A stretch of 64,000 nt of DNA from Alistipes sp. (lineage in GTDB: Bacteria > Bacteroidota > Bacteroidia > Bacteroidales > Rikenellaceae): contig JAGAMA010000012.1 of assembly GCA_017624955.1 (NCBI GenBank), positions 1-64,000 of the forward strand. The letters run 5' to 3'. The position numbers were made by a program, and so were the translations under genes. Below, in pieces: positions 1 through 64,000 of this stretch. The stretch's first letter is position 1. Every line of letters starts with the position of its first letter. A model generated the notes under the pieces. It saw nothing but the letters and a program-made list of their open reading frames with translations, was not told the DNA's origin and did no database searches.

Positions 1-5
1 AAAAA

Positions 6-34
6 CTTTCAACTCTCAACTCTCAACTTTCAAC
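6..34. repeat. heptad tandem repeat after ssb
   Basis: Four degenerate copies of a 7-bp unit, (T/C)TCAAC(T), directly abut the ssb stop codon on its 3' side. The same heptad, on the opposite strand, occurs at the 3' end of the alkaline phosphatase gene near 32160. It is one of several short-period arrays in this window. Confidence 0.7.
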
Positions 35-513
35 TAGAACGGCAAATCGTCCGGGTCCTCCTGCGGAGCGGCGGGGGCTGCTACAGGCTGCTGGTACTGC
101 GGCTGGGCAGGCTGCGGAGCTGGTGCTGCAGGACGGGGAGCCGCCGTATAGGTGCCCGTATTATCCGACACCTGGCCACCCTCCGAACGACGACCCAGGA
201 GGTTCATCGTATCGGCCAAAACCTCGGTCGTATAGCGCTTGTTACCCTGCTGGTCGGTCCACTCGCGGGTGCGGAGGCGACCCTCGACATAGATCTGCGA
301 ACCCTTGCGCACATAGTTATCAACCACCTCGGCCAGACCGCGCCACAGCGTGATCGTGTGCCACTCGGTATGCTCCTTATTCTCGCCCGACTGGCGATCG
401 CGGAAACGCTCGGTCGTAGCCAGGCGCACACGGGCAACCTTCACGCCACCCTCCATGGCACGCACCTCGGGGTCCATGCCGACGTTACCGATCAGAATTA
501 CTTTATTTACCAT
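34..513 (-). CDS. ssb: single-stranded DNA-binding protein
   Basis: 159 aa. The N-terminal ~105 residues form the SSB OB-fold (start MVNKVILIGNVGMDPEVR, then EWHTITLWRGLAEVV and GSQIYVEGRLRTREW). A Pro/Gln/Ala-rich disordered linker follows, and the protein ends in the acidic tip EDPDDLPF, which in this family recruits replication and repair proteins. It coats ssDNA in replication, recombination and repair. It is the last gene of a minus-strand run lpxK-punA-ssb and starts 8 bp after punA. Its tail is a useful reference for the ...EECPF end of the ATPase at 44597-45775. Confidence 0.96.
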   Translation of the reverse strand: MVNKVILIGNVGMDPEVRAMEGGVKVARVRLATTERFRDRQSGENKEHTEWHTITLWRGLAEVVDNYVRKGSQIYVEGRLRTREWTDQQGNKRYTTEVLADTMNLLGRRSEGGQVSDNTGTYTAAPRPAAPAPQPAQPQYQQPVAAPAAPQEDPDDLPF

Positions 514-521
514 AACTTTCT

Positions 522-1331
522 TTATTTCAATTCCTTAATCATCGCTTTAAAGAGCGTCTCCATTCTTACGGCCGCCTTCTTACCCTGGCGCTGCACATCC
601 TCGTGGTCGCCGATCTCGTCCGAAAGGCCACAGTTCGTGATGACCGACACACCGAAGCAGGGAACGCCCATGTGGCGGGCCACGATTACCTCGGGCACGG
701 TGGACATACCGGCCGTATCGCCACCAATGGCTTTGAAGTAGCGGTACTCGGCCTGCGTCTCAAACGTGGGGCCTGTACCACCCACATAGACACCATACTG
801 CAGCTTGATACCCTCGCGCTCAGCAATCGCCGTAGCCTTGGCAATCAGCTCCTTATCGTAGCAGTTGTGCATATCGGGGAAGCGGGGACCCAACTCGGCG
901 AGGTTGGGGCCGATAAGCGGATTGGGCATCAGGTTGATATGGTCCGTGATGATCATCAGATCGCCCGTGCGGAACGAGGTGTTGATGCCACCCGAAGCGT
1001 TCGACACGAAGAGGTACTCGATACCCAGGAGCTTCATCACGCGCACCGGGAAGGTCACCTCGGTCATCTTGTAGCCCTCGTAGTAGTGGAAACGGCCCTG
1101 CATGGCCACCACCTTGCGACCCTCGATCGTACCAAAAATCATGCGTCCCTTGTGGCCCTCGACCGTCGAAACGGGGAAGCCGGGAATCTCCTTATAATCC
1201 AATACATAGGCGGCCTCGATCTTCTCGCCGAAGTCACCCAGACCCGTACCGAGGATGATACCCACCTCGGGGGTAAAATCGTTCGTTGCGGCCTTGATCC
1301 ACGCCGCGGTCTGCTTAATTGCTTCTAACAT
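522..1331 (-). CDS. punA: purine-nucleoside phosphorylase (trimeric, PNP family)
   Basis: 269 aa, the usual length for the trimeric class. It catalyses phosphorolysis of inosine and guanosine (nucleosides and deoxynucleosides) to base plus (deoxy)ribose-1-phosphate for purine salvage in the cytoplasm. Visible motifs are the phosphate-binding [11 protein letters not shown] near residue 25, [11 protein letters not shown] near 77, SNASGGIN near 110 and the base-site segment GTGPTFET near 187. The start overlaps the 3' end of lpxK by 17 bp, so translation is probably coupled. The subclass (guanosine/inosine-specific) is inferred from the GTGPTFET and N-rich C-terminal motifs. Confidence 0.93.
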
Positions 1332-2358
1332 CTTCTTCTATTTTTTGCAGAAAATCCGTTGCCGAATCTTCGATAAAGGTAATGTCGATCGGGAGGAAAT
1401 AGAGGCTGCGGCGCACCAGAGCCGGAATCTTGTCCGGACGACCCATCTTCACGGCATCCTTCTCCGTGGTGACGATCACCGCCCCCGGGTGCTGTTTCAA
1501 AAGCTCCTCGAGGTACAACATATCGCGCACACGGTACACATGGTGATCCTTCAGTGTCACCTCCTCAACCACCTGATAGCGTTCACGCAAGGTCGTGAGG
1601 AAGGGCTTCGGGTTACCGATGCCCGAGAGGGCAATCACCTTGCCGCGCTGCTTGAGCGGCGCCACATCGCCCTCCTGGCGGAAGATCGGCTGGGGCGAGA
1701 AGGTCTCAAAGCGGGTAAAGTAGATGCGCTGGTAGGCATACTTGATGAGCACCTTGCGCAGGATGCGTCGATCGATCGGCGCCATCTTCTCGGGGCACTT
1801 CGTCACCACGAAATAGTTGGCGCGGTAGAGCTGTTCGGGATTATCGCGCAGCGTACCGGCCGGCAACATGCGGTCGTTCTGGATCGGGCGGGTCGAATCT
1901 ACCATCAGCACATTGATCTTCGGACGCACATAGCGGTGCTGGAAGCCGTCATCCATCACAATCAGATTCACCTCGGGGTGCTCCTCGCGGATGCGGCGGA
2001 TACCCTCCACACGCTTCTCGCACACGACAACGGTCGTATTGGGGAATTTGCGCTTGATCTGCAACGGTTCGTCCCCCACATCGCGGTAGTGAGCATCGAC
2101 CGTCACCTCGCGGTAGCCCTTCGTTCGTCGGCCGTAACCACGCGAAAGCAGCGCTACGCAGTACTTGCGACTCAGGTAGGTAATGAGCATTTCGGCCATC
2201 GGGGTTTTACCCGTGCCGCCGACGGTAATGTTACCGATGCAGACAATCGGGATGTCGAACTCCTCACTCTTGAGCACACCCCAGTCGAAGAGGCGGTGAC
2301 GGAAGTTCACAGCCATCGAATAGAGCCACGAGAGGGGTATGTAGAGCAAATCGCGCAT
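1315..2358 (-). CDS. lpxK: tetraacyldisaccharide 4'-kinase (lipid A synthesis)
   Basis: 347 aa. It phosphorylates the 4' position of the tetraacyldisaccharide-1-phosphate precursor of lipid A at the inner membrane. The start [14 protein letters not shown] provides a hydrophobic membrane anchor. The characteristic Walker A, VGGTGKTP, sits at residues 46-53, followed by LLSRGYGR and later [12 protein letters not shown]. It heads the lpxK-punA-ssb run, with a good promoter 34 bp upstream. Its presence argues for a lipid A-bearing outer membrane. Confidence 0.95.
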
Positions 2359-2391
2359 CGGCCTAAAGTCGGTATAATTACACTATATTTT

Positions 2392-2423
2392 CAAAGATAG
2401 GCATTTTTTTTTGAACCGACAAA
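2392..2423 (-). promoter_or_regulatory. Bacteroidota promoter for lpxK-punA-ssb
   Basis: On the minus strand TATCTTTG (2392-2399) is preceded by TTTG (2420-2423) with a 20-bp spacer, matching the TTTG-N19-21-TAnnTTTG consensus of the primary Bacteroidota sigma factor. Confidence 0.75.
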
Positions 2424-2494
2424 CAAAAAGCACCTTTTCTCTTTTTTTCGGGTATTCTACCCGAATATATATACTTTTTCTTGCGAAATTGTGT

Positions 2495-2502
2495 TATCTT
2501 TA
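2495..2502 (+). promoter_or_regulatory. -7 box for M23 lipoprotein gene
   Basis: TATCTTTA, 25 bp before the ATG at 2528. A -33 element is not obvious. Its position supports 2528 rather than the upstream in-frame ATG at 2411 as the start. Confidence 0.55.
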
Positions 2503-2527
2503 CCCCACAAAACATAAAACACGAACC

Positions 2528-3844
2528 ATGTATCGCCATTTGACCTATATCAAGACCCTAGCCACGGCTCTCTTGCTCGTGGCACTGACCGCCTGCTCGG
2601 GCTCGAAAAACGAAGCCTCGGAGGAGGCTGTCGAAGCACCGAAGGACATCCGCTACGGCATTGATGCCGACCTCTACCGCCTCGAGACGGGCGAGGTGCA
2701 GGAGGGCGAAACGGTAGGTCGGATTTTGAACGGATTCGGTGTCTCGGCCCGCCTGATCGACAAGCTGGACAAGGCATCGAAGGAGGCCTTCCCGCTGCGC
2801 AACATCCGCCCGGGCCACAAGTACACCGCCTTCATCCACGAGGATTCGCTCTATGCGCCCCACCTGGATTACCTGGCCTACGAGAAGAGCGTTTCGGAGT
2901 ATGTCGTCTTTGGCTTTGTGGGCGACTCGGTGACGATCACCAAGGGCGAGAAGCCGACCACGGTACGCCGCACGAAGAAGAGCGCCGTGATCGAAAGTTC
3001 GCTTTGGGGCGCGATCATGGAGGCCGACCTGCCCTACGCCCTGGCTGCCGAGCTGGAGGATATCTACCAGTGGACGGTCGATTTCTTCGGCATTCAGGCA
3101 GGGGACGACTTCACGGTGATCTACGACGAGAAATTCATCGACGACACGGTCTCGATCGGCATCGGCCGCGTGTGGGGTGCCAAGTTCAACCACGCCGGCA
3201 AGACACGCTACGCCATTCCCTTCCGCCAGGGCGACAAGCTCCAATATTGGGAGGCCGACGGTGGTTCGCTGCGCAAGAATATCCTGAAAGCACCGCTGAA
3301 GTTCTCGCGCATCTCGTCCGGCTTCTCCTACTCGCGCCTGCACCCCGTGCACAAGGTGCGCCGACCCCACACGGGCGTGGATTATGCCGCGCCGTCGGGT
3401 ACGCCCGTACGCGCCGTGGCGGATGGCGTAGTAACCTTCCGCGGCTGGGGCGGTGGCGGCGGTAACACGATCAAAATCAAGCATGCCGGCAACCTCATGA
3501 CGGGTTATCTGCACCTGCGCGGCTTCGCCAAAGGAATCGTGGTGGGTGCGCGTGTCACGCAGGGCCAGCTGATCGGCTACGTCGGTTCGACGGGCACATC
3601 GACCGGCCCGCACCTCGACTACCGCATCTGGAAGAACGGCACACCGATCAACCCGCTCAAGGTACCGCAGGAGCCTACCGAGCCGATCAACGAGAAGAAC
3701 CGCGCCAAATTCGAGTTTGTGCGCGACCGCATCATTGCCGAGCTTGAGGGCGAGGTGAAGCCCGAGGAGATCATCACGCAGGTCGATTCGATCGTGCTGC
3801 CCGAGCCGATTCCGACCGATTCACTCACCCAAAAAGCCCAATAA
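2528..3844 (+). CDS. M23-family (LytM) peptidase lipoprotein
   Basis: 438 aa from the chosen start; an in-frame ATG 39 codons upstream lies before the promoter box. The signal peptide has a lipobox LTAC (Cys23), so an exported lipoprotein is expected. The middle region (residues ~60-250) resembles the LysM/OapA-like N-terminal parts of periplasmic M23 endopeptidases. The C-terminal ~110 residues are the LytM fold: HTGVDYAAPSGTPV supplies the HxxxD metal ligands near residue 281, YLHL the catalytic His, and GPHLDYRIW the last motif near 362. In that motif the usual HxH second His is Asp (HLD). Likely role is cleavage of peptidoglycan cross-bridges during growth. ispD follows 3 bp after its stop. 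Confidence 0.88.
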   Translation: MYRHLTYIKTLATALLLVALTACSGSKNEASEEAVEAPKDIRYGIDADLYRLETGEVQEGETVGRILNGFGVSARLIDKLDKASKEAFPLRNIRPGHKYTAFIHEDSLYAPHLDYLAYEKSVSEYVVFGFVGDSVTITKGEKPTTVRRTKKSAVIESSLWGAIMEADLPYALAAELEDIYQWTVDFFGIQAGDDFTVIYDEKFIDDTVSIGIGRVWGAKFNHAGKTRYAIPFRQGDKLQYWEADGGSLRKNILKAPLKFSRISSGFSYSRLHPVHKVRRPHTGVDYAAPSGTPVRAVADGVVTFRGWGGGGGNTIKIKHAGNLMTGYLHLRGFAKGIVVGARVTQGQLIGYVGSTGTSTGPHLDYRIWKNGTPINPLKVPQEPTEPINEKNRAKFEFVRDRIIAELEGEVKPEEIITQVDSIVLPEPIPTDSLTQKAQ

Positions 3845-3847
3845 AAG

Positions 3848-4540
3848 ATGAAACGCACGGCTGTCATTATCGTTGCCGGAGGGGGTGGCAAGCGCATGGG
3901 AGGTTCGCTGCCCAAGCAGTTCATGGTGCTCGGCGATCGCCCGATCCTGGCCCACACGATCAACCGCTTTCACGCAGCACTGCCCACGGCACAACTTATC
4001 GTCGTGCTGCCCGAGGAGCATATCCCCTTCTGGGAGAATCTTCGGGCACGTTTCGAGGTGGCTCGTCACCAGGTGGTGGCGGGTGGTGCGGAGCGTTTCC
4101 ACTCGGTGAAGAACGGCTTGCAGGCCGTGGGCTATGAGGTGGAGCTGGTCGCCGTGCAGGATGGTGTGCGCCCGCTTATCAGTCGGGAGCTGATTCTGCG
4201 CACGGCTGAGGCTGCCGACACCTACGGAGCTGCCGTGCCCGTTGTCGAGGCGGTCGATTCGTACCGTCGGGTGGAGGGCGAAAGTTCCCACATCATCGAC
4301 CGCGCGCCGCTGCGCATCGTACAGACACCGCAATTCTTCCGCCGTGCACTGCTCGACGAGGCCTACGAGGCGGAGTTTTCGCCCCGCTTTACGGACGATG
4401 CCTCGGTCGTGGAGGCGATGGGCGAAACGGTACACCTCGTCGTAGGCGAACGAAAGAACCTCAAAATCACCACGCGCGAAGACCTCATCATCGCCCAAGC
4501 ACTGCTCGATGCCGAGGAGGCGGCGCAAGAGGCCGAATAA
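3848..4540 (+). CDS. ispD: 2-C-methyl-D-erythritol 4-phosphate cytidylyltransferase
   Basis: 230 aa, standard length. It transfers CMP from CTP to MEP in the non-mevalonate isoprenoid pathway. The nucleotide-binding signature GGGGKRMGGSLPKQF is at residues 11-25. VQDGVRPLISR (near 98), VVEAVDSYRRV and TPQFFR match the family; TDDASVVEA near 180 is the conserved metal and substrate segment. It follows the M23 gene by 3 bp and precedes a membrane protein gene by 9 bp, so the three are probably cotranscribed. Confidence 0.95.
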   Translation: MKRTAVIIVAGGGGKRMGGSLPKQFMVLGDRPILAHTINRFHAALPTAQLIVVLPEEHIPFWENLRARFEVARHQVVAGGAERFHSVKNGLQAVGYEVELVAVQDGVRPLISRELILRTAEAADTYGAAVPVVEAVDSYRRVEGESSHIIDRAPLRIVQTPQFFRRALLDEAYEAEFSPRFTDDASVVEAMGETVHLVVGERKNLKITTREDLIIAQALLDAEEAAQEAE

Positions 4541-4549
4541 TCCCACGCT

Positions 4550-5056
4550 ATGACACACATCTATAAATACCGCATCGACCGTCGCACCTGGTACTGGACC
4601 CTGCTCTATGTGGTGGTCTACATCGGGCTGGGTATCGGGCTCTACCTCCTCTACGAAGGGGGTTACTTCTCGGCCTGGTTTGCCACCTCGATCGGTGCGT
4701 TGCTGATTCTGATGGCCCTCTCGATTCCGCGCAAGCTGATCCTCACGGAGGAGAAATTGGAGGTGCGTTGTCTGCTGGATATGACCGAGCTTCCGCGCGC
4801 AGAGATCGCCTCCGTAAGGCGCATCGAGCAGGAGGAGATGCGCTACATCTTCCCCCTCTTCGGCGGATGCGGATTCTTCGGCTACTACGGCCACTTCCTT
4901 GACCTTCGTCACTTCGAGCGCCTGACGATCTACGCCTCCGAGTGGCGCAACATGATCGAGATCAACACGATCTATGAGGAGCGCTTCTGGCTCTCGTGCG
5001 ACAAGGCCGAGGAGCTGATCTCGCTCCTGAGCGAGGAGCCTCAACCGCAAGCTTAA
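4550..5056 (+). CDS. two-helix membrane protein with PH-like domain
   Basis: 168 aa. Two hydrophobic segments (about residues 14-33 and 43-60) are followed by a soluble part beginning RKLILTEEKLEVR. That pattern is the usual layout of bacterial PH-domain (bPH-type) membrane proteins: strand-rich domain with SVRRIE, GYYGHF and a closing helix EELISLLSE. No catalytic motif is visible. Function unknown; it sits in the M23-ispD run, which suggests only general envelope context. Confidence 0.7.
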   Translation: MTHIYKYRIDRRTWYWTLLYVVVYIGLGIGLYLLYEGGYFSAWFATSIGALLILMALSIPRKLILTEEKLEVRCLLDMTELPRAEIASVRRIEQEEMRYIFPLFGGCGFFGYYGHFLDLRHFERLTIYASEWRNMIEINTIYEERFWLSCDKAEELISLLSEEPQPQA

Positions 5057-5071
5057 CTACACCGCTATACC

Positions 5072-7189
5072 ATGAAACATCTACTGCTTACACTCGCCCT
5101 TTTCGGCACGACGCTTCTATCGGCTCAAGAGCTGGTCTATCAAGATTCGGAGGGGGTGATCCGCTACACGGCCGACAAGAGCGAGGTGGCCGTCTTTGGT
5201 GCGAACTACTGCCTCCCGTCGGCCTCGGATTACCGTGCCGCGGACAAGGTAGCTCCCACCCTGACCGAGAAGAAACGGCTGATCGATATCGACATGGCGC
5301 ACTTTGCCCGCATGGGTTTCCGCGCCCTGCGCCTCTCGTTCTGGGGCGACTGGGAGAACTCGGACAAGGCCGGTAACCTGGTCGATAACGAGCACCTCGA
5401 CCTGCTGGATTACCTCATTTGGCGCGCCTCGGAGCGAGGAATCCTGATGCTCTTCTCGCCCACGGTAGCTCACGCCGCCTGGTGGCCCGACGGAGATCGC
5501 AACCTCGACGGCTTCACGGCGCACTATGGCAAAGAGTCGCTCACCTTCGACAAGGAGGCCATCCGCGCCCAGCAGAACTACATGACGCAATTCCTCAACT
5601 ACCGCAACCGCTACACGGGACACCGCTACAAGGAGGAGCCGCACATCATTGCCGTCGAGATCCTCAACGAGCCGGCGCGTGTCATGGGGCGCAACGACGA
5701 GCTGCGCCGCTACATCAACACGATGACCGAGACGATTCGCGCCACGGGTTGCCGCAAGATCGTCGCCTACAACATCTCGGAGAACTTCTACATGGCTCCT
5801 GCCCTCCGCAACTCGAAGGCCCAATGTGCCACCTACGGCTGGTATCCTACGCAGCTCAACCACGGCGAGACGCTCAAGGGCAACTTCCTGCCCTATGTCA
5901 ATGACTATACACCGATGAAAACGGTCGATATCGGCCCGCGCTCGAAGATGGTCTATGAGTTCGATGCACCCGATTTGACCTGCTCCTACATGTACCCTGC
6001 CCAGGTGCGCGAGTTCCGCGAGGGAGGGGTGCAGTGGGCCGCCATGTTCTCCTACGACATGATCGGTACCGCGCCCTGGAATCTGGGGTGGCAGACCCAC
6101 CTGCTGAATATGGTCTATACCCCGAAGAAGGCCGTATCGGCCATGATTGCCGTCAAGGCGATGGAGGCCCTGCCGCGTGGCAAGGATTGGGGCGTGTATC
6201 CCGCCAACTCGCAGTTCGGCCCCGTGACGGTGGATTGGAAAGCGGATCGCAGCACCTACTACGACGGAGTGACATTGCTCTACACGAACTCGCTGCCGAA
6301 GGAGTTTGAGCTCAATAGCTCGACCCTGCGCCACATTGCCGGGGTCGGTTCGTCGGCACTCGTCGCGTGTGAGGGGAATCGCATCTACTTTCTCGATCGC
6401 AAGGCCGAGGAGGAGTGGGATTTGGAGCTCTACCCCACCATTCACCAGGTGGATGACCCCTTCAAGTGGCCGAGCCTCGACCGCCGTGTCTTTACGCTCG
6501 ATGCGGGGGCTTACCGCTTTGTCTGCACCCTGCCGGGTCTTCAAATCGACAAGGAGCTTGCGCCGGGTCGCTACCGCCTTTCGAAGCGCGGTGTAGAGCG
6601 CATCGGCGAGGTGGTCTATAGCGTATCACATGAGCGCATCTTCGACCCCAAGCGCGACTACCCCACGCTGCTCTTTACGCGTGGCGGATTCTTCAGCCCC
6701 TCGTTCGACAGCCGTCCCTCGGAGGCGGGCAACCTGAAGCTCTACACCGAGGATCTAAGCGAGAAGGAGGAGTATTGGTTCCCGGCCGACATCACGGCAC
6801 AGCACTACATCGGCGATCGCCTGAAGCCAGGCGCAAAGCCCCGCTCGATCCTGTTGCGCGTGCGTGCTTTAACGCCCTCGACGGAGCGCATGCGGTTGCT
6901 CCTAAGCGAGGATGACTTCGCCTCGTGGGGTGTCACCGTAGCCATCAAGGAGGAGTGGCAGACGATCGAGATTCCGACGACGGCCTTCCGCAAAGATCGT
7001 ACACCGCAACTGCCGCAGGATTGGCCGGGCATCAGCCCCTACTACCGTCCCGACTTTGGCGGTCGTGGCACGGAGGTCGATTGGGCGGCCGTGGAGAACA
7101 TCTACTTCTCGCTCCGAGGCAACGACTTCTCGGATCGAGGCACGACCCCGAAGGGGATCGAGGTGGAGCGTGTCGAGCTGCGCTACTAA
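5072..7189 (+). CDS. secreted GH5-like (beta/alpha)8 glycoside hydrolase
   Basis: 705 aa with a signal peptide (MKHLLLTLALFGTTLLSAQ). Residues ~40-370 read as a clan GH-A TIM barrel: MGFRALRLSFWGDWE on an early strand, AVEILNEP with the probable acid/base Glu200, and MVYEFDAP with the probable nucleophile Glu296. The C-terminal ~300 residues are beta-rich and may be an accessory or carbohydrate-binding domain. Family assignment (GH5 or a close GH-A relative) is from these motifs; the substrate is not readable. It is convergent with a GH3 gene, and a GH31 gene lies beyond, so plant beta-glucans or hemicelluloses are plausible targets. Confidence 0.75.
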   Translation: MKHLLLTLALFGTTLLSAQELVYQDSEGVIRYTADKSEVAVFGANYCLPSASDYRAADKVAPTLTEKKRLIDIDMAHFARMGFRALRLSFWGDWENSDKAGNLVDNEHLDLLDYLIWRASERGILMLFSPTVAHAAWWPDGDRNLDGFTAHYGKESLTFDKEAIRAQQNYMTQFLNYRNRYTGHRYKEEPHIIAVEILNEPARVMGRNDELRRYINTMTETIRATGCRKIVAYNISENFYMAPALRNSKAQCATYGWYPTQLNHGETLKGNFLPYVNDYTPMKTVDIGPRSKMVYEFDAPDLTCSYMYPAQVREFREGGVQWAAMFSYDMIGTAPWNLGWQTHLLNMVYTPKKAVSAMIAVKAMEALPRGKDWGVYPANSQFGPVTVDWKADRSTYYDGVTLLYTNSLPKEFELNSSTLRHIAGVGSSALVACEGNRIYFLDRKAEEEWDLELYPTIHQVDDPFKWPSLDRRVFTLDAGAYRFVCTLPGLQIDKELAPGRYRLSKRGVERIGEVVYSVSHERIFDPKRDYPTLLFTRGGFFSPSFDSRPSEAGNLKLYTEDLSEKEEYWFPADITAQHYIGDRLKPGAKPRSILLRVRALTPSTERMRLLLSEDDFASWGVTVAIKEEWQTIEIPTTAFRKDRTPQLPQDWPGISPYYRPDFGGRGTEVDWAAVENIYFSLRGNDFSDRGTTPKGIEVERVELRY

Positions 7190-7200
7190 ACCGATACGAA

Positions 7201-7228
7201 AGAGGGCGACCCATTGGGGCCGCCCTCT
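7201..7228. terminator. bidirectional terminator between GH5 and GH3 genes
   Basis: AGAGGGCG (7201-7208) pairs with CGCCCTCT (7221-7228), with a T-rich tail on the plus side. It lies between convergent genes. Confidence 0.7.
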
Positions 7229-7247
7229 TTGTAGCTATACGGAGCAG

Positions 7248-9452
7248 TTATCGAACCGTGATCGTGAGTTTCGATGCAGCCTCCGAAGAGTTACCGACAT
7301 AGAGGTCGTAATCGCCCTTTTCGATCTGCCAACTGTGGCTCGTCTCGTCCCAGTAGGCCAGCTCCTCGACTGCGAACGAAAGCTCCACGCGCTTCGTCTC
7401 GCCGGCCTGCAGGGCGACCTTCTCGAAGGTCTTCAGCTCACGCGGAGCGCGCACCACGGCGCTCTCCGGTTTCGAGGCGTAGAGCTGTACCACCTCTTTA
7501 CCGGCCACCGCACCGCTATTGGTGAGCTCCACGCTGACCGTGATGCGATCCTTCAGGCCGTAGCTTTGTCTCTTTGTCGTGGGTTCGCCCAATTCAAAGG
7601 TGGTGTACGAAAGGCCGTAGCCGAAGGGATAGGCCGGTTTGATGCCCTTGGCCTGCAACCAGCGATAGCCGACCAAGATATCCTCCTTGTAGTAGCACTC
7701 GTCATCGACACCCGGGTAGCACGATGCATCAAAGGCGTGCGCACCGCAATCCTCCAGGCGGGCATAGAACGAGAAGGGCAATTTGCCACTCGGATTTACC
7801 GCACCGCTTACGACATCGACCAGCGCATGGCCCGCCTCCGAGCCACCATACCAACCCTGCACAATCGCACGCGGAAGATGGCTCCACTGCGTTTCGACGG
7901 CATTGCCCGAGATCAACACCACAACCACATTCGGATTGACGGCCGCCAGCTCACGGATCAGCTCCTCCTGACCGAAAGGCAGGGCGTAGGTTTGTCTGTC
8001 GCCATCCTCGCAGTCCTGCTGATGGCTCTTATTCAGACCACCCACAAAGAGCACCACATCGGCTCGGGCGGCCACCTCCAGCGCCTCCTTTTTCAGCTCC
8101 TCGGCATCGTAGGGCGAGGGATTCACGCGACCATACGACGAAGGGCCGCTGCCATAGCCCATGGCGTAGCTCACCTGCTCCGCACCGTAGGCCTCCACCA
8201 TCGCCTCCAGGGGCGACACCTCGCGCCAGGGCTTCAGCTCCGACGAGCCTCCTGCCTTGCACATCGAGCGCGTGGCGTTCTCGCCAATGACGGCGATGCG
8301 CTTCTTATCGGCAGGTTTGAGGGGCAGGATGCCGTCATTCTTCAGCAGCACGATACCCTCGCGCGCCACCTCACGCGCCACGGCGGCATGCTCCTCGGTG
8401 GCAAACGAACCCCACGGGCGATCCTTCGACATCACGGTACGGAAAATCAGGCGCAGGACACGGCGCGCCTTGTCGTCGAGCTTCTCCATCGACACCTCGC
8501 CACGCTTCAGGGCATCGAGGTACGGAAGGGCAAGGTGGTAGTTGTCGTAGTGGTTTTTGGTCGAGTAGGTCAAGCCGTCCGAGCCTGTACCCATCTCGAT
8601 ATCGAGGCCATACTCAGCCGCCTCGTAGGTATCGTGCGCACCACCCCAATCGGAGATAAAAGCGCCATCGAAGCCCCACTCCTCTTTCAGAATCCGATTC
8701 ACCAGCACCTCGTTATGGCAACCATGCTGCCCCAGGTAGCGGTTATAGGAACCCATAAACGACCACGCCCCAGCATCGACCGCCGCTTTGAAGGCCGGCA
8801 GGTAGATCTCGCGCAGGGCGCGCTCCGAAAGATTCGCATTGACCCGCATGCGGCGTGTCTCCTGGTTGTTCAGGGCGTAGTGCTTGACGCAGGTGGCGAT
8901 GCCGCTCTGCTGTGCCGCCTCGATGTAGGGGGCAACCATCACCGAAGCGAGTTTCGGGTCTTCGCCCATATACTCGAAGTTGCGTCCATTGAGCGGTGTG
9001 CGGTAGATATTGACACCCGGGCCGAGCAAGACATCCTTCTTGCGGAAGCGTGCCTCCTCGCCAACGGCCTTACCAAAGAGGGCCGACATCGCGGGATTCC
9101 AGGTCGCCGCCAGGCAGGTCAAGGCCGGAAAGGCGGTGCAGGAGTCGTTGCCCCATCCGGCATAGTCCCAGCTATCCCACTCGATCTCGGCACGCACACC
9201 ATGCGGGCCGTCGCTCATCCACACCTCGGGGATACCGAGGCGCGGTACACCTTTGATCGAGAATTTCGATTGGGCGTGACAAAGCGCCACCTTCTCCTCG
9301 ATCGTAAGGCGGCTCAAGGCATCCTCCACGCGCTCCTCGATCGAGGCATTGGCATCGAGGTAGATCGGATCGGTCGCTTGCGGGGCGCAGCAGCTACCTG
9401 CCCCAACGAGCAGTGCCACAAGGGCCATCCAACGGCAAAAAAGATTCTTCAT
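7248..9452 (-). CDS. GH3 beta-glycosidase (beta-glucosidase/xylosidase type)
   Basis: 734 aa. Lipoprotein-type leader ending GAGSCC. The GH3 barrel covers residues ~35-330: MSDGPHGVR at 79-87, KHYALNNQE at 190-198, and FISDWGGAHD with the catalytic nucleophile Asp268. The alpha/beta sandwich (GIVLLKNDGILPLKPADKKRIAVIGENA) and a C-terminal fibronectin-III-like domain complete the three-domain layout. It hydrolyses terminal beta-linked glucose or xylose from oligosaccharides, probably in the periplasm. It begins 12 bp after the GH31 gene and is therefore likely its operon partner. Substrate is inferred from that pairing, not seen. Confidence 0.9.
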   Translation of the reverse strand: MKNLFCRWMALVALLVGAGSCCAPQATDPIYLDANASIEERVEDALSRLTIEEKVALCHAQSKFSIKGVPRLGIPEVWMSDGPHGVRAEIEWDSWDYAGWGNDSCTAFPALTCLAATWNPAMSALFGKAVGEEARFRKKDVLLGPGVNIYRTPLNGRNFEYMGEDPKLASVMVAPYIEAAQQSGIATCVKHYALNNQETRRMRVNANLSERALREIYLPAFKAAVDAGAWSFMGSYNRYLGQHGCHNEVLVNRILKEEWGFDGAFISDWGGAHDTYEAAEYGLDIEMGTGSDGLTYSTKNHYDNYHLALPYLDALKRGEVSMEKLDDKARRVLRLIFRTVMSKDRPWGSFATEEHAAVAREVAREGIVLLKNDGILPLKPADKKRIAVIGENATRSMCKAGGSSELKPWREVSPLEAMVEAYGAEQVSYAMGYGSGPSSYGRVNPSPYDAEELKKEALEVAARADVVLFVGGLNKSHQQDCEDGDRQTYALPFGQEELIRELAAVNPNVVVVLISGNAVETQWSHLPRAIVQGWYGGSEAGHALVDVVSGAVNPSGKLPFSFYARLEDCGAHAFDASCYPGVDDECYYKEDILVGYRWLQAKGIKPAYPFGYGLSYTTFELGEPTTKRQSYGLKDRITVSVELTNSGAVAGKEVVQLYASKPESAVVRAPRELKTFEKVALQAGETKRVELSFAVEELAYWDETSHSWQIEKGDYDLYVGNSSEAASKLTITVR

Positions 9453-9464
9453 AGTTTCTCGGTT

Positions 9465-12230
9465 TTATGGGATCGTAATTTCGGTTCCTGTGTAACGAAT
9501 GTGGTGGGCTGTTACCCCCTTGGGCGAAATAAGGCGCACGGTCACATCGCGCTCCGTGATCATCCCCTCGAACGACCCTTGGCGCTCGTGCATCGTAAAG
9601 CGCTCATGCGCCTCGTCCCACGACATCGGGATCAGGCTGTAAGCCCCTTGTTCGTAGTCGTAGGTCGTGCCCTCGTCCTCGTAGAGCGAGAAGGAGGCAT
9701 CACGGCCCGTATAGACATGGACGATCAGTTCGCCCTGCGTATCTTGTGCCGTATGCTCGATGGCGGGGCCCATCGGCAGGATTTGACCACCGCGCACATA
9801 GAGCGGCGAGCGCTCGTAGGGGGCGGCAACCATAAGGTGACGACCGCCCTCAACGGGTTGCTCGGTATAGAAATCATACCATAAACCGGCAGGCAGGTAG
9901 AGTTCGCGGCTGCGCGCCTTATAGGTATAGACGGGGCAGACCAGCAGCGCATCGCCACACATAAATTGATCGCCGATGTGCAGCACCTCCTCGTCATCGG
10001 CAAAGTCCATCACAAGGGGGCGCATCAGGGTATAATCCTCCAGCCAGGCGCGCGCGGCAAGCGTATAGATGTAGGGCATCAGCCGATAGCGCAGGCGGTT
10101 GTAGTAGAGCATGCTTTGGTAGGCAGGGTGCGTTTTGGGTGCGATGTGGTAGAGTTCGCGGAAGGGGTACTGCCCGTGCGAGCGGTAGAGGGGAGTGAAA
10201 GCACCCCACTGATGCCAACGGGCATTCAGCTCGCGCCACTCCTCCATCGCCTCCGACCCTTCGGTCGCCTTCTCGAACTTCTTCTGCACCGAGAAGCCGC
10301 CCACATCCTGCGTCCAATAGGGGATGCCCGAGATCGAGAAGTTCAAACCGGCCGAGATCTGCGCCTTCATATCCTCCCAGCAGGTGCCGATATCGCCCGA
10401 CCAGGTGGCCGTCGAGTAGCGTTGCAGGCCGGCAAAGCCCGAGCGGGTCAAAAGGAAGACTCGCTGATTGGGGCGCTCGGTGCGCTGACCCGTGTAGATT
10501 GCCTCGGCATTCATCAGGGCGTAGGTGTTCAGGTAGCGGGTCGAAGAGCCGAGGTAGGTAGGACCCGAAAGGGCCTTGCGATACGCAAGCGAGGCGTTGG
10601 AGAGGATGTCGGGCTCCGAGGCATCCATCCACCAGGCATCGACCCCCAGCGTGAGGTAGTGTTCGCTCATCTGCTGCCAGAAGAGTTTGCGCGCCGCAGG
10701 GTTGTAGGCATCGTAGAACGAACCGATATACCCCCGTCCGATCCAGTCGCGCACGCTATCCGCGACAGCCTGCCGATAGATCGCCCCGATCGCATCCAGC
10801 TCCTTGTAGTGGTCGGTGGTGATGTAGAACTTCGGCCACACGGAGATCATAAAGCGGGCATCGAGGGCGTGGATCGAATCGACCATCTGCTTCGGATCTT
10901 CGAAACGCGCAGGGTCAAACTCGTGGCTACCCCACCGATCCACCTCCCAATGCGACCAATCCATCACGATATTGTCCAGGCCGATTCCGCGACGGCGGTG
11001 CTCGGCCACGGTCGAGACGATCTCCTGCTGGGTCTTGTAGCGCTCGCGGCTCTGCCAGAATCCCATCGCCCACTTGGGCATGATGGGGGCTTTGCCCGTC
11101 AGGGTGCGATAGCCCGAAATCACCTCATCGGCCGTATCGCCCAGCACGACGTAGTAGTCGATCTCGTCGCCCATTTCGCTCCACCACGACATCTTCTGCT
11201 GCTCCTCATAAGGCACGGGCGAAAGCCCCTTCAGCGAGAGATAGGCCACGCCACCATCAGGCTTCCACTCGATGCGGATATGCTTCGTTTCGCCCTCCTT
11301 GAAATCGAGCTCAAACTTCACGCTGTTGGGATTCCAGGCCGTGCGCCAATGCTCCGAGATGACCTCCTCGCCATCGACAAAGAGCTTCGTATAGCCGGCA
11401 TAGTAGAGGATAAAGCGGTGCAAGCCCGCCTCTTTGGCCGTCAGGTCGCCCTCCCAGACGATCTCCGAGCCGTAGAAGTGGGGCAAAAACTCCTCCGGGA
11501 AGGCCTTGACCTTCTCCAGATCGGCATAGTCGAGGCGCTGCTCGGTGCGCTCCACAACCAGCCCTTTGCGGGAGGTGTAGGTAGCCTTCAACCCCTCGCT
11601 TTCGAACAGCTCGTCGAGCTGCGCATAGTCGCGCGGATCGCCCCAGCGCGTGAGCGAGTAGTTATCCCACAAAAGACCGTAGCCGCGTGTCGATACGATG
11701 AAAGGTACCGATACTTTGGTGTTGTATTGGTAGAGCGTTTCGTTCTTGCCTTTGTAGTTAAACTCGTCGCTCTGGTGCTGACCCAGGCCGTAGAAGGCCT
11801 CCTCGTCGGGCGAGTGGAACACCTGGCGCACCGTATAGCCGCGATCGCCCTCGACCTCAATGGGCGAGAACTCACGGCGATCCTCCTCGAGCAGCACATC
11901 GCCTTCGGCATCGAAGAAGGCAACACGACCCGTTTCGCGGTCGATCATAAGCTGCATGGCCGAGGTCACGATACGCACCTGCGCCGAGTCGGTCTCCTCC
12001 ACCCTGAAGTCGGGCACCTCGTCATGGGGCAATACGGCTAACGATTCGCGCTCGGAAAAGCGGTTGTCGCAGGTGGCCGTCACACGGGCAATCGTCGGCG
12101 TAACAACCTCTACGCGCACCCGAACGCCCTCGTCGGTTTTAACCACCACCCCACGCTCGGTCTGCCTGACATCCGTAGAGCAGGCGACCAGTGCCAACAT
12201 CAAAAGTAGGAGGCAAAAAAGTCTTTTCAT
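9465..12230 (-). CDS. GH31 glycosidase with PA14 insert (alpha-xylosidase-like)
   Basis: 921 aa from the ATG that gives a lipoprotein signal (MKRLFCLLLLMLALVACS, Cys17) and lies 23 bp below a promoter; an upstream in-frame ATG at 12365 is before that promoter. The N-terminal beta-sandwich runs to ~220. A PA14 domain occupies about 222-340 (LHRFILYYAGYTKLFVDGEE). The GH31 barrel carries WAMGFWQSRERY near 388 and WWMDASEPD with nucleophile Asp536. A PA14 insert at this site is characteristic of Bacteroides xyloglucan alpha-xylosidases (established knowledge), so alpha-xylosidase is favoured over alpha-glucosidase. GH3 follows in the same operon. Confidence 0.88.
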   Translation of the reverse strand: MKRLFCLLLLMLALVACSTDVRQTERGVVVKTDEGVRVRVEVVTPTIARVTATCDNRFSERESLAVLPHDEVPDFRVEETDSAQVRIVTSAMQLMIDRETGRVAFFDAEGDVLLEEDRREFSPIEVEGDRGYTVRQVFHSPDEEAFYGLGQHQSDEFNYKGKNETLYQYNTKVSVPFIVSTRGYGLLWDNYSLTRWGDPRDYAQLDELFESEGLKATYTSRKGLVVERTEQRLDYADLEKVKAFPEEFLPHFYGSEIVWEGDLTAKEAGLHRFILYYAGYTKLFVDGEEVISEHWRTAWNPNSVKFELDFKEGETKHIRIEWKPDGGVAYLSLKGLSPVPYEEQQKMSWWSEMGDEIDYYVVLGDTADEVISGYRTLTGKAPIMPKWAMGFWQSRERYKTQQEIVSTVAEHRRRGIGLDNIVMDWSHWEVDRWGSHEFDPARFEDPKQMVDSIHALDARFMISVWPKFYITTDHYKELDAIGAIYRQAVADSVRDWIGRGYIGSFYDAYNPAARKLFWQQMSEHYLTLGVDAWWMDASEPDILSNASLAYRKALSGPTYLGSSTRYLNTYALMNAEAIYTGQRTERPNQRVFLLTRSGFAGLQRYSTATWSGDIGTCWEDMKAQISAGLNFSISGIPYWTQDVGGFSVQKKFEKATEGSEAMEEWRELNARWHQWGAFTPLYRSHGQYPFRELYHIAPKTHPAYQSMLYYNRLRYRLMPYIYTLAARAWLEDYTLMRPLVMDFADDEEVLHIGDQFMCGDALLVCPVYTYKARSRELYLPAGLWYDFYTEQPVEGGRHLMVAAPYERSPLYVRGGQILPMGPAIEHTAQDTQGELIVHVYTGRDASFSLYEDEGTTYDYEQGAYSLIPMSWDEAHERFTMHERQGSFEGMITERDVTVRLISPKGVTAHHIRYTGTEITIP

Positions 12231-12253
12231 CGCTATTTTGTTTTGGATAAGAA

Positions 12254-12261
12254 CAAAGATA
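12254..12261 (-). promoter_or_regulatory. -7 box for GH31-GH3 operon
   Basis: TATCTTTG on the minus strand, 23 bp upstream of the GH31 start codon, with a weak TTTC at the -33 distance. Confidence 0.65.
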
Positions 12262-12316
12262 ACAAATTTTCGACAAGATAGAAAACGGAGCGTATGAAAG
12301 TGTACGGAAAAGGAAA

Positions 12317-12345
12317 GGGTTGTCCGACACGATGTTGGACAACCC
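12317..12345 (-). terminator. terminator after M49 peptidase gene
   Basis: GGGTTGTCC and GGACAACCC form a 9-bp stem with an 11-nt loop. In the minus-strand transcript it is followed by TTTCCTTTTCC. It separates the M49 gene from the GH31 promoter. Confidence 0.7.
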
Positions 12346-12374
12346 CATTTTTCTCTGTATAACAAGCGTGAATT

Positions 12375-14399
12375 TTAGTTCTTGTTGGGCAGGAACGAGT
12401 AGTTCTTGGCGTAGTGGAGCATCTGCTCGGTGTAGTTGGCCGGGTAGGAGATCTTCACATCAACCACCTTGTCGCCCTCCGCTACCAGCTCATACTCGGG
12501 ATTCACGAAGCCACCGTAAGGCTCGATGTTGAGCGCCTTGTAACGCGCCAGCACCTCGGCATGCAGCTCGGGATCCACCTTCACGGCATACTGCTCAACC
12601 AACGCCTTGCCGGCCTCGAAGTCGCCCTCGGACTTGATGCGCTGAATCTCCCACAGCATCTTGCCGAACAGCTCGCGGAGCTTCTCGAAGTCGTTCACAA
12701 CGATATAGCGCTTGTCGTTCTCCACGACCCACTCAATGACATTTTCGGCCTTGCCCTGCTCGTAGCACCACTCGGCAATGAGCTTGCGGTTACGCATGTG
12801 CGACTCCTCGACATCCTTGCCCGGCTCGATGCGCGAAAGCTGCGTCATCATACCGTTCATGATGTAGTCGGCATAGGCCGCCTTGGCCACCTCAAACGAG
12901 GGGACAAGACCCAGCTCCACCATCTTCTCGTCGCCGATGTAGTAGAGACCGAAGAGGTCGGCACGCGTCTCCTCCAAGGTCGAAGAGTAGCTACCGAGGG
13001 CCGTGGGGCTGACACCCTCCTTCAGACGGCCCGAACCGTGACCCAGGCACTCGTGCAGGTCGGTATGCAGGTCGTCGGCCAGCTTGCCGAACTCCTTCAT
13101 GCGCTGACGATCCTCCTCGCGCAGCACGAACTCCTCCGTAAAGCCGTTACCCTGGGCTGCCTTGTCGTAGGCATAGGTAATGTTGTCGATCGTCACCGAC
13201 TTCGAACCGTAGTCGCGGCGAATCCAGTCGGCATTCGGCAGGTTGATACCGATCGGCGTTGCGGGGAAGCAGTCGCCACCGAGCATGGCCACCGTAATCA
13301 CCTTGGCCGATACGCCCTTTACCTCGGGCTTGCGATAAACGGGGTTGATGGGCGAATGGTCCTCAAACCACTGCGCATTGGCCGAGATAACCTCCGTGCG
13401 GTGGCAGGCCTCCGTATCCTTGAAGTTTACGATCGACTCCCACGAAGCCTTGCGACCCAGGGCATCGCCGTAATCCTCGATAAAGCCGTTCACGAAATCG
13501 ACATGCGACTCCGTATCGGCCACCCACGCGATGTTGTAGGCATCGAAGAGCTTCAGATCGCCCGTCTTGTAGTAGTCGATGAGGTGACGGATCGTCTGCT
13601 TCTGCGGCTCTACGGCTACCGCCTCGGCCTTCTCCAGCCAATAAACGATCTGCTTGATCGCCTCGCCATACATACCCTCGGCGTACCAGGTGCGCTCAAC
13701 GATCTGACCCTTGTCGTTCTTCGTGAGCTGCGAGTTCAGACCATACGACACGGGCTGCGGATTGCCCTTATCGGCAGCGGCCATCTTGGCATAGAAGGCC
13801 TCGGCCTCGGCCTGCGTCACACCGGCGTAGTAGTTCGACGACGAGGTCAGCAGCAGATCCTCGCCCGCCTTCTGGTTCAATTTCGTCGGGTAGAGCGTCG
13901 GATCGAAAATCGCACGGCACACCGCCTCGCGCCACTCGTTCAGCTCGCCAAACTTCGCATCGCCCACCTGCTCGATCACAGACAGCAGGTACTCCTCCGA
14001 GAACTCGGGCTTGAACTTGTCGTTCGAGTAGTGGTGGTGGATACCGTTGGCAAACCACACCTTCTTGAGGTACTTCTCGAGGGCCTTCCACTCGGCCGTC
14101 GTGCGGTCACCCGTATAGTTCAGATAGATCGTCTCCAGCGTGCGGCGCACGGGGAGGTTGATGGCGCAGTTCTGGTCGAAAAGGATATCACGACCACACT
14201 TGGCTGCCTCCTGCAGGTAGTAGATCAACTCCTTCTGCTCGAGGGGGAGCTCCTCGAAGGCGGGAACCTCGTAACGGATCACCTTAATATCGTCGAAACG
14301 ATCCACAATCCAGGGCGTTTCAGCCTCGGTCGGGGCATTGCAGGCCGACATGGCCAGCGTCAAAAAAGGCACGGATGCCATAAGAATCTTGTTTTTCAT
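12375..14399 (-). CDS. M49 family dipeptidyl-peptidase III
   Basis: 674 aa from the ATG giving a lipoprotein leader (LAMSAC, Cys20); a further upstream in-frame ATG at 14426 overlaps the promoter box. Zinc site: HECLGH (449-454) is the M49 HExxGH signature, and EETRAD (476-481) supplies the third ligand. It releases dipeptides from peptide N-termini; the lipoprotein signal places it in the envelope, unlike the cytosolic eukaryotic enzymes. It is monocistronic, with its own promoter and terminator. Confidence 0.93.
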   Translation of the reverse strand: MKNKILMASVPFLTLAMSACNAPTEAETPWIVDRFDDIKVIRYEVPAFEELPLEQKELIYYLQEAAKCGRDILFDQNCAINLPVRRTLETIYLNYTGDRTTAEWKALEKYLKKVWFANGIHHHYSNDKFKPEFSEEYLLSVIEQVGDAKFGELNEWREAVCRAIFDPTLYPTKLNQKAGEDLLLTSSSNYYAGVTQAEAEAFYAKMAAADKGNPQPVSYGLNSQLTKNDKGQIVERTWYAEGMYGEAIKQIVYWLEKAEAVAVEPQKQTIRHLIDYYKTGDLKLFDAYNIAWVADTESHVDFVNGFIEDYGDALGRKASWESIVNFKDTEACHRTEVISANAQWFEDHSPINPVYRKPEVKGVSAKVITVAMLGGDCFPATPIGINLPNADWIRRDYGSKSVTIDNITYAYDKAAQGNGFTEEFVLREEDRQRMKEFGKLADDLHTDLHECLGHGSGRLKEGVSPTALGSYSSTLEETRADLFGLYYIGDEKMVELGLVPSFEVAKAAYADYIMNGMMTQLSRIEPGKDVEESHMRNRKLIAEWCYEQGKAENVIEWVVENDKRYIVVNDFEKLRELFGKMLWEIQRIKSEGDFEAGKALVEQYAVKVDPELHAEVLARYKALNIEPYGGFVNPEYELVAEGDKVVDVKISYPANYTEQMLHYAKNYSFLPNKN

Positions 14400-14425
14400 G
14401 GTGAATAGCACTAAATTTCTTGCCA

Positions 14426-14433
14426 CAAAGATA
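14426..14433 (-). promoter_or_regulatory. -7 box for M49 peptidase
   Basis: TATCTTTG on the minus strand, 26 bp from the chosen start codon. Confidence 0.6.
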
Positions 14434-14487
14434 GGTAAAAGGGATGAAAAATCGCCCTTTTCATTTCTCTTTCTCGATAATTGTTTC

Positions 14488-14495
14488 TACTTTTG
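14488..14495 (+). promoter_or_regulatory. -7 box for panC-panD
   Basis: TACTTTTG, 28 bp before the panC ATG; it is divergent from the M49 promoter. Confidence 0.6.
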
Positions 14496-14523
14496 CGACG
14501 ATTAACCTACCCATCAAAACAGG

Positions 14524-15360
14524 ATGAAAGTAGTAACTACGGTAAAAGCACTCCGCGAAGCTTTGGCGGAGGTAAACCCCGCAGGGGTTGGTTTCGTGCC
14601 GACCATGGGGGCTCTGCATGCCGGCCACCGCTCCCTCGTAGAGCGTGCCCGCAAGGAGAACGAGACGGTCGTGGTGAGCGTCTTTGTCAATCCCACGCAG
14701 TTCAACGATAAGGGTGACCTGAAGCGTTACCCCCGTACGCCCGAGGCCGATGCGGCCCTGCTGGAGGCGGCCGGTGCCGACCTGGTGCTGATGCCCTCGG
14801 TCGAGGAGATCTATCCCGAGCCCGACACCCGTCAATTCGACTTTGGCGAGGTGGACAAGGTGATGGAGGGTGCTACGCGTCCGGGCCACTTCAACGGGGT
14901 TGCACAGGTCGTAAGCCGTCTGTTCAACATAGTACAGCCCGCCCGTGCCTACTTTGGCGAGAAGGATTTCCAGCAGATTGCCGTCATCAAGGCGATGGTG
15001 AAGCAGCTGGGGCTCACGGTCGAGATTGTCGAGTGCCCGATTATCCGCGCCGAGGATGGGTTGGCCCTCTCGTCGCGTAACGCGCTCTTAACGCCGGAGC
15101 ACCGCGCCATAGCCCCTGCGATCTACCGCACGCTGCAGGCCGCTGTCGAGAAGTCGCACACGATGACCCCCACGGAGCTGAAAACCTGGGTCGAGGAGGC
15201 GATCAACCGCACGGAGCTTCTGAAGACGATCTACTACCAGTCGGTCGATGCGCTGACGATGCAGGAGGTCGAGGCGTGGAGCGATGCGGAGCGCATCCAG
15301 GGTTGCATCGCCGTACAGGCGGGCGAAATTCGTCTGATTGATAACATTCGTATTCGATAA
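14524..15360 (+). CDS. panC: pantothenate synthetase
   Basis: 278 aa, full length. It condenses pantoate and beta-alanine with ATP, via pantoyl-adenylate, to pantothenate. The nucleotidyltransferase HIGH-type motif is HAGH (32-35) within [35 protein letters not shown] and the second ATP motif ALSSRN follow. panD, which supplies beta-alanine, starts 2 bp after the stop, so the two steps are encoded in one transcript. Confidence 0.97.
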
Positions 15361-15362
15361 CC

Positions 15363-15722
15363 ATGAAATTCCAGATTGAAGTCATCAAATCGAAGATCCA
15401 CCGCGTCACGGTTACGCAGGCGAATCTGAACTATGTAGGCAGCATCACGATCGACGAGAAGCTGATGCAGGCCGCCAACATCATCGAGGGCGAGAAGGTC
15501 CAGATTCTGGACATCAACAACGGCGAGCGCTTCGAAACGTATGTGATCAAGGGGGCTGCCGATAGCGGTTGCATCTGCCTCAACGGCGCAGCCGCCCGCA
15601 AGGTGCAGGTGGGAGATATCATCATCATCGCCTCTTATGCCCTGATGGATTTCGAGGATGCCAAGGAGTTCAAGCCGTGGATCATCTTCCCCGAAACGGA
15701 GACGAATAAGTTGATCGGATAA
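15363..15722 (+). CDS. panD: aspartate 1-decarboxylase (pyruvoyl type)
   Basis: 119 aa. It makes beta-alanine from aspartate. The proenzyme self-cleaves between Gly26 and Ser27 in YVGSITID, with Ser27 becoming the pyruvoyl cofactor. Lys9 (VIKSKIH) and Tyr58-type residues around the active site are present, as are NGAAAR and DIIIIASY. Second gene of panC-panD, with a strong terminator 28 bp downstream. Confidence 0.97.
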
Positions 15723-15750
15723 GCGATCCGTTGCAATTCAAAAGTAAAAA

Positions 15751-15773
15751 AAGAGGAGCTTGCAGCTCCTCTT
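15751..15773 (+). terminator. terminator after panD
   Basis: AAGAGGAGCT and AGCTCCTCTT form a 10-bp stem with a 3-nt loop and a run of six T. Confidence 0.85.
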
Positions 15774-15794
15774 TTTTGTTCCTTGGGCATCTTC

Positions 15795-15866
15795 CTATAA
15801 GACCTATGAGGCCTATGAGTTGTAATCAAAATCTCATAGCCCCCATAAGTCCCATAGGTCTTATAG
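15795..15866. repeat. nested inverted repeat built from 9-bp units
   Basis: CTATAAGACCTATG (15795-15808) is the exact reverse complement of 15853-15866. Inside it, CTATGAG (15813-15819) pairs with CTCATAG (15833-15839). Each arm is itself a degenerate 9-bp tandem repeat. It lies between the convergent panD and M16 genes, after panD's own terminator. Confidence 0.75.
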
Positions 15867-15881
15867 CCCCTTTCGGTTATT

Positions 15882-18782
15882 CTAATAGCCGAAAATCTCC
15901 TCCTGCGTGACGGTGCGAACCGGACCGAGCGTGCGCAAGAAGTTCATATCCAGATCCTTGATATCGCCCAGGATACCATAAATATAGGTACGGTCCTTAA
16001 CCCACTTCTCCTGCGTGGCCTTCACATCCTGCAGGGTCATCGTCGGCAGCTGCTCGTAGAGTGCCTGATCAGGATTGGCCGTTGCGCCCAAATCCTCCAT
16101 GAAGATAGCCGTCCACAGCTGCTGCTCCTTCACAATGCGCTGCGTGCGGATACGCTCCATCAGGGCCTTCTTGGCCACCTCGAAAGCGGCCTCCGACTCA
16201 GGCATCTCGTTGATAATCTCATCGAAAGCCTCAACAGCCTGCTGCATCTTATCGTTCTGCGTAGCGATGAAGGCCGTGAAGGTATAGGGGAAATGCTTGT
16301 ACGAAGGCATCGGCATATAAGCTTGTGCCGAATAGGCCAGACCACGCGCCTCTCGCATCTCCTGGAAGACGATGGCATTCATACCACCACCGAAATACTC
16401 GTTGTAGAGGTTGAGTGCGGGATAGAACTGCGCATCATACTGCTCACCACGGTTCGAGAACTGGTAGTAGTAAATCTGCTTGGCGTTGTACTGCGCCAAC
16501 ACCACCTCGCTCTTCGGGGTTTGCTGCGGAATGGCAACCTCCAGCGTCAGCTCCTTGCGCTCCTCGGCTACCTTGTGATACTGCTCCAAAGCCGCCTTCA
16601 ACTCGGCCTGCGACAGCGGTCCGTAGTAGAGAATGCGGTGGTCGCAAGCAGCCCACTGCTGCACGGCATCAATCAGTTCCTTCGATTCGAGGGCCATCAG
16701 CGCTGCGTTCGAGAGCGTGGTACGCTTTACATAGTCAGCACCGTAGTTGATGTAGCGACGCAGTGCCGAGAAGTTCGACGACTGATTGTGCTTTGCGTTA
16801 GCGCGCTGCTTGAGGGTCATCATCTTCACATTCTGCAAAATAGCCTCATTCTCAACAGGCGAAGCCACCTGCTCCTCGTACAGCTCCATGACCTTCGTCA
16901 TGTGCTCCGAAAGACCCGACAGCGTGGCCTGGCTACGGCTGCCTGCAACCGAAAGACGGAACGAACCGGCAATGTTATAAAGCTCGGTGGCCATCTCCTC
17001 GGCCGTGCGCTCCGACGTACCAAGGTAGTCGAGGTATTGGAAAGCCAGGTTGAGCGAAGGATTGGCCTCGGCATTCGTCTCGTAGAGGTAGGTCAGGCGG
17101 AAGAGATCGGTCGTCGTGTTCTGCTTGTAGAGTACCTCCAGGCCATTCTCGGTCGTGAAGCGCTCCACATCGCTCTTCGGGTCGAAGAACTTCGGCTCGA
17201 TGGGCTTTACCACCGAGTTCTGAACCTCCGTAAGGAAGGCGCTCTGCTTGTCGCGGTTCGTCACAATCGGCGTGATCTGGGGCTTCGAAATCTTCTGCTC
17301 GTTGGGGTCGATGCCCTGGCGCTTATAGACAACGGCGTAGTTCTCGGCACCCAGCTTCTCGGCAGCCCAGGCAACCACCTGCTCCTTCGTAATCTTCGAG
17401 AGGCGATCGACCGTGCCAACCACATTGGCCCACTCCTCGCCATTAACAAAGGCCTCGACAAACATATCGGCACGACCCTCGTTCGAGTCCATTACCTGCA
17501 TCATCTGCGCCTTGAGGTTGTTAATCGAGGCCTCCAAGAGGCTCTCATCCCACTCGCCCTTGCGCAGCTTCTCCATCTCGACCAACATCAAATCACGCAC
17601 CTCCTCGAGCGACTGGCCCTGCTTCGGGCGGCCCTGCATGATCATCATGCCATAGTCGGGGCGCATGCTCTCGCCGGCAAAGACACCGAGGGTCTTCTGC
17701 TGCTGGTTGATGTTCAGATCCACCAGACCCGCCTTGCGGTTCGAGAGGATCGACCCTGCTACGGCTGCCAGGTCGGCATCCTCGCTCGTCGAGCCACCCA
17801 GGCGCCAAGCCACGGTTACATTCTCGGCCTCGGGGCCAAAGACCTCACGCACGATGGGCGCGGTGATCTCCTGCTCGGGCTCAAACTGCAGCTTCGGCAA
17901 CACGGGGTTGGGCTGCAACTGACCGAAGTACTTATCAATCGTGGCGATCATCTCCTCGGGATCGAAGTCACCCGAGAGGCAGATGGCCATGTTGTTGGGC
18001 ACATAGTAGGTCTTGTGGTAGTTCTTCACATTGGTAATCGAGGGGTTCTTCAGGTGCTCCTGCGAACCCAGCACCGTCTGCTTACCGTAGGGGTGGTTCG
18101 GGTAGAGGGTGGCATCAATCCCCTCCCACACCTTGCGCGAATCCTGCGTGAGGGACATGTTCTTCTCCTCGTAGATCGTCTCCAGCTCGGTGTGGAAACC
18201 GCGAATCACGGGGTTCATGAAGCGGTCAGCCTCGATGCGTGCCCAATTCTCGACCTGGTTCGAGGGGATGTTCTCGATGTAGCAGGTCACATCCTGCGAG
18301 GTGTAGGCATTCGTGCCCGTAGCACCGATGGCCGACATGAGCTTGTCATACTCGTTGGGGATGGCGATCTTCGAGGCCTCGTAGCTCACCGAGTCGATCA
18401 CACGGTAGATCGCCTTGCGCTCGGCCTCATCCTCGGTCTGGCGATAGAGCTCGAAGAGGCGCTCGATCTCATCCAGGAGAGGCTTCTCGGCCTCATAGTC
18501 CTGCGTACCGAACGAGGGGGTGCCCTTGAACATCAGGTGCTCAAAGTAGTGTGCCAAACCGGTCGTCTCGGCGGGGTCGTTCTTACCACCCACGCGCACG
18601 GCGATATAGGTTTGGATGCTCGGCATCTCATCATTGACGGCCATATAGACCTTCAGTCCGTTGTCGAGCGTGTAGATGCGCGTCCCCATCGGGTCGCCCT
18701 TGACGCTCTCGTACTTGTAGTTGCTACAAGCGGTGGCAAAGATCGCTGCGAAAATCACCACCAGGGTCAGTATTCGTTTCAT
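15882..18782 (-). CDS. M16 family zinc metallopeptidase (pitrilysin-like lipoprotein)
   Basis: 966 aa, the fused two-half form. Lipoprotein leader IFATAC (Cys19). The inverted zinc motif HYFEH is at residues 78-82, with the downstream Glu of the family in ETIYEEKNM near 155. The first M16 and M16_C halves reach about residue 500; the second, inactive half follows (NGLEVLYKQN near 565). It degrades oligopeptides in the envelope. The final residues TQEEIFGY end just before the inverted repeat at 15795-15866. Confidence 0.92.
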   Translation of the reverse strand: MKRILTLVVIFAAIFATACSNYKYESVKGDPMGTRIYTLDNGLKVYMAVNDEMPSIQTYIAVRVGGKNDPAETTGLAHYFEHLMFKGTPSFGTQDYEAEKPLLDEIERLFELYRQTEDEAERKAIYRVIDSVSYEASKIAIPNEYDKLMSAIGATGTNAYTSQDVTCYIENIPSNQVENWARIEADRFMNPVIRGFHTELETIYEEKNMSLTQDSRKVWEGIDATLYPNHPYGKQTVLGSQEHLKNPSITNVKNYHKTYYVPNNMAICLSGDFDPEEMIATIDKYFGQLQPNPVLPKLQFEPEQEITAPIVREVFGPEAENVTVAWRLGGSTSEDADLAAVAGSILSNRKAGLVDLNINQQQKTLGVFAGESMRPDYGMMIMQGRPKQGQSLEEVRDLMLVEMEKLRKGEWDESLLEASINNLKAQMMQVMDSNEGRADMFVEAFVNGEEWANVVGTVDRLSKITKEQVVAWAAEKLGAENYAVVYKRQGIDPNEQKISKPQITPIVTNRDKQSAFLTEVQNSVVKPIEPKFFDPKSDVERFTTENGLEVLYKQNTTTDLFRLTYLYETNAEANPSLNLAFQYLDYLGTSERTAEEMATELYNIAGSFRLSVAGSRSQATLSGLSEHMTKVMELYEEQVASPVENEAILQNVKMMTLKQRANAKHNQSSNFSALRRYINYGADYVKRTTLSNAALMALESKELIDAVQQWAACDHRILYYGPLSQAELKAALEQYHKVAEERKELTLEVAIPQQTPKSEVVLAQYNAKQIYYYQFSNRGEQYDAQFYPALNLYNEYFGGGMNAIVFQEMREARGLAYSAQAYMPMPSYKHFPYTFTAFIATQNDKMQQAVEAFDEIINEMPESEAAFEVAKKALMERIRTQRIVKEQQLWTAIFMEDLGATANPDQALYEQLPTMTLQDVKATQEKWVKDRTYIYGILGDIKDLDMNFLRTLGPVRTVTQEEIFGY

Positions 18783-18811
18783 CTTATTTATATATGTATT
18801 GGTTTCTTCGA

Positions 18812-19324
18812 TTAAAAGAGCGCAACGACGGCATCCCGAATCGGGGCCCAGCAGGCAGCAATCACGACAGCCGTCATCCAGAAGGCGACGATGAGCTTGA
18901 TGCCCGTGCCGACGATGAACGCCAGGAACGAGCCAAAGCCACTCTTGAGGGCCTGCTCGGGGCTACCCGTCTTGCGGCTCATCTCACCCAGCACGGCGCC
19001 AAAGAAGGGGCCGAGGATCACGCCAAAGGGCGGGAAGAGGAACAAACCGGCAAAGACACCGATCGTGGCACCCCACTCGCCCGCCTTCGAGCCGCCGAAT
19101 TTGCGGGTCATCCAGGCCGGCAGCACGAAGTCGGCCAACGAGACGATACCTACGACTACCAACCAAATGATGAGCGACGTGGTGTCGATCTCGGCATAGG
19201 AGGTAAAGTAGAGGCAGACGAGGGCGATGTAGTTCAACAAGATGCCCGGCAAGACAGGCACAATGCAGCCGATGATGCCCACCAGCGACAAGAAAAAGGC
19301 AATGATTGCCAACGCAATATCCAT
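18812..19324 (-). CDS. DUF456 family membrane protein
   Basis: 170 aa, with about four to five hydrophobic segments. The DUF456 signature is clear: GCIVPVLPGILLNY near residue 18, a glycine-rich FPPFGVILGPFFGAVLGE near 97-114, and a closing hydrophobic helix. Inner-membrane protein of unknown function. It lies 29 bp upstream of the M16 gene on the same strand, so they may be cotranscribed from the promoter at 19357. Confidence 0.85.
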   Translation of the reverse strand: MDIALAIIAFFLSLVGIIGCIVPVLPGILLNYIALVCLYFTSYAEIDTTSLIIWLVVVGIVSLADFVLPAWMTRKFGGSKAGEWGATIGVFAGLFLFPPFGVILGPFFGAVLGEMSRKTGSPEQALKSGFGSFLAFIVGTGIKLIVAFWMTAVVIAACWAPIRDAVVALF

Positions 19325-19356
19325 AGTAAATCGGGGTTTACAAAGTTTCTTGATTG

Positions 19357-19387
19357 CAAAGATACCGTAATGGAATTAAAAACGAAA
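19357..19387 (-). promoter_or_regulatory. promoter for DUF456 gene
   Basis: TATCTTTG (19357-19364) on the minus strand, with TTTC at 19384-19387 and a 19-bp spacer. Confidence 0.65.
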
Positions 19388-19497
19388 CAATCGCACCGAA
19401 AATTGTGCAAAGGGATTGTAAAGAGATTAAATATCTTAAAGAGATTTAGGAGCGGCTCGATTGTCCTTTACTCCCCCCCCCACACTTAATACAAAAA

Positions 19498-19521
19498 CGG
19501 GTGATCCGATTGGATCACCCG
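19498..19521 (-). terminator. terminator of rpsF-rpsR-rplI operon
   Basis: CGGGTGATCC and GGATCACCCG form a 10-bp stem with a 4-nt loop. The minus-strand transcript continues into a T-run. Confidence 0.85.
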
Positions 19522-19543
19522 TCTGTTTTTGAGTGGAGTGAGA

Positions 19544-19987
19544 TTACTCCTCGGCAGCAACTACCGAGAACTTCACCTCAGCCTTCACCTCGCGGTGCAG
19601 CTTGGCAACGGCGATGTACTCACCTACGGTCTTCACGGCCTCAACGGCGATAGCCTTGCGGTCGATCGTTACACCCTTCTCGGCCAGTGCCTCAGCCAGG
19701 TCGGTAGCGGTTACCGTACCGAAGAGCTTGCCCTCCTCAGCCTTAGCCGAGATGGTGAGCTGCAGGTTCGAGATCGTCTCAGCGAGTGCCTGAGCGTCGG
19801 CCAGGATCTTAGCGTCCTTGTGAGCGCGCTGCTTCAGGTTCTCGGCCAGGATCTTCTTTGCCGAAGCCGTAGCGGCCTTAGCGAAACCCTGGGGAATGAG
19901 GTAGTTATTTGCGTAACCGGGCTTTACGTTCACGATGTCGTTGGCGTAACCCAGGTTCTCAACGTCCTTGATCAGAATTACTTCCAT
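19544..19987 (-). CDS. rplI: 50S ribosomal protein L9
   Basis: 147 aa. The N-terminal rRNA-binding domain reads MEVILIKDVENLGYANDIVNVKPGYANNYL-type (signature GY..NYLIP near residue 25-32), followed by the long connecting helix and the C-terminal domain starting KLFGTVTATDLAEAL. Third gene of rpsF-rpsR-rplI, the common bacterial order, here without a dnaB gene attached. Confidence 0.98.
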   Translation of the reverse strand: MEVILIKDVENLGYANDIVNVKPGYANNYLIPQGFAKAATASAKKILAENLKQRAHKDAKILADAQALAETISNLQLTISAKAEEGKLFGTVTATDLAEALAEKGVTIDRKAIAVEAVKTVGEYIAVAKLHREVKAEVKFSVVAAEE

Positions 19988-20007
19988 AGTCTTGTCCTCC
20001 TTTTTAA

Positions 20008-20289
20008 TTATTTCATACCATCGGTTACGAAGGGCAGGATAGCCAGGTGGCGTGCACGCTTAACGGCCTGCGCAACCTTCTTCTGGAACTTCTGCGAAGT
20101 ACCCGTCAAGCGGCGGGGCAGAATCTTACCCTGCTCGTTGAGGAACTTCTTCAGGAACTCACCGTCCTTATAATCTACATACTTGATGCCGAGCTTCTTG
20201 AAGCGGCAGTACTTCTTCTTCTTCACGTCAACCGATACCGGGTTCAGGTAGCGGATCTCCGACTGTGCTGCGTTATTCTCCTGTGCCAT
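20008..20289 (-). CDS. rpsR: 30S ribosomal protein S18
   Basis: 93 aa. The conserved core [18 protein letters not shown] leads to [16 protein letters not shown] and the C-terminal [13 protein letters not shown]. It binds S6 on the platform of the small subunit. It lies 3 bp after rpsF. Confidence 0.98.
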
Positions 20290-20292
20290 AGT

Positions 20293-20637
20293 TTACTCCT
20301 CCTGTTTGTTAGCAAGTTTAGCACGACGCTTGGCCGAGTACTCTACGGCGAACTTGTCCTGCTTGAAAGTTAAGAAACGGATCACGCGCTCGTCGCGGCG
20401 ATACTGGGTCTCCAGCTTGTTGATGATGTCGCCCTCAGCGGCGAACTCGATCAGGAAATAGAAGCCGGTGGTCTTCTTCTGAATCGGATAGGCGAGCTTC
20501 TTCAGGCCCCAGTTCTCACGATTCACAATCTGACCGCCGTTCTCGGTGATAACACCCTGGAATTTGTCAGCGACCTCCTGTACCTGAGCATCCGACAGAA
20601 CCGGCGTGACAATGAAAACGGTTTCGTAGTTGTTCAT
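20293..20637 (-). CDS. rpsF: 30S ribosomal protein S6
   Basis: 114 aa from [15 protein letters not shown]. An in-frame ATG 15 codons upstream would place the start inside the promoter, so 20637 is preferred. [20 protein letters not shown] is the S6 core. The predicted transcript begins with a short CCCA/TGGG hairpin, part of the palindrome TCCCATTTTGGGA at 20664-20676; S6:S18 leaders are autoregulatory in other bacteria, but no clear match is claimed here. Confidence 0.97.
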
Positions 20638-20679
20638 ACTGTTTTTAATTAAATTTAGTTTTATCCCATTTTGGGACGG

Positions 20680-20711
20680 CAAAAGTACGGATTAAAATTC
20701 GGAATTCCAAA
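20680..20711 (-). promoter_or_regulatory. promoter for rpsF operon
   Basis: TACTTTTG (20680-20687) with TTTG (20708-20711) and a 20-bp spacer on the minus strand. The palindrome TCCCATTTTGGGA at 20664-20676 sits across the predicted start of transcription. Confidence 0.75.
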
Positions 20712-20749
20712 CTTTAGAATTCAAAATTAAGCATTTAGCCTCAAAAAAG

Positions 20750-21325
20750 CTACTGAATTGCCTCGATCTGACGCACGATACGCTCGAAAACCTCCTCGAT
20801 CGAGCCCTGGCCATCGACCTTGACATATTTATTCTGCGCCTTGTAGTGCTCGGCAACGACAGCCGTCTGGGCCCAATAGACCTCCAAACGCTGGCGAATT
20901 ACCGCCTCCGAGGCATCATCGGCACGCCCCGACTCCTTGCCGCGCAGCAGGATGCGGCGAATCAGCTCCTGCTCCTCGACCGTGATGCGGATCATCAGGT
21001 CGATCTTCAGCCCGTGCTCGGCCATGATCTTGTCAAAAGCCTCGGCCTGAGCCGTCGTGCGGGGGAAGCCGTCGTAGATGCAACCCTTCGACTCCTTGTG
21101 CTCGGCTACATAGTCGGCAATCATCTTGATTACCAATTCATCGGGAGCCAGCTCACCTCGCTCGATGCAGGCCTGTACCTGACGGCCCAGCTCCGTACCG
21201 CGACGGATATGACCGCGAATCACCTCACCGGTCGAGACGTGCTCGATTCCAAAATGCTCCTTCAGCAAAGCCGCCTGGGTTCCCTTACCGCAACCCGGAG
21301 CGCCGAATAGTACGATATTGATCAT
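20750..21325 (-). CDS. adk: adenylate kinase
   Basis: 191 aa. It interconverts ATP + AMP and 2 ADP. P-loop GAPGCGKGT (residues 8-16), AMP-site STGEVIR and DGFPRT near 85-90. The length and the LRGKESGRADD segment fit the short-lid type that lacks a zinc-binding lid. Divergent from thiL across a compact shared promoter region. Confidence 0.97.
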   Translation of the reverse strand: MINIVLFGAPGCGKGTQAALLKEHFGIEHVSTGEVIRGHIRRGTELGRQVQACIERGELAPDELVIKMIADYVAEHKESKGCIYDGFPRTTAQAEAFDKIMAEHGLKIDLMIRITVEEQELIRRILLRGKESGRADDASEAVIRQRLEVYWAQTAVVAEHYKAQNKYVKVDGQGSIEEVFERIVRQIEAIQ

Positions 21326-21357
21326 AGTGAATAGTTCGTTTATCGTTTTTCGAGGGA

Positions 21358-21405
21358 CAAAAGTACACTATTTTTTTGTAAGGGCACAAAGTTTTCGTAA
21401 TTTTG
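21358..21405. promoter_or_regulatory. overlapping divergent promoters adk / thiL
   Basis: Minus strand: TACTTTTG (21358-21365) with TTTG at 21387-21390 serves adk. Plus strand: TTTG (21375-21378), a 19-bp spacer and TAATTTTG (21398-21405) serve thiL. The two interleave within 48 bp, so they may compete for polymerase. Confidence 0.75.
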
Positions 21406-21436
21406 TAAAAATTTTTGCAAATTCTTTTCCTTAACC

Positions 21437-22474
21437 ATGAATAAGAAACGTACCGAGATTGCCTCTTTGGGCGAATTTGGATTGATCGACCGCCTGACGG
21501 CCAATTTCAAACAGCACCACGACACCACCCTTTGCGGCGTGGGCGACGACGGAGCCGTTGTCACGACCAAGGAGGATGAGGAGCTGGTCATGACGACCGA
21601 CTCGCTCTTCGAAGGGGTCGATTTCGATCTCACCTACTGTCCGATGAAACACCTGGGTTACAAGGTGGTAACGATGGCCGTAAGCGACATTTTGGCCATG
21701 AATGCCCGTCCGCGTCAGCTGATGATCTCGCTCGGCATCTCGTCGAAGATTCCCGTGGAGGCGCTCGACGACCTCTACGCCGGTATCCGCTTCGCCTGCG
21801 CGGAGCAGGAGATCGACCTGGTGGGTGGCGATACGCGCGCCTCGATGACGGGGCTTGTGATCACGGCCACGGCTACGGGTGTCGCGAAGAAGGGGACGAT
21901 CACCTACCGCTCGGGGGCCAAGCAGCACGACCTGATCTGCCTGACGGGCAGCCTGGGTGCCGCCTACATGGGTCTGCAGCTGCTCGAGCGCGAGAAGCGC
22001 GTACTGGCCGATGTGGCGAACCCCGAACCGCAATTCAAGGGATACGAATACCTGCTCGAGAAGTACCTCAAGCCCCGCCCCCGCACCGACATTATCGACC
22101 TGCTGGAGGAGGAGGGCATCGTGCCGACGGCGATGATCGACCTGACGGATGGATTGGCCAGCGACCTGATGCAGCTCTGCCGCAGCTCGAAGTGCGGCGC
22201 GCGCATCTACCTCGAGCGCATGCCCATTGCCCGCCAGACCTCGGAGCTGAGTGAGGAGATGCACCTCGACCCCGTCATCGCCGCACTGAACGGCGGGGAG
22301 GATTACGAGCTACTCTTCACCGTGCCCCTCTCGATGCAGGAGCAGGTGATGCGCCTCGGTGTGGTGGATGTGATCGGCCACATCACGGCCGAGCAGACGG
22401 GCTGCTACCTCGTCACGCCCGACGGCGGTGAGATTAAGCTCAAGGCACAAGGTTTCCCCGAGCAAGAGGCCTAA
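21437..22474 (+). CDS. thiL: thiamine-monophosphate kinase
   Basis: 345 aa. It phosphorylates TMP to thiamine pyrophosphate. Family segments: GEFGLIDRL at the start, GVGDDGAVV near 34-42, TTDSLFEGVDFD, SDILAMNARP near 83-92, LVGGDTRAS near 128-136, and MIDLTDGLASDL and NGGEDYELLF in the C-terminal half. No other thi genes are nearby. It precedes a glycosyltransferase-like gene by 4 bp. Confidence 0.95.
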   Translation: MNKKRTEIASLGEFGLIDRLTANFKQHHDTTLCGVGDDGAVVTTKEDEELVMTTDSLFEGVDFDLTYCPMKHLGYKVVTMAVSDILAMNARPRQLMISLGISSKIPVEALDDLYAGIRFACAEQEIDLVGGDTRASMTGLVITATATGVAKKGTITYRSGAKQHDLICLTGSLGAAYMGLQLLEREKRVLADVANPEPQFKGYEYLLEKYLKPRPRTDIIDLLEEEGIVPTAMIDLTDGLASDLMQLCRSSKCGARIYLERMPIARQTSELSEEMHLDPVIAALNGGEDYELLFTVPLSMQEQVMRLGVVDVIGHITAEQTGCYLVTPDGGEIKLKAQGFPEQEA

Positions 22475-22478
22475 ACGC

Positions 22479-23477
22479 ATGAAACTCTTTCAGCAACTCA
22501 AGGCCGCCTTCAACTACGGCTTTTACAGCGAATATCGCTTTCGTCGCGTGGTGCGCCATCGCCTGATGCGCTTCTACTCGACGGATGCACCGCGTGCCAA
22601 GAACACGCAGAAGATGGTGATCGCCATGTTTGACGGGCGCAAGCGCCACGGCGGACTGGCCGACCGTCTGCGCGGTATCTGCACCACCTACTGCTTCTGC
22701 CGTGAGCAGGGGATCGACTTCCGCCTGCACTTCAACTCGCCCTTCCGCCTGGAGGAGTTCCTCGTACCGAACCAATACGACTGGCGCATCGCCGAGCAGG
22801 AGATCTCCTACAACGCGCTCGATGCCCATCCGGTCTATATCGCTTCGCAGAGCTACGACGAGGAGCGCGACAACCGCTTCCAACGTCGCATGGCCGAGAA
22901 GTTCTTCGCCGAGGATTACAAGCAGCTGCACGCCTATACGAACATGCGCTTCGAGGAGGCGCAATTTGGGGCCTCGTTTCACGAGTTGTTCCGCCCTGCG
23001 GAGTGGCTGCAACGCCTGGTGGATGAGCAGCTGACCATCCTGGGTGGCAAGAAAAACTACATCGCCGTATCGACCCGCTTCCTGGAGTCGTTAGGCGACT
23101 TTAGCGAACACCGCGACCGCGCCCCGAAGGCACTTCCGGCCGAGGAGCAGGAGGTCCTGCTGAAGGCCTGCTCGAAGCAGCTGGAGAAGATTCACGCCGC
23201 TCACCCCGAGGAGCGCATCCTCGTCACCTCGGACAGCGGTCGTTTCCTCAGCCATGTAGCCCACTACGACTTTGTGCGCACGTTGCCGGGTAAAATCGGC
23301 CACATGGATGTTGTCGAGGGCGAAAAGGAGGTCCACACAAAGACCTTCCTCGACTTCCTCGTCTTGAGTGAGGCGAAACGCCACTACTACCTGATCGGCC
23401 CTGCGATGTATCGGGGCAACTTCTCGCGCCGCGCCGCCCAGATTGGCGAAGCGCCCTTCCACGAAATTACCTTCTAA
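22479..23477 (+). CDS. putative fucosyltransferase-like protein
   Basis: 332 aa from the ATG 4 bp after thiL; an upstream in-frame ATG overlaps thiL. Not confidently recognised. After a basic N-terminus comes GGLADRLRGICTTYCFC (residues ~53-69), which resembles the glycine-rich G-G-L-x-D-R-L-R-G motif of NodZ/FUT8-type and O-fucosyltransferase-like enzymes. ILVTSDSGRFL near 248 fits the second GT-B half, where such families bind GDP-sugar. No signal peptide or membrane helix, so it would act in the cytoplasm. An alternative is an unrelated GT-B enzyme; acceptor unknown. Confidence 0.5.
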   Translation: MKLFQQLKAAFNYGFYSEYRFRRVVRHRLMRFYSTDAPRAKNTQKMVIAMFDGRKRHGGLADRLRGICTTYCFCREQGIDFRLHFNSPFRLEEFLVPNQYDWRIAEQEISYNALDAHPVYIASQSYDEERDNRFQRRMAEKFFAEDYKQLHAYTNMRFEEAQFGASFHELFRPAEWLQRLVDEQLTILGGKKNYIAVSTRFLESLGDFSEHRDRAPKALPAEEQEVLLKACSKQLEKIHAAHPEERILVTSDSGRFLSHVAHYDFVRTLPGKIGHMDVVEGEKEVHTKTFLDFLVLSEAKRHYYLIGPAMYRGNFSRRAAQIGEAPFHEITF

Positions 23478-23479
23478 CG

Positions 23480-24829
23480 ATGTCTCTTTGGCGTAAATAC
23501 AAGGAGCAATACCGCAAAAACCTCGCTCTCTCGCTCCCCGTGGTGCTCACGCAGCTCGGGCAGATGCTGACACAGCTGGCCGATACGATCATGGTGGGGC
23601 AATATGGCGGTTCGGATCCCCTGCCCCTGGCGGCCGTGTCGTTCGGCTCGTCGATGGCCTTTCTGATCCTGATCGGCTGTATCGGCGTGGCACTCGGCCT
23701 GACCCCGCTCATCGGCGAACGCTATGTACGGGGCGAGCACGGGGAGTGTGGCAAGTTGCTCCACAACGCGCTGATATTCTACACCTTGCTGGGTGTGTTT
23801 GTCGGCATCGCCCAATATGCCGCAGCACCGCTACTCTACTACCACGGCCAACCCGACGAGGTGGTCACGGGGGCTATCCCCTACTACCGAATGCTCTCGT
23901 ACAGCATTCCCTTCATGCTCTTCTTCTTTGGCTTCAAATCCTTCCTCGAAGGGACGGGAAACACAAAGACCGTGATGACGATCACGATCATCGCCAACCT
24001 GCTCAATGTCCTCTTCAACTGGCTCTTAATCTACGGCCATTGGGGGCTTCCCGAACTGGGGGCTACGGGTGCCGGCTTGGCAACAACCCTTTCGCGTGTG
24101 GCCTCGGCGGCGATGATTTTGGCCTACTTCCTCTACCACACGAAGTATCGAAGCTACCTCCGCGGTTTCCGCCTGCGCCTGCCCGAGTGGCAGCGGGTCA
24201 TGCAGCTGCTGCGCATCGGTCTGCCGATTGCCGGGCAGATGTTCCTCGAGTCGTCGGCCTTTGTCGGCACGGCGGTCATGATCGGTTGGTTGGGCACGAT
24301 TGCCCTGAGCGCCAACCAGGTGGCCATCACGCTGGGCAACTGCGCCTTTATGGTGATTCTCTCGATCGGCTCGGCAGCCACGATCCGCATCTCGCACTGC
24401 TACGGAGAGCGCAACCACGAAGAGCTGCGACTGGCGACCCACGCCACCTACCACCTGGTGCTGCTCTGGTCGCTCTTCGCCTCGCTCGTCTTTATCCTCC
24501 TGCGCCACGATATTCCGCGCCTGTTCACCGACAACGAGGAGGTGATTGCGCTGACGGCTGACATGATGTTCTTTGTCGCCCTGTATCAGCTGTGGGACGG
24601 CATGCAGAATGTCTCGGTGGGTATTCTGCGCGGTCTGCAGGATGTGAAGATCATCATGCCGATCGCCTTCGTAGCCTATTGGCTGATCAACATGCCGGCG
24701 GGCTACCTGCTGGGCATCACGGCCCAGATGGGCCCTTCGGGCTTCTTCCTCAGCTACTCGTTCGGCCTGGGTGCCGCCGCCCTGCTGCTTATGGCACGCA
24801 TCCGACGGGATATTCACCGGTTGAAATAG
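23480..24829 (+). CDS. MATE family efflux transporter
   Basis: 449 aa with about twelve transmembrane segments. MATE hallmarks: LALSLPVVLTQLGQML, then LADTIMVGQYGG at helix 1-2, GTGNTKTVM near 155 and the second-half copy GQMFLESSAFVGTAVM. It exports cationic compounds using a Na+ or H+ gradient. It starts 2 bp after the fucosyltransferase-like gene, in the thiL run, with no obvious functional tie. Confidence 0.93.
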   Translation: MSLWRKYKEQYRKNLALSLPVVLTQLGQMLTQLADTIMVGQYGGSDPLPLAAVSFGSSMAFLILIGCIGVALGLTPLIGERYVRGEHGECGKLLHNALIFYTLLGVFVGIAQYAAAPLLYYHGQPDEVVTGAIPYYRMLSYSIPFMLFFFGFKSFLEGTGNTKTVMTITIIANLLNVLFNWLLIYGHWGLPELGATGAGLATTLSRVASAAMILAYFLYHTKYRSYLRGFRLRLPEWQRVMQLLRIGLPIAGQMFLESSAFVGTAVMIGWLGTIALSANQVAITLGNCAFMVILSIGSAATIRISHCYGERNHEELRLATHATYHLVLLWSLFASLVFILLRHDIPRLFTDNEEVIALTADMMFFVALYQLWDGMQNVSVGILRGLQDVKIIMPIAFVAYWLINMPAGYLLGITAQMGPSGFFLSYSFGLGAAALLLMARIRRDIHRLK

Positions 24830-24856
24830 CAATAAACAGCAATAAGGTTTCTGAAG

Positions 24857-24937
24857 AGAGCTTAAGGGGGCTTAAGGTTCCTTAAGGGTCTCTTTTTTTC
24901 GCCTTTCACGCCTTTGTTCGCCCTTTCCGCCCTTCTC
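24857..24937. repeat. two short tandem arrays after MATE gene
   Basis: Positions 24857-24890 hold three degenerate 10-bp units around CTTAAGG. 24899-24937 holds about four 9-10 bp units around CGCCTTT. The rest of the 24830-25012 gap is AT-rich and contains the ricT promoter. Confidence 0.6.
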
Positions 24938-24984
24938 AAAACTAATTTTTAATTCTTAATTCTCAATTTTTTAATTAAAATTCG

Positions 24985-24992
24985 TATCTTTA
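24985..24992 (+). promoter_or_regulatory. -7 box for ricT
   Basis: TATCTTTA, 20 bp before the ATG at 25013. Confidence 0.55.
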
Positions 24993-25012
24993 CGCCAAAT
25001 ATACCAACCAAT

Positions 25013-26503
25013 ATGGATTTCGATCAGACACAAGATACGGTCAAAAAATGTGGCTGCCGTCCCGTTGTCGGGCGCGGTTGCTGCTTCACGGAGGGCGAGA
25101 ACGGCCCTGAGGCCTTTGCCCGGGAGGGTTGCTTCAAGCTCCACGAGGAGAACTGGCTGGAGGAGTACCCCCAGCACACCGAGGGGGATATCTTCGAGGT
25201 GCGCTTCAAGAATACCCGTCGCGGTTTCTACCAGAATGTGAACAACCTGGAGCTTAAGCGTGGCGATATTGTCGCCGTGGAGGCTGCTCCGGGACACGAT
25301 ATCGGCATCATCTCCCTGACGGGCGATATGGTGCTCAAGCAGATGCGCCGCACGGGGTTCAACCCCCAGAATGGCGAGTTCCGCAAGATCTACCGCAAGG
25401 CCAAGCCCTACGACATCGAGCGTTGGCAGGAGGCCATCGCCCTGGAGCATGAGACGATGATCCTCTCGCGCCAGATTGCCGCCGACATGGGACTCAACAT
25501 GAAGATTGGCGATGTGGAGTATCAGGGCGACAAGATCAAGGCGATCTTCTACTACATCGCCGACGAACGTGTCGATTTCCGCGAACTGATCAAGGTCTTT
25601 GCCGAGCGTTTCCACATCCGTATCGAGATGAAGCAGATCGGTGCACGCCAGGAGGCGGGTCGCATCGGCGGCCTGGGAGCTTGTGGCCGTGAGCTCTGCT
25701 GCGCCTCGTGGATGTCCACCTTCTCATCCGTGACGACGGGTGCTGCCCGTGCACAGGATCTCTCGCTCAACCCCCAGAAGTTGGCCGGTCAGTGCTCGAA
25801 GCTCAAGTGCTGCATGATGTACGAGTACGATGCCTACGCCGATGCCCGTAAGGCATTGCCGCGTGTGCGTGAGCCGCTGCAGACCGTCGATGGCGAGTGG
25901 TTCCTCGTCAAGACCGATATCCTGGCCGGTCTGATGACCTTCTCGTCGAGCAAGGATACCCTTTCGAACCTGACGACCCTGACGGCTGCCCGTGTGGAGG
26001 AGATTCAGGCAGCCAACCGTGCCGGTAAGCGCGTCGATCAGCTGCAGGATGCCGACGATGTGAATGAAGAAGTCGAGGAGCCGACCTACCGTTCGGAGGA
26101 GGACAGCATCACCCGTTTCGACAAGGCCAAGCGCCGCAAGAAGAAGAACAAGCAGAAGTCGAAGAGCGGAGGCGACCAACCTCAAAAGCAGCAGGAGCAG
26201 AAACAGCAGGCCGAGCCCAAGCAGGAGGGCAAGCAGGAGCAACCCAAGCAAGAGGGCAAGCAGGAGGGCAAGCAGGACACGAAGCACGAGCAACGCGGGC
26301 AGAAGCGCGGCGATCAGCAACGCCAGCGTAACGAGCAGCGACAGCATCCGCAGCAGGAGGCCTCGGCCGAGGCTGCAGAGCCCCGTCAGGAGGGCGAGGA
26401 GCGCCCGTCGAACAACCGACAGAACCACCGCCGATTCAACCGCCGTCGTCGTCCCAATGGCGCGAACGGCCAGGGAGGTGGTAACGCGGGAGGTAACGAA
26501 TAA
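25013..26503 (+). CDS. PSP1 domain protein, RicT/YaaT family
   Basis: 496 aa. The PSP1 core spans ~50-300: FEVRFKNTRRGFYQN, IVAVEAAPGHDIGIISL and the cysteine-rich GACGRELCCASW (near 223-234) plus KCCMMYEY near 264. In Bacillus the RicT homologue is part of an Fe-S-containing Ric complex that affects RNA maturation (established for that family). The last ~130 residues are a Lys/Gln/Glu-rich low-complexity tail (KQEGKQEQPKQEGKQEGKQ type) ending in an Arg- and Gly-rich stretch typical of RNA-binding tails. gldH and trmB follow closely. Confidence 0.85.
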   Translation: MDFDQTQDTVKKCGCRPVVGRGCCFTEGENGPEAFAREGCFKLHEENWLEEYPQHTEGDIFEVRFKNTRRGFYQNVNNLELKRGDIVAVEAAPGHDIGIISLTGDMVLKQMRRTGFNPQNGEFRKIYRKAKPYDIERWQEAIALEHETMILSRQIAADMGLNMKIGDVEYQGDKIKAIFYYIADERVDFRELIKVFAERFHIRIEMKQIGARQEAGRIGGLGACGRELCCASWMSTFSSVTTGAARAQDLSLNPQKLAGQCSKLKCCMMYEYDAYADARKALPRVREPLQTVDGEWFLVKTDILAGLMTFSSSKDTLSNLTTLTAARVEEIQAANRAGKRVDQLQDADDVNEEVEEPTYRSEEDSITRFDKAKRRKKKNKQKSKSGGDQPQKQQEQKQQAEPKQEGKQEQPKQEGKQEGKQDTKHEQRGQKRGDQQRQRNEQRQHPQQEASAEAAEPRQEGEERPSNNRQNHRRFNRRRRPNGANGQGGGNAGGNE

Positions 26504-26506
26504 GCT

Positions 26507-26935
26507 ATGCGCCTCTGTCGATTTTTGATTGCACTCGGTGGACTTTTCACGGTGGCGTGTACCGCCCCCGAGGAGTCCTATGTAACCGATGTCAAGCACT
26601 TCGACCCCGACCACACGGCCCTGGTTAAAGTCAAAAACCACCGTGCCGGAGCGCGGGGTGAGCTGAAGCTCTTCCTGCGTGCCGACGATCGTTTTCAGGA
26701 GGATAGTCTGACCATCAAAATCGTCACCTACACGCCCGATTCGCTCCGTACCGAGGAGCTGCATCGCCTGATTCTGCCTCGCGGAGGACGCATCAACGCC
26801 CTGAAAAGCGTGATCGAGATCCCCTACCGACGCGGTGTGGAGCTGCGCGAGCAGGGCCATTACTATTTTGCGCTGACCCCGACCCGCTCCGTGGAGGGTA
26901 TCGAGGCGGTCGGCCTACTCTTTCGACAGGAATAA
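26507..26935 (+). CDS. GldH-like lipoprotein
   Basis: 142 aa with a lipobox FTVAC (Cys18). The C-terminus YYFALTPTRSVEGIEAVGLLF matches the closing pattern of GldH proteins (Y-x-F-x-x-x-x-x-x-R-x-x-x-L/I-x-G-I-x-x-V-G-L). GldH genes commonly sit beside ricT in Bacteroidetes, as here (3 bp gap). In gliding species GldH is needed for motility and secretion; in gut Bacteroidales that lack gliding the role is unclear. The N-terminal half is poorly matched, so the call is moderate. Confidence 0.55.
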   Translation: MRLCRFLIALGGLFTVACTAPEESYVTDVKHFDPDHTALVKVKNHRAGARGELKLFLRADDRFQEDSLTIKIVTYTPDSLRTEELHRLILPRGGRINALKSVIEIPYRRGVELREQGHYYFALTPTRSVEGIEAVGLLFRQE

Positions 26936-26944
26936 AGCAAGATC

Positions 26945-27703
26945 ATGGGTAAAGATAAACTGCGTAAATTTGCCGAAAACGAGACCTTCGCCTGCTTCGT
27001 GCAGCCGGAGTTCGATAGCGTTTTCCGTTGCGACCACCCCCTGAAGGGGAATTGGCACCGCGACTTCTTCCACAACGATCGCCCGATCATCCTCGAGCTG
27101 GGGTGTGGCAAGGGCGAATATACGGTCGGCCTGGCCGAGCGCAACCCCGACAAGAACTACATCGGCATCGACATCAAGGGTGCCCGCATGTGGCGCGGCG
27201 CAAAGACCGCCACGCAGCGCGGGATGCAACATGTAGGTTTCCTGCGCACGCGCATCGAGTTTATCGAGAGCCTCTTTGCCGAGGGCGAAGTGGATGAGAT
27301 TTGGATCACCTTCCCCGATCCGCAACTCAAGACCAACCGTGCCCGCAAGCGCCTCACCTCGCCCCTCTTCCTGGAGCGTTATGCCCGCCTGCTGAAAAAG
27401 GAGGGACGCATCAACCTCAAGACCGACTCGCAACACCTCTACGCCTACACAAAGGGGGTGATCGAGCACTTCGGGTTGCCGTGCGAGGTCTCGAACGACG
27501 ACATCTACGGCTCGGGCTATGCCGATGAAACGCTCTCGGTCAAGACCGCCTACGAAAGTCGCTTCTTAGAGATGGGACTCCCGATCACCTACCTGCGCTT
27601 TGGGCTCGGCGAGCGGCGTGAGTTCCCCTGGTTCGACTGGGAGGGCGACGAGGTTGCCCGCTCCGAAAAGGACAACGAGGAGAACCGCGAAAAGGCCTTC
27701 TAA
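26945..27703 (+). CDS. trmB: tRNA (guanine-N7-)-methyltransferase
   Basis: 252 aa. It methylates G46 in tRNA variable loops. SAM-binding ELGCGKGEYTVGLAERNP near residue 58-75, YIGIDIKGARMWRG, and the family signature DEIWITFPDPQ near 118 followed by KNRARKRLT-type KTNRARKRL. The C-terminal NLKTDSQHLYAYT is also characteristic. It lies 9 bp after the gldH-like gene. Confidence 0.95.
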   Translation: MGKDKLRKFAENETFACFVQPEFDSVFRCDHPLKGNWHRDFFHNDRPIILELGCGKGEYTVGLAERNPDKNYIGIDIKGARMWRGAKTATQRGMQHVGFLRTRIEFIESLFAEGEVDEIWITFPDPQLKTNRARKRLTSPLFLERYARLLKKEGRINLKTDSQHLYAYTKGVIEHFGLPCEVSNDDIYGSGYADETLSVKTAYESRFLEMGLPITYLRFGLGERREFPWFDWEGDEVARSEKDNEENREKAF

Positions 27704-27730
27704 TCTCATTATACCTTTATACACTTTGCT

Positions 27731-28234
27731 ATGAAACGACTGCTCCTGGTATTGATGCTCTGCCTGGCACTGCCTGCCATGGCGCAAGATCCGGAATATG
27801 ACGAGATCATCAAGCCGACCTTCAAAGGGGAGGGCTTAAACCGATTCCGTGCGTGGGTAGCCAATCGTATGCAATCATCGTCCTACGGGAATGTGAATGA
27901 CACCCTCATAGTGTCGTTCGTAGTCGGCAAGGAGGGCAAATTGGAGGATATTACCCTCATCGAGGGAGTAGACCCGTACATCGACAAGAAGGTCATGGCA
28001 ATCCTAAAACACTCCCCCAAATGGGAACCCGGCATAAAGGATGGTATGCCTGTGCGCGTACAATACAGGCTTCCGCTCGTATTCCATAATCCGGGACCTC
28101 AATCCGAGCCTACCATGCAGCAGACAGGCTACGAACAGCGCGTAGGGAGACGCCCCTACTCCACCGGAAATCAAGATCAAGACATGCCCCATTCGCCTCA
28201 AAGCACAAGGCATGGCGGCTTGGGGCATCGCTAA
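27731..28234 (+). CDS. secreted TonB C-terminal-domain protein
   Basis: 167 aa with a cleavable signal peptide (LPAMAQD). Residues ~55-125 resemble the TonB C-terminal domain: VNDTLIVSFVVGKEGKLEDITLIEGVDPYIDKKVM followed by WEPGIKDGMPVRVQYRLPLVF. There is no TonB membrane anchor or proline-rich span, and the last ~40 residues are polar and unmatched. Such free-standing TonB_C proteins are common in Bacteroidales; whether they touch TonB-dependent receptors is not known from this sequence. Confidence 0.75.
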   Translation: MKRLLLVLMLCLALPAMAQDPEYDEIIKPTFKGEGLNRFRAWVANRMQSSSYGNVNDTLIVSFVVGKEGKLEDITLIEGVDPYIDKKVMAILKHSPKWEPGIKDGMPVRVQYRLPLVFHNPGPQSEPTMQQTGYEQRVGRRPYSTGNQDQDMPHSPQSTRHGGLGHR

Positions 28235-28276
28235 AGAGAGAGCGGATAAAGATCGAGGAAAAGCCTACAAACAAAG

Positions 28277-28307
28277 GCGAGGATGTCAATTCGTCCTCGC
28301 TTTTTTT
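28277..28307 (+). terminator. terminator after TonB-C gene
   Basis: GCGAGGA (28277-28283) pairs with TCCTCGC (28294-28300), followed by seven T. Confidence 0.85.
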
Positions 28308-28366
28308 GTTTTTGTACACGGAAAACAGCCATTCATCGTCAAAAGGGAAGGGTTTTAGCATTTTAG

Positions 28367-28398
28367 TTTGTGCTTTTGACAGAATTTCTATATCTTTG
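28367..28398 (+). promoter_or_regulatory. promoter for BlaI-type repressor gene
   Basis: TTTG (28367-28370), 20-bp spacer, TATCTTTG (28391-28398); 23 bp to the ATG. Confidence 0.75.
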
Positions 28399-28421
28399 CT
28401 ATAACCATCATCAAACATATC

Positions 28422-28757
28422 ATGCAAAAGCGTAAAAACCCGGACCTGACCCGAGGTGAAGAGCAGATCATGCATATACTGTGGTCGCTCGGGGAGGGCA
28501 ATGTGAGCGAGATCATCGCCAAGATGGAGGAGCCAAAACCCGCCTACACGACGGTGGCTACCTTCATGAAGATCCTCGAAGAGAAGGATTTTGTCGATCG
28601 TAAACCGACCGGTCGTAACTTCACCTATTATCCCCTTGTCGAGAAGCGTAGCTACGCCAAGCGTGTGCTGAATGCCATGTTGCGTAACTACTTCCACGGC
28701 TCGTTTGAGGAGTTGGTGGCCTTCCACGCCGAGTTGGAGGCCGAGACGAAGGAGTAG
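28422..28757 (+). CDS. BlaI/MecI/CopY family transcriptional repressor
   Basis: 111 aa winged-helix protein: LTRGEEQIMHILWSLGEGNVSEII opens the HTH, and YTTVATFMKILEEKDFVDRK is the recognition helix and wing. The C-terminal helix (SYAKRVLNAMLRNYF...) should dimerise. Family members usually pair with a BlaR1/M56 membrane sensor-protease gene; here a terminator, repeats and a convergent GH28 gene follow instead, so this copy has no adjacent sensor. Confidence 0.9.
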   Translation: MQKRKNPDLTRGEEQIMHILWSLGEGNVSEIIAKMEEPKPAYTTVATFMKILEEKDFVDRKPTGRNFTYYPLVEKRSYAKRVLNAMLRNYFHGSFEELVAFHAELEAETKE

Positions 28758-28800
28758 GTAAGCCGAAGCGATCGATAAGAGGCTTCGATGTATGAAAAAA

Positions 28801-28828
28801 AGGTGAGCTTGCGGGCTCACCTTTTTTT
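28801..28828 (+). terminator. terminator after BlaI-type gene
   Basis: AGGTGAGC (28801-28808) and GCTCACCT (28815-28822) with a T-run; A-run on the other side. Confidence 0.85.
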
Positions 28829-28829
28829 A

Positions 28830-28921
28830 GCAGTCAGCGGTCAGCAGTCAGCAGTCAGCGGTCAGCGGTCAGCGATCAGCGTGAGGCGACTGGGGCGACT
28901 GAGGCTACTGGGGCGACTGAA
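28830..28921. repeat. composite 7-bp and 9-bp tandem array
   Basis: About seven copies of a heptamer around CAGTCAG/CAGCGGT, then four copies of a nonamer around GGCGACTGG/A. The same heptamer-then-nonamer combination recurs at 57066-57120. Confidence 0.8.
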
Positions 28922-28962
28922 TACTTCTAAATTCTAAATTTTGAATTCTTAATTTTTAATTC

Positions 28963-30363
28963 TTAATTCTTCTTATCGCCTTCGAAGATCTTATCCTTGG
29001 CCGAGGCGGTGGTGGGTGCTCCGGCCTGACCGCCCAGGACACAGTTCGTGAAGCCGATCTCGGCCGTGTGCTCCATCGAAAGGCCGATCTTGCACTCCTC
29101 GACACGCACATGCTTAAAGTGCACATCGTGAATCGGCTCCACCTCGGTACCCTGCAGGACGATGGCCGCAGCGCGTGCCTTTTGGCAGCTGACATCCTCG
29201 ACATAGATATCGTGTACGGCCGTGAAGTGGTGGTTATCCAACCCCTCGCCGGCATACATCGAGGTCAGGAAGATCAGATCCTCGACCTCGCCAAACTCAC
29301 AATTATTGACAAAGATGTTGCGGATAAAGCCACCGCGGTCGGGGTTGGTCTTGATATAAAGACCGCGTTTGCAATAGCCGCCATAGGTGCAGTTCTCGAT
29401 AAAGACATTCTCCACACCCGACGACATCTCGCTACCGAGCACCACGCCGTGCAACCCCTTGAAGCGGCAGTTGCGGATCACGATGCCCGACGAGGGGGTT
29501 GCCGTCACACGGCCATCGTCGTCACGACCGCACTTGATGGCTACATTGTCGTCGCCGTTGTTGAACTCGATGTTCTGGATCAGCACATCCTGCGCATATT
29601 CGGGGTCGATGCCGTCGTTATTGACCAGCTTGGCATCGTAGCGCAGGCCGTCGCAGATGATGTTCTTCGACTTGAGGAGGTGGATGCACCAGAAGGGGGC
29701 GTTGGTGATAAAGACACCCTCCAGCGTAATGTTCTCGCACTCGTAGAACTGAACAAGGTGGGGACGGAGGTAGTGTCCCTCGCCGAAGATGCGCTCCTCG
29801 ACGGGGGTCTGCTCGTGGTTGTACTTGCGGCTCAGATCCTTGCTCGGCCCTTGCAGCGCACGCCAGGTGGCGAAGGTCGTGGCAGCATTGCCGTCGATCG
29901 TACCGCGACCCACAATCGAAATATCCTTCAGCCCACGGCCATAGATGAAGGGGCTGTAATTATAGAGGAATGTACCCTCCCAGCTCGTAGCCACCACGGG
30001 GAGGTAGCAGCTCGGCTCGGGGTTGAACTTCAGGGTTGCCCCCTCCTGCAACTCGAGGCAGACACGGCTCACGAAGTGAATCGGGCCACAGAGCCAATAG
30101 GTACCTGCAGGGACGACAATACGGGCTCCGCCCAGCTCCTCGGCGCGCTGCATCGCCCGATCGAAGGCGGGTTTGGAGTCGGTCTCGCCATCGCCGACAG
30201 CGCCAAAATCCAAAATCGAGAGCACCTCTGTAGGTTGCTCGGCTCCGGTGATTCGTGCCAGCACAGCATCGCGCATCGCCTCGCGGTCGAGCGATGCGGG
30301 GACCTGCTCTGAGCAGGCCGTAAGCCCTACGAGGAGGGCTGCAAGGAGAAGAAGTCGTTTCAT
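28963..30363 (-). CDS. GH28 polygalacturonase-like lipoprotein
   Basis: 466 aa with lipobox LTAC (Cys17). Parallel beta-helix repeats throughout. The GH28 catalytic set is visible: NNDG with Asp250, DD at 271-272 in NNGDDNVAIK, His305 in FKGLHGVVLGSE and RGLYIKT (Arg333, Lys338). It hydrolyses galacturonan backbones or related pectic linkages in the periplasm or at the cell surface. It starts 6 bp after ung and is probably cotranscribed with it, an odd functional pairing. Confidence 0.92.
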   Translation of the reverse strand: MKRLLLLAALLVGLTACSEQVPASLDREAMRDAVLARITGAEQPTEVLSILDFGAVGDGETDSKPAFDRAMQRAEELGGARIVVPAGTYWLCGPIHFVSRVCLELQEGATLKFNPEPSCYLPVVATSWEGTFLYNYSPFIYGRGLKDISIVGRGTIDGNAATTFATWRALQGPSKDLSRKYNHEQTPVEERIFGEGHYLRPHLVQFYECENITLEGVFITNAPFWCIHLLKSKNIICDGLRYDAKLVNNDGIDPEYAQDVLIQNIEFNNGDDNVAIKCGRDDDGRVTATPSSGIVIRNCRFKGLHGVVLGSEMSSGVENVFIENCTYGGYCKRGLYIKTNPDRGGFIRNIFVNNCEFGEVEDLIFLTSMYAGEGLDNHHFTAVHDIYVEDVSCQKARAAAIVLQGTEVEPIHDVHFKHVRVEECKIGLSMEHTAEIGFTNCVLGGQAGAPTTASAKDKIFEGDKKN

Positions 30364-30369
30364 CTTGTG

Positions 30370-31032
30370 TTACCAGTTTATGGGTGTTTGGCCCGTGGAG
30401 ATTAAGTAGTCGTTGGCTTGCGAGAAGTGTTTGCACCCCAAAAAGCCTCGGTAGGCCGAGAGGGGCGAGGGGTGCACAGCCTTCAGGATGCAGTTCCGTT
30501 GGGGATCGACCATCGCCCCCTTGCGCTGGGCGTAGCTGCCCCACAGCAGATAGACCACCCCCTGCTTCTCTTGGGCGATCTTGCGCACCACGGCATCGGT
30601 GAATTGCTCCCACCCCTTGCCGGCATGCGAGGCGGCTTCGTGTTCGCGCACCGTGAGCACCGAGTTCAGGAGCAGTACCCCCTGCTCGGCCCAGCGGTCG
30701 AGGTTACCCGACAAGGGGATCGGCGTGCCGATGTCGGAGGCGACCTCCTTGAAGATGTTTTGCAACGAGGGGGGATGCGGCACACCCTCATCGACCGAGA
30801 AGCAGAGGCCGTGTGCCTGCCCCGGACCGTGGTAGGGGTCCTGGCCGATGATGACCACCTTCAACTTATCGAGCGGACATTTATCGAAGGCACGGAAGAT
30901 GTTGCTGCCCCGCGGATAGATGCGGCGCGTGGCATACTCTTCCTTCACAAAACGGGTCAGTTCCTCGAAGTAGGGTTTCGAGAACTCCTCCTCGAGCAGT
31001 GCTTTCCAATCGGGGGCAATTTTTACATCCAT
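30370..31032 (-). CDS. ung: uracil-DNA glycosylase
   Basis: 220 aa from MDVKIAPDWKALLEEEF; an upstream in-frame ATG at 31113 precedes the promoter. Excises uracil from DNA. Water-activating motif GQDPYHGPGQAHG (residues 63-75, catalytic Asp65) and the leucine-loop AVHPSPLSAYRGF near 190 are intact. Confidence 0.97.
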   Translation of the reverse strand: MDVKIAPDWKALLEEEFSKPYFEELTRFVKEEYATRRIYPRGSNIFRAFDKCPLDKLKVVIIGQDPYHGPGQAHGLCFSVDEGVPHPPSLQNIFKEVASDIGTPIPLSGNLDRWAEQGVLLLNSVLTVREHEAASHAGKGWEQFTDAVVRKIAQEKQGVVYLLWGSYAQRKGAMVDPQRNCILKAVHPSPLSAYRGFLGCKHFSQANDYLISTGQTPINW

Positions 31033-31047
31033 AGCAAAATGTTTTGG

Positions 31048-31097
31048 TAAAGATACAAAAAAAGCGGTACAACATTCACCCTTTTTTACTAATTTTG
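31048..31097. promoter_or_regulatory. divergent -7 boxes ung / alkaline phosphatase
   Basis: Minus strand: TATCTTTA at 31048-31055 for ung. Plus strand: TAATTTTG at 31090-31097, only four bases before the ATG at 31102, which implies a leaderless phosphatase mRNA. Confidence 0.6.
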
Positions 31098-31101
31098 CCT
31101 T

Positions 31102-32187
31102 ATGATGAAACATTTACTACCGCTTTTCTGCCTTTTGGCCTGCATCGGATGCGACCAAGGCTATCGGAACGAAGGTGCCGAGGTAAAGAACCTGATCTAC
31201 CTGATCGGTGACGGCATGGGACTTGCGCAGATGACCATGCTCGAGATCGAGAACGACTATGCTTCCACGGCCTTCTCGGAGGCGGAGCACCTCGCCCTGA
31301 TCACCACCCGCTCGGCCAACAACCGTGTAACGGATTCGGCAGCGGCCGGTACGGCCCTGGCCTGCGGTGCGAAGACCAACAATTCGCGCCTGGGGCTCTC
31401 GCCCGACTCGGTGCGCCTGACCTCGATGATGGAGCTGGCTCGCGACAAAGGGATGGCGACAGGACTGGTGGTGAGCTGCTACCTGCAACACGCCACACCG
31501 GGCGCTTTCTATGCCCACCAAACGGGACGACACCTCTACGACGAGATTACGGATGACCTGGTTGCTTCGCGCTTCGATGTGATGATCGGCGGCGGCACGC
31601 GCTGGCTGACCGAAGAGCACCGCACTACGCTCACCGAGCAGGGCTACACGCTGGCCATGACACGCGAGGAGGCCTTAGCGGCTACCCGAACGCCCCTGCT
31701 GGCGATGGTAGAGCCCGAATACCTACCCCATGCGCCCGAGCGTGGCGACTTCATTCCGCAGGCTACGGTCAAGGCGTTGGAGCTGCTGTCCGAGGATGAG
31801 GAGGGCTTTATGCTGATGGTCGAGGGTTCGCAGATCGACGGCGCAGGCCATGCGAACGATCCGCGCTACCTGCTGGCCGAGATGCAGGACTTCGAAAAGG
31901 TGGTACGCATCGCGGTAGATTTTGCCGATGCGCACCCCGGAACGCTCGTAGTGGTGGTGGCCGACCATGAGACGGGCGGTCTCTCGATGCCGAGCGGCAA
32001 GAGCGATTTCACCCTCTCGGAGAGCGGTATCGACTACCGCTTCGGCACGGGTTCGCACTCCGCAATCCGCGTACCTGCCTACCTCTATGGCGCAGGGGCG
32101 GATCGCTTCGAGGCGATGATGGACAACACGGAGCTGGCCAACCGCATCATGGAGCTGATGAAGTTGAAAGTTGAGAGAGCGAATTAA
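31102..32187 (+). CDS. alkaline phosphatase (PhoA family lipoprotein)
   Basis: 361 aa. Lipoprotein leader ending ACIGC. Metal site IGDGMG with Asp37, catalytic Ser79 in VTDSAAAGTAL, VEGSQIDGAGHAN near 247-259 and VVVADHETGG near 290. Hydrolyses phosphomonoesters in the envelope. Either of two adjacent ATGs (31102, 31105) could be the start. The last codons (MKLKVERAN) are written by a heptad repeat like the one after ssb, so the C-terminus may have been extended by repeat sequence. Confidence 0.92.
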   Translation: MMKHLLPLFCLLACIGCDQGYRNEGAEVKNLIYLIGDGMGLAQMTMLEIENDYASTAFSEAEHLALITTRSANNRVTDSAAAGTALACGAKTNNSRLGLSPDSVRLTSMMELARDKGMATGLVVSCYLQHATPGAFYAHQTGRHLYDEITDDLVASRFDVMIGGGTRWLTEEHRTTLTEQGYTLAMTREEALAATRTPLLAMVEPEYLPHAPERGDFIPQATVKALELLSEDEEGFMLMVEGSQIDGAGHANDPRYLLAEMQDFEKVVRIAVDFADAHPGTLVVVVADHETGGLSMPSGKSDFTLSESGIDYRFGTGSHSAIRVPAYLYGAGADRFEAMMDNTELANRIMELMKLKVERAN

Positions 32188-32220
32188 AGGAGATTAAAGG
32201 GGACTAAAGGATATTAAAGA
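32182..32220. repeat. decamer array after alkaline phosphatase
   Basis: Three to four 10-bp units around AAAGGNNANT begin at the stop codon. Same family as the arrays at 36684, 44091 and 45830. Confidence 0.65.
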
Positions 32221-32248
32221 AGAGCGCCATCCGGTTGGATGACGCTCT
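32221..32248. terminator. terminator between alkaline phosphatase and rpoD
   Basis: AGAGCGcCATCC (32221-32232) pairs with GGATGaCGCTCT (32237-32248) with one internal mismatch. It lies between convergent genes. Confidence 0.75.
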
Positions 32249-32283
32249 CTTATTATCTAAAAATCTTTACTCTTTGCTCTTAA

Positions 32284-33144
32284 TTACCCAAGGTACGATT
32301 TCAGCAGCTTCGAGCGGGACGAGTGGCGGAGGCGGCGGATGGCCTTCTCCTTAATCTGGCGGACACGCTCACGCGTAAGGTCGAACTTCTCGCCAATCTC
32401 CTCCAGGGTCATCTCCGAGCAACCGATGCCGAAGAAGTACTTGATGATGTCGCGCTCACGCTCCGTGAGGGTCTCCAGGGCGCGATCCACCTCGGTCGAA
32501 AGCGACTCGTTGATCAGGCCGCGATCGGCGTTGGGCGAGTCGGGGTTTACGAGCACATCCAGCAGCGAGTTATCCTCGCCATCGGCAAAGGGGGCATCCA
32601 CCGAGACGTGGCGACCTGCTACGCGCAGCGTGTCGGTCACCTTCTCCTTCGGCAGCTCCAACTCGTTGGCCAGCTCCTCGGGCGACGGGGTGCGCTCATG
32701 CTCCTGCTCGAAGCGGGCAAAAGCCTTGTTGATCTTGTTGAGCGAGCCCACCTGGTTCAGCGGCAGGCGCACGATACGCGACTGCTCGGCCAGGGCCTGG
32801 AGAATCGACTGGCGAATCCACCACACGGCATAGGAGATGAACTTAAAACCGCGTGTTTCGTCGAACTTCTCGGCTGCCTTGATCAGGCCGAGGTTACCCT
32901 CGTTGATCAGGTCGGGCAGCGAAAGACCCTGATTCTGGTACTGCTTGGCCACCGAGACCACGAAGCGCAGGTTGGCCTTCGTGAGCTTCTCGAGGGCCTC
33001 CTGATCGCCCTTCTTGATGCGTTGGGCGAGTTCTACCTCCTCCTCAACGGTGATGAGCTCCTCCTTGCCGATCTCCTGCAAATACTTATCGAGCGAGGCA
33101 CTCTCGCGGTTGGTGATGGACTTGGTAATCTTTAATTGACGCAT
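32284..33144 (-). CDS. rpoD: primary RNA polymerase sigma factor (RpoD/SigA)
   Basis: 286 aa, the short form typical of Bacteroidota, without the large region 1.1 or non-conserved insert. Region 1.2 ([15 protein letters not shown]), region 2 ([31 protein letters not shown]), region 3 and region 4.2 ([29 protein letters not shown]) are complete. It would recognise the TTTG-N19-21-TAnnTTTG promoters listed here. Confidence 0.96.
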
Positions 33145-33216
33145 ATCTTCTCTTTTTTAGTTTCTCTCGTGTGGGTTATAACGCCTCCCCGATCCCTTTT
33201 AGTACGCACAAAAAAA

Positions 33217-33244
33217 GACGGTTGGCAAAAATCAACCAACCGTC
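33217..33244 (-). terminator. terminator after htrA gene
   Basis: GACGGTTGG and CCAACCGTC form a 9-bp stem; on the minus strand it is followed by an uninterrupted T-run (33209-33216 on the plus strand is A). It isolates rpoD from the upstream protease gene. Confidence 0.85.
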
Positions 33245-33310
33245 CCTTTATACTCCGTTTCCAGGCAGCTTGCCTCTCACTTTCGAGGAAGCCCCGCAAT
33301 CCGGCCCCCG

Positions 33311-34810
33311 CTACTCGACTACCATGTAGGAGGCGGCGCGGCCGTTGGGATAGATGCCGTCAATCGAGCGAATCTTCCCTGTGAGTTTCTTCAGGTCAGA
33401 CACCGAATAGACCGAGCGGTTGTTGATGTGGGTAATCACGAATCCCTCCTTGACACGGGCTCGAGCCAGCAGGCCGTCGGCCTTGATACCCGCCACCTGC
33501 ACACCCCCTCGAATATCGAGCTCACGGCACAATTTCTCGCCTGCATCGACGAACTTACCGCCGAGCGTTTCGCTCACGTCGATATCCTCTTTGGTGAGGA
33601 GTTCCGTTTTACCGGCTTTATTACGCAAGGTGACCTCAAAAAGTTTCACTTTGTCGGCTCTTTTTACCGATATTTTCACCTGATCGTTGGGGCTGTGGCG
33701 GGCAATGCGCTCACGGAGCGTAGCCGCATCGTTTACGGCAATGCCGTCGATGTGGGTGATGATGTCGCCCTTGCGGATGCCTGCCTCGGAGGCTGCACCA
33801 CCCTCCTCGACCGAACCAACATAGATGCCGCCGATCTCCTTGATGCCCGTCTCCTCGCCCATGTGGTCGATGAAGTTCTGGTCAATGACCTGGAAGCCGA
33901 TACCCAAAAGGGCACGCTGCACCACGCCATACTGCTTCAAATCCACCACAACCTTCTTCACGATCGCCTCGGGCACGGCAAACGAATAGCCGATGTAGCT
34001 GCCCGTCTGCGACTGAATCAGCGTGTTGATACCCACCAGCTCACCGCGCGTATTCACCAACGCACCACCCGAATTGCCGGGGTTCACGGCCGCATCGGTC
34101 TGGATGAACGACTCGATCGAGAAGTCGTTCGGATCGTTCGACAGCGCACCCAGCGAACGTGCCTTGGCGCTCACGATACCGGCCGTGATGGTCGATTGCA
34201 GGTTGTAGGGCGAACCGATGGCCAGCACCCACTCGCCCAGGCGGAGGTTATCCGACGAGCCGAAGGGGAGCGTGGGAAGCGACTCCTCGTCAATCTTCAA
34301 TAGGGCGATATCCGTGGCCGAATCCTTGCCGATGAGCTCGGCATCGTAGGTGCGACCGTCGTTGAGCTTCACGCGCAACTTCGTAGCGCCATCCACGACA
34401 TGGTTGTTCGTGACGATGTAGCCATCCTCCGAGATGATCACACCCGAACCACCCGCCTTGCGCTCCTGGTACTGCGGCTCACTCTGACCGCGACGACCGT
34501 AGCCCTGCGGGATGCCGAAGAACTCGAGGAAGGGATCATAGCCAAACTGACCGCGCTGCGGCACCTCGACACGCTGCACAGCCTCGATATTGACGACCGC
34601 CTTGACGGCATTCTCGGCGGCATAGGTCAGGTCGGGGTACTTCGACTCCTCGTAGGCCGTGAAGTGGGTGCCGAGTTGGGTCTCGTGCCCCTCCGAGGTG
34701 GTGATATACTCAATCTTCGAGGGCATCTGCTCGTTTACATACCAGGCCGACACGCCTCCTGCTACGGCAGCAATGGCCGCAACACCTAAAAACATCATTA
34801 CTTTTCTCAT
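33311..34810 (-). CDS. periplasmic serine protease, DegP/HtrA family
   Basis: 499 aa with an N-terminal membrane anchor or signal (MMFLGVAAIAAVAGGVSAWYV). Catalytic triad His137 (YIVTNNHVVDG), Asp167 (SATDIALLKID) and Ser247 (NPGNSGGALV). Two PDZ domains follow (about 285-385 and 400-495), the second beginning after GGKFVDAGEKL. It degrades or refolds damaged envelope proteins. Monocistronic, with its own terminator. Confidence 0.94.
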   Translation of the reverse strand: MRKVMMFLGVAAIAAVAGGVSAWYVNEQMPSKIEYITTSEGHETQLGTHFTAYEESKYPDLTYAAENAVKAVVNIEAVQRVEVPQRGQFGYDPFLEFFGIPQGYGRRGQSEPQYQERKAGGSGVIISEDGYIVTNNHVVDGATKLRVKLNDGRTYDAELIGKDSATDIALLKIDEESLPTLPFGSSDNLRLGEWVLAIGSPYNLQSTITAGIVSAKARSLGALSNDPNDFSIESFIQTDAAVNPGNSGGALVNTRGELVGINTLIQSQTGSYIGYSFAVPEAIVKKVVVDLKQYGVVQRALLGIGFQVIDQNFIDHMGEETGIKEIGGIYVGSVEEGGAASEAGIRKGDIITHIDGIAVNDAATLRERIARHSPNDQVKISVKRADKVKLFEVTLRNKAGKTELLTKEDIDVSETLGGKFVDAGEKLCRELDIRGGVQVAGIKADGLLARARVKEGFVITHINNRSVYSVSDLKKLTGKIRSIDGIYPNGRAASYMVVE

Positions 34811-34929
34811 TTTTCCGTTGTTTAATAGTTATTTACTTGGCGGAAAATTGCTTCATAGGCAGTTTTATAAAGTGCTTGTTCGACTACATAAACGCAAAAC
34901 CGACGGCAAATCGTATGCGAGAAGAGAAA

Positions 34930-34994
34930 AAAAGAGGAGAGAGCGAAGAGCAAAGAGCAAAGATATTAAAGAGTTTGAAAGAGATAAAAGAAAA
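34930..34994. repeat. purine-rich short tandem array
   Basis: Degenerate 7-bp units around AGAGCAA/AGAGCGA in the gap between htrA and metK. The rest of 34811-34994 shows no gene or clear promoter to me. Confidence 0.5.
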
Positions 34995-35026
34995 ATGTCA
35001 TGCCGGGGTATCGCTCAGCATGACAT
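34995..35026 (-). terminator. terminator after metK
   Basis: ATGTCATGC (34995-35003) pairs with GCATGACAT (35018-35026); the minus-strand transcript continues into TTTTTCTTTT. Confidence 0.8.
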
Positions 35027-35060
35027 TCTCTTTCCTCTTGGCTCTTTTCTCTTGGCTCTT

Positions 35061-36362
35061 CTACAGGCCGAGGGTCTGTTTGATCTCGTCGATCATATCG
35101 AGCTTCTCCCAGCCGAAGAACTCCACCTCGCGCTCCACCTCGTGGCCATCTTCGCAGAAGGTCACCGCCTTGGTGTAGGGGCGGTTACCGAAGTGGCCAT
35201 ACGATGCCGTAGCCTCGAAGATCGGGTTCTTCAGACCAAAGCGACGCACAATGGCGTGGGGACGCAGGTCGAAGAGCGCAGCGATGCGGCGGGCAATCTC
35301 GCCATCCGAGAGGTGGCTGAGTGCGGGATTCTTCTTACCGTGCGTATCGACAAAGACCGAGAGCGGCTCGGCAATACCGATGGCATACGAAAGCTCCACC
35401 AGCACCTCGTCGGCAACACCTGCAGCCACCATGTTCTTGGCAATGTGGCGGGCAGCGTAGGCAGCCGAGCGGTCCACCTTCGAGGAGTCCTTACCCGAGA
35501 AGGCACCGCCTCCGTGAGCACCGCGACCACCGTAGGTATCGACAATAATCTTGCGACCCGTAAGACCCGTATCGCCGTGCGGGCCGCCAATGACGAACTT
35601 ACCCGTGGGGTTCACATGCAGGATATACTCCTCGCCAATGAGCTCGGCCAACTTATCGTTGGCACGCTCCAGGCGAGCCTTCACACGCGGGATGAGAATC
35701 GTGCGCACATCCTCACGAATCTGCTGCTGCATCTGCTTTTCGGCCTCCTTCTCCGTGAGGGTTGCCGAGGGGAGGATGAACTCGTCGTGCTGGGTCGAAA
35801 CAACAATCGTATGCACGCGCAGCGGCTCGTGCGTCTCTTCGTCGTACTCGATCGTCACCTGCGACTTCGAGTCGGGGCGCAGGTAGGTCATCACCTCCCC
35901 CTCACGACGGATGTCGGCCAGCTCCTTCAGAATCACATGCGAGAGGATCAGCGTCGCGGGCATCAGCTCGCGCGTCTCGTTGCAGGCATAGCCGAACATG
36001 ATACCCTGGTCACCGGCACCCTGCTCCTCCTCCTTCTCGCGGGCTACGCCCTGGTTGATGTCGGCCGACTGCTCGTGGATGGCCGAGAGAATGCCGCATG
36101 AGTTGCAGTCGAACTGGTACTCGCTCTTCGTGTAACCGATCTTGTTGATCACGCGGCGTGCTACGCCCTGCACATCGACCGTAGCCTGCGAACGCACCTC
36201 ACCCGCAACGACTACCAAACCGGTCGTGCAGAGGGTCTCGCAAGCCACCTTCGAGGCGGCATCGTGGCGCAGAAATTCGTCAAGAATAGCATCGGAAATC
36301 TGATCCGACACCTTATCGGGATGTCCTTCCGAAACGGACTCCGAGGTAAACAAAAAACCCAT
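35061..36362 (-). CDS. metK: S-adenosylmethionine synthetase
   Basis: 433 aa. Makes SAM from methionine and [24 protein letters not shown] (residues 5-25) begins with the MetK signature; [12 protein letters not shown] near 116 and the P-loop-like [22 protein letters not shown] near 263-285 are intact. Slightly longer than the ~390-aa E. coli enzyme, as usual in Bacteroidota. It has a ~115-nt leader containing a SAM-II-like aptamer, so feedback by its own product is expected. Confidence 0.97.
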
Positions 36363-36422
36363 ATATACGCTTTTTAATGATTAACGGTATAAATGGGAAA
36401 GCAAGGCTGAATGATAAAAAAT

Positions 36423-36476
36423 GTGCTGTTTTAGCGATTTTTTATTGTGGTTGCAATCAGTCCAAATCTTTCCACA
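36423..36476 (-). promoter_or_regulatory. SAM-II-class riboswitch aptamer in the metK leader
   Basis: Read on the minus strand. P1 pairs UGUGG (36472-36476) with CCACA (36446-36450). The P1 loop contains GAUUUGG then CUGAUUGCAA, matching the GAUUUAA...UUGCAA order of SAM-II. The 3' segment supplies AAUC (36436-36439) and CAG (36426-36428), which pair back into the loop with GAUU and CUG to form the H-type pseudoknot. Between them is GCUAAAA (36429-36435), the conserved SAM-II core. The predicted transcript starts just upstream of P1. A U-rich stretch directly follows the aptamer. Confidence 0.72.
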
Positions 36477-36484
36477 TCGAGGCG

Positions 36485-36515
36485 CAAAATTACGTCAATT
36501 TCTGCAAATTGCAAA
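36485..36515 (-). promoter_or_regulatory. promoter for metK
   Basis: TAATTTTG (36485-36492) with TTTG (36512-36515), 19-bp spacer, on the minus strand; transcription would begin just ahead of the aptamer. Confidence 0.75.
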
Positions 36516-36576
36516 ATTTTAGCCCGATTTCTTTGCGGAGCGTTGTGACACGCCTCGATGTGTAAGAGTATTCCAG

Positions 36577-36620
36577 ACCACCCCCTAAATCCCCCTCCCC
36601 AGGAGGGGGACTTGCGGTGA
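36577..36620. other. C/G-rich palindromic segment
   Basis: CCCCCTCCCC faces AGGAGGGGG across 2 bases, making a strong short hairpin. Between the divergent metK and DUF2147 genes it has no flanking T-run on the useful side, so a terminator role is doubtful. The surrounding 36516-36680 holds nothing else I recognise. Confidence 0.45.
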
Positions 36621-36683
36621 GGTACGCTAATTTATGGGATTTGCAAAATTTGAACGGCAATTCTTTGTGGGGCGGGGTGTTGA

Positions 36684-36805
36684 AAGGGTTACTAAGGGAT
36701 ACTAAAGGTTACTAAAGGTTACTAAAGGTTACTAAAGGATACTAAAGGCAACTAAAGGCTGCTAAGGGAGTGCTTTAATTACCTTTAGTTACCTTTAGTC
36801 GCCTT
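36684..36805. repeat. decamer array folded as a hairpin
   Basis: About eight direct copies of a 10-bp unit around GGTTACTAAA, a short centre (GGGAGTGCTTTAATT), then two to three reverse-complement copies (ACCTTTAGTT, ACCTTTAGTC). The layout equals the outer hairpins of the ATPase element at 44091 and 45830, but here there is no TGTCAC hairpin or ATPase. Confidence 0.85.
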
Positions 36806-36819
36806 TATTTTTCGCCCTA

Positions 36820-36853
36820 TTTGTGCTATATTTCCTTTTTTTTCGTATCTTTG
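36820..36853 (+). promoter_or_regulatory. promoter for DUF2147 gene
   Basis: TTTG (36820-36823), 22-bp spacer, TATCTTTG (36846-36853); 24 bp to the ATG at 36878. Confidence 0.65.
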
Positions 36854-36877
36854 CACCACAAACCAAACACAAATGCT

Positions 36878-37330
36878 ATGAAAAACATCTTCAAAGTGGG
36901 CCTGGCAGCGCTTGTTATGTTGCTTTCGGCCAACGCATTTGCCCAGTCGGCAGCCGACAAGATTGTCGGTGTTTACTCCGTAGAGGAGGAGGGTCGTCAG
37001 TCGAAGGTTCGCTTCACGAAGTGCGCCGATGGCTCGTACCAGGGTCAGATCATCTGGCTCTCGGAGCCCAACAACGCCGACGGCACGCGCAAAATGGATC
37101 TGAAGAATCCCGACCCCGCCAAGCGCAACACCCCCTCGGATCAGGTGGTAATCGTCTACGGCATCCGCTACGATGCCAAGAAGCAGGCTTGGAACGGCGG
37201 TAAGGTTTACAAGCCCATCAACGGCAAGACCTACAAGGTGGAGTGCTCGTTTGAGGACGAGAAGACGCTCCGCGTGAAGGGTTCGCTGGGCCCCATCTCG
37301 CTGTCGCGCTACTGGAAGAAGGTCGAGTAG
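36878..37330 (+). CDS. DUF2147 secreted protein
   Basis: 150 aa from the ATG that gives a clean signal peptide (LLSANAFAQ); an earlier in-frame ATG lies before the promoter. The mature part has the DUF2147 pattern: DKIVGVYSVEEEGRQSKVRF, YQGQIIWLSEPN, WNGGKVYKPINGKTY and LRVKGSLGPISLSRYWKKVE. Small beta-rich periplasmic protein of unknown function. Confidence 0.88.
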   Translation: MKNIFKVGLAALVMLLSANAFAQSAADKIVGVYSVEEEGRQSKVRFTKCADGSYQGQIIWLSEPNNADGTRKMDLKNPDPAKRNTPSDQVVIVYGIRYDAKKQAWNGGKVYKPINGKTYKVECSFEDEKTLRVKGSLGPISLSRYWKKVE

Positions 37331-37360
37331 CAAATTCGACAACGAATTGCACTGAAAAAG

Positions 37361-37392
37361 AACGGATAGCCGATTGTGGTTATCCGTTTTTT
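37361..37392 (+). terminator. terminator after DUF2147 gene
   Basis: AACGGATA (37361-37368) pairs with TATCCGTT (37381-37388); T-run. The next gene's -7 box begins four bases later. Confidence 0.8.
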
Positions 37393-37395
37393 CTA

Positions 37396-37403
37396 TACTT
37401 TTG
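37396..37403 (+). promoter_or_regulatory. -7 box of a leaderless transporter gene
   Basis: TACTTTTG ends five bases before the ATG at 37409, so the start codon would fall at or within two bases of the transcript 5' end. Confidence 0.6.
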
Positions 37404-37408
37404 TCGCC

Positions 37409-38377
37409 ATGAATGCTTTGATTGATTTCGTAAGACGCTGGACGCTGCCCGTGGCAATGGCTGCAGGTGTGGCGGCCTACTTTATCTTTACGGCCCTGCC
37501 GTGGCCCGACGGGACCTACCACCTGGCCGAGGAGGTGCTCTCGGTGGTGCAGCCCACGCTGCTCTTTCTGATGCTCTTCCTCTCGTTCTGCAAGATTCGG
37601 CTGAGCGACCTGAAGTTCAAACGGTGGTTCTGGTGGCTGCTCACGATTCAGGTGTCGCTCTTCGCACTCTTTGCGGCGCTGCTCTACCTCATGCCGGAGC
37701 ATCCCTCGAAGATCCTCGTGGAGAGTGCCATGCTCTGCTTCCTCTGCCCCACGGCCGCAGCTGCCGTAGTCTTCACCGTGAAGCTGGGGGGTAGTGCCGC
37801 TTCGGTGACGACCTACACGCTGCTTGTAAACTTCGTGGTGGCGATTCTCGCACCGCTGGTTCTGCCGCTGGTGCATCCGCAGGAGGGTGTGTCGTTCCTG
37901 CCCGCCTTCTGGACCATCAGCAACCGCATCTTCCCCGTGCTGATTCTGCCCCTCTTTGCGGCGGTCGGGTTGGAGAAGCTCTGGCCCAAGGCGCATCAGC
38001 TGTGTGCCGCATCGAAGGATGCAGCCTTCTACCTCTGGGTCTGCACGCTGACCTTGGCGATTGTCGTGACGACGAAGAGTTTGGTACACGACCCCTCGCC
38101 CGTGATCTACCAGGTGGGCATCGCCCTGATTGCCTTCGTGGGTTGTGTGGCGCAGTTCTGGATGGGTCGCAAGATCGGACTCAAGCATGGCGAACAGGTC
38201 GTAGGCGGTCAGGCTCTCGGCCAGAAGAACAACGTCTTCATCATCTGGCTCGGCTACACCTTCCTCTCGCCCATCACGGCCCTCTCGGGCGGTTTCTTTG
38301 CCATCTGGCAGAATGTCGTGAACAGCTACCTACTGTACAAGAAAGAGAAGAAAGAGATTAAGGAGCGTTCTCTTTAA
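37409..38377 (+). CDS. SBF-like (bile acid:Na+ symporter fold) transporter
   Basis: 322 aa, with nine to ten hydrophobic segments. CFLCPTAAAAVVFTVKLGGSAA near 110-132 corresponds to the glycine/small-residue crossing of the BASS fold, and GQALGQKNNVFIIWLGYTF near 276-294 to the second crossing. The substrate cannot be read. Preferred start is 37409 because the upstream alternative lies within the promoter. The C-terminal tail KKEKKEIKERSL is charged and runs into a short repeat at 38374-38402. Confidence 0.75.
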   Translation: MNALIDFVRRWTLPVAMAAGVAAYFIFTALPWPDGTYHLAEEVLSVVQPTLLFLMLFLSFCKIRLSDLKFKRWFWWLLTIQVSLFALFAALLYLMPEHPSKILVESAMLCFLCPTAAAAVVFTVKLGGSAASVTTYTLLVNFVVAILAPLVLPLVHPQEGVSFLPAFWTISNRIFPVLILPLFAAVGLEKLWPKAHQLCAASKDAAFYLWVCTLTLAIVVTTKSLVHDPSPVIYQVGIALIAFVGCVAQFWMGRKIGLKHGEQVVGGQALGQKNNVFIIWLGYTFLSPITALSGGFFAIWQNVVNSYLLYKKEKKEIKERSL

Positions 38378-38414
38378 TATCTTTAATATCCTTAATCTCC
38401 TTATCAAAACAAAA

Positions 38415-38440
38415 AGAGCGAGTGGAAAACCACTCGCTCT
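38415..38440. terminator. bidirectional terminator transporter / tkt
   Basis: AGAGCGAGTGG and CCACTCGCTCT form an 11-bp stem with a 4-nt A loop; flanked by A and T runs. Lies between convergent genes. Confidence 0.88.
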
Positions 38441-38460
38441 TGCTTTATGCGAAGCGCGGA

Positions 38461-40491
38461 TTACTTGCCCAGCATCTTCTTAACCTCCGTGGCGACGGTC
38501 GTGCCGTTGTAGCCGAACTTCTCATCCAGCACCTTGTAGGGGGCCGAATAGCCGAAGTGGTCGAGGCCGTGGATGTAGCCGTTCTCGCCCACCAGGCCCA
38601 GCAGATTCACCGGAAGACCCGAGGTCATACCGTAGCGGGGCAGCCCTGCGGGCAGGACACTCTCCTGATACGAACGGGGCTGATCGCGGAAGAGACCCTC
38701 ACTCGGCACATTCACTACGCGCACGGCGATACCCTCCTCGGCCAGCTTCTCGGCACCCTCCACGAGGGTCGAAACCTCCGAACCGGTAGCTACCAGCACG
38801 GCTGCGGGCTTCGCAGCATCCATCACTACATAACCACCCTTGGCAACCTGCAGAGCCTCCTCGCGGCGCTGCTTACCGAGCGTGGGCAGGGTCTTAATGT
38901 TCTGACGCGAGAGAATCAGGGCTACGGGGCGCTGCTCCTCCAGGGCGAGCTTCCAGCTCGTCACGGTCTCCTCGCCATCACCCGGGCGAAGCACTACCAT
39001 CGAACGCTCGCCGTGGTGGTTCTTCAGGTGCTCCATGAGGCGGATCTGTGCCTCGTGCTCGATCGGCTGGTGGGTAGGACCATCCTCACCTACGCGGAAC
39101 GAGTCATGCGTCCAGATATAGATCACATGTAGGCGCATCAGGGCCGAAAGGCGCACGGCGGGCTTCATGTAGTCCGAGAATACGAAGAAGGTACCGCAGG
39201 CGGGAATCACGCCACCATGCAGGGCCATACCGTTCATCACGCAGGCCATCGTCAGCTCCGAAACACCGGCCTGGAAGAACTTACCCGTGAAGTCGCCCTT
39301 CGTGAAGGCCGTGGTCTTCTTCAGGTAGCCATCCGTCTTATCCGAGTTCGAGAGGTCGGCCGAAGCCACCACCAGGTTCTCCACCTTGTCGGCCAAAACG
39401 CTCAATACGGTAGCCGAGGCGGCACGCGTAGCTACATCGGCCTTCATCTCGATCGACTTGTAGTCAATCTCCGGCAGCTCGTTCTTGAGGAACTTGTCGA
39501 GCTTCGTTGCCAGGGCCTTATTCTCCTGTCGCCAAGCCTTCTCCGTGGCAGCCATCTCGTCGCTCCAAGCCTGCAGCGCCTCCTTGCGGGCAGCAAAGGC
39601 AGCCTCCGACTCGGCAAACACCCGGAACGGGTTCTCGGCATCGGCACCTAAGTTCTTCATCGTGGCGGCAAAGTCTGCACCGGCAGCCGAGAGGGGCTGA
39701 CCGTGGGTCGAGATCTTATCCTCGAACGACGAACCGTCGGCAGCCAGGGCACCCTTACCCATGATCGTCTTACCGATGATGATCGTCGGACGCTCCGTCT
39801 CCTTGTTGGCAGCTACCAGCGCGGCACGAATCTCGTCGATGTTGTGGCCGTCGATCGAGATCACGTTCCAATTCCAAGCCTTATACTTCATCTCCACATC
39901 CTCCGTATCGACCTCATCGACCTTGGTCGAGAGCTGCACGTTGTTCGAGTCGTAGTACATGATGAAGTTCGCAAGGCCGAGGTGACCCGCAATGCGGCCC
40001 ACACCCTGCGAAATCTCCTCCTCGACAGCACCGTCCGAGATGTAGGCGTAGGTCTTATGCGCCATCCACTCGCCAAAGCGAGCCACCATGAAGCGCTCGG
40101 CAATCGCGGCACCCAGGGCAATGGCATGACCCTGACCCAGCGGGCCCGACGAGTTCTCCACACCGCGCATCACATCCACCTCGGGGTGACCGGGCGTTAC
40201 GCTACCCCACTGGCGGAGGTTCTCCAAATCCTCCATCGTGTAGTTGCCGGCCAGGGCCAGCGTCGCGTAGAGCATCGGCGACATGTGACCCGGGTCGAGG
40301 AAGAAACGATCACGGTAGGGGTGATTCATCTTCTGGGGGTCGTAGTTCAAAAACTCGGTAAAGAGGACGGCCATGAAATCGGCACCGCCCATCGAACCGC
40401 CGGGGTGACCCGATTTGGCCTTTTCGACCATCGCTGCAGACAGGACACGGATGTTGTCCGCAACACGCTTCAATTCGGAATTAGTAGCCAT
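38461..40491 (-). CDS. tkt: transketolase
   Basis: 676 aa from MATNSELKRVADNIR. Transfers two-carbon units in the pentose phosphate pathway with thiamine diphosphate. GHPGG at 28-32, the TPP-binding segment ISDGAVEEEISQG (replacing the classical GDG...EG form), DLSNSDKT near 395 and the C-terminal GGEVS-like VLVATGSEVSTLVEG near 575 are visible. A possible promoter TACCTTTA lies at 40497-40504 on the minus strand. It follows clpX by 63 bp. Confidence 0.95.
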   Translation of the reverse strand: MATNSELKRVADNIRVLSAAMVEKAKSGHPGGSMGGADFMAVLFTEFLNYDPQKMNHPYRDRFFLDPGHMSPMLYATLALAGNYTMEDLENLRQWGSVTPGHPEVDVMRGVENSSGPLGQGHAIALGAAIAERFMVARFGEWMAHKTYAYISDGAVEEEISQGVGRIAGHLGLANFIMYYDSNNVQLSTKVDEVDTEDVEMKYKAWNWNVISIDGHNIDEIRAALVAANKETERPTIIIGKTIMGKGALAADGSSFEDKISTHGQPLSAAGADFAATMKNLGADAENPFRVFAESEAAFAARKEALQAWSDEMAATEKAWRQENKALATKLDKFLKNELPEIDYKSIEMKADVATRAASATVLSVLADKVENLVVASADLSNSDKTDGYLKKTTAFTKGDFTGKFFQAGVSELTMACVMNGMALHGGVIPACGTFFVFSDYMKPAVRLSALMRLHVIYIWTHDSFRVGEDGPTHQPIEHEAQIRLMEHLKNHHGERSMVVLRPGDGEETVTSWKLALEEQRPVALILSRQNIKTLPTLGKQRREEALQVAKGGYVVMDAAKPAAVLVATGSEVSTLVEGAEKLAEEGIAVRVVNVPSEGLFRDQPRSYQESVLPAGLPRYGMTSGLPVNLLGLVGENGYIHGLDHFGYSAPYKVLDEKFGYNGTTVATEVKKMLGK

Positions 40492-40554
40492 AATGTTAAA
40501 GGTATTTAGTTTGTTGCTTGTTTCGTCGTCGTTCGTCATTTGTCGCTTATAGCG

Positions 40555-41826
40555 CTATCCCACCTGTTTGAGCTGTGCCAGGTTGGCCCGTTCGAAGCGG
40601 TCACGGGCATACGCCAAGGTCACCGTGAATTGCTTCTCGTCACTCGACGGAAGTTCGAACATCGCATCGGTCATCACCGCCTCGGCAATCGAGCGCAGGC
40701 CACGCGCACCGAGCTTAAACTCCACCGCCTTATCCACGATGTACTCCAGCACCTCGGGTTCGAACCTGAGCTCCACGCCATCCATCTTAAACAAGCGCTC
40801 ATACTGGCGCACAATGGCGTTCTTCGGCTCGGTGAGGATTCTGAGTAGTGCCTCACGACCCAAGGGCTGCATGAAGGTCAAGACGGGCAGACGACCCACC
40901 AGCTCGGGGATCAGGCCAAACGAGCGCAGGTCCTGCGGCAGGATGTACTTCATCAAATTCTTGCGATCGACCTGCTCGGTCTTCACGCGACCATAGCCTA
41001 AGGCGTGGGTATTCAATCGCTGGGCGATCTTCTTCTCGATGCCGTCAAACGCGCCACCGCAAATGAAGAGGATGTTGCGCGTATTGACCTGGATAAACTT
41101 CTGGTCGGGGTGCTTGCGGCCACCCTGGGGCGGAACATTGACCGTCGTACCCTCCAAGATCTTCAGCAGCGCCTGCTGCACACCCTCGCCCGACACGTCG
41201 CGCGTGATGGAGGGGTTATCCCCCTTGCGGGCGATCTTGTCGATCTCGTCGATAAAGACGATGCCTCGCTCCGCCTCGGCCACATTGTAGTCGGCCACCT
41301 GCAACAGGCGCGAGAGGATGCTCTCGACATCTTCACCCACATAGCCCGCCTCGGTCAAGACCGTAGCATCGACAATCGTGAAGGGGACCTTCAGCAGCTT
41401 GGCTATCGTGCGGGCCAGGAGCGTCTTACCCGTACCCGTAGGGCCTACGAGGACGATGTTCGACTTGTCGATCTCGACCTCCTCGGCCTCCGTCTTGGCC
41501 ATGAGGCGCTTGTAGTGGTTATAGACCGCCACGGCCATCGCACGCTTCGCCTCGTCCTGACCAATGACCCACTGGTCGAGGAACGATTTGATTTGGCGCG
41601 GTTTCAGCAGCTCCTCCTGCTTCAGCGGAGCAGCCTTGGGGCCTCGATCGACCACCTCGTTATCGAGCAGAATGCGGTGGCCGTTCTCGATGCACTTGTT
41701 GCAGATGTTGGCCCCCTCCATGCCCTGGAAGAGGATCTCGACATCCGCACGCTTCGCGCCGCAGAACGAGCAGCAATCGCCCGTATGGTTTCCGCCTCCT
41801 CGGCGGTTGTTTTTTTGTTGTGTCAT
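40555..41826 (-). CDS. clpX: ATP-dependent Clp protease ATPase subunit ClpX
   Basis: 423 aa. Zinc-binding domain CSFCG (19-23) plus CNKC (42-45); Walker A GPTGTGKT (128-135); Walker [11 protein letters not shown] near 193; IGF-like ClpP-docking region around [14 protein letters not shown]; sensor-2 [11 protein letters not shown]. Unfolds substrates for ClpP. Downstream of clpP in the order tig-clpP-clpX. The clpP-clpX gap is filled by tandem repeats. Confidence 0.97.
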
Positions 41827-41837
41827 GGTTTATGTTG

Positions 41838-41930
41838 AAGGGCATGAAAGGCGTGAAGGGCATAAAGGGCGTGAAGGGTTTTCGCCTTTTTCGCCTTTTT
41901 CGCCTTTTCTGCCTTTTTCTGCTTTCTACT
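41838..41930. repeat. 9-bp array with inverted second half
   Basis: Four to five units around GGGCGTGAA/GGGCATAAA are followed by four units around TTTTTCGCC, which is partly complementary. It fills most of the clpP-clpX spacer and could form a weak hairpin in the mRNA. Confidence 0.7.
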
Positions 41931-42594
41931 TTCTCTTTGTCAGCACTTCGTCAATCAGGCCGTACTCCTTGGCCTCCGCAGCCGTGAGCCAATAGTCGCG
42001 GTCGGCATCGCGCTCGATCTTCTTGAGCGACACGCCCGAGTGGGCCGCCAGGATCTCATACAGCTCGCGCTTCGTCTTCTGAATCTCGCGGGCCGTGATC
42101 TCGATATCCGAGGCCTGACCCTGCGCACCGCCCAGGGGTTGATGAATCATCACACGCGAGTGGGGAAGCGCGGAGCGTTTTCCTGCAGCACCTGCCGTCA
42201 GCAGCACGGCACCCATCGAGGCGGCCAAGCCGGCACAGAGGGTCGCCACGTCGCACGAGATGAGCTGCATCGTGTCGTAGATACCCAGGCCTGCCGTCAC
42301 CGAGCCACCGGGCGAGTTGATGTAGAGCTGGATATCCCGTTCGGGGTCCACCGACTCCAAAAAGAGGAGCTGGGCCTGGATGATGTTGGCCGCATCGTCG
42401 TAGATCGGGGCACCGAGGAAGATGATACGCTCCATCATCAGGCGCGAGAAGACATCCATCTGCGCCACGTTCAGCTGTCGCTCCTCGATGATCGTGGGCG
42501 ACACATAGCCCGCTGCAACCGACTGAAAGTCATGCAACTTAAGCGAGCTGATCCCGCAATGTAGGCGGGCATATTTCTCAAATTCCGAAGCCAT
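41926..42594 (-). CDS. clpP: ATP-dependent Clp protease proteolytic subunit
   Basis: 222 aa from [15 protein letters not shown]; an in-frame ATG 11 codons upstream lies close to the promoter. Catalytic triad Ser126 ([11 protein letters not shown]), His151 ([10 protein letters not shown]) and Asp200 (RDADRDYW). [11 protein letters not shown] lines the oxyanion region. Forms the tetradecameric protease chamber used with ClpX. Confidence 0.97.
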
Positions 42595-42616
42595 CGTTGT
42601 TCCTGTCAAATAAAAA

Positions 42617-42654
42617 GGACTTTGCAAACATCACGCCTGCAAAGTCCAAAGATA
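42617..42654 (-). promoter_or_regulatory. overlapping tig terminator and clpP promoter
   Basis: Stem GGACTTTGC (42617-42625) / GCAAAGTCC (42639-42647) followed on the minus strand by TTTTTATTT ends tig. TATCTTTG (42647-42654) for clpP touches the same hairpin, so clpP transcription should begin inside it. Confidence 0.75.
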
Positions 42655-42673
42655 CGATTTTTTTCTAAAAATC

Positions 42674-43999
42674 CTACAAGGTTTTCGCCAATTTTGCGAA
42701 GTCGTCGGCCGAAACAGCCTTCTCGGTCACCTTGATCTTGGCCTTCACGGCCTCTACAACCTTCTGCTCGAGGAGCTTCTCGTAGATCTTCTGTGCCTGC
42801 TCCTTGTTCTCGAGGATCTGCTTGGCGTAGCCCTCCAGCATATCTTCGGGAGCCGACGGCATGCCGTACTGGGCAAACTGGGCTGCAGCCAGCGCCTTGG
42901 CCTCCGCGGTGGCATCCTCGGGGGTTACCGTGAGCTTCTCCTGCTCGATGAGCTGCTTCTGGATGAAGTTCCAGGTGAACATCTGCAGGAATTGGTCGAA
43001 GTCCTTCTCGATATCCTCCATCGAGAACTTACCCTCGTTGATCGTGTAGAGCCAACGCTTGAGGAAGGCCTCCGGCATCTGCAGGCCGGCCTTCTCGATG
43101 AGGTAGTTGCGCACCTGGAGCGTGAACATGTAGTCGCTCTCACGACCCAGCTCACGGGCGATCTCCTCGTCGAGCATCTTATCCAGCTCCTTCTCATTGG
43201 TTACATTGCCTGCGGGGAAAGCCATCTTGAAGAACTCCTCGCTCAGCTCCGGCTCCGAGAACTTGCGGATCTTCGTGATCTCCAGCTCGAACTCGGGGTT
43301 GATCGATGCGAGCTCCTCGGCCTTCACCTGGAGGATGGCGGCGCGCTGTGCCTCGGTCTTGTAAAGCTCGTTTACATTGACCTGCATCTTGTCGCCCACC
43401 TTCTTACCCAGGAAGGGCTTGCGCTCCTCCTCGGTCATCGAGATCAGCCCTACATAGGCATCCTGAATCTGCATCTCGCCGTTGTCCAGCACCACGGTCA
43501 GGGCCTCGTCCGAGGCTACCTCCTCCACGTCTACCAGGCGACCGAAGCGGCGCAGGTAGTTCTCGCGGTAGTCGGCGTGCATCTTCTTGTCGATCTTGAT
43601 CTTGTTGTAGGTCAGCTTGTCCTTCTCCGTAAGCTCGAGGTTGAGTGCGGGAGCCTCGCCCACCTCAAACTTGAACTCGAACTCCGTGCCGTTCTCGAAG
43701 TCGAAGTCGCCCTGCTCCTCCGAGGGGATCACATCACCCAGGTAGTCGATCTTCTCCTTCTGCAGGTACTCGAACACGGCATTCGAAGCCATGCGGTACG
43801 ACTGCTCGGCCAGGACACCCTTGCCGTACATCTTCTTGACGATGCCCATGGGCACCATGCCGGGACGGAAGCCCGGAATGTTGGCCTTGCGACGGTACTC
43901 GCGCAGAGCCTTCTCCACCTCGGCAGCATAATCTGCCTCGACAACTTTCACGCTGAGGATCGAAACACCACCCTCGCGCTGATCGCGTACAATGTTCAT
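42674..43999 (-). CDS. tig: trigger factor (ribosome-associated chaperone)
   Basis: 441 aa. The N-terminal ribosome-binding domain carries the diverged signature FRPGMVPMGIVKKMYG (residues ~44-59; consensus GFRxGxxP). The middle FKBP-like domain is degenerate, as in other Bacteroidota, and the C-terminal helical arms are rich in Glu/Lys. Assists nascent chain folding. Upstream of clpP in the common tig-clpP-clpX order. Confidence 0.93.
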   Translation of the reverse strand: MNIVRDQREGGVSILSVKVVEADYAAEVEKALREYRRKANIPGFRPGMVPMGIVKKMYGKGVLAEQSYRMASNAVFEYLQKEKIDYLGDVIPSEEQGDFDFENGTEFEFKFEVGEAPALNLELTEKDKLTYNKIKIDKKMHADYRENYLRRFGRLVDVEEVASDEALTVVLDNGEMQIQDAYVGLISMTEEERKPFLGKKVGDKMQVNVNELYKTEAQRAAILQVKAEELASINPEFELEITKIRKFSEPELSEEFFKMAFPAGNVTNEKELDKMLDEEIARELGRESDYMFTLQVRNYLIEKAGLQMPEAFLKRWLYTINEGKFSMEDIEKDFDQFLQMFTWNFIQKQLIEQEKLTVTPEDATAEAKALAAAQFAQYGMPSAPEDMLEGYAKQILENKEQAQKIYEKLLEQKVVEAVKAKIKVTEKAVSADDFAKLAKTL

Positions 44000-44050
44000 A
44001 GTAAATAAGTTATATTCGTTTTGCTTCTCTATTCATGCACATTCGGCGCG

Positions 44051-44081
44051 CAAAGATACAAATATTAATTAAGAATTCAAA
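44051..44081 (-). promoter_or_regulatory. promoter for tig
   Basis: TATCTTTG (44051-44058) and TTTG (44078-44081) with an exact 19-bp spacer on the minus strand. It ends about ten bases before the left arm of the ATPase element. Confidence 0.8.
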
Positions 44082-44090
44082 ATAATTAAG

Positions 44091-44215
44091 GGGGCTAAAG
44101 GGAGCTAAAGGCGACTAAAGGGGACTAAAGGCAACTAAGGGCAACTAAGGGCGACTAAGGGCGACTAACGCACAACCAACCCCCTTAGCTACCCTTAGTA
44201 ACCCTTAGTAACCTT
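44091..44215. repeat. left outer hairpin of decamers
   Basis: Seven to eight direct 10-bp units around GGCGACTAAA/GGCAACTAAG, a centre GCACAACCAACCCCC, then three reverse units (CTACCCTTAG, TAACCCTTAG, TAACCTTTC). Mirrored by 45830-45912. Confidence 0.85.
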
Positions 44216-44255
44216 TCATCCACGACCGCCAACAGCTCCACCACCGTCCACTACC

Positions 44256-44324
44256 TGTCACCGGTGTCACACCTGTCACACCTGTCACAGGTGTCACGCC
44301 CTGTGACAGTGTGACAGCGTGACA
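44256..44324. repeat. left inner iterons: 5 TGTCAC then 3 GTGACA
   Basis: TGTCAC starts at 44256, 44265, 44274, 44283 and 44292 (9-bp spacing); GTGACA starts at 44303, 44311 and 44319 (8-bp spacing). The two halves are complementary and can form a hairpin. The ATPase promoter lies 31 bp further on, so the protein or another factor could bind here to regulate it. Confidence 0.9.
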
Positions 44325-44354
44325 CCCCCCCCTCAAAAAAAATAACCCAAAACT

Positions 44355-44386
44355 CTTGACAAGCGGGTTCAATTATTGTATATTTG
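44355..44386 (+). promoter_or_regulatory. promoter for the RepA-like ATPase gene
   Basis: CTTG (44355-44358), 20-bp spacer, TATATTTG (44379-44386). It gives a ~200-nt untranslated leader rich in CA/AC, with an 8-bp stem ACCTGTAA (44524-44531) / TTACAGGT (44550-44557) around an 18-nt loop containing ATGCAT. Confidence 0.65.
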
Positions 44387-44596
44387 CAGGCGGATAGGAG
44401 AACCTACCTGCCACACATCGTACAACACACCGCACCACACACTGCGCTTCGCAACACACATTTCCCTACGCGCAGCCCTGTTCGGGTGCTTTTGCACGAA
44501 TCTTACAAAACCAACCGTAACCGACCTGTAAGGCAATGCATGCTACGCTTTACAGGTAGTTACATACATCTAATCATTATAAATAATATTTATACT

Positions 44597-45775
44597 ATGG
44601 TAACTACTGATAAGCTTCAGCAGCCTGCTGCGGGTATGCCTATTGCACCCGCCACAAAGTCAAATAATTTGACTGATACGATGCCCTTCGCGGGTACTTA
44701 CCGCGAGTACCTCGATGACTTGGCGGCCTCTCGTTTTGCCCCCTACCGTATCAACATGGAGGAGCAATACGAAGAGCCGAAACCGATTCTCACGATCGAC
44801 TCGGTCTCGGTATGCACACCGGGCAACCTCTCGGCCATTGTCGGTGCGCCGAAGAGTAAGAAGACCTTCCTTACGACGGCCCTCATCGGCTCGATGTTGG
44901 CCTTGGGTAAAAAGGCACGCCCCTTTCAGAATGTGGGGCGTAACCCCCTGCACAGGGTCTTGTGGCTCGATACGGAGCAGAGCAAGAGCCATGTGCGCAA
45001 GGTGGTGGATCGCCTCCATACGCTCATGGGGTTCACCGCTACGGAGGGCTATCCGATGGATTCGCGCCTGACGGTCGTATCGCTGCGTGAGTTAGAGCCG
45101 CAGGTACGCCTGGAGGCGCTGACCGAGGAGATCGAGCTGTTGCGACCCTCGATGGTGGTCGTGGACGGCATTGCCGACCTGCAACGCAACACGAACGACT
45201 TGGAGGAGAGCGACCGGTTGGTCAATCGGCTGATGGCGCTCTCGACGCTCCACGATTGCCACATCCTCTGTGTGCTGCATGCCAATCCGGGTACGGACAA
45301 GGCACGCGGACACCTCGGCTCGTCGCTCCAGCGCAAGGCCGAGACGGTGATCTATGTCCACAAGGTGGGCGAAAGGTCGATCGTTGAGCCGCAGTTCTGC
45401 CGCAACGAACCCTTTGAGCGCTTTGCCTTTATGGTGGGCGAGGAGGGTATTCCGATCCTGGCCGAGCTTCCCGAGGAGGGGTCGCAGGAGGGGGATCGGC
45501 TGCTGCAACTCATCCGCACGGAGTATGGCGGTGTGGTGGAGCGTTCGGTCTTGGCACATAAGCTCCGCGAGGTGTTGGGGTTGGGGCGCACGGCGGCCCT
45601 GATGCGCATCGCGCGAGCGCTTCGCAGTGGCCGTTTGGTGGAAGAGGAGGGGTTGGTTCGACTGCCCGATGTGAGCTGTCACGCTGTCACGCTGTCACAG
45701 GGCGTGACACCCGTGACACCCGTGACACCTGTGACACCTGTGACAGAGGAGGAGGAAGAGGAGTGTCCGTTTTAG
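44597..45775 (+). CDS. RepA-like AAA/RecA-fold ATPase with acidic PF tail
   Basis: 392 aa from MVTTDKLQQP; an in-frame ATG 71 codons upstream overlaps the promoter box. Walker A GAPKSKKT (83-90), Walker B MVVVDGI (186-192) and CVLHANPGTDKARGHLGSSLQRKAE (225-249) place it with RepA-type hexameric helicase/AAA_25 ATPases. Residues ~300-355 look like a winged helix (AALMRIARALRSGRLVEEEGL). The tail is four VTP repeats, written by the GTGACACCC iterons of the right arm, then EEEEEECPF, an acidic tip ending Pro-Phe like SSB tails. A role in replication or repair is inference. No primase, Rep or relaxase is next to it. Confidence 0.8.
   Translation: MVTTDKLQQPAAGMPIAPATKSNNLTDTMPFAGTYREYLDDLAASRFAPYRINMEEQYEEPKPILTIDSVSVCTPGNLSAIVGAPKSKKTFLTTALIGSMLALGKKARPFQNVGRNPLHRVLWLDTEQSKSHVRKVVDRLHTLMGFTATEGYPMDSRLTVVSLRELEPQVRLEALTEEIELLRPSMVVVDGIADLQRNTNDLEESDRLVNRLMALSTLHDCHILCVLHANPGTDKARGHLGSSLQRKAETVIYVHKVGERSIVEPQFCRNEPFERFAFMVGEEGIPILAELPEEGSQEGDRLLQLIRTEYGGVVERSVLAHKLREVLGLGRTAALMRIARALRSGRLVEEEGLVRLPDVSCHAVTLSQGVTPVTPVTPVTPVTEEEEEECPF
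45677..45745. repeat. right inner iterons: 3 TGTCAC then 5 GTGACA
   Basis: TGTCAC starts at 45677, 45685 and 45693 (8-bp spacing); GTGACA starts at 45704, 45713, 45722, 45731 and 45740 (9-bp spacing). Exact mirror of the left set. It lies inside the ATPase coding sequence; the 9-bp spacing keeps frame and encodes V-T-P. Confidence 0.92.
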
Positions 45776-45829
45776 GTGGGGAAGGTAGCTGACGGTGGTG
45801 GAGCTATTGACCGTCGTGGAGGAAGGGTT

Positions 45830-45912
45830 GCTAAAGGTTGCTAAAGGTTGCTAAGGGGGTAGGTTGTGCGTTAGTCGCCCTTAGTCCCCTTTAGTTCCCT
45901 TTAGTCGCCCCC
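45830..45912. repeat. right outer hairpin of decamers
   Basis: Three direct units of GGTTGCTAAA, a centre GGGGGTAGGTTGTGCG, then four to five reverse units around TTAGTCGCCC. Reverse complement of the left outer hairpin. Confidence 0.85.
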
Positions 45913-45962
45913 CCAATTCTCTTAATTTTTAATTTTCCGAAAGAGCTTTGCTCTTTTTTCAC

Positions 45963-45970
45963 TATATTTG
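45963..45970 (+). promoter_or_regulatory. -7 box of a leaderless cyclotransferase-metH-metF run
   Basis: TATATTTG ends four bases before the ATG at 45975. Confidence 0.55.
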
Positions 45971-45974
45971 CCCT

Positions 45975-46769
45975 ATGAAACACCTCAAAACACTGCTTTT
46001 TCTGTTGCTCGTCTTGCCAATGGCCTGTGGATGTGGCCGTAAGGGGCGCACGGTGCAACTCGATCTCAAAGAGCCTACGCGCTACACCTACCGCGTGGTG
46101 GCCGAATATGCCCACTCGCGCGAAGCCTACACGCAGGGGCTTCACTACACGGACGGCCTCCTGTGGGAGGGTACGGGCGAGTATGGCCATTCGCTCCTCA
46201 AAACCACCGACCTGGCAACGGGTCGGGAGGAGATTCTCCACCGCCTCCCCGAGGGGGAGTTTGGCGAGGGTATCACGCTGCTGGGCGACACGATCTACCA
46301 GCTCACCTGGACCGAGAATGTCTGCCACCTCTACAGCCGCTCGTCGGGGCTGAGAATCGGCGACTTCCGCTACGCAGGCGAGGGGTGGGGACTTGCCACC
46401 GATGGCACGCAGCTCTACTTCTCGAACGGCACACCCACGATCTATCGCCTTGATCCCAAGACCTTTGCACGCCGTGGCTCGATGGCCGTGACGCTCCGTG
46501 GCGAGCCGATCAACTACATCAACGAGTTGGAGTGGATCGACGGACGGCTCTGGGCCAATGTCTACCTCACGGACGAGATTCTGATGATCAACCCCCGATC
46601 GGGTGTCGTCGAGGGGATCCTCAACCTCGCAGGCATCCTCCCCGAGGCGGAGCGTGAGATGACGACCGACGTGCTGAACGGCATCGCCTATGACGAGGCT
46701 GCGGGGCGCATCTTCATCACGGGCAAGAAGTGGCCGAAAATCTACCAAATCGAACTCATCAAACAATGA
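45975..46769 (+). CDS. glutaminyl-peptide cyclotransferase-like lipoprotein
   Basis: 264 aa with an export signal ending PMACGC. The family of bacterial glutamine cyclotransferases (plant-type, five-bladed propeller) is indicated by [73 protein letters not shown] and DVLNGIAYD. It would convert N-terminal Gln to pyroglutamate on exported peptides. Its stop overlaps the metH start (ATGA). Confidence 0.88.
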
Positions 46770-49700
46770 CAAAAAGACTCTATACGGCGCTCGCGGAGCG
46801 CATCCTGCTGCTCGATGGCGGCTTCGGTACGATGATGCAGCAAAACCGCTTCGGCGAGGCGGAGTACCGCGCTACACGCTTCGCGGAGCACCCTGCGCCC
46901 CTGAAGGGTTGCAACGACCTGCTCTCGCTCACGCAGCCCGAGGCCGTGGCCGAGATTCACGAGAAGTACCTCCGCGCAGGGGCGGATATCATCACCTCCA
47001 ATTCGTTCAACGCCAACCGCATATCCCTTTCGGACTACGCCCTTTCGGCGTATGCCCGCGAGATAGCGCGTGCTTCAGCCCGCCTGGCGCGCACGGTGGC
47101 CGACCGCTACACGCAGCAGAACCCCTCGAAGCCCCGCTTCGTGGCAGGCTCGGTGGGTCCCACGAACCGCACCGCATCCCTCTCGGCCGATGTCGAGAAC
47201 CCCGCCTCGCGCGAGATCGGCTTCACGGAATTAAAAGATGCCTACCGTGAGCAGATCGAGGGGCTCATGGAGGGTGGCGCGGATATCATCCTCATCGAGA
47301 CGGTCTTCGACACGCTCAACTGCAAGGCGGCCCTCTACGCCGTGGAGGAGGCCCGCTGCACGCTCCCCGTCATGGTGTCGGGCACGTTGGCCGATCGGAG
47401 CGGCCGCACCCTCTCGGGGCAGACCGTGGAGGCCTTTGCCGCCTCCATCGAGCACGCCGACCTCCTCTCCGTGGGTCTTAACTGCGCCTTCGGAGCGCGC
47501 GAACTGATGCCCTACATCGAACGCCTCGATGCCGTGGTGTCGTGCCGCATCTCGGCACACCCCAACGCAGGGCTTCCGAACCTCACGGGCGGCTACGACG
47601 AAACGCCGCAGATGTTTGCCGAGGATATCCGCCGCTACTTAGAGCGTGGCCTGCTGAACATCGTGGGCGGCTGCTGCGGCACGACACCCGAGCACATCTT
47701 CGAGCTGAACAAGATCGTCCGCGACTATGCACCCCGACCCCTCCCCGAAAAACGACCCGTGACCCGCCTGAGCGGCCTTGAGCCGTTGGAGATAACGCCC
47801 GAGAAGAACTTTATCAATGTGGGCGAACGAACCAACGTGGCCGGCTCGGCCAAGTTTGCCCGCCTGATCCGCGAGAAGCAGTACGAAGAGGCCCTCTCGG
47901 TGGCCCGACAGCAGGTCGAGGCAGGGGCGCAGGTGATTGATGTCTGCATGGATGACGGCATGATCGACGGCGTGGAGGCGATGCGTACCTTCCTGGCGCT
48001 CATTGCTTCCGAACCCGAGATTGCCCGTGTCCCCGTGATGATCGACTCGTCGCGCTGGGAGGTGATCGAGGCCGGACTGCAGATGACGCAGGGTCGCTCG
48101 GTCGTAAACTCCATCTCGCTCAAAGAGGGCGAGGAGGCCTTCCTCGACAAGGCCCGCAAGATACGCCGCTACGGCGCTGCCGTGGTCGTGATGCTCTTCG
48201 ACGAGGAGGGGCAGGCGGCCACCTACGAACGCAAAATCGAGGTCGCCGACCGCGCCTACCGCCTCCTTACCGAGGATGGCTTCCCCGCCGAGGCGATCAT
48301 CTTCGACCCCAACATCTTAGCCGTGGCTACGGGCATGGAGGAGCATGACGGCTACGCCAAGGCCTTTATCGATGCTACGCGCACGATTAAGGAGCGCTAC
48401 CCTGCCGTGCAGGTGACGGGTGGCGTGTCGAACCTCTCGTTCTCGTTCCGCGGCAACAACACCGTCCGCGAGGCGATGCACGCCGCCTTCCTCTACCACG
48501 CCATTCGGGCAGGTATGCAGCTCGGCATCGTAAACCCTGCCCTGCTGCGCATCTACGACGACATCGAACCCGAACTCCTGGAGCGGGTCGAGGATGTGAT
48601 CCTCTGCCGCCGTCAGGATGCTGCGGAGCGCCTTACGGCCTATGCCGAAACGATCAAATCGATCCCGACGACAGCAGCCCACGACACCGACCTGTGGCGC
48701 ACGAAGAGCTGCCGCGAAAGGCTCGAATATGCCCTTCTGAAGGGACTTACGGAGCACATCGAGGCCGACACCTTAGAGGCCTACGAGGCCGTGAAAAGCC
48801 CCATCGGGGTCATCGACGGGATGCTGATGCCTGCCATGGAGCAGGTGGGACGACTCTTTGGCGAGGGGAAGATGTTCCTGCCGCAGGTTGTCAAGAGTGC
48901 CCGCGTCATGAAACGCGCCGTGGCGGTGCTCACCCCCTACATCGAGGAGCAGAGCCACACCGCCCACTCCGCAGGGCGCATCCTGCTGGCCACCGTCAAG
49001 GGCGATGTGCACGACATCGGCAAAAATATCGTCTCGGTGGTAATGGCCTGCAACGGCTTCGAGATCATCGACTTAGGCGTGATGGTCGAGGCCGAGAAGA
49101 TTATCGAGGAGGCAGTGAGCCACCGCGTGGATGCCATCTGCCTGAGCGGACTGATTACCCCCTCGCTCGATGAGATGATGACCGTCTGCCGCAAATTGGA
49201 GGAGCAGGGACTCTCGATTCCCGTTGTGGTGGGTGGTGCTACCACCTCGCCGCTCCATACGGCCGTGAAGATGGCCCCCCTCTACCGAGGCATTGTGGCC
49301 CACTCGGCCAACGCCAGCCAAAACAGCCGCATCCTGCAGGGGTTGCTCGGCCGTGAGGGCGAGGAGTACGCCCGTGAGCTCCGCGCGGAGCAGGAGCGCC
49401 TCCGCCAACAATACGCCAATGCCGCACAACAGCGCACCCTCCTTACGCTCTCCGAGGCGCGCAAGAGGGGTGCCGAGAGGGCCAACCACACCCCCATTGC
49501 GCCGCTCCATGTGGGTCGCCTGATGTTCCACGATGTGGCCATCGAGGAGGTCGAGGGGCTGATTAATTGGAACTTCTTCCTCGCCGCCTGGGGGCTCAAG
49601 GGGCACTACCCCGCCATCCTGGATGACCCTGCAAAGGGCGACGAGGCACGCCAGCTGATGGCCGATGCCCAAGCGCTCCTGCAAGAGATCAAGGCCAAAA

Positions 49701-50362
49701 AACTCCTCACGCTGCAAGGCGTGGCGGCTATCTACCCCGCCCGCCGTGAGGGGGATGATATCCTCATTCAGGGCAAGCGCCGCGAGGTGCGCCTGGCGAT
49801 GCTCCGCAACCAAACCCAGGGGGAGGAGAACCGCTCGCTGGCCGACTACGTTGCCACCGAGCATGACCACATCGGCTGCTTTGCCGTGACGGCAGGCGTG
49901 GGGCTCAAGGCCCTCACCGAGCGCTTCAAGGGCGAGGGGGACGACTACCGCGCCATGCTCTCGAAGCTCCTCACGGACCGCCTCACGGAGGCCTTCATGG
50001 AGCATGTCCACCGCTTCGTGCGCCGCGATATGTGGGGCTACGAACAGGGCGAACAACTCGCCCCGGAGGCCATCATCGGCGAACGCTATGAGGGTCGCCG
50101 CATGGCGTTGGGCTACCCCGCCACGCCCGACCACTCGCTCAAACGCGAAATCTTCGACCTGCTGGCTGTCGAGGTGCTGACCACGATGCGCCTGACGGAG
50201 AATTGGATGATCGACCCTGCCGAGGCGCTCTGCGGTCTGCTGATTCCCGACGGGGAGTACTTCTCGGTGGGCAAGATCGACGAGGAGCAACTTGCGGACT
50301 ATGCCCGTCGTCGCGGGATGGATACCGAAACAATTAAAAAGCTATTACCCAACAACTTATGA
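46766..50362 (+). CDS. metH: cobalamin-dependent methionine synthase
   Basis: 1198 aa, full four-module enzyme. Homocysteine module to ~320 with [11 protein letters not shown] at the start, a zinc Cys near 239 and [11 protein letters not shown] near 300-310. Folate (pterin) module ~345-620 with [14 protein letters not shown]. Cap and B12 module ~640-880 with GDVHDIGKN near 746 (His ligand of cobalt). Reactivation module to the end ([27 protein letters not shown]-type [13 protein letters not shown]). Starts with a 4-bp ATGA overlap and ends with another into metF. No B12 riboswitch is seen; the gene lies inside an operon. Confidence 0.97.
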
Positions 50363-51324
50363 ATGTTGTAGAACGCATACACGAAGCCGAGCGCGCACAC
50401 ACCACGCGCTTTGCCTTCGAGCTGTTGCCGCCCCTCAAAGGGGATGGCATGGAGGGCATTGCGGCCACCATCGACCGCCTCTTGCCCTACGACCCTGCCT
50501 ATATCAATGTGACCTTCCACCGCGAGGTGCTGAAGGAGGTGCGCCGTGCCGACGGCACCGTGGATCGCCATGTGGTGCGCCGTCGTCCGGGCACGGTGGG
50601 CATTGCCACGGCCATCCGCGAACGCTACAAGGTGGAGGTAGTGCCCCACCTGATTTGTGGCGGACACTCGCGCTACGATATCGAGGATGCGCTGATCGAC
50701 CTCGACTTCCTGGGGCTTCACAATGTCCTGGCGTTGCGCGGCGATGCCTTCACGGGCGAGAAGCAGTTCAAGCCCCACCCCGAGGGGCATGCCCACGCCG
50801 TGGATTTGGTACGGCAGATTGCGGCCATGAACCGCGGCGAGTTTGTCGATGGGGAGGTGGAGCTCACCCACCGCTCGCGCTTCACGATCGGCGTGGCGGG
50901 CTACCCCGAGATGCACGGCGATGCCACCTCACCCGAAGAGGACCTGCGACACCTCAAAGCGAAGGTCGATGCAGGTGCCGAGTACATCGTGACGCAACTC
51001 TTCTTCGACAACAGCCGCTTCTTCGACTTCGTGGCGCGTTGCCGAGCGATCGGCATCACCGTCCCGATCATTCCGGGCATCAAGCCCCTCTCGACGGTGC
51101 GCCACCTGGAGTTGCTGCCTGCCACCTTCGGTTGCCACATGCCCGAGGAGCTGGTGCGCGAGGTGCGCGCCCATGCCGAGGATAAAACCGCCGTGCGCGA
51201 GATCGGCACCGAGTGGGCCATCGCCCAGAGCCGCGAACTGATGGCTGCGGGTGTCCCCGTGCTGCACTACTACTCGATGGGCAAAGCCGAAAACATCGAA
51301 AAAATCGCCAAAGCGATATTTTAA
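50359..51324 (+). CDS. metF: 5,10-methylenetetrahydrofolate reductase
   Basis: 321 aa. Supplies methyl-THF to MetH. The catalytic Glu is in FAFELLPP (Glu21), with FAD-site segments NVLALRGD near 125, [11 protein letters not shown] near 177, YIVTQLFFD near 212 and PIIPGIKPL near 234. The ATG overlaps the metH stop by four bases, so the two products should be made in step. Confidence 0.96.
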
Positions 51325-51343
51325 GAGGAAAGAGATAAGTTTT

Positions 51344-51385
51344 TCAGTGGGCTCAGTGGCCCCAGTGGCCCCAGTGGGCTCAGAC
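51344..51385. repeat. 9-bp tandem array after metF
   Basis: About four units around CCCAGTGGC/CTCAGTGGC. The same nonamer family occurs at 28887, 57090 and 63865. Confidence 0.75.
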
Positions 51386-51431
51386 CAAAAGCCCGACGAC
51401 CGCCCACAACCTTAACAACCCCAATAACACC

Positions 51432-52544
51432 ATGAACGCCATCGACTTCCGTCGCCACCTGCACCGTCATCCCGAGCTCTCGTTCGAGGAGCATGAGACG
51501 GCTCGGTTTATCCGCGAAAAGCTGACCCTGGCAGGTATCGAGCATCGCGCCATCGCCACCACAGGCACGTTAGCCGTGATTCGGGGCACCAAGACCACCC
51601 CCGCCACCGAGCGCCGTGCCGTCATCCTCCGTGCCGACATCGATGCCCTCCCGATCGAGGAGCAGACCGCACTTGCATACGCCTCCTGTAATCGGGGCGT
51701 GATGCACGCCTGCGGCCACGATATGCACGCCGCCACGCTCTACGGTGCGCTGCTGAAGCTGCACGAAAACCCCGACTTCGCGGGTACGGTCTTCGGCCTT
51801 TTCCAGCCCGGTGAGGAGTGCAACCCGGGTGGCGCTTCGCTTGTGCTGAAGGAGCACCCCTTCGACGGCTACGACATCGTAGCCTGCATCGGCGAACATG
51901 TCGAGTGGCAGCTGGAGGTGGGGACAATCGGCCTCAAGGCGGGTCAATACATGGCCTCGAGCGACGAGCTGCGCTTCACCGTCACGGGACGTGGCGGACA
52001 CGGCGCAATGCGCCCCCTCGTGAAAGACCCCGTCGAGGCTGCCGCCTCGCTCATCACCTCGCTCCTGAAGCTCAACCGCCCCGAGGAGGTGCTCTCGATC
52101 GGAAAGGTGGAGGCTGCAGGGGCTACGAATGTGATCCCCGACGAAGTCTATCTGGAGGGTACGCTCCGCACCTTCGACGAGCTGCGCCGCGAGGCACTCC
52201 ACAGCGAGATTGCCCGCCTCTGCGCCGCAAACGATGCGCAGCACGGCACGACAACCCGCTTCGACCTGAGCCACGGCTACCCCTCGGTGGTCAATGATTC
52301 GGCACTCGTGGCGTTGGCCGAGAAGACCGCCCTCCGACAGGGCTTGCAGGTTGAGCCGCTCACGCTCCGCACCACGGCCGAGGACTTCGGCTTCTACACG
52401 CAATGCTACCCCTCGCTCTTCTTCCGCCTGGGGGTCGGCAAGGCGGCAGGGCGCTCCCACACGCCCCACTTTAACCCCGACGAGCAGGCACTGCCGATCG
52501 GCATTCGCCTGATGCACGCACTCGCCATTACACTACTGCAATAG
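51432..52544 (+). CDS. M20D amidohydrolase (N-acyl amino acid/hippurate hydrolase type)
   Basis: 370 aa. DFRRHLHRHPELSFEEHETA at the start, metal motif HACGHDMHA (92-100), LFQPGEECNPGGA near 123-135 with the catalytic Glu pair, a dimerisation domain (RGGHGAMRP) and TTAEDFGFY near 318. It cleaves N-acyl groups from amino acids or similar amides. No signal peptide. rnr starts 1 bp after its stop. Confidence 0.92.
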   Translation: MNAIDFRRHLHRHPELSFEEHETARFIREKLTLAGIEHRAIATTGTLAVIRGTKTTPATERRAVILRADIDALPIEEQTALAYASCNRGVMHACGHDMHAATLYGALLKLHENPDFAGTVFGLFQPGEECNPGGASLVLKEHPFDGYDIVACIGEHVEWQLEVGTIGLKAGQYMASSDELRFTVTGRGGHGAMRPLVKDPVEAAASLITSLLKLNRPEEVLSIGKVEAAGATNVIPDEVYLEGTLRTFDELRREALHSEIARLCAANDAQHGTTTRFDLSHGYPSVVNDSALVALAEKTALRQGLQVEPLTLRTTAEDFGFYTQCYPSLFFRLGVGKAAGRSHTPHFNPDEQALPIGIRLMHALAITLLQ

Positions 52545-52545
52545 G

Positions 52546-54699
52546 ATGAAAAAGGAGAAAAAGAGAGGCCGCCACGATCGCGCCTCGGTCATCATCAACC
52601 TCTTTCGGGAGTTCCCGAACAACAAATTCTCATTGAAGCACCTCGCAGCCGCCTCGGGCGGTGCAGGGCGCGACGGCATACGCGAGACACTCGCCATCCT
52701 CGACCGCCTCTACGACGAGGGGGTCATCGAGGAGTGTGCCCGCCACAAATACCGACTCACGAACCGTCACCTCCCCCACTACGAAGGAGTGTGTGACATG
52801 ATCGCCAGCGGGTCGATCTATGTCAAGTGTGAGGAGTTGGAGAACGATATCTTTGTCCATCAACGCAATACCTACGGTGCGTTAGAGGGCGACCGCGTGG
52901 AGGTGGTCGTCATGCACCGCAGCCGTGACGGCAAGCTCGAGGGCGAGATTACCCGCATCGTAGAGCGCAGCACCAAGCCCTATGTCGGCATTGCCGAGGT
53001 GGGGGCACACCAAATCTTCGTGCGCACGGACTCGCGCCGACTGCCCTACGACATCTACCTGCCGAAGAAGCGCTACCCCGAGGTGCGCGATGGCGAGAAG
53101 GTGGTGGTCCGCATCGTGGAGTGGACTCCCGGATCGAAAAGCCCCCTGGGCGAGCTGGTTGAACGCCTCGGCATGGCCGGCAACAACGATACCGAGATGC
53201 ACGCCATCTTAGCCGAATATGACCTTCCGTACCGCTTCGAAGAGGAGGTCGAGGAGGCTGCTCATCGCATCAAGGGCGAGATTACGCAGGAGGAGATCAC
53301 CCGCCGCCGCGACTTCCGCGATGTGCTGACCCTGACGATCGACCCTGCCGATGCCAAGGACTTCGACGATGCCCTCTCGCTCCGCCAACTCCGCGAGGGC
53401 GTGTGGGAGGTGGGTGTACACATTGCCGATGTGACACACTATGTCCGTCCCCACTCCGTGATCGACCAGGAGGCCGAGGCACGCGGTACATCCGTCTATC
53501 TGGTGGATCGCACGATCCCGATGCTCCCCGAGCGCCTCTGCAACGAACTCTGCTCGCTCCGTCCCCACGAGACAAGCCTCTGCTTCTCGGCCGTCTTTAC
53601 CCTCAACGAGGATGCCGAGATCATGGACGAGTGGTTTGGCCGCACGGTGATCCACTCCGACCGCCGCTATGCCTACCAGGAGGCGCAGGAGATCATCGAG
53701 ACGGGCCGTGGCGATCATGCCGAGGCGATTCTTACGCTCCACCGCCTGGCGCAGAAGATGCGCACCGAGCGCTTTAAGAGCGGCGCTATTGCCTTCGAGG
53801 GCGAGGAGATGAAGTTCCGCCTCGACGAGAGTGGCAAGCCCATCGAGGTCTATTTCAAGGTGCAGCAGGAGGCTAACCAACTCATCGAGGAGTTTATGCT
53901 CCTGGCCAACCGCCGCGTAGCGGAATACTGCGCCCACCGCATCTCGGAGAAGGGGCGCAAGACCCCCCGCACGATGATCTACCGCGTACACGATACACCG
54001 AGCGAGGATAAGCTGGACCGTTTCCGCGAATTTGCCCTCCGCTTCGGCCACCTTTTCCGCGCCTCGAAGGGTCGAGCCATCGCCAAGGAGATGAACAAAC
54101 TTCTGGACAAGGTCAAGGGCTCGGCCGAGGCCAACGCCCTCTCCACGATGGCCATTCGCTCAATGGCCAAGGCGGTCTACTCGACCGACAACGTGGGCCA
54201 CTACGGCCTGGCATTCCCCTACTACACGCACTTCACCTCGCCGATTCGTCGCTACCCCGATATGCTGGTGCATCGCCTCCTGGCGCACTACCTCGAAGGG
54301 GGCAAGTCGGCCGACAAGGCCTCGTTGGAGGCGCTCTGCGAACACGCCTCGGAGCGTGAGGTGATCGCTGCCGATGCCGAACGCGCCTCGATCAAATACA
54401 AGATGGTCGAGTTCATGAAGGAGCACTTAGGCGAGGAGTTCACGGGCCATATCTCGGGCATGAGCGAATGGGGTGTCTACATCGAATTGGAGGATACCCA
54501 CATCGAGGGCATGGCCTACCTGCGCGATATTGAGGGGGACTTCTTCCACTTCGATCCCGAGCGCTACGAACTGCAGGGACACCGCACGGGCATCAGCCTC
54601 ACGCTGGGCGATGAGATGCGTGTCAGGGTGGTGCGTGCCGACCTGGAGAAACGACAACTCGACTTCGAGGTACTCTCCTACCGCAAACTCCGTCATTAA
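52546..54699 (+). CDS. rnr: ribonuclease R
   Basis: 717 aa. 3'-5' exoribonuclease. N-terminal winged helix and two cold-shock domains to ~240, RNB catalytic domain from ~250 with LTIDPADAKDFDDALSL (metal-binding aspartates) and HYGLAFPYYTHFTSPIRRYPDMLVHR near 545-570. C-terminal S1 domain about 620-705 (GEEFTGHISGMSEWGVYIEL). The usual lysine-rich extreme C-terminus is absent; the basic stretch is at the N-terminus (KKEKKRGRHDR). Confidence 0.96.
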   Translation: MKKEKKRGRHDRASVIINLFREFPNNKFSLKHLAAASGGAGRDGIRETLAILDRLYDEGVIEECARHKYRLTNRHLPHYEGVCDMIASGSIYVKCEELENDIFVHQRNTYGALEGDRVEVVVMHRSRDGKLEGEITRIVERSTKPYVGIAEVGAHQIFVRTDSRRLPYDIYLPKKRYPEVRDGEKVVVRIVEWTPGSKSPLGELVERLGMAGNNDTEMHAILAEYDLPYRFEEEVEEAAHRIKGEITQEEITRRRDFRDVLTLTIDPADAKDFDDALSLRQLREGVWEVGVHIADVTHYVRPHSVIDQEAEARGTSVYLVDRTIPMLPERLCNELCSLRPHETSLCFSAVFTLNEDAEIMDEWFGRTVIHSDRRYAYQEAQEIIETGRGDHAEAILTLHRLAQKMRTERFKSGAIAFEGEEMKFRLDESGKPIEVYFKVQQEANQLIEEFMLLANRRVAEYCAHRISEKGRKTPRTMIYRVHDTPSEDKLDRFREFALRFGHLFRASKGRAIAKEMNKLLDKVKGSAEANALSTMAIRSMAKAVYSTDNVGHYGLAFPYYTHFTSPIRRYPDMLVHRLLAHYLEGGKSADKASLEALCEHASEREVIAADAERASIKYKMVEFMKEHLGEEFTGHISGMSEWGVYIELEDTHIEGMAYLRDIEGDFFHFDPERYELQGHRTGISLTLGDEMRVRVVRADLEKRQLDFEVLSYRKLRH

Positions 54700-54711
54700 A
54701 AGCCCGTTACG

Positions 54712-55635
54712 ATGTTCCGCCTGACACTGATTATTCCGACCTACAACCGCTCCCGCGAGCTGCTGCGCGCCCTTGATTCGGTCGCCGCGCAGTCGCTCGA
54801 CCCCGCGCTGTGGGAGTGTATCGTGGTGGATAACGCCTCGACCGACAACACCGCCGAAGCCGTCGCGCGCTTTGCGCAGGAGCACCCCACGCTCCACATT
54901 CGCCGCGTCTATGAGCCCAAGGCAGGCGTGTCGCATGCACGCAACCGCGGCCTACGGGAGGCTACGACCGAGCTGATTGCCTCGATCGACGACGACGAGC
55001 GCATCAATCGGGAGTTCCTCGCAGCCTACCTCCGCTTCTTCGATACCCATCCCGAAGCCAATGTGGCGGGTGGCAAGATCATCGCCGAGTACCCCACGGG
55101 CCGACCCCGCTGGATGAGCCGCTGGACCGAACGCCCGATCGCCAATCCGATGGATTACGGCGAGAAGGTGCGCCCCTTCCCAAAGGGAGCCCTGCCCGGA
55201 GGGGGCAACATGGCCTACCGCCGTGAGGTGGCCCTCCGCTACAGATTCGACACCGAGCTGGGCCGTGTCGGCGGCAAGCTGATCGGTGGCGAGGAGAACG
55301 ACTTCTTCCTGCGCCTGCGCGAGGCGGGCGAAACGCTCTGGTATCTGCCCGATGCCGTGATGTGGCACATCATCCCACCGGAGAAGCTCACCACGGAGTA
55401 CCTCAAACGGCTGAGCTACCACATCGGTATCAGCCAACGCCGCCGCGCCATGAGCCGCAACGAACTGCTCGAAAGCCAACTCAAAGAGTGTCTGAAATGG
55501 GTTGTAACGCTCCTGCTGATCTTCGCGTTACGCCCGTGGCAGTGGCTTCAGGTGGTTCGGATGCGCCGCGAAATCAGTCGCGGACTCTTCCAAAAAGAGC
55601 CAAAAACAACCAACGCAAGTGTAAAAAAGGGCTAA
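54712..55635 (+). CDS. family 2 glycosyltransferase
   Basis: 307 aa. GT-A fold: LTLIIPTYNRSRELLRALDSV, CIVVDNASTDNT and the DXD-like SIDDDERI near 89-96; GGEENDFFLRLREAG near 200 is the catalytic ED-type motif. The C-terminal 60 residues contain one hydrophobic segment (VVTLLLIFALRPW) that may anchor it to the membrane. Sugar donor and acceptor unknown. It is 12 bp after rnr and upstream of the alpha-oxoamine synthase, which has its own promoter. Confidence 0.88.
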   Translation: MFRLTLIIPTYNRSRELLRALDSVAAQSLDPALWECIVVDNASTDNTAEAVARFAQEHPTLHIRRVYEPKAGVSHARNRGLREATTELIASIDDDERINREFLAAYLRFFDTHPEANVAGGKIIAEYPTGRPRWMSRWTERPIANPMDYGEKVRPFPKGALPGGGNMAYRREVALRYRFDTELGRVGGKLIGGEENDFFLRLREAGETLWYLPDAVMWHIIPPEKLTTEYLKRLSYHIGISQRRRAMSRNELLESQLKECLKWVVTLLLIFALRPWQWLQVVRMRREISRGLFQKEPKTTNASVKKG

Positions 55636-55674
55636 ATAAGTATAAATACTTATCCCGATAGCGCGAAAAGTCAC

Positions 55675-55682
55675 TACCTTTG
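55675..55682 (+). promoter_or_regulatory. -7 box for the alpha-oxoamine synthase gene
   Basis: TACCTTTG. A perfect 17-bp palindrome, GTGAACCTATGGTTCAC (55694-55710), begins about 12 bases further on, inside the predicted 5' leader. Confidence 0.65.
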
Positions 55683-55693
55683 ATTGATTGATT

Positions 55694-55710
55694 GTGAACC
55701 TATGGTTCAC
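55694..55710. promoter_or_regulatory. operator-like 17-bp palindrome
   Basis: GTGAACC-TAT-GGTTCAC, seven perfect pairs around a 3-bp centre, just downstream of the predicted transcription start. It could be a repressor site or a 5' mRNA hairpin. Confidence 0.6.
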
Positions 55711-55753
55711 GCAAACAGCGATACAAACTCAAAAACTTAAATAAACAACAGCT

Positions 55754-57025
55754 ATGGTAGATATTTTTGATCGCCTGGAAAAGAATGCCGGTGGCCCGAT
55801 TGGCCAGTACATGGGTTTTGCACACGGTTACTACGCCTTCCCGAAGCTGGAGGGTGAGATTGGTCCCCGCATGAAGTTCCGTGGTAAGGAGATGCTCAAC
55901 TGGAGCTTGAACAACTATCTGGGTCTGGCTAACCACCCCGAGGTACGCAAGGCCGATGCCGAGGGTGCTGCCAAGTTTGGTATGGCTGCCCCGATGGGTG
56001 CCCGCATGATGAGCGGTCAGACGGTATATCACGAGCAGCTGGAGCGTGAGCTCTGCGCCTTCGTGGGTAAGGAGGATGCCTTCCTCTTGAACTTCGGCTA
56101 CCAGGGCATGATCTCGATCATCGACTGCCTGCTCACGCCGCGTGACGTGGTGGTTTACGATGCCGAGGCTCACGCCTGCATCATCGACGGTCTGCGCATG
56201 CACAAGGGCAAGCGCTTCGTCTTTGGCCACAACGATATGGAGTCGCTGCGCCTGCAGCTGAAGCACGCCACGGACCTGGCCGAGGAGCAGCGTGGTGGTG
56301 TGCTGGTCATCACGGAGGGTGTCTTCGGTATGAAGGGTGACCTGGGTAAGCTGGATGAGATCGTAGCCCTGAAGAAGGAGTTCCAGTTCCGCCTGCTGGT
56401 GGACGATGCACACGGCTTCGGTACGATGGGTCCCCAGGGTCGCGGTACGGCAGCCCACTTCGGCGTAGTGGATGGTGTGGATGTGCTGTTCAACACCTTC
56501 GCCAAGTCGATGGCCGGTATCGGTGCATTCGTAGCCGGTCCCCGTTGGCTCGTAAACCTGCTGCGCTACAACATGCGTTCGCAGCTCTATGCCAAGTCGC
56601 TCCCGATGCCGATGGTAATCGGTGCCCTGAAGCGTATCGAGCTGATCCGCGAGCACCCCGAGTTCCAGGAGAAGCTCTGGACGATCGTACGCGCCATGCA
56701 GTCGAAGCTGGTCGAGAACGGCTTTGATATCGGTGTGACGAACTCGCCCGTAACGCCCGTATTCCTCAAGGGTGGCGTTCAGGAGGCTACGAACCTCGTA
56801 GTGGACCTGCGCGAGAACCACAACGTATTCTGCTCGATGGTGATCTACCCCGTTATCCCGAAGGGCGAGATCATCCTGCGCATCATCCCCACGGCCGCTC
56901 ACACGCTGGAGGATGTGGACTACACGATCGAGGCCTTCAAGCAGGTTCGCGACAAGCTCACGAACGGCACCTACGCTTCGATGCCGATTCCGCTGCGCGC
57001 CGACGAGAATTTCAAGGTTCGCTAA
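55754..57025 (+). CDS. alpha-oxoamine synthase (serine palmitoyl-/cysteate acyltransferase type)
   Basis: 423 aa PLP enzyme of the KBL/BioF/SPT family: WSLNNYLGLANHPEV near 50, GARMMSGQTVYHEQLE near 80-95, VDDAHGFGTMGPQGRGT near 215-231 and TFAKSMAGIGAF with the PLP lysine near 251. Condenses an acyl thioester with an amino acid. In Bacteroidales close relatives make 3-ketosphinganine (serine), in Alistipes-type bacteria also sulfonolipid precursors (cysteate), and others act in threonine or biotin pathways; the sequence alone does not decide. No bio, tdh or kbl partners are nearby, which favours a lipid role. Codons favour GGT, typical of strong expression. Confidence 0.8.
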   Translation: MVDIFDRLEKNAGGPIGQYMGFAHGYYAFPKLEGEIGPRMKFRGKEMLNWSLNNYLGLANHPEVRKADAEGAAKFGMAAPMGARMMSGQTVYHEQLERELCAFVGKEDAFLLNFGYQGMISIIDCLLTPRDVVVYDAEAHACIIDGLRMHKGKRFVFGHNDMESLRLQLKHATDLAEEQRGGVLVITEGVFGMKGDLGKLDEIVALKKEFQFRLLVDDAHGFGTMGPQGRGTAAHFGVVDGVDVLFNTFAKSMAGIGAFVAGPRWLVNLLRYNMRSQLYAKSLPMPMVIGALKRIELIREHPEFQEKLWTIVRAMQSKLVENGFDIGVTNSPVTPVFLKGGVQEATNLVVDLRENHNVFCSMVIYPVIPKGEIILRIIPTAAHTLEDVDYTIEAFKQVRDKLTNGTYASMPIPLRADENFKVR

Positions 57026-57035
57026 ACGAAGAAAA

Positions 57036-57062
57036 AACCTCCGAGCAATCGGAGGTTTTTTT
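57036..57062 (+). terminator. terminator after alpha-oxoamine synthase
   Basis: AACCTCCGA (57036-57044) pairs with TCGGAGGTT (57049-57057) with a T-run. Confidence 0.88.
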
Positions 57063-57065
57063 AGC

Positions 57066-57120
57066 TATCAGCAGTCAGCAGTCAGCGGTCAGTGGGCCCA
57101 GTAGCCCCAGTAGCCCCAGC
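57066..57120. repeat. composite heptamer and nonamer array
   Basis: Three to four heptamers around CAGTCAG(C/G) are followed by three nonamers around CCCAGTAGC. Same two families, in the same order, as 28830-28921. Positions 57121-57275 show no gene or promoter I can support. Confidence 0.78.
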
Positions 57121-57275
57121 AAAAACGGGGGCAATTAGCACCACCCGTTTTTGATTTTAGAGGAGCAGATTTTGGGCTTCGCGCAGTGGGTGCGGATGGG
57201 ACATACTAAAGGTATTTCCCATTCGCAGCCCGCAAGGGAAGTGCAAAAGGTGCCCTATAAAATCGAAAACAAAAA

Positions 57276-57305
57276 GAGAGGGGAGGTAAAAAAACCTCCC
57301 CTCTC
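57276..57305 (-). terminator. terminator of ECF sigma / small ORF transcript
   Basis: GAGAGGGGAGGT (57276-57287) pairs perfectly with ACCTCCCCTCTC (57294-57305), loop of six. On the minus strand the stem is followed by TTTTTGTTTTC, so it ends transcription from the right. Confidence 0.85.
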
Positions 57306-57323
57306 CCATCAAAAATTAACCCT

Positions 57324-57464
57324 CTATATATCCCCTTGACCCAGAACATCGGTAAGGTAGTGATGGAGCAGGAAGAGCTCGTGATCACCTTGAAAAACCT
57401 CACACATGAGAAGTTCGTCGTCGGAGATGGCATTTAACTGTTTGTCGTGGTCGATATCCTCCAT
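57324..57464 (-). CDS. 46-aa acidic small protein downstream of the ECF sigma gene
   Basis: ATG at 57464, stop at 57324. The protein begins MEDIDHDKQLNAISDDELLM and continues to YLTDVLGQGDI; it is strongly acidic and probably helical, with one Cys and three adjacent His/Tyr positions (LHHY). It lies 68 bp after the sigma gene on the same strand and just before a strong terminator on that strand, which is the expected position for a cotranscribed partner. No family recognised. Anti-sigma or sigma-modulating function would be a guess. Confidence 0.55.
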   Translation of the reverse strand: MEDIDHDKQLNAISDDELLMCEVFQGDHELFLLHHYLTDVLGQGDI

Positions 57465-57532
57465 AGGCAGATGCGTTTTTTTAAGTTTCTTTACTTATAA
57501 ACGCACCCACGCGGGGAATATTGTGTGAAGGG

Positions 57533-58117
57533 CTAACTTAATACCATCTTTTTTTCCTGAATCATGCGGCGCAGGTTGATCAGCGCATAGCGCATGCGAC
57601 CCAGGGCGGTATTTACGCTTACGTCGGTAGCCTCGGCAATCTCCTTGAAGGTCAGGTTGGCGTAGTAGCGCATCTTGACCACCTCACGCTGCTCGGCGGG
57701 AAGCTCCTCGATGAGGGCGCGAATATCGGCGGCAATCTGGTCGCTGACCATGCGATCCTCGACGGTCGGCTCCGAGAAGCGGATCGTGCCCAGCACATCG
57801 TAACCGGCATCGGCCTCGGTGAGCTGCTTCTGCTGCTTCTCACGGCGGAAGTGGTCGATCACCTGGTTGTGGGCGATGCGCAGAATCCATGAGAGGAATT
57901 TGCCGCTATCGACATAGCGACCCTCGTCAATGACACGAACAACTTTGATTAAGGTATCCTGGAGAATGTCGTCGGCCAAATCACGATCCTTCACCATCAT
58001 ACGGATATAATCGCGTACACGGCGGCTGTGACGGTCGATAAGCTGCGAAATGGCACTTTGATCACCTGCAAGGTACTGACCGAGCAATGCGCGGTCACTC
58101 TGTACTTGAGCGTTCAT
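57533..58117 (-). CDS. RNA polymerase sigma-70 factor, ECF subfamily
   Basis: 194 aa with sigma region 2 (DYIRMMVKDRDLADDILQDTLIKVVRV, FLSWILRIAHNQVIDHFRREK) and region 4 (LPAEQREVVKMRYYANLTFKEIAEATDVSVNTALGRMRYALINLR). No anti-sigma FecR or zinc-finger gene is adjacent; instead a 46-aa ORF follows. Its promoter shares a 14-bp core with that of the neighbouring outer-membrane gene, which hints at a common regulon (inference). Confidence 0.93.
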   Translation of the reverse strand: MNAQVQSDRALLGQYLAGDQSAISQLIDRHSRRVRDYIRMMVKDRDLADDILQDTLIKVVRVIDEGRYVDSGKFLSWILRIAHNQVIDHFRREKQQKQLTEADAGYDVLGTIRFSEPTVEDRMVSDQIAADIRALIEELPAEQREVVKMRYYANLTFKEIAEATDVSVNTALGRMRYALINLRRMIQEKKMVLS

Positions 58118-58234
58118 ACTCTTTCGTTTTTAAGGGTTAAAAGAGTAGAGTTTTCTCGATAGGCAATCCTTTTTTAGTGCGTAAAGCGGTGAATAAATTG
58201 GTTTTCGCAAGCCTCTTTGGCTTTGTTTTCGATT

Positions 58235-58266
58235 GCAAGATACGCATTCTTTTTCGATTCTCCAAA
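58235..58266 (-). promoter_or_regulatory. promoter for ECF sigma gene (TATCTTGC type)
   Basis: Minus strand: TTTG (58263-58266), 20-bp spacer, TATCTTGC (58235-58242) within CGTATCTTGCAATC. Confidence 0.6.
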
Positions 58267-58427
58267 TTTTAGTCATTTCATCCCTCTCGGTAAACGAGCG
58301 ACAGAAGGGGCAAAAATCGTGCCGAGAGAGTCACACAGCGGCGTTTTCACACCCCAAGCCCTCGTGTGACCGAACGGGTGAATCGCCCAAAGAGGCGGGT
58401 GAAAATTTCGGTTTTTAGCCTCCTCGT

Positions 58428-58458
58428 TTTGCTTTTTGACACATTTTTCGTATCTTGC
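58428..58458 (+). promoter_or_regulatory. promoter for outer-membrane protein gene (TATCTTGC type)
   Basis: Plus strand: TTTG (58428-58431), 19-bp spacer, TATCTTGC (58451-58458), embedded in the same 14-mer CGTATCTTGCAATC as the sigma promoter. Confidence 0.65.
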
Positions 58459-58481
58459 AATCTGAGAAAACTACGCCTGTT

Positions 58482-61163
58482 ATGAAACGCTTCTGCCTAT
58501 TGATTGTGGCCCTGTTCGGGGTTTGGAACCTGCACGCACAAATCAAAGAGCTGTCACACGCCGAGGGAGGCCCCGACCTCCCGACCCTCCACATTCATGT
58601 ATGGGATGCCGGCAGCAGGGAGCCGATGCCCGGCGCAACCGTCACGGTGATCCCCTCACCCGGAGATACGCTGCATGCAGCCACCAACCGCAATGGTTAT
58701 CTACGACTCAACCCCGTACTCAAAGAGGACTCCATCACCCTGCGTGCCAGCTATGTGGGCTACAAGACGCAGGAGCGTCGTTTGCCGGCCCGTTACACGG
58801 CACGCTACGAGGTGAATATGCAGATCGACTCGTTGCAGATCTCGGCCATCGTCATTCAGGGCAAGCAGATCGCGATGATTCAACGTGGCGACACGACGCT
58901 CTACAACGCATCGGCCTTCAAGACCATGCGTGGCGACCGCATGGGTGAGCTGCTGAAGCAGTTGCCGGGTGTGGAGATTCGCGGCGAGAAGCTCTACGCC
59001 GGCGGTGAGGAGGTGACGATGATCCTGATCAACGGCTCGATGCTCTTCGGGCGCAACACGCAAGCGGCGATGGATCTGATTCGCAGCGACAACGTCGAGC
59101 GTGTGCGCGTCTATGACCAACACGCCACCGACCGTCTTATTGAGCAGGATACGCTGAAGCCCAAGGAGCGCGTGATGGATGTGCAGACCAAGCAGCAGGT
59201 ACGCCAAGTGAGCGAGGTGCAACTCTCGGCCGCTGCCGGTGCTTATGTCGCGGGCGACGGGGAGTCCGGCAATCCGCTGGGGACACTCGGCGCCTTCTAC
59301 CGTCGCTATGCCGCCGAGAAAATGGGAATCTTCTTCTATGGCACAGCCGACTACAACACACGAAACACCAATCCGACCACGCAACCCACGCGCGGGCTCA
59401 ATCTCTCGCTGGCACTCACCCACAACAAGGCACGCAAACACACCTTCACGCAGACCGTCATGCTCAACACCGAGCGCAACAAACGCAACTCGCTGAGCGA
59501 AAATCGCTACATGGCTCATGGGGAGATGCCGGCCTACACCGCGACGATAGACAACCAGGACCAGGAGGGCAACCTCGACCTGGACTACAATGTCCGTTAC
59601 AACCGCAAGGTGGGACAACGGAACACCTTCAGCATCAGTGCTTCGGCCCACTACAAGACCAACCACACCGATTGGCACCACCTCACGCTCAACACCCTGC
59701 CCGAGGCTCGCTATGGCACCGATGTACGCAATCGCGACGAGGCTCGCGGCTACGGGGTCAATCTGAGCAGCAGCTACCGCCAGATGTTCGAGAAGCCCAA
59801 TCGCACACTGAGTCTGTCGCTGAGCTACCTCCTGGACAATCAACGGGGCGATGGGCTGACCATCGACACGACAGCCATGAGTACCAGCCCGCAATGGAGA
59901 ACCAGTCGCCTGAGAGCCTCGACCAACGAGCTCCACGCGCGTATCGACTACACCGAGCCATTGGCCAAGCGGTGGTGTTACAAAACGGCCTACCACTTCT
60001 CGCTCAACAACGACCACTCCGACCTCTTGAGTTGGGATGAGTTGTTGCAGCAGCGCGACACGGTCGGCACACACCACTACACCTACCGCTACCTGAGTTA
60101 TTGGTGGAGCAACAGCATCGAGTACACCAACAAGGATCGCTCGTTGAGCTCAACGCTGGGCCTCACGCACTACTTCACGCGCATCGGCAGCGAGGAGCAC
60201 TTCCCCGTCGGCTATGATCAGCGCACGCGCTACCGCCACTGGACACCCTCGCTGATTGTCAGCTACCGCAAAAAGTCGCTCCGCCTGACGGCCCGCTACA
60301 GTGAATCACCCACCGTGCCGGCCATCGAGCAACTGCGCCCCTACATCGACGACAGCTCGCCGCTCTTCCTCACGGCCGGTAACCCCACGCTCGAGCAACC
60401 CCTGTCGCGCACGGCACGCTTCACGATCAACCTCAACCGCGCCAAGCAGGCCACAAGTCTTGAGTTGAACGGCTCGTACCGCTTCACCTCGAACCAGATC
60501 GTCAATCAGGTGCGTTACTTTGCCGAGGAGACCTACCTGCCCGAGTACGACTACACCACGACGGCCGGAGCATCGCTCTCCGAGCCGGTGAATGTCAATG
60601 GTGCTCGGAACTTCTCGACCCGTCTGGCTCTGGCCAAGAAGTCGAACGCGCTGAAGGCCACCTTCCGCCTCTCGGCCGACCACCTCTATCAACGCAACCC
60701 CTTCTACCAAAACACGACCCTCAGCATCAACGATGCCCATACGGCCAACCTGACGCTACAATACATCAGCAACTTCTCGCAACATGTCGAGCTGACGCTG
60801 CGCAACACCCTCGGCAAGGGGTGGCACAACCGCGACGGGAAGGAACTCTACGAGTCGATCAACGAGCTGGTGGGCGGCACGCTGCGTGTTAACTTCCTGA
60901 AACGCTTCTGGGTGCAGGGCGACGGCAATTACTCCTACTCGAACACCACGCGCGAGGGGATGCGTATCGAGCAGACGATTCTCAACCTCTCGGTCAGCTG
61001 CAAATTCGGCAAGGATGATATGGGCGAAGTATCGTTGCACGCCAACGACCTGCTCGATAGGACGAAGAGCCTCACGGTGACCACCACCGACGACTACATC
61101 CGCGTGATGCGTAGCGATCTGTTCGGACGCAGTTTCTACTGCAAATTCATGGTGCGCTTCTAA
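58482..61163 (+). CDS. TonB-dependent-receptor-like outer-membrane beta-barrel protein
   Basis: 893 aa from the ATG giving a signal peptide (VWNLHAQ). Residues ~35-110 are a carboxypeptidase-regulatory-like domain (MPGATVTVIPSPGDTLHAATNRNGYL ... ASYVGYKT). A plug-like region follows (MGELLKQLPGVEIRGEKLYAGGEEVTMILINGSMLFG), then a ~650-residue barrel with alternating aromatic strands ending ...SFYCKFMVRF, the terminal-Phe barrel signal. No SusD partner is present. It resembles the outer-membrane beta-barrel family distinct from SusC; ligand unknown. Confidence 0.85.
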   Translation: MKRFCLLIVALFGVWNLHAQIKELSHAEGGPDLPTLHIHVWDAGSREPMPGATVTVIPSPGDTLHAATNRNGYLRLNPVLKEDSITLRASYVGYKTQERRLPARYTARYEVNMQIDSLQISAIVIQGKQIAMIQRGDTTLYNASAFKTMRGDRMGELLKQLPGVEIRGEKLYAGGEEVTMILINGSMLFGRNTQAAMDLIRSDNVERVRVYDQHATDRLIEQDTLKPKERVMDVQTKQQVRQVSEVQLSAAAGAYVAGDGESGNPLGTLGAFYRRYAAEKMGIFFYGTADYNTRNTNPTTQPTRGLNLSLALTHNKARKHTFTQTVMLNTERNKRNSLSENRYMAHGEMPAYTATIDNQDQEGNLDLDYNVRYNRKVGQRNTFSISASAHYKTNHTDWHHLTLNTLPEARYGTDVRNRDEARGYGVNLSSSYRQMFEKPNRTLSLSLSYLLDNQRGDGLTIDTTAMSTSPQWRTSRLRASTNELHARIDYTEPLAKRWCYKTAYHFSLNNDHSDLLSWDELLQQRDTVGTHHYTYRYLSYWWSNSIEYTNKDRSLSSTLGLTHYFTRIGSEEHFPVGYDQRTRYRHWTPSLIVSYRKKSLRLTARYSESPTVPAIEQLRPYIDDSSPLFLTAGNPTLEQPLSRTARFTINLNRAKQATSLELNGSYRFTSNQIVNQVRYFAEETYLPEYDYTTTAGASLSEPVNVNGARNFSTRLALAKKSNALKATFRLSADHLYQRNPFYQNTTLSINDAHTANLTLQYISNFSQHVELTLRNTLGKGWHNRDGKELYESINELVGGTLRVNFLKRFWVQGDGNYSYSNTTREGMRIEQTILNLSVSCKFGKDDMGEVSLHANDLLDRTKSLTVTTTDDYIRVMRSDLFGRSFYCKFMVRF

Positions 61164-61181
61164 CGACCCAAATACAAAAAA

Positions 61182-61215
61182 GGGGGCTGTCCAACTCACT
61201 TGTTAGACAGCCCCC
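61182..61215. terminator. bidirectional terminator outer-membrane gene / SGNH hydrolase
   Basis: GGGGGCTGTC (61182-61191) and GACAGCCCCC (61206-61215), 10-bp stem, A-run on the left side; between convergent genes. Confidence 0.85.
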
Positions 61216-61235
61216 ATACATTTCTTATCAAAGTA

Positions 61236-62072
61236 TTACTCAAAGTCGGCAGGATGCGCCAGCAACTGATACATGAGCGCCTTGGCCATACGATACTGCC
61301 CGTCGCTATTGGGGTGCAGGCGGTCGTTCTCTGCGCTGCGGAAGTAGGGAGCGTGCTCATCCATGACGGGATAGAGACCGCAGATCGAGTTCAGGTCGAT
61401 TACGGGCACAGCCCACACGTTGCCGATCTCCTGGTAGACCTTGAGGTAGTCCGAGAGGAAGAGACCCACCTTGTTCGAGTAGAGCTCATCGGGCTGGATG
61501 TTGCGGTTGCGGCTGCGGAAGATGGCGCGGTGAATCGGCGTGAGGACGATGATCTGCTTCGTGGGGTAGTGCTTCTTAAGGAAGGTCATCGCCTTGTTGA
61601 TGCGGCCACGCACGGTCGAATCGTCCATAATCGGGGTGCGCTGCCAGCGATACTCCTTCGTACCGTCGGGGTTCACCTCGAGATTCACGGGCTTCTCCTC
61701 GTACCACTCGCCGATGGGGACACAGGCGTTGAAGTCGTTCGTGCCCATGAAGATAAAGATGGCATCCACCTCCTGGCCCTGCTTCTCGATCATGCGCTCG
61801 GCCTGGGGGATGACCTGGTGCCACTGGTTACCGCTGATGCCGTACACCGTCGGCACGATACCGAGCAGTTCCTCCAGATACTGCCAATAGACCTTCTGCG
61901 TCGTGGTCTGACGCTCGTCGGTGATCGAGTCGCCCAGGTAGGCTACACGCTTGCCGTACCACTGATTCTGAATCGTGAGCTGCTTCGGCTCCTCCTGCTT
62001 CTTCTTGGCCTCGACCGTGAGGGGCATCACCACTGCCACGGCCAGGACCAAAGCAAAAAATTTGCGCATCAT
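61236..62072 (-). CDS. secreted SGNH/GDSL hydrolase
   Basis: 278 aa with signal peptide (MPLTVEA). Block I YLGDSITDER with catalytic Ser49, block III FMGTNDF near 110, and block V DRLHPNSDG near 255 with the Asp-His pair. An esterase acting on carbohydrate or lipid esters in the envelope. Start could be either of two adjacent ATGs (62072 or 62069). It follows proS by 32 bp. Confidence 0.9.
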   Translation of the reverse strand: MMRKFFALVLAVAVVMPLTVEAKKKQEEPKQLTIQNQWYGKRVAYLGDSITDERQTTTQKVYWQYLEELLGIVPTVYGISGNQWHQVIPQAERMIEKQGQEVDAIFIFMGTNDFNACVPIGEWYEEKPVNLEVNPDGTKEYRWQRTPIMDDSTVRGRINKAMTFLKKHYPTKQIIVLTPIHRAIFRSRNRNIQPDELYSNKVGLFLSDYLKVYQEIGNVWAVPVIDLNSICGLYPVMDEHAPYFRSAENDRLHPNSDGQYRMAKALMYQLLAHPADFE

Positions 62073-62104
62073 AGTTATAGGTAAGTTTTAAGGTTCTTGT
62101 CGGT

Positions 62105-63589
62105 TTAGTAGCTGCGTGCGAAGAGTACGCGGCGGTGCGAAGGCTTGCCCGAGAAGATGCAGACACCCTCCTCCTCCACGGCATCCAGGGGGATGCAGCG
62201 GATCGTGGCCTTCGTAGCCTCCTTGATGGCCACCTCGGTCTCCACCGTACCGTCCCAGTGGGCCGAGATGAAGCCGCCCTTCTCGTCCAGCACGCGCTGG
62301 AACTCCTCCCACGAATCGACCTTCGTGATCATCGAGTTGCGGTAGTCGAGTGCCTTTTGGAAGATGTTCTGCTGGATGTCGGTCATCAGCTGCTCGATCA
62401 GATCCTCCAGACCCTCCTGCGATACGGTCTGCTTCTCCAGCGTGTCGCGGCGCACGAGCTCGATCGTGCCGTTCTCCATGTCGCGGCCACCCATCGCCAG
62501 GCGCACGGGCACACCCTTGAGCTCATACTCGGCGAACTTGAAGCCGGGACGCACGTTGTCGCGGTCGTCGATCTTAACGCTGATACCGCGCTTCTTAAGC
62601 TCGGCAGCGATCGCATCGAAACGCTCGCAGATGGCGGCCAGCTGGTCAGCCGACTTGTAGATCGGCACCATCACCACCTGAATCGGGGCGAGCTTCGGAG
62701 GCAGTACCAGACCGTTGTTGTCCGAGTGAGCCATGATCAGGGCACCCATCAGGCGGGTCGAAACGCCCCACGAGGTGGCCCATACATACTCCTGCTTACC
62801 CTCCTTATTGACATACTGCACATCGAAAGCCTTGGCAAAGTTCTGACCCAGGAAGTGCGACGTACCGCTCTGCAGCGCCTTGCCGTCCTGCATCAGCGCC
62901 TCGATCGTCAGCGTATCCTCGGCACCTGCGAAGCGCTCGTTGGGCGACTTGTGGCCTACGACCACGGGCAGAGCCATCCAATCCTGGGCAAACGACTCGT
63001 AAACGTGTACCATCTTCTCGGCCTCCTCGATCGCCTCCTCGCGCGTAGCGTGTGCCGTGTGGCCCTCCTGCCAGAGGAACTCGGCCGTACGGAGGAACAG
63101 GCGCGTACGCATCTCCCAGCGCACGACGTTGGCCCACTGGTTGCAGAGAATCGGCAGGTCGCGGTAGGACTGAATCCAATTCTTGTAGGTGTTCCAAATG
63201 ATGGTCTCCGAGGTGGGACGCACGATGAGCTCCTCCTCCAACTTGGCAGCGGGATCGACTACCACACCCTTACCCTCGGGGTCGTTCTTGAGGCGGTAGT
63301 GCGTCACCACGGCGCACTCCTTGGCGAAGCCCTCGACATGGTTGGCCTCACGCGAGAAGAAGGACTTGGGGATAAAGAGGGGGAAGTAGGCGTTCTGGTG
63401 GCCCGTCTCCTTGAACATCTTGTCCAGGGCCTCGTGCATCTTCTCCCAGATGGCGTAGCCGTAGGGCTTGATCACCATACAGCCGCGCACGGCGGAGTTC
63501 TCGGCCAAACCGGCCTTCATTACCAGATCATTATACCATTGCGAGTAGTTCTCGTCCGACTTGGTCAGATCTTTCAGTTCTTTTGCCAT
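62105..63589 (-). CDS. proS: prolyl-tRNA synthetase (archaeal/eukaryotic type)
   Basis: 494 aa. Class II synthetase lacking the editing INS domain of the long bacterial form. Motif 2 region [31 protein letters not shown] near 130-160 and motif 3 [24 protein letters not shown] near 265-288. The C-terminal anticodon-binding domain and the extra zinc-binding-like end ([24 protein letters not shown]) are those of the ProS type 3 group. Confidence 0.96.
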
Positions 63590-63634
63590 AGTGTCTATGT
63601 TGTTATTTTTGAATTTGCTTCTATTTCAACCTAC

Positions 63635-63642
63635 AAAGATAG
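63635..63642 (-). promoter_or_regulatory. -7 box for proS
   Basis: TATCTTTG on the minus strand, 45 bp upstream of the ATG. Confidence 0.6.
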
Positions 63643-63761
63643 GAATTCTAATTCAAAATTTAGAATTTAGCATTCAAAATTATTCAGGGAGCAAAAAACA
63701 TAAGCGTATAAGCACCAAGACCGACACCTTCCATAGACCGTATAGGCCGCTTAAGAGAGGG

Positions 63762-63813
63762 TGTCACATGTGTCACACTTCCCCACCCCCTGTGACACTG
63801 TGACACCGTGACA
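63762..63813. repeat. third TGTCAC/GTGACA iteron hairpin
   Basis: TGTCAC at 63762 and 63771 (9-bp spacing), a C-rich gap, then GTGACA at 63792, 63800 and 63808 (8-bp spacing). The spacing pattern equals a shortened left arm of the ATPase element. A run of seven A follows. No ATPase gene is in the remaining 190 bp. Confidence 0.85.
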
Positions 63814-63864
63814 AAAAAAGGCCGCAGCTTCCGCCACAGCCCTAATTCAACATTATTTTCAGTA

Positions 63865-63900
63865 GGCTCAGTCGCCCCAGTAGGCTCAGTTGGCCCAGCC
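63865..63900. repeat. 9-bp tandem array near window end
   Basis: Four nonamers around GGCTCAGTC/GCCCCAGTA. Same family as 51344-51385. Confidence 0.7.
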
Positions 63901-63918
63901 AATTCTTAATTCTTAACC

Positions 63919-63957
63919 CTAAAACCGCACACCAAAGGAGATCCGCCACCGTTGTCA
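63919..63957 (-). pseudogene. possible remnant C-terminus of an outer-membrane barrel gene
   Basis: Reading from the stop at 63919 backwards on the minus strand gives QRWRISFGVRF, a typical beta-barrel C-terminal strand ending in Phe, but an in-frame TGA at 63955-63957 precedes it immediately. It may be the relic of a gene lost or frameshifted to the right; the window edge prevents a decision. The remaining 63958-64000 shows nothing else. Confidence 0.3.
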
Positions 63958-64000
63958 GCATCACCCAAGGAGCTTTAGCGACTAAGTCCCCCTTCTCAAC

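Follow-up and report, generated by a model that had tools for sequence, protein, structure and literature searches.

A family of small single-gene units with matching iteron-hairpin ends, differently placed among gut Alistipes species

Small units that hold a single ATPase gene between matching hairpin ends form a family that is differently placed among gut Alistipes species. The unit at the centre of this work lies at 44091-45912 of the window (the whole stretch of 64,000 nucleotides that was analysed; genome G000); its single ORF, an AAA_25 ATPase, is enclosed by inverted arms, with tig on one side and a glutamine cyclotransferase gene on the other. Within each element the arms are mirrored and the iteron word changes in concert; occupancy of the sites is variable, and elements and sites are partly uncoupled. 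On balance the unit is read as a member of an Alistipes family of single-gene, probably selfish mobile units, namely a stripped replication-helicase element with iteron-hairpin ends. The features are as follows (window coordinates).

start 43999, minus strand: tig, flanking gene of the unit (Pfam)
44091..44218, no strand: left outer hairpin, formed by decamers (GGNNACTAAA) with inverted copies of them; a dispersed repeat in its own right
44253..44326, no strand: left inner arm, five TGTCAC iterons (9-bp steps), GC spacer, three GTGACA (8-bp steps); element-specific end
44356..44386, plus strand: promoter-like TTGACA ... TATATTTG, predicted from sequence
44387..44596, plus strand: leader, AT-rich immediately 5' of the ATG
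44597..45775, plus strand: AAA_25 ATPase gene, 392 aa (Pfam)
44843-44869, plus strand: Walker A-like GAPKSKKTF, within the ATPase gene
45155-45181, plus strand: Walker B-like VVVDGIADL, within the ATPase gene
residues ~300-347 of the ATPase: probable winged helix, from sub-cut-off hits in relatives only
45677..45746, no strand: right inner arm, three TGTCAC (8-bp) then five GTGACA (9-bp); mirrors the left one and overlaps the CDS
45783..45912, no strand: right outer part, inverted copy (86%) of 44130-44256 plus the decamers preceding that
45822-45912: right outer decamer hairpin, inside the right outer part
from 45975, plus strand: glutamine cyclotransferase gene, flanking gene of the unit (Pfam)

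Exact inverted blocks of 25 bp (44153-44177/45862-45886), 20 bp (44290-44309/45692-45711) and 15 bp (44310-44324/45685-45699) were found in the two arms, as the initial annotation had described. On the left, TGTCAC stands at 44256, 44265, 44274, 44283 and 44292 (9-bp steps), followed by GTGACA at 44303, 44311 and 44319 (8-bp steps); on the right, TGTCAC at 45677, 45685 and 45693 (8-bp steps), followed by GTGACA at 45704, 45713, 45722, 45731 and 45740 (9-bp steps); every position agrees with the mirrored spacing (5 × 9 bp and 3 × 8 bp on both sides) reported there. The best distant inverted match within 43500-46600 scored 162 bits; 200 dinucleotide shuffles reached 30 bits at most. Folded as single-stranded DNA, the four hairpins gave z = -5.8, -3.0, -4.0 and -4.5; the right inner hairpin was equalled by 3/200 shuffles, each of the other three by 0/200. 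The CDS (44597-45775) extends over the right inner hairpin, which encodes the V-T-P tail, and the left arm keeps the same spacing in non-coding DNA, again as annotated; V-T-P coding alone was ruled out as the cause of the spacing, since the left arm is non-coding. The start of the ATPase was set at 44597, where the alignment to L111 begins (an in-frame ATG is also present at 44540). The ORF stops before the best-matched right-arm block in 34/43 elements; the best-matched block of the window unit is its outer part. A search for known RNAs gave eight Rfam hits at E ≤ 1, all under the gathering scores, seven of them miRNA families fitted to the hairpins.

The RepA-like ATPase gene that had been annotated as alone between the arms was assigned to Pfam AAA_25 (PF13481; 51.3 bits, cut-off 27; P-loop present). 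The same family was matched at E ≤ 0.001 by 60/60 aligned relatives (alignment A1, 60/61 close copies, L131 omitted), and G83, K86, K89 and D190 (P-loop and Walker B-like residues) are invariant in the 60 aligned proteins. The enclosed ORF gave AAA_25 only in Pfam and helicase/primase-type hits in PHROGs, which bears out the annotation of a unit with no transposase or Rep; no relaxase stands beside the gene either, the neighbours being tig and the glutamine cyclotransferase gene. No nuclease or strand-transfer domain was visible in the ATPase. Winged-helix families gave sub-cut-off hits at residues ~290-347 in L121, L122, L123, L158 and L162 (5/10 proteins tested); no named NCBIfam family was found for the window protein at E ≤ 0.01, and no solved structural relative at E 0.01 (profile search); dN/dS: 0.07-0.27 for 10/11 pairs, 0.85 for L130/L131, from very few changes. 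A CHC2/Toprim primase gene adjoins the homologues L140, L182 and L183 (32-35% identity), with DUF3853 also near L182 and Mob_Pre also near L140; a tyrosine integrase gene lies near the armless L174 and L175 (40 and 38% identity), with a gp3 packaging gene also near L175. Because distant homologues adjoin primase, Mob_Pre or integrase genes, the most likely ancestor of the ATPase gene is a replication helicase gene carried by integrative elements or satellites.

Related genomes were searched for the arm and the ATPase, as the initial annotation had proposed, and relatives of both were found in the genus. ATPase matches at E ≤ 0.001 (partly distant homologues) were obtained in 72/180 genus genomes (32/70 of the most complete), and none in 108/180 (38/70). 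Close copies (at least 200 bits and an ORF of at least 300 aa) number 61, from 50/180 genomes; outside the 61 stand partial copies in G166, G155, G120 C13, G212, G028 and others. A first contig scan with a single protein query gave no relative; in the wider contig search 65/80 kept loci were labelled Alistipes or Rikenellaceae, many of them ruminant gut MAGs, and the remaining ones comprised one at 40% labelled Clostridia and 14 at 27-40% in other Bacteroidota or allied groups. The close family was also sought on plasmids, phages and viral contigs and rejected there, the matches listed (best 12 of 19, 12 of 17 and 19 of 19) having 26-40% identity. A second full element of the window's genome was located at L017:170-1955, its arms being TGTTAC/GTAACA and its outer repeats of the CACTGGGGC type; single TGTTAC/GTAACA arms occur elsewhere in this genome too. 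The promoter form TTGwC...TAnnTTTG was found upstream of the conserved domain in 48/61 copies. No flanking stretch is common to more than 4 of the 61 close loci (flanks compared as whole stretches by tblastx, >100 bits).

Iteron words across the elements include TGTCAC, GTAACA, CGAACA, TGTTAA, TGTAAT, GCTCAC, GTGATT and TGAAAT; the GTAACA arm was detected in 20/180 genomes. The arms were compared in 56/61 copies, the five without a 150-nt flank being dropped and L174 and L175 (38-40% identity), in which no arms were found, being kept. The sum of own left-right arm scores was 5702 bits vs a maximum of 1639 in 10,000 random pairings (56 copies); the best partner of the left arm was its own right arm in 43/56; a match of at least 50 bits was reached by 43/56 own pairs and 61/3080 mismatched pairs. 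The own-arm match stayed under 50 bits in 13/56, and own-arm matches are undercounted, since inner right arms inside the ORF tail, that of the window included, lie outside the compared region. In a wider earlier comparison the own arm was best in 37/56, partly since flanking genes at shared loci outscored it. In genomes with several copies, the arms were alike at 50 bits in just 2/11 tested copy pairs. Free divergence of the arms between strains had been named as an outcome that would speak against the annotation; the arms were found to diverge between elements, but in concert within each. The more identical two ATPases are, the more similar are their arms (rho 0.37, Mantel p 0.001, 55 elements); such a correlation is predicted by cognate recognition, and common descent alone could give the same. 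These results leave both earlier guesses standing: that conversion keeps the arms alike, and that the arms are under selection for their pairing within an origin-like or mobile unit.

The favoured reading would run as follows. The plan of the unit is taken to be an iteron hairpin arm, a strong promoter, a leader, a RepA/DnaB-type ATPase with a probable C-terminal winged helix, and the mirrored hairpin arm. The protein would be the replication helicase of an integrative element after loss of its primase, integrase and relaxase partners. It would bind its own arms as iteron initiators do, would load on them once the hairpins form at the replication fork, and could act on arms in trans, sustaining miniature copies. 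Local unwinding or re-copying between the arms might yield a hairpin-ended copy, which host repair or recombination would capture at a different intergenic position; the arms would be equalised, and the unit at times inverted, by synthesis that is hairpin-primed or switches template, or simply by gene conversion. Since no nuclease or strand-transfer domain is visible, autonomous movement by the ATPase would be without known chemistry. A further-reaching claim is put forward tentatively and with more doubt than belief: that this is a new kind of mobile DNA, encoding nothing but a replicative-helicase ATPase, which moves or multiplies via its own iteron hairpins without transposase, integrase, relaxase or Rep nuclease, and in which the two ends are rewritten together, with rapid emergence of new end-specificities and mutual independence of lineages as the result.

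A search for the cyclotransferase gene located it in 166/180 genomes, and 30 of its loci, that of the window among them, were retrieved; in 13 of the 30 tig also lies within the stretch and no ATPase was found, the tig-cyclotransferase gap being ~0.1-0.4 kb in 12/13. The genome closest of the 180 by cyclotransferase (G024, 84%) has an empty tig-cyclotransferase site of ~180 bp, with tig 97% identical. In G020 the gap is ~1 kb and contains an ATPase-less pair whose iterons are different; G165 has an ATPase element from a separate lineage next to the cyclotransferase gene (the contig ends in its left arm), most closely related (69%) to the second element of G000, which lies at another locus. Fixation at the locus in all relatives, with no empty sites or other copies, had been named beforehand as the finding that would count against the annotated unit; the closest relative was found empty, and copies and short derivatives exist. 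At the mce locus an ATPase-less pair lies in the window's genome and a full element in G038 (59% to the window ATPase), and neither was found in the stretches read of G024, G165 and G020 (junction compared in 4/8 fetched relatives: G024, G165, G020 and G038); this ATPase-less copy may sit at a rearrangement point. By eye, the sequence from L016:9470 onward, right of the mce locus, differs between the window's genome, G024 and G020/G165.

Other shared sites are occupied as follows. L121/L123: common site, flanks 93 and 83% nt, ATPases 58% identical, arms different; L118/L155: common site, inverted, ATPases 54%; L125: inverted vs L126 and L159, element 83 and 82% nt, flanks 87-92%. L125/L126/L159 and L150/L161 are close relatives at the same loci, and there the element tracks the locus. 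In L130/L131 the ATPase is 99.3% identical (nt; dS 0.007), the flanks are ~91%, and the similar tract begins ~215 bp outside the arm; apart from one outer segment, no part of the tract has changed as much as the arm. This pair represents the one recent inter-species exchange, the tract being such as homologous recombination would give. The central loop of the arm at L130 2604-2680 (ATPase strand) runs in the opposite sense in L131, like a hairpin-end flip/flop (ATPases 99% identical). Comparison of occupied with empty tig-cyclotransferase sites, also proposed in the initial annotation, delivered the empty sites and not the exact ends or target duplication; neither exact ends nor a target duplication nor an excised form came to light at tig-cyclotransferase, mce and the shared loci, the intergenic DNA of the relatives compared being too diverged to define ends.

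These sites bear on the main rival explanation, a vertically inherited accessory gene whose inverted repeats are passively homogenised by RecA-type gene conversion and whose loss, together with genome rearrangement, leaves a patchy occupancy, with no movement by any action of the unit itself. It agrees with the siblings at the same locus, with inversion at a single locus, which is the product expected of recombination between inverted repeats, and with the exchanged tract of L130/L131, which is larger than the element. Against it stand the presence of unlike ATPase lineages between the conserved flanks of a single site (L121/L123), the kinship of the cyclotransferase-side copy of G165 with the second element of G000 elsewhere (69%), and duplicated ATPase-less copies; because these three findings need movement of some kind, passive inheritance is considered rather unlikely.

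ATPase-less inverted arm pairs were found in eight genomes: G000 (C35, C36), G020, G003, G022, G040, G138, G161 and G165. In G161, G138, G003, G165 and G022 their arms match a resident ATPase element; in G040 such pairs are present and no ATPase was found. The C35 and C36 copies of G000 have a 352-bp core in common at 92%, and because this core matches at different loci, copying after gene loss is probable. Further TGTCAC arms occur elsewhere in 5/13 genomes with GTCAC-rich ATPase arms vs 2/167 others (Fisher p 1.7e-5; the 13 were defined by a simple count of at least four GTCAC/GTGAC and include the arm-less G108 and the mixed-word G165). At L016 ~8905-9235 and L015 ~1505-1840 an ATPase-less core bounded by a 15-bp direct repeat (GTTCAATRRTTGTAC) was noted by eye; the repeat resembles the family promoter, as if insertion had occurred into a promoter.

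The miniature copies without ATPase, found also in G040, together with the absence of a strand-transfer domain from the ATPase, are what would be seen if the arms were the ends of a passively moved unit, with a host transposase or integrase moving anything between them and the ATPase as cargo (the search for host transposases elsewhere in the genome covered one family, Y1). The ATPase gene stays constant, however, while the arm words change, and arm similarity follows ATPase identity, so that a cargo role is improbable. A locus for replication or regulation without mobility, either an origin-like site or arms that work as bidirectional terminators or as insulators on both sides of a gene with strong expression, is given a slightly smaller chance again. 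The iterons, the AT-rich leader and the helicase-type protein look origin-like, and the upstream neighbour is directed away from the ATPase in 39 of the 47 loci at which both neighbours were called (23 divergent, 16 and 1 tandem, 7 convergent); terminators, on the other hand, need no mutual sequence match, a consensus scan found no terminator-like site in 43900-46100, and the unit is no essential origin, because 108/180 genus genomes lack an ATPase match. That the ATPase is a defence protein is weakly suggested by PADLOC mad8, which matches it at residues 134-233 (E 4.1e-5) and matches 15/60 members too.

Four known kinds of element were set beside the unit, which is still read as a stripped helicase element. 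In RSF1010/IncQ a RepA-type hexameric helicase and an iteron origin share one unit, with a RepC-type initiator and a primase alongside; the helicase family and the iterons recur together here, but the window unit is chromosomal, has two mirrored iteron arrays and lacks an adjacent RepC-type initiator or primase (neighbours: tig and glutamine cyclotransferase). An IncQ-type replicon was rejected on the missing primase or initiator beside the ATPase gene. An insertion sequence with MITE derivatives has inverted ends, one gene and gene-less miniature copies, as does the window family; the window unit differs in that it has no transposase, no target duplication or exact ends were found, and the end sequences turn over rapidly. 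An insertion sequence was rejected because the unit holds no transposase (ORF AAA_25 only in Pfam). Bacteroidales mobilizable elements (AAA_25 helicase beside primase, DUF3853 or Mob_Pre) carry a homologous ATPase (32-35% in L140, L182 and L183) and are the likely source; the window unit differs in having neither primase nor relaxase nor integrase, its gene being alone between the arms.

By architecture the nearest known kind is the REPIN-RAYT system (REPtron; PMC3116915, PMC8266576), one Y1 HUH transposase gene flanked by palindromic REPs. Common to both are one gene between palindromic repeats, co-variation of repeat and protein, and occurrence of the flanking repeat as inverted pairs at other places in the genome (C35 and C36 of G000, and other genomes); the window unit differs in its protein (AAA_25 ATPase, not HUH Y1 transposase), its arms (8-9-bp iteron arrays) and its few copies per genome. 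An actual REPtron, in which a HUH Y1 transposase (RAYT) mobilises the hairpins as REPINs, would account for the gene between palindromes and the dispersed inverted pairs, and was rejected as very improbable, since Y1_Tnp was found in 2/180 genus genomes and not in that of the window.

No description of such a unit was seen in titles and abstract beginnings among the open-licence papers listed, and because of this it is regarded as a unit of a new sort, whose nature is judged with moderate confidence. If the proposal is true, a helicase and hairpin ends suffice for DNA to spread within genomes, and the unit would be a minimal element between replicons and transposons. Even without self-movement the arms are a natural series in which paired, putative binding-site arrays switch word yet stay matched per unit, by which co-evolution of protein-DNA specificity and paired repeats becomes directly testable.

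The initial annotation had treated each ~235-bp arm as one thing; its sequence was confirmed and its unity was not, the arm being a composite of two repeats. Only the inner iterons belong to the element; the outer decamers, a repeat dispersed independently of it, were rejected as part of element identity. The two-decamer pattern of the outer repeat gave 46 matches (overlaps included) in the window's genome and is present in 7/180 genus genomes, among them G033 and G008, which have no ATPase match; the closest relative, G024, gave 0. The inner TGTCAC arm was found in 9/180 genus genomes at E ≤ 1e-5 and is rarer. In the C35 copy the order differs, and the decamers lie inside the TGTCAC arms. A further inverted array of the decamer (GGNNACTAAA), with no ATPase match, was noted at 36686-36804 of the window, and the stretch 28850-28919 matches the outer repeat belonging to this genome's second (TGTTAC) element. 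As the arms and flanks of L121, L126, L156 and L159 show, the intergenic DNA of these genomes is filled with more families of short tandem units in hairpin arrangement.
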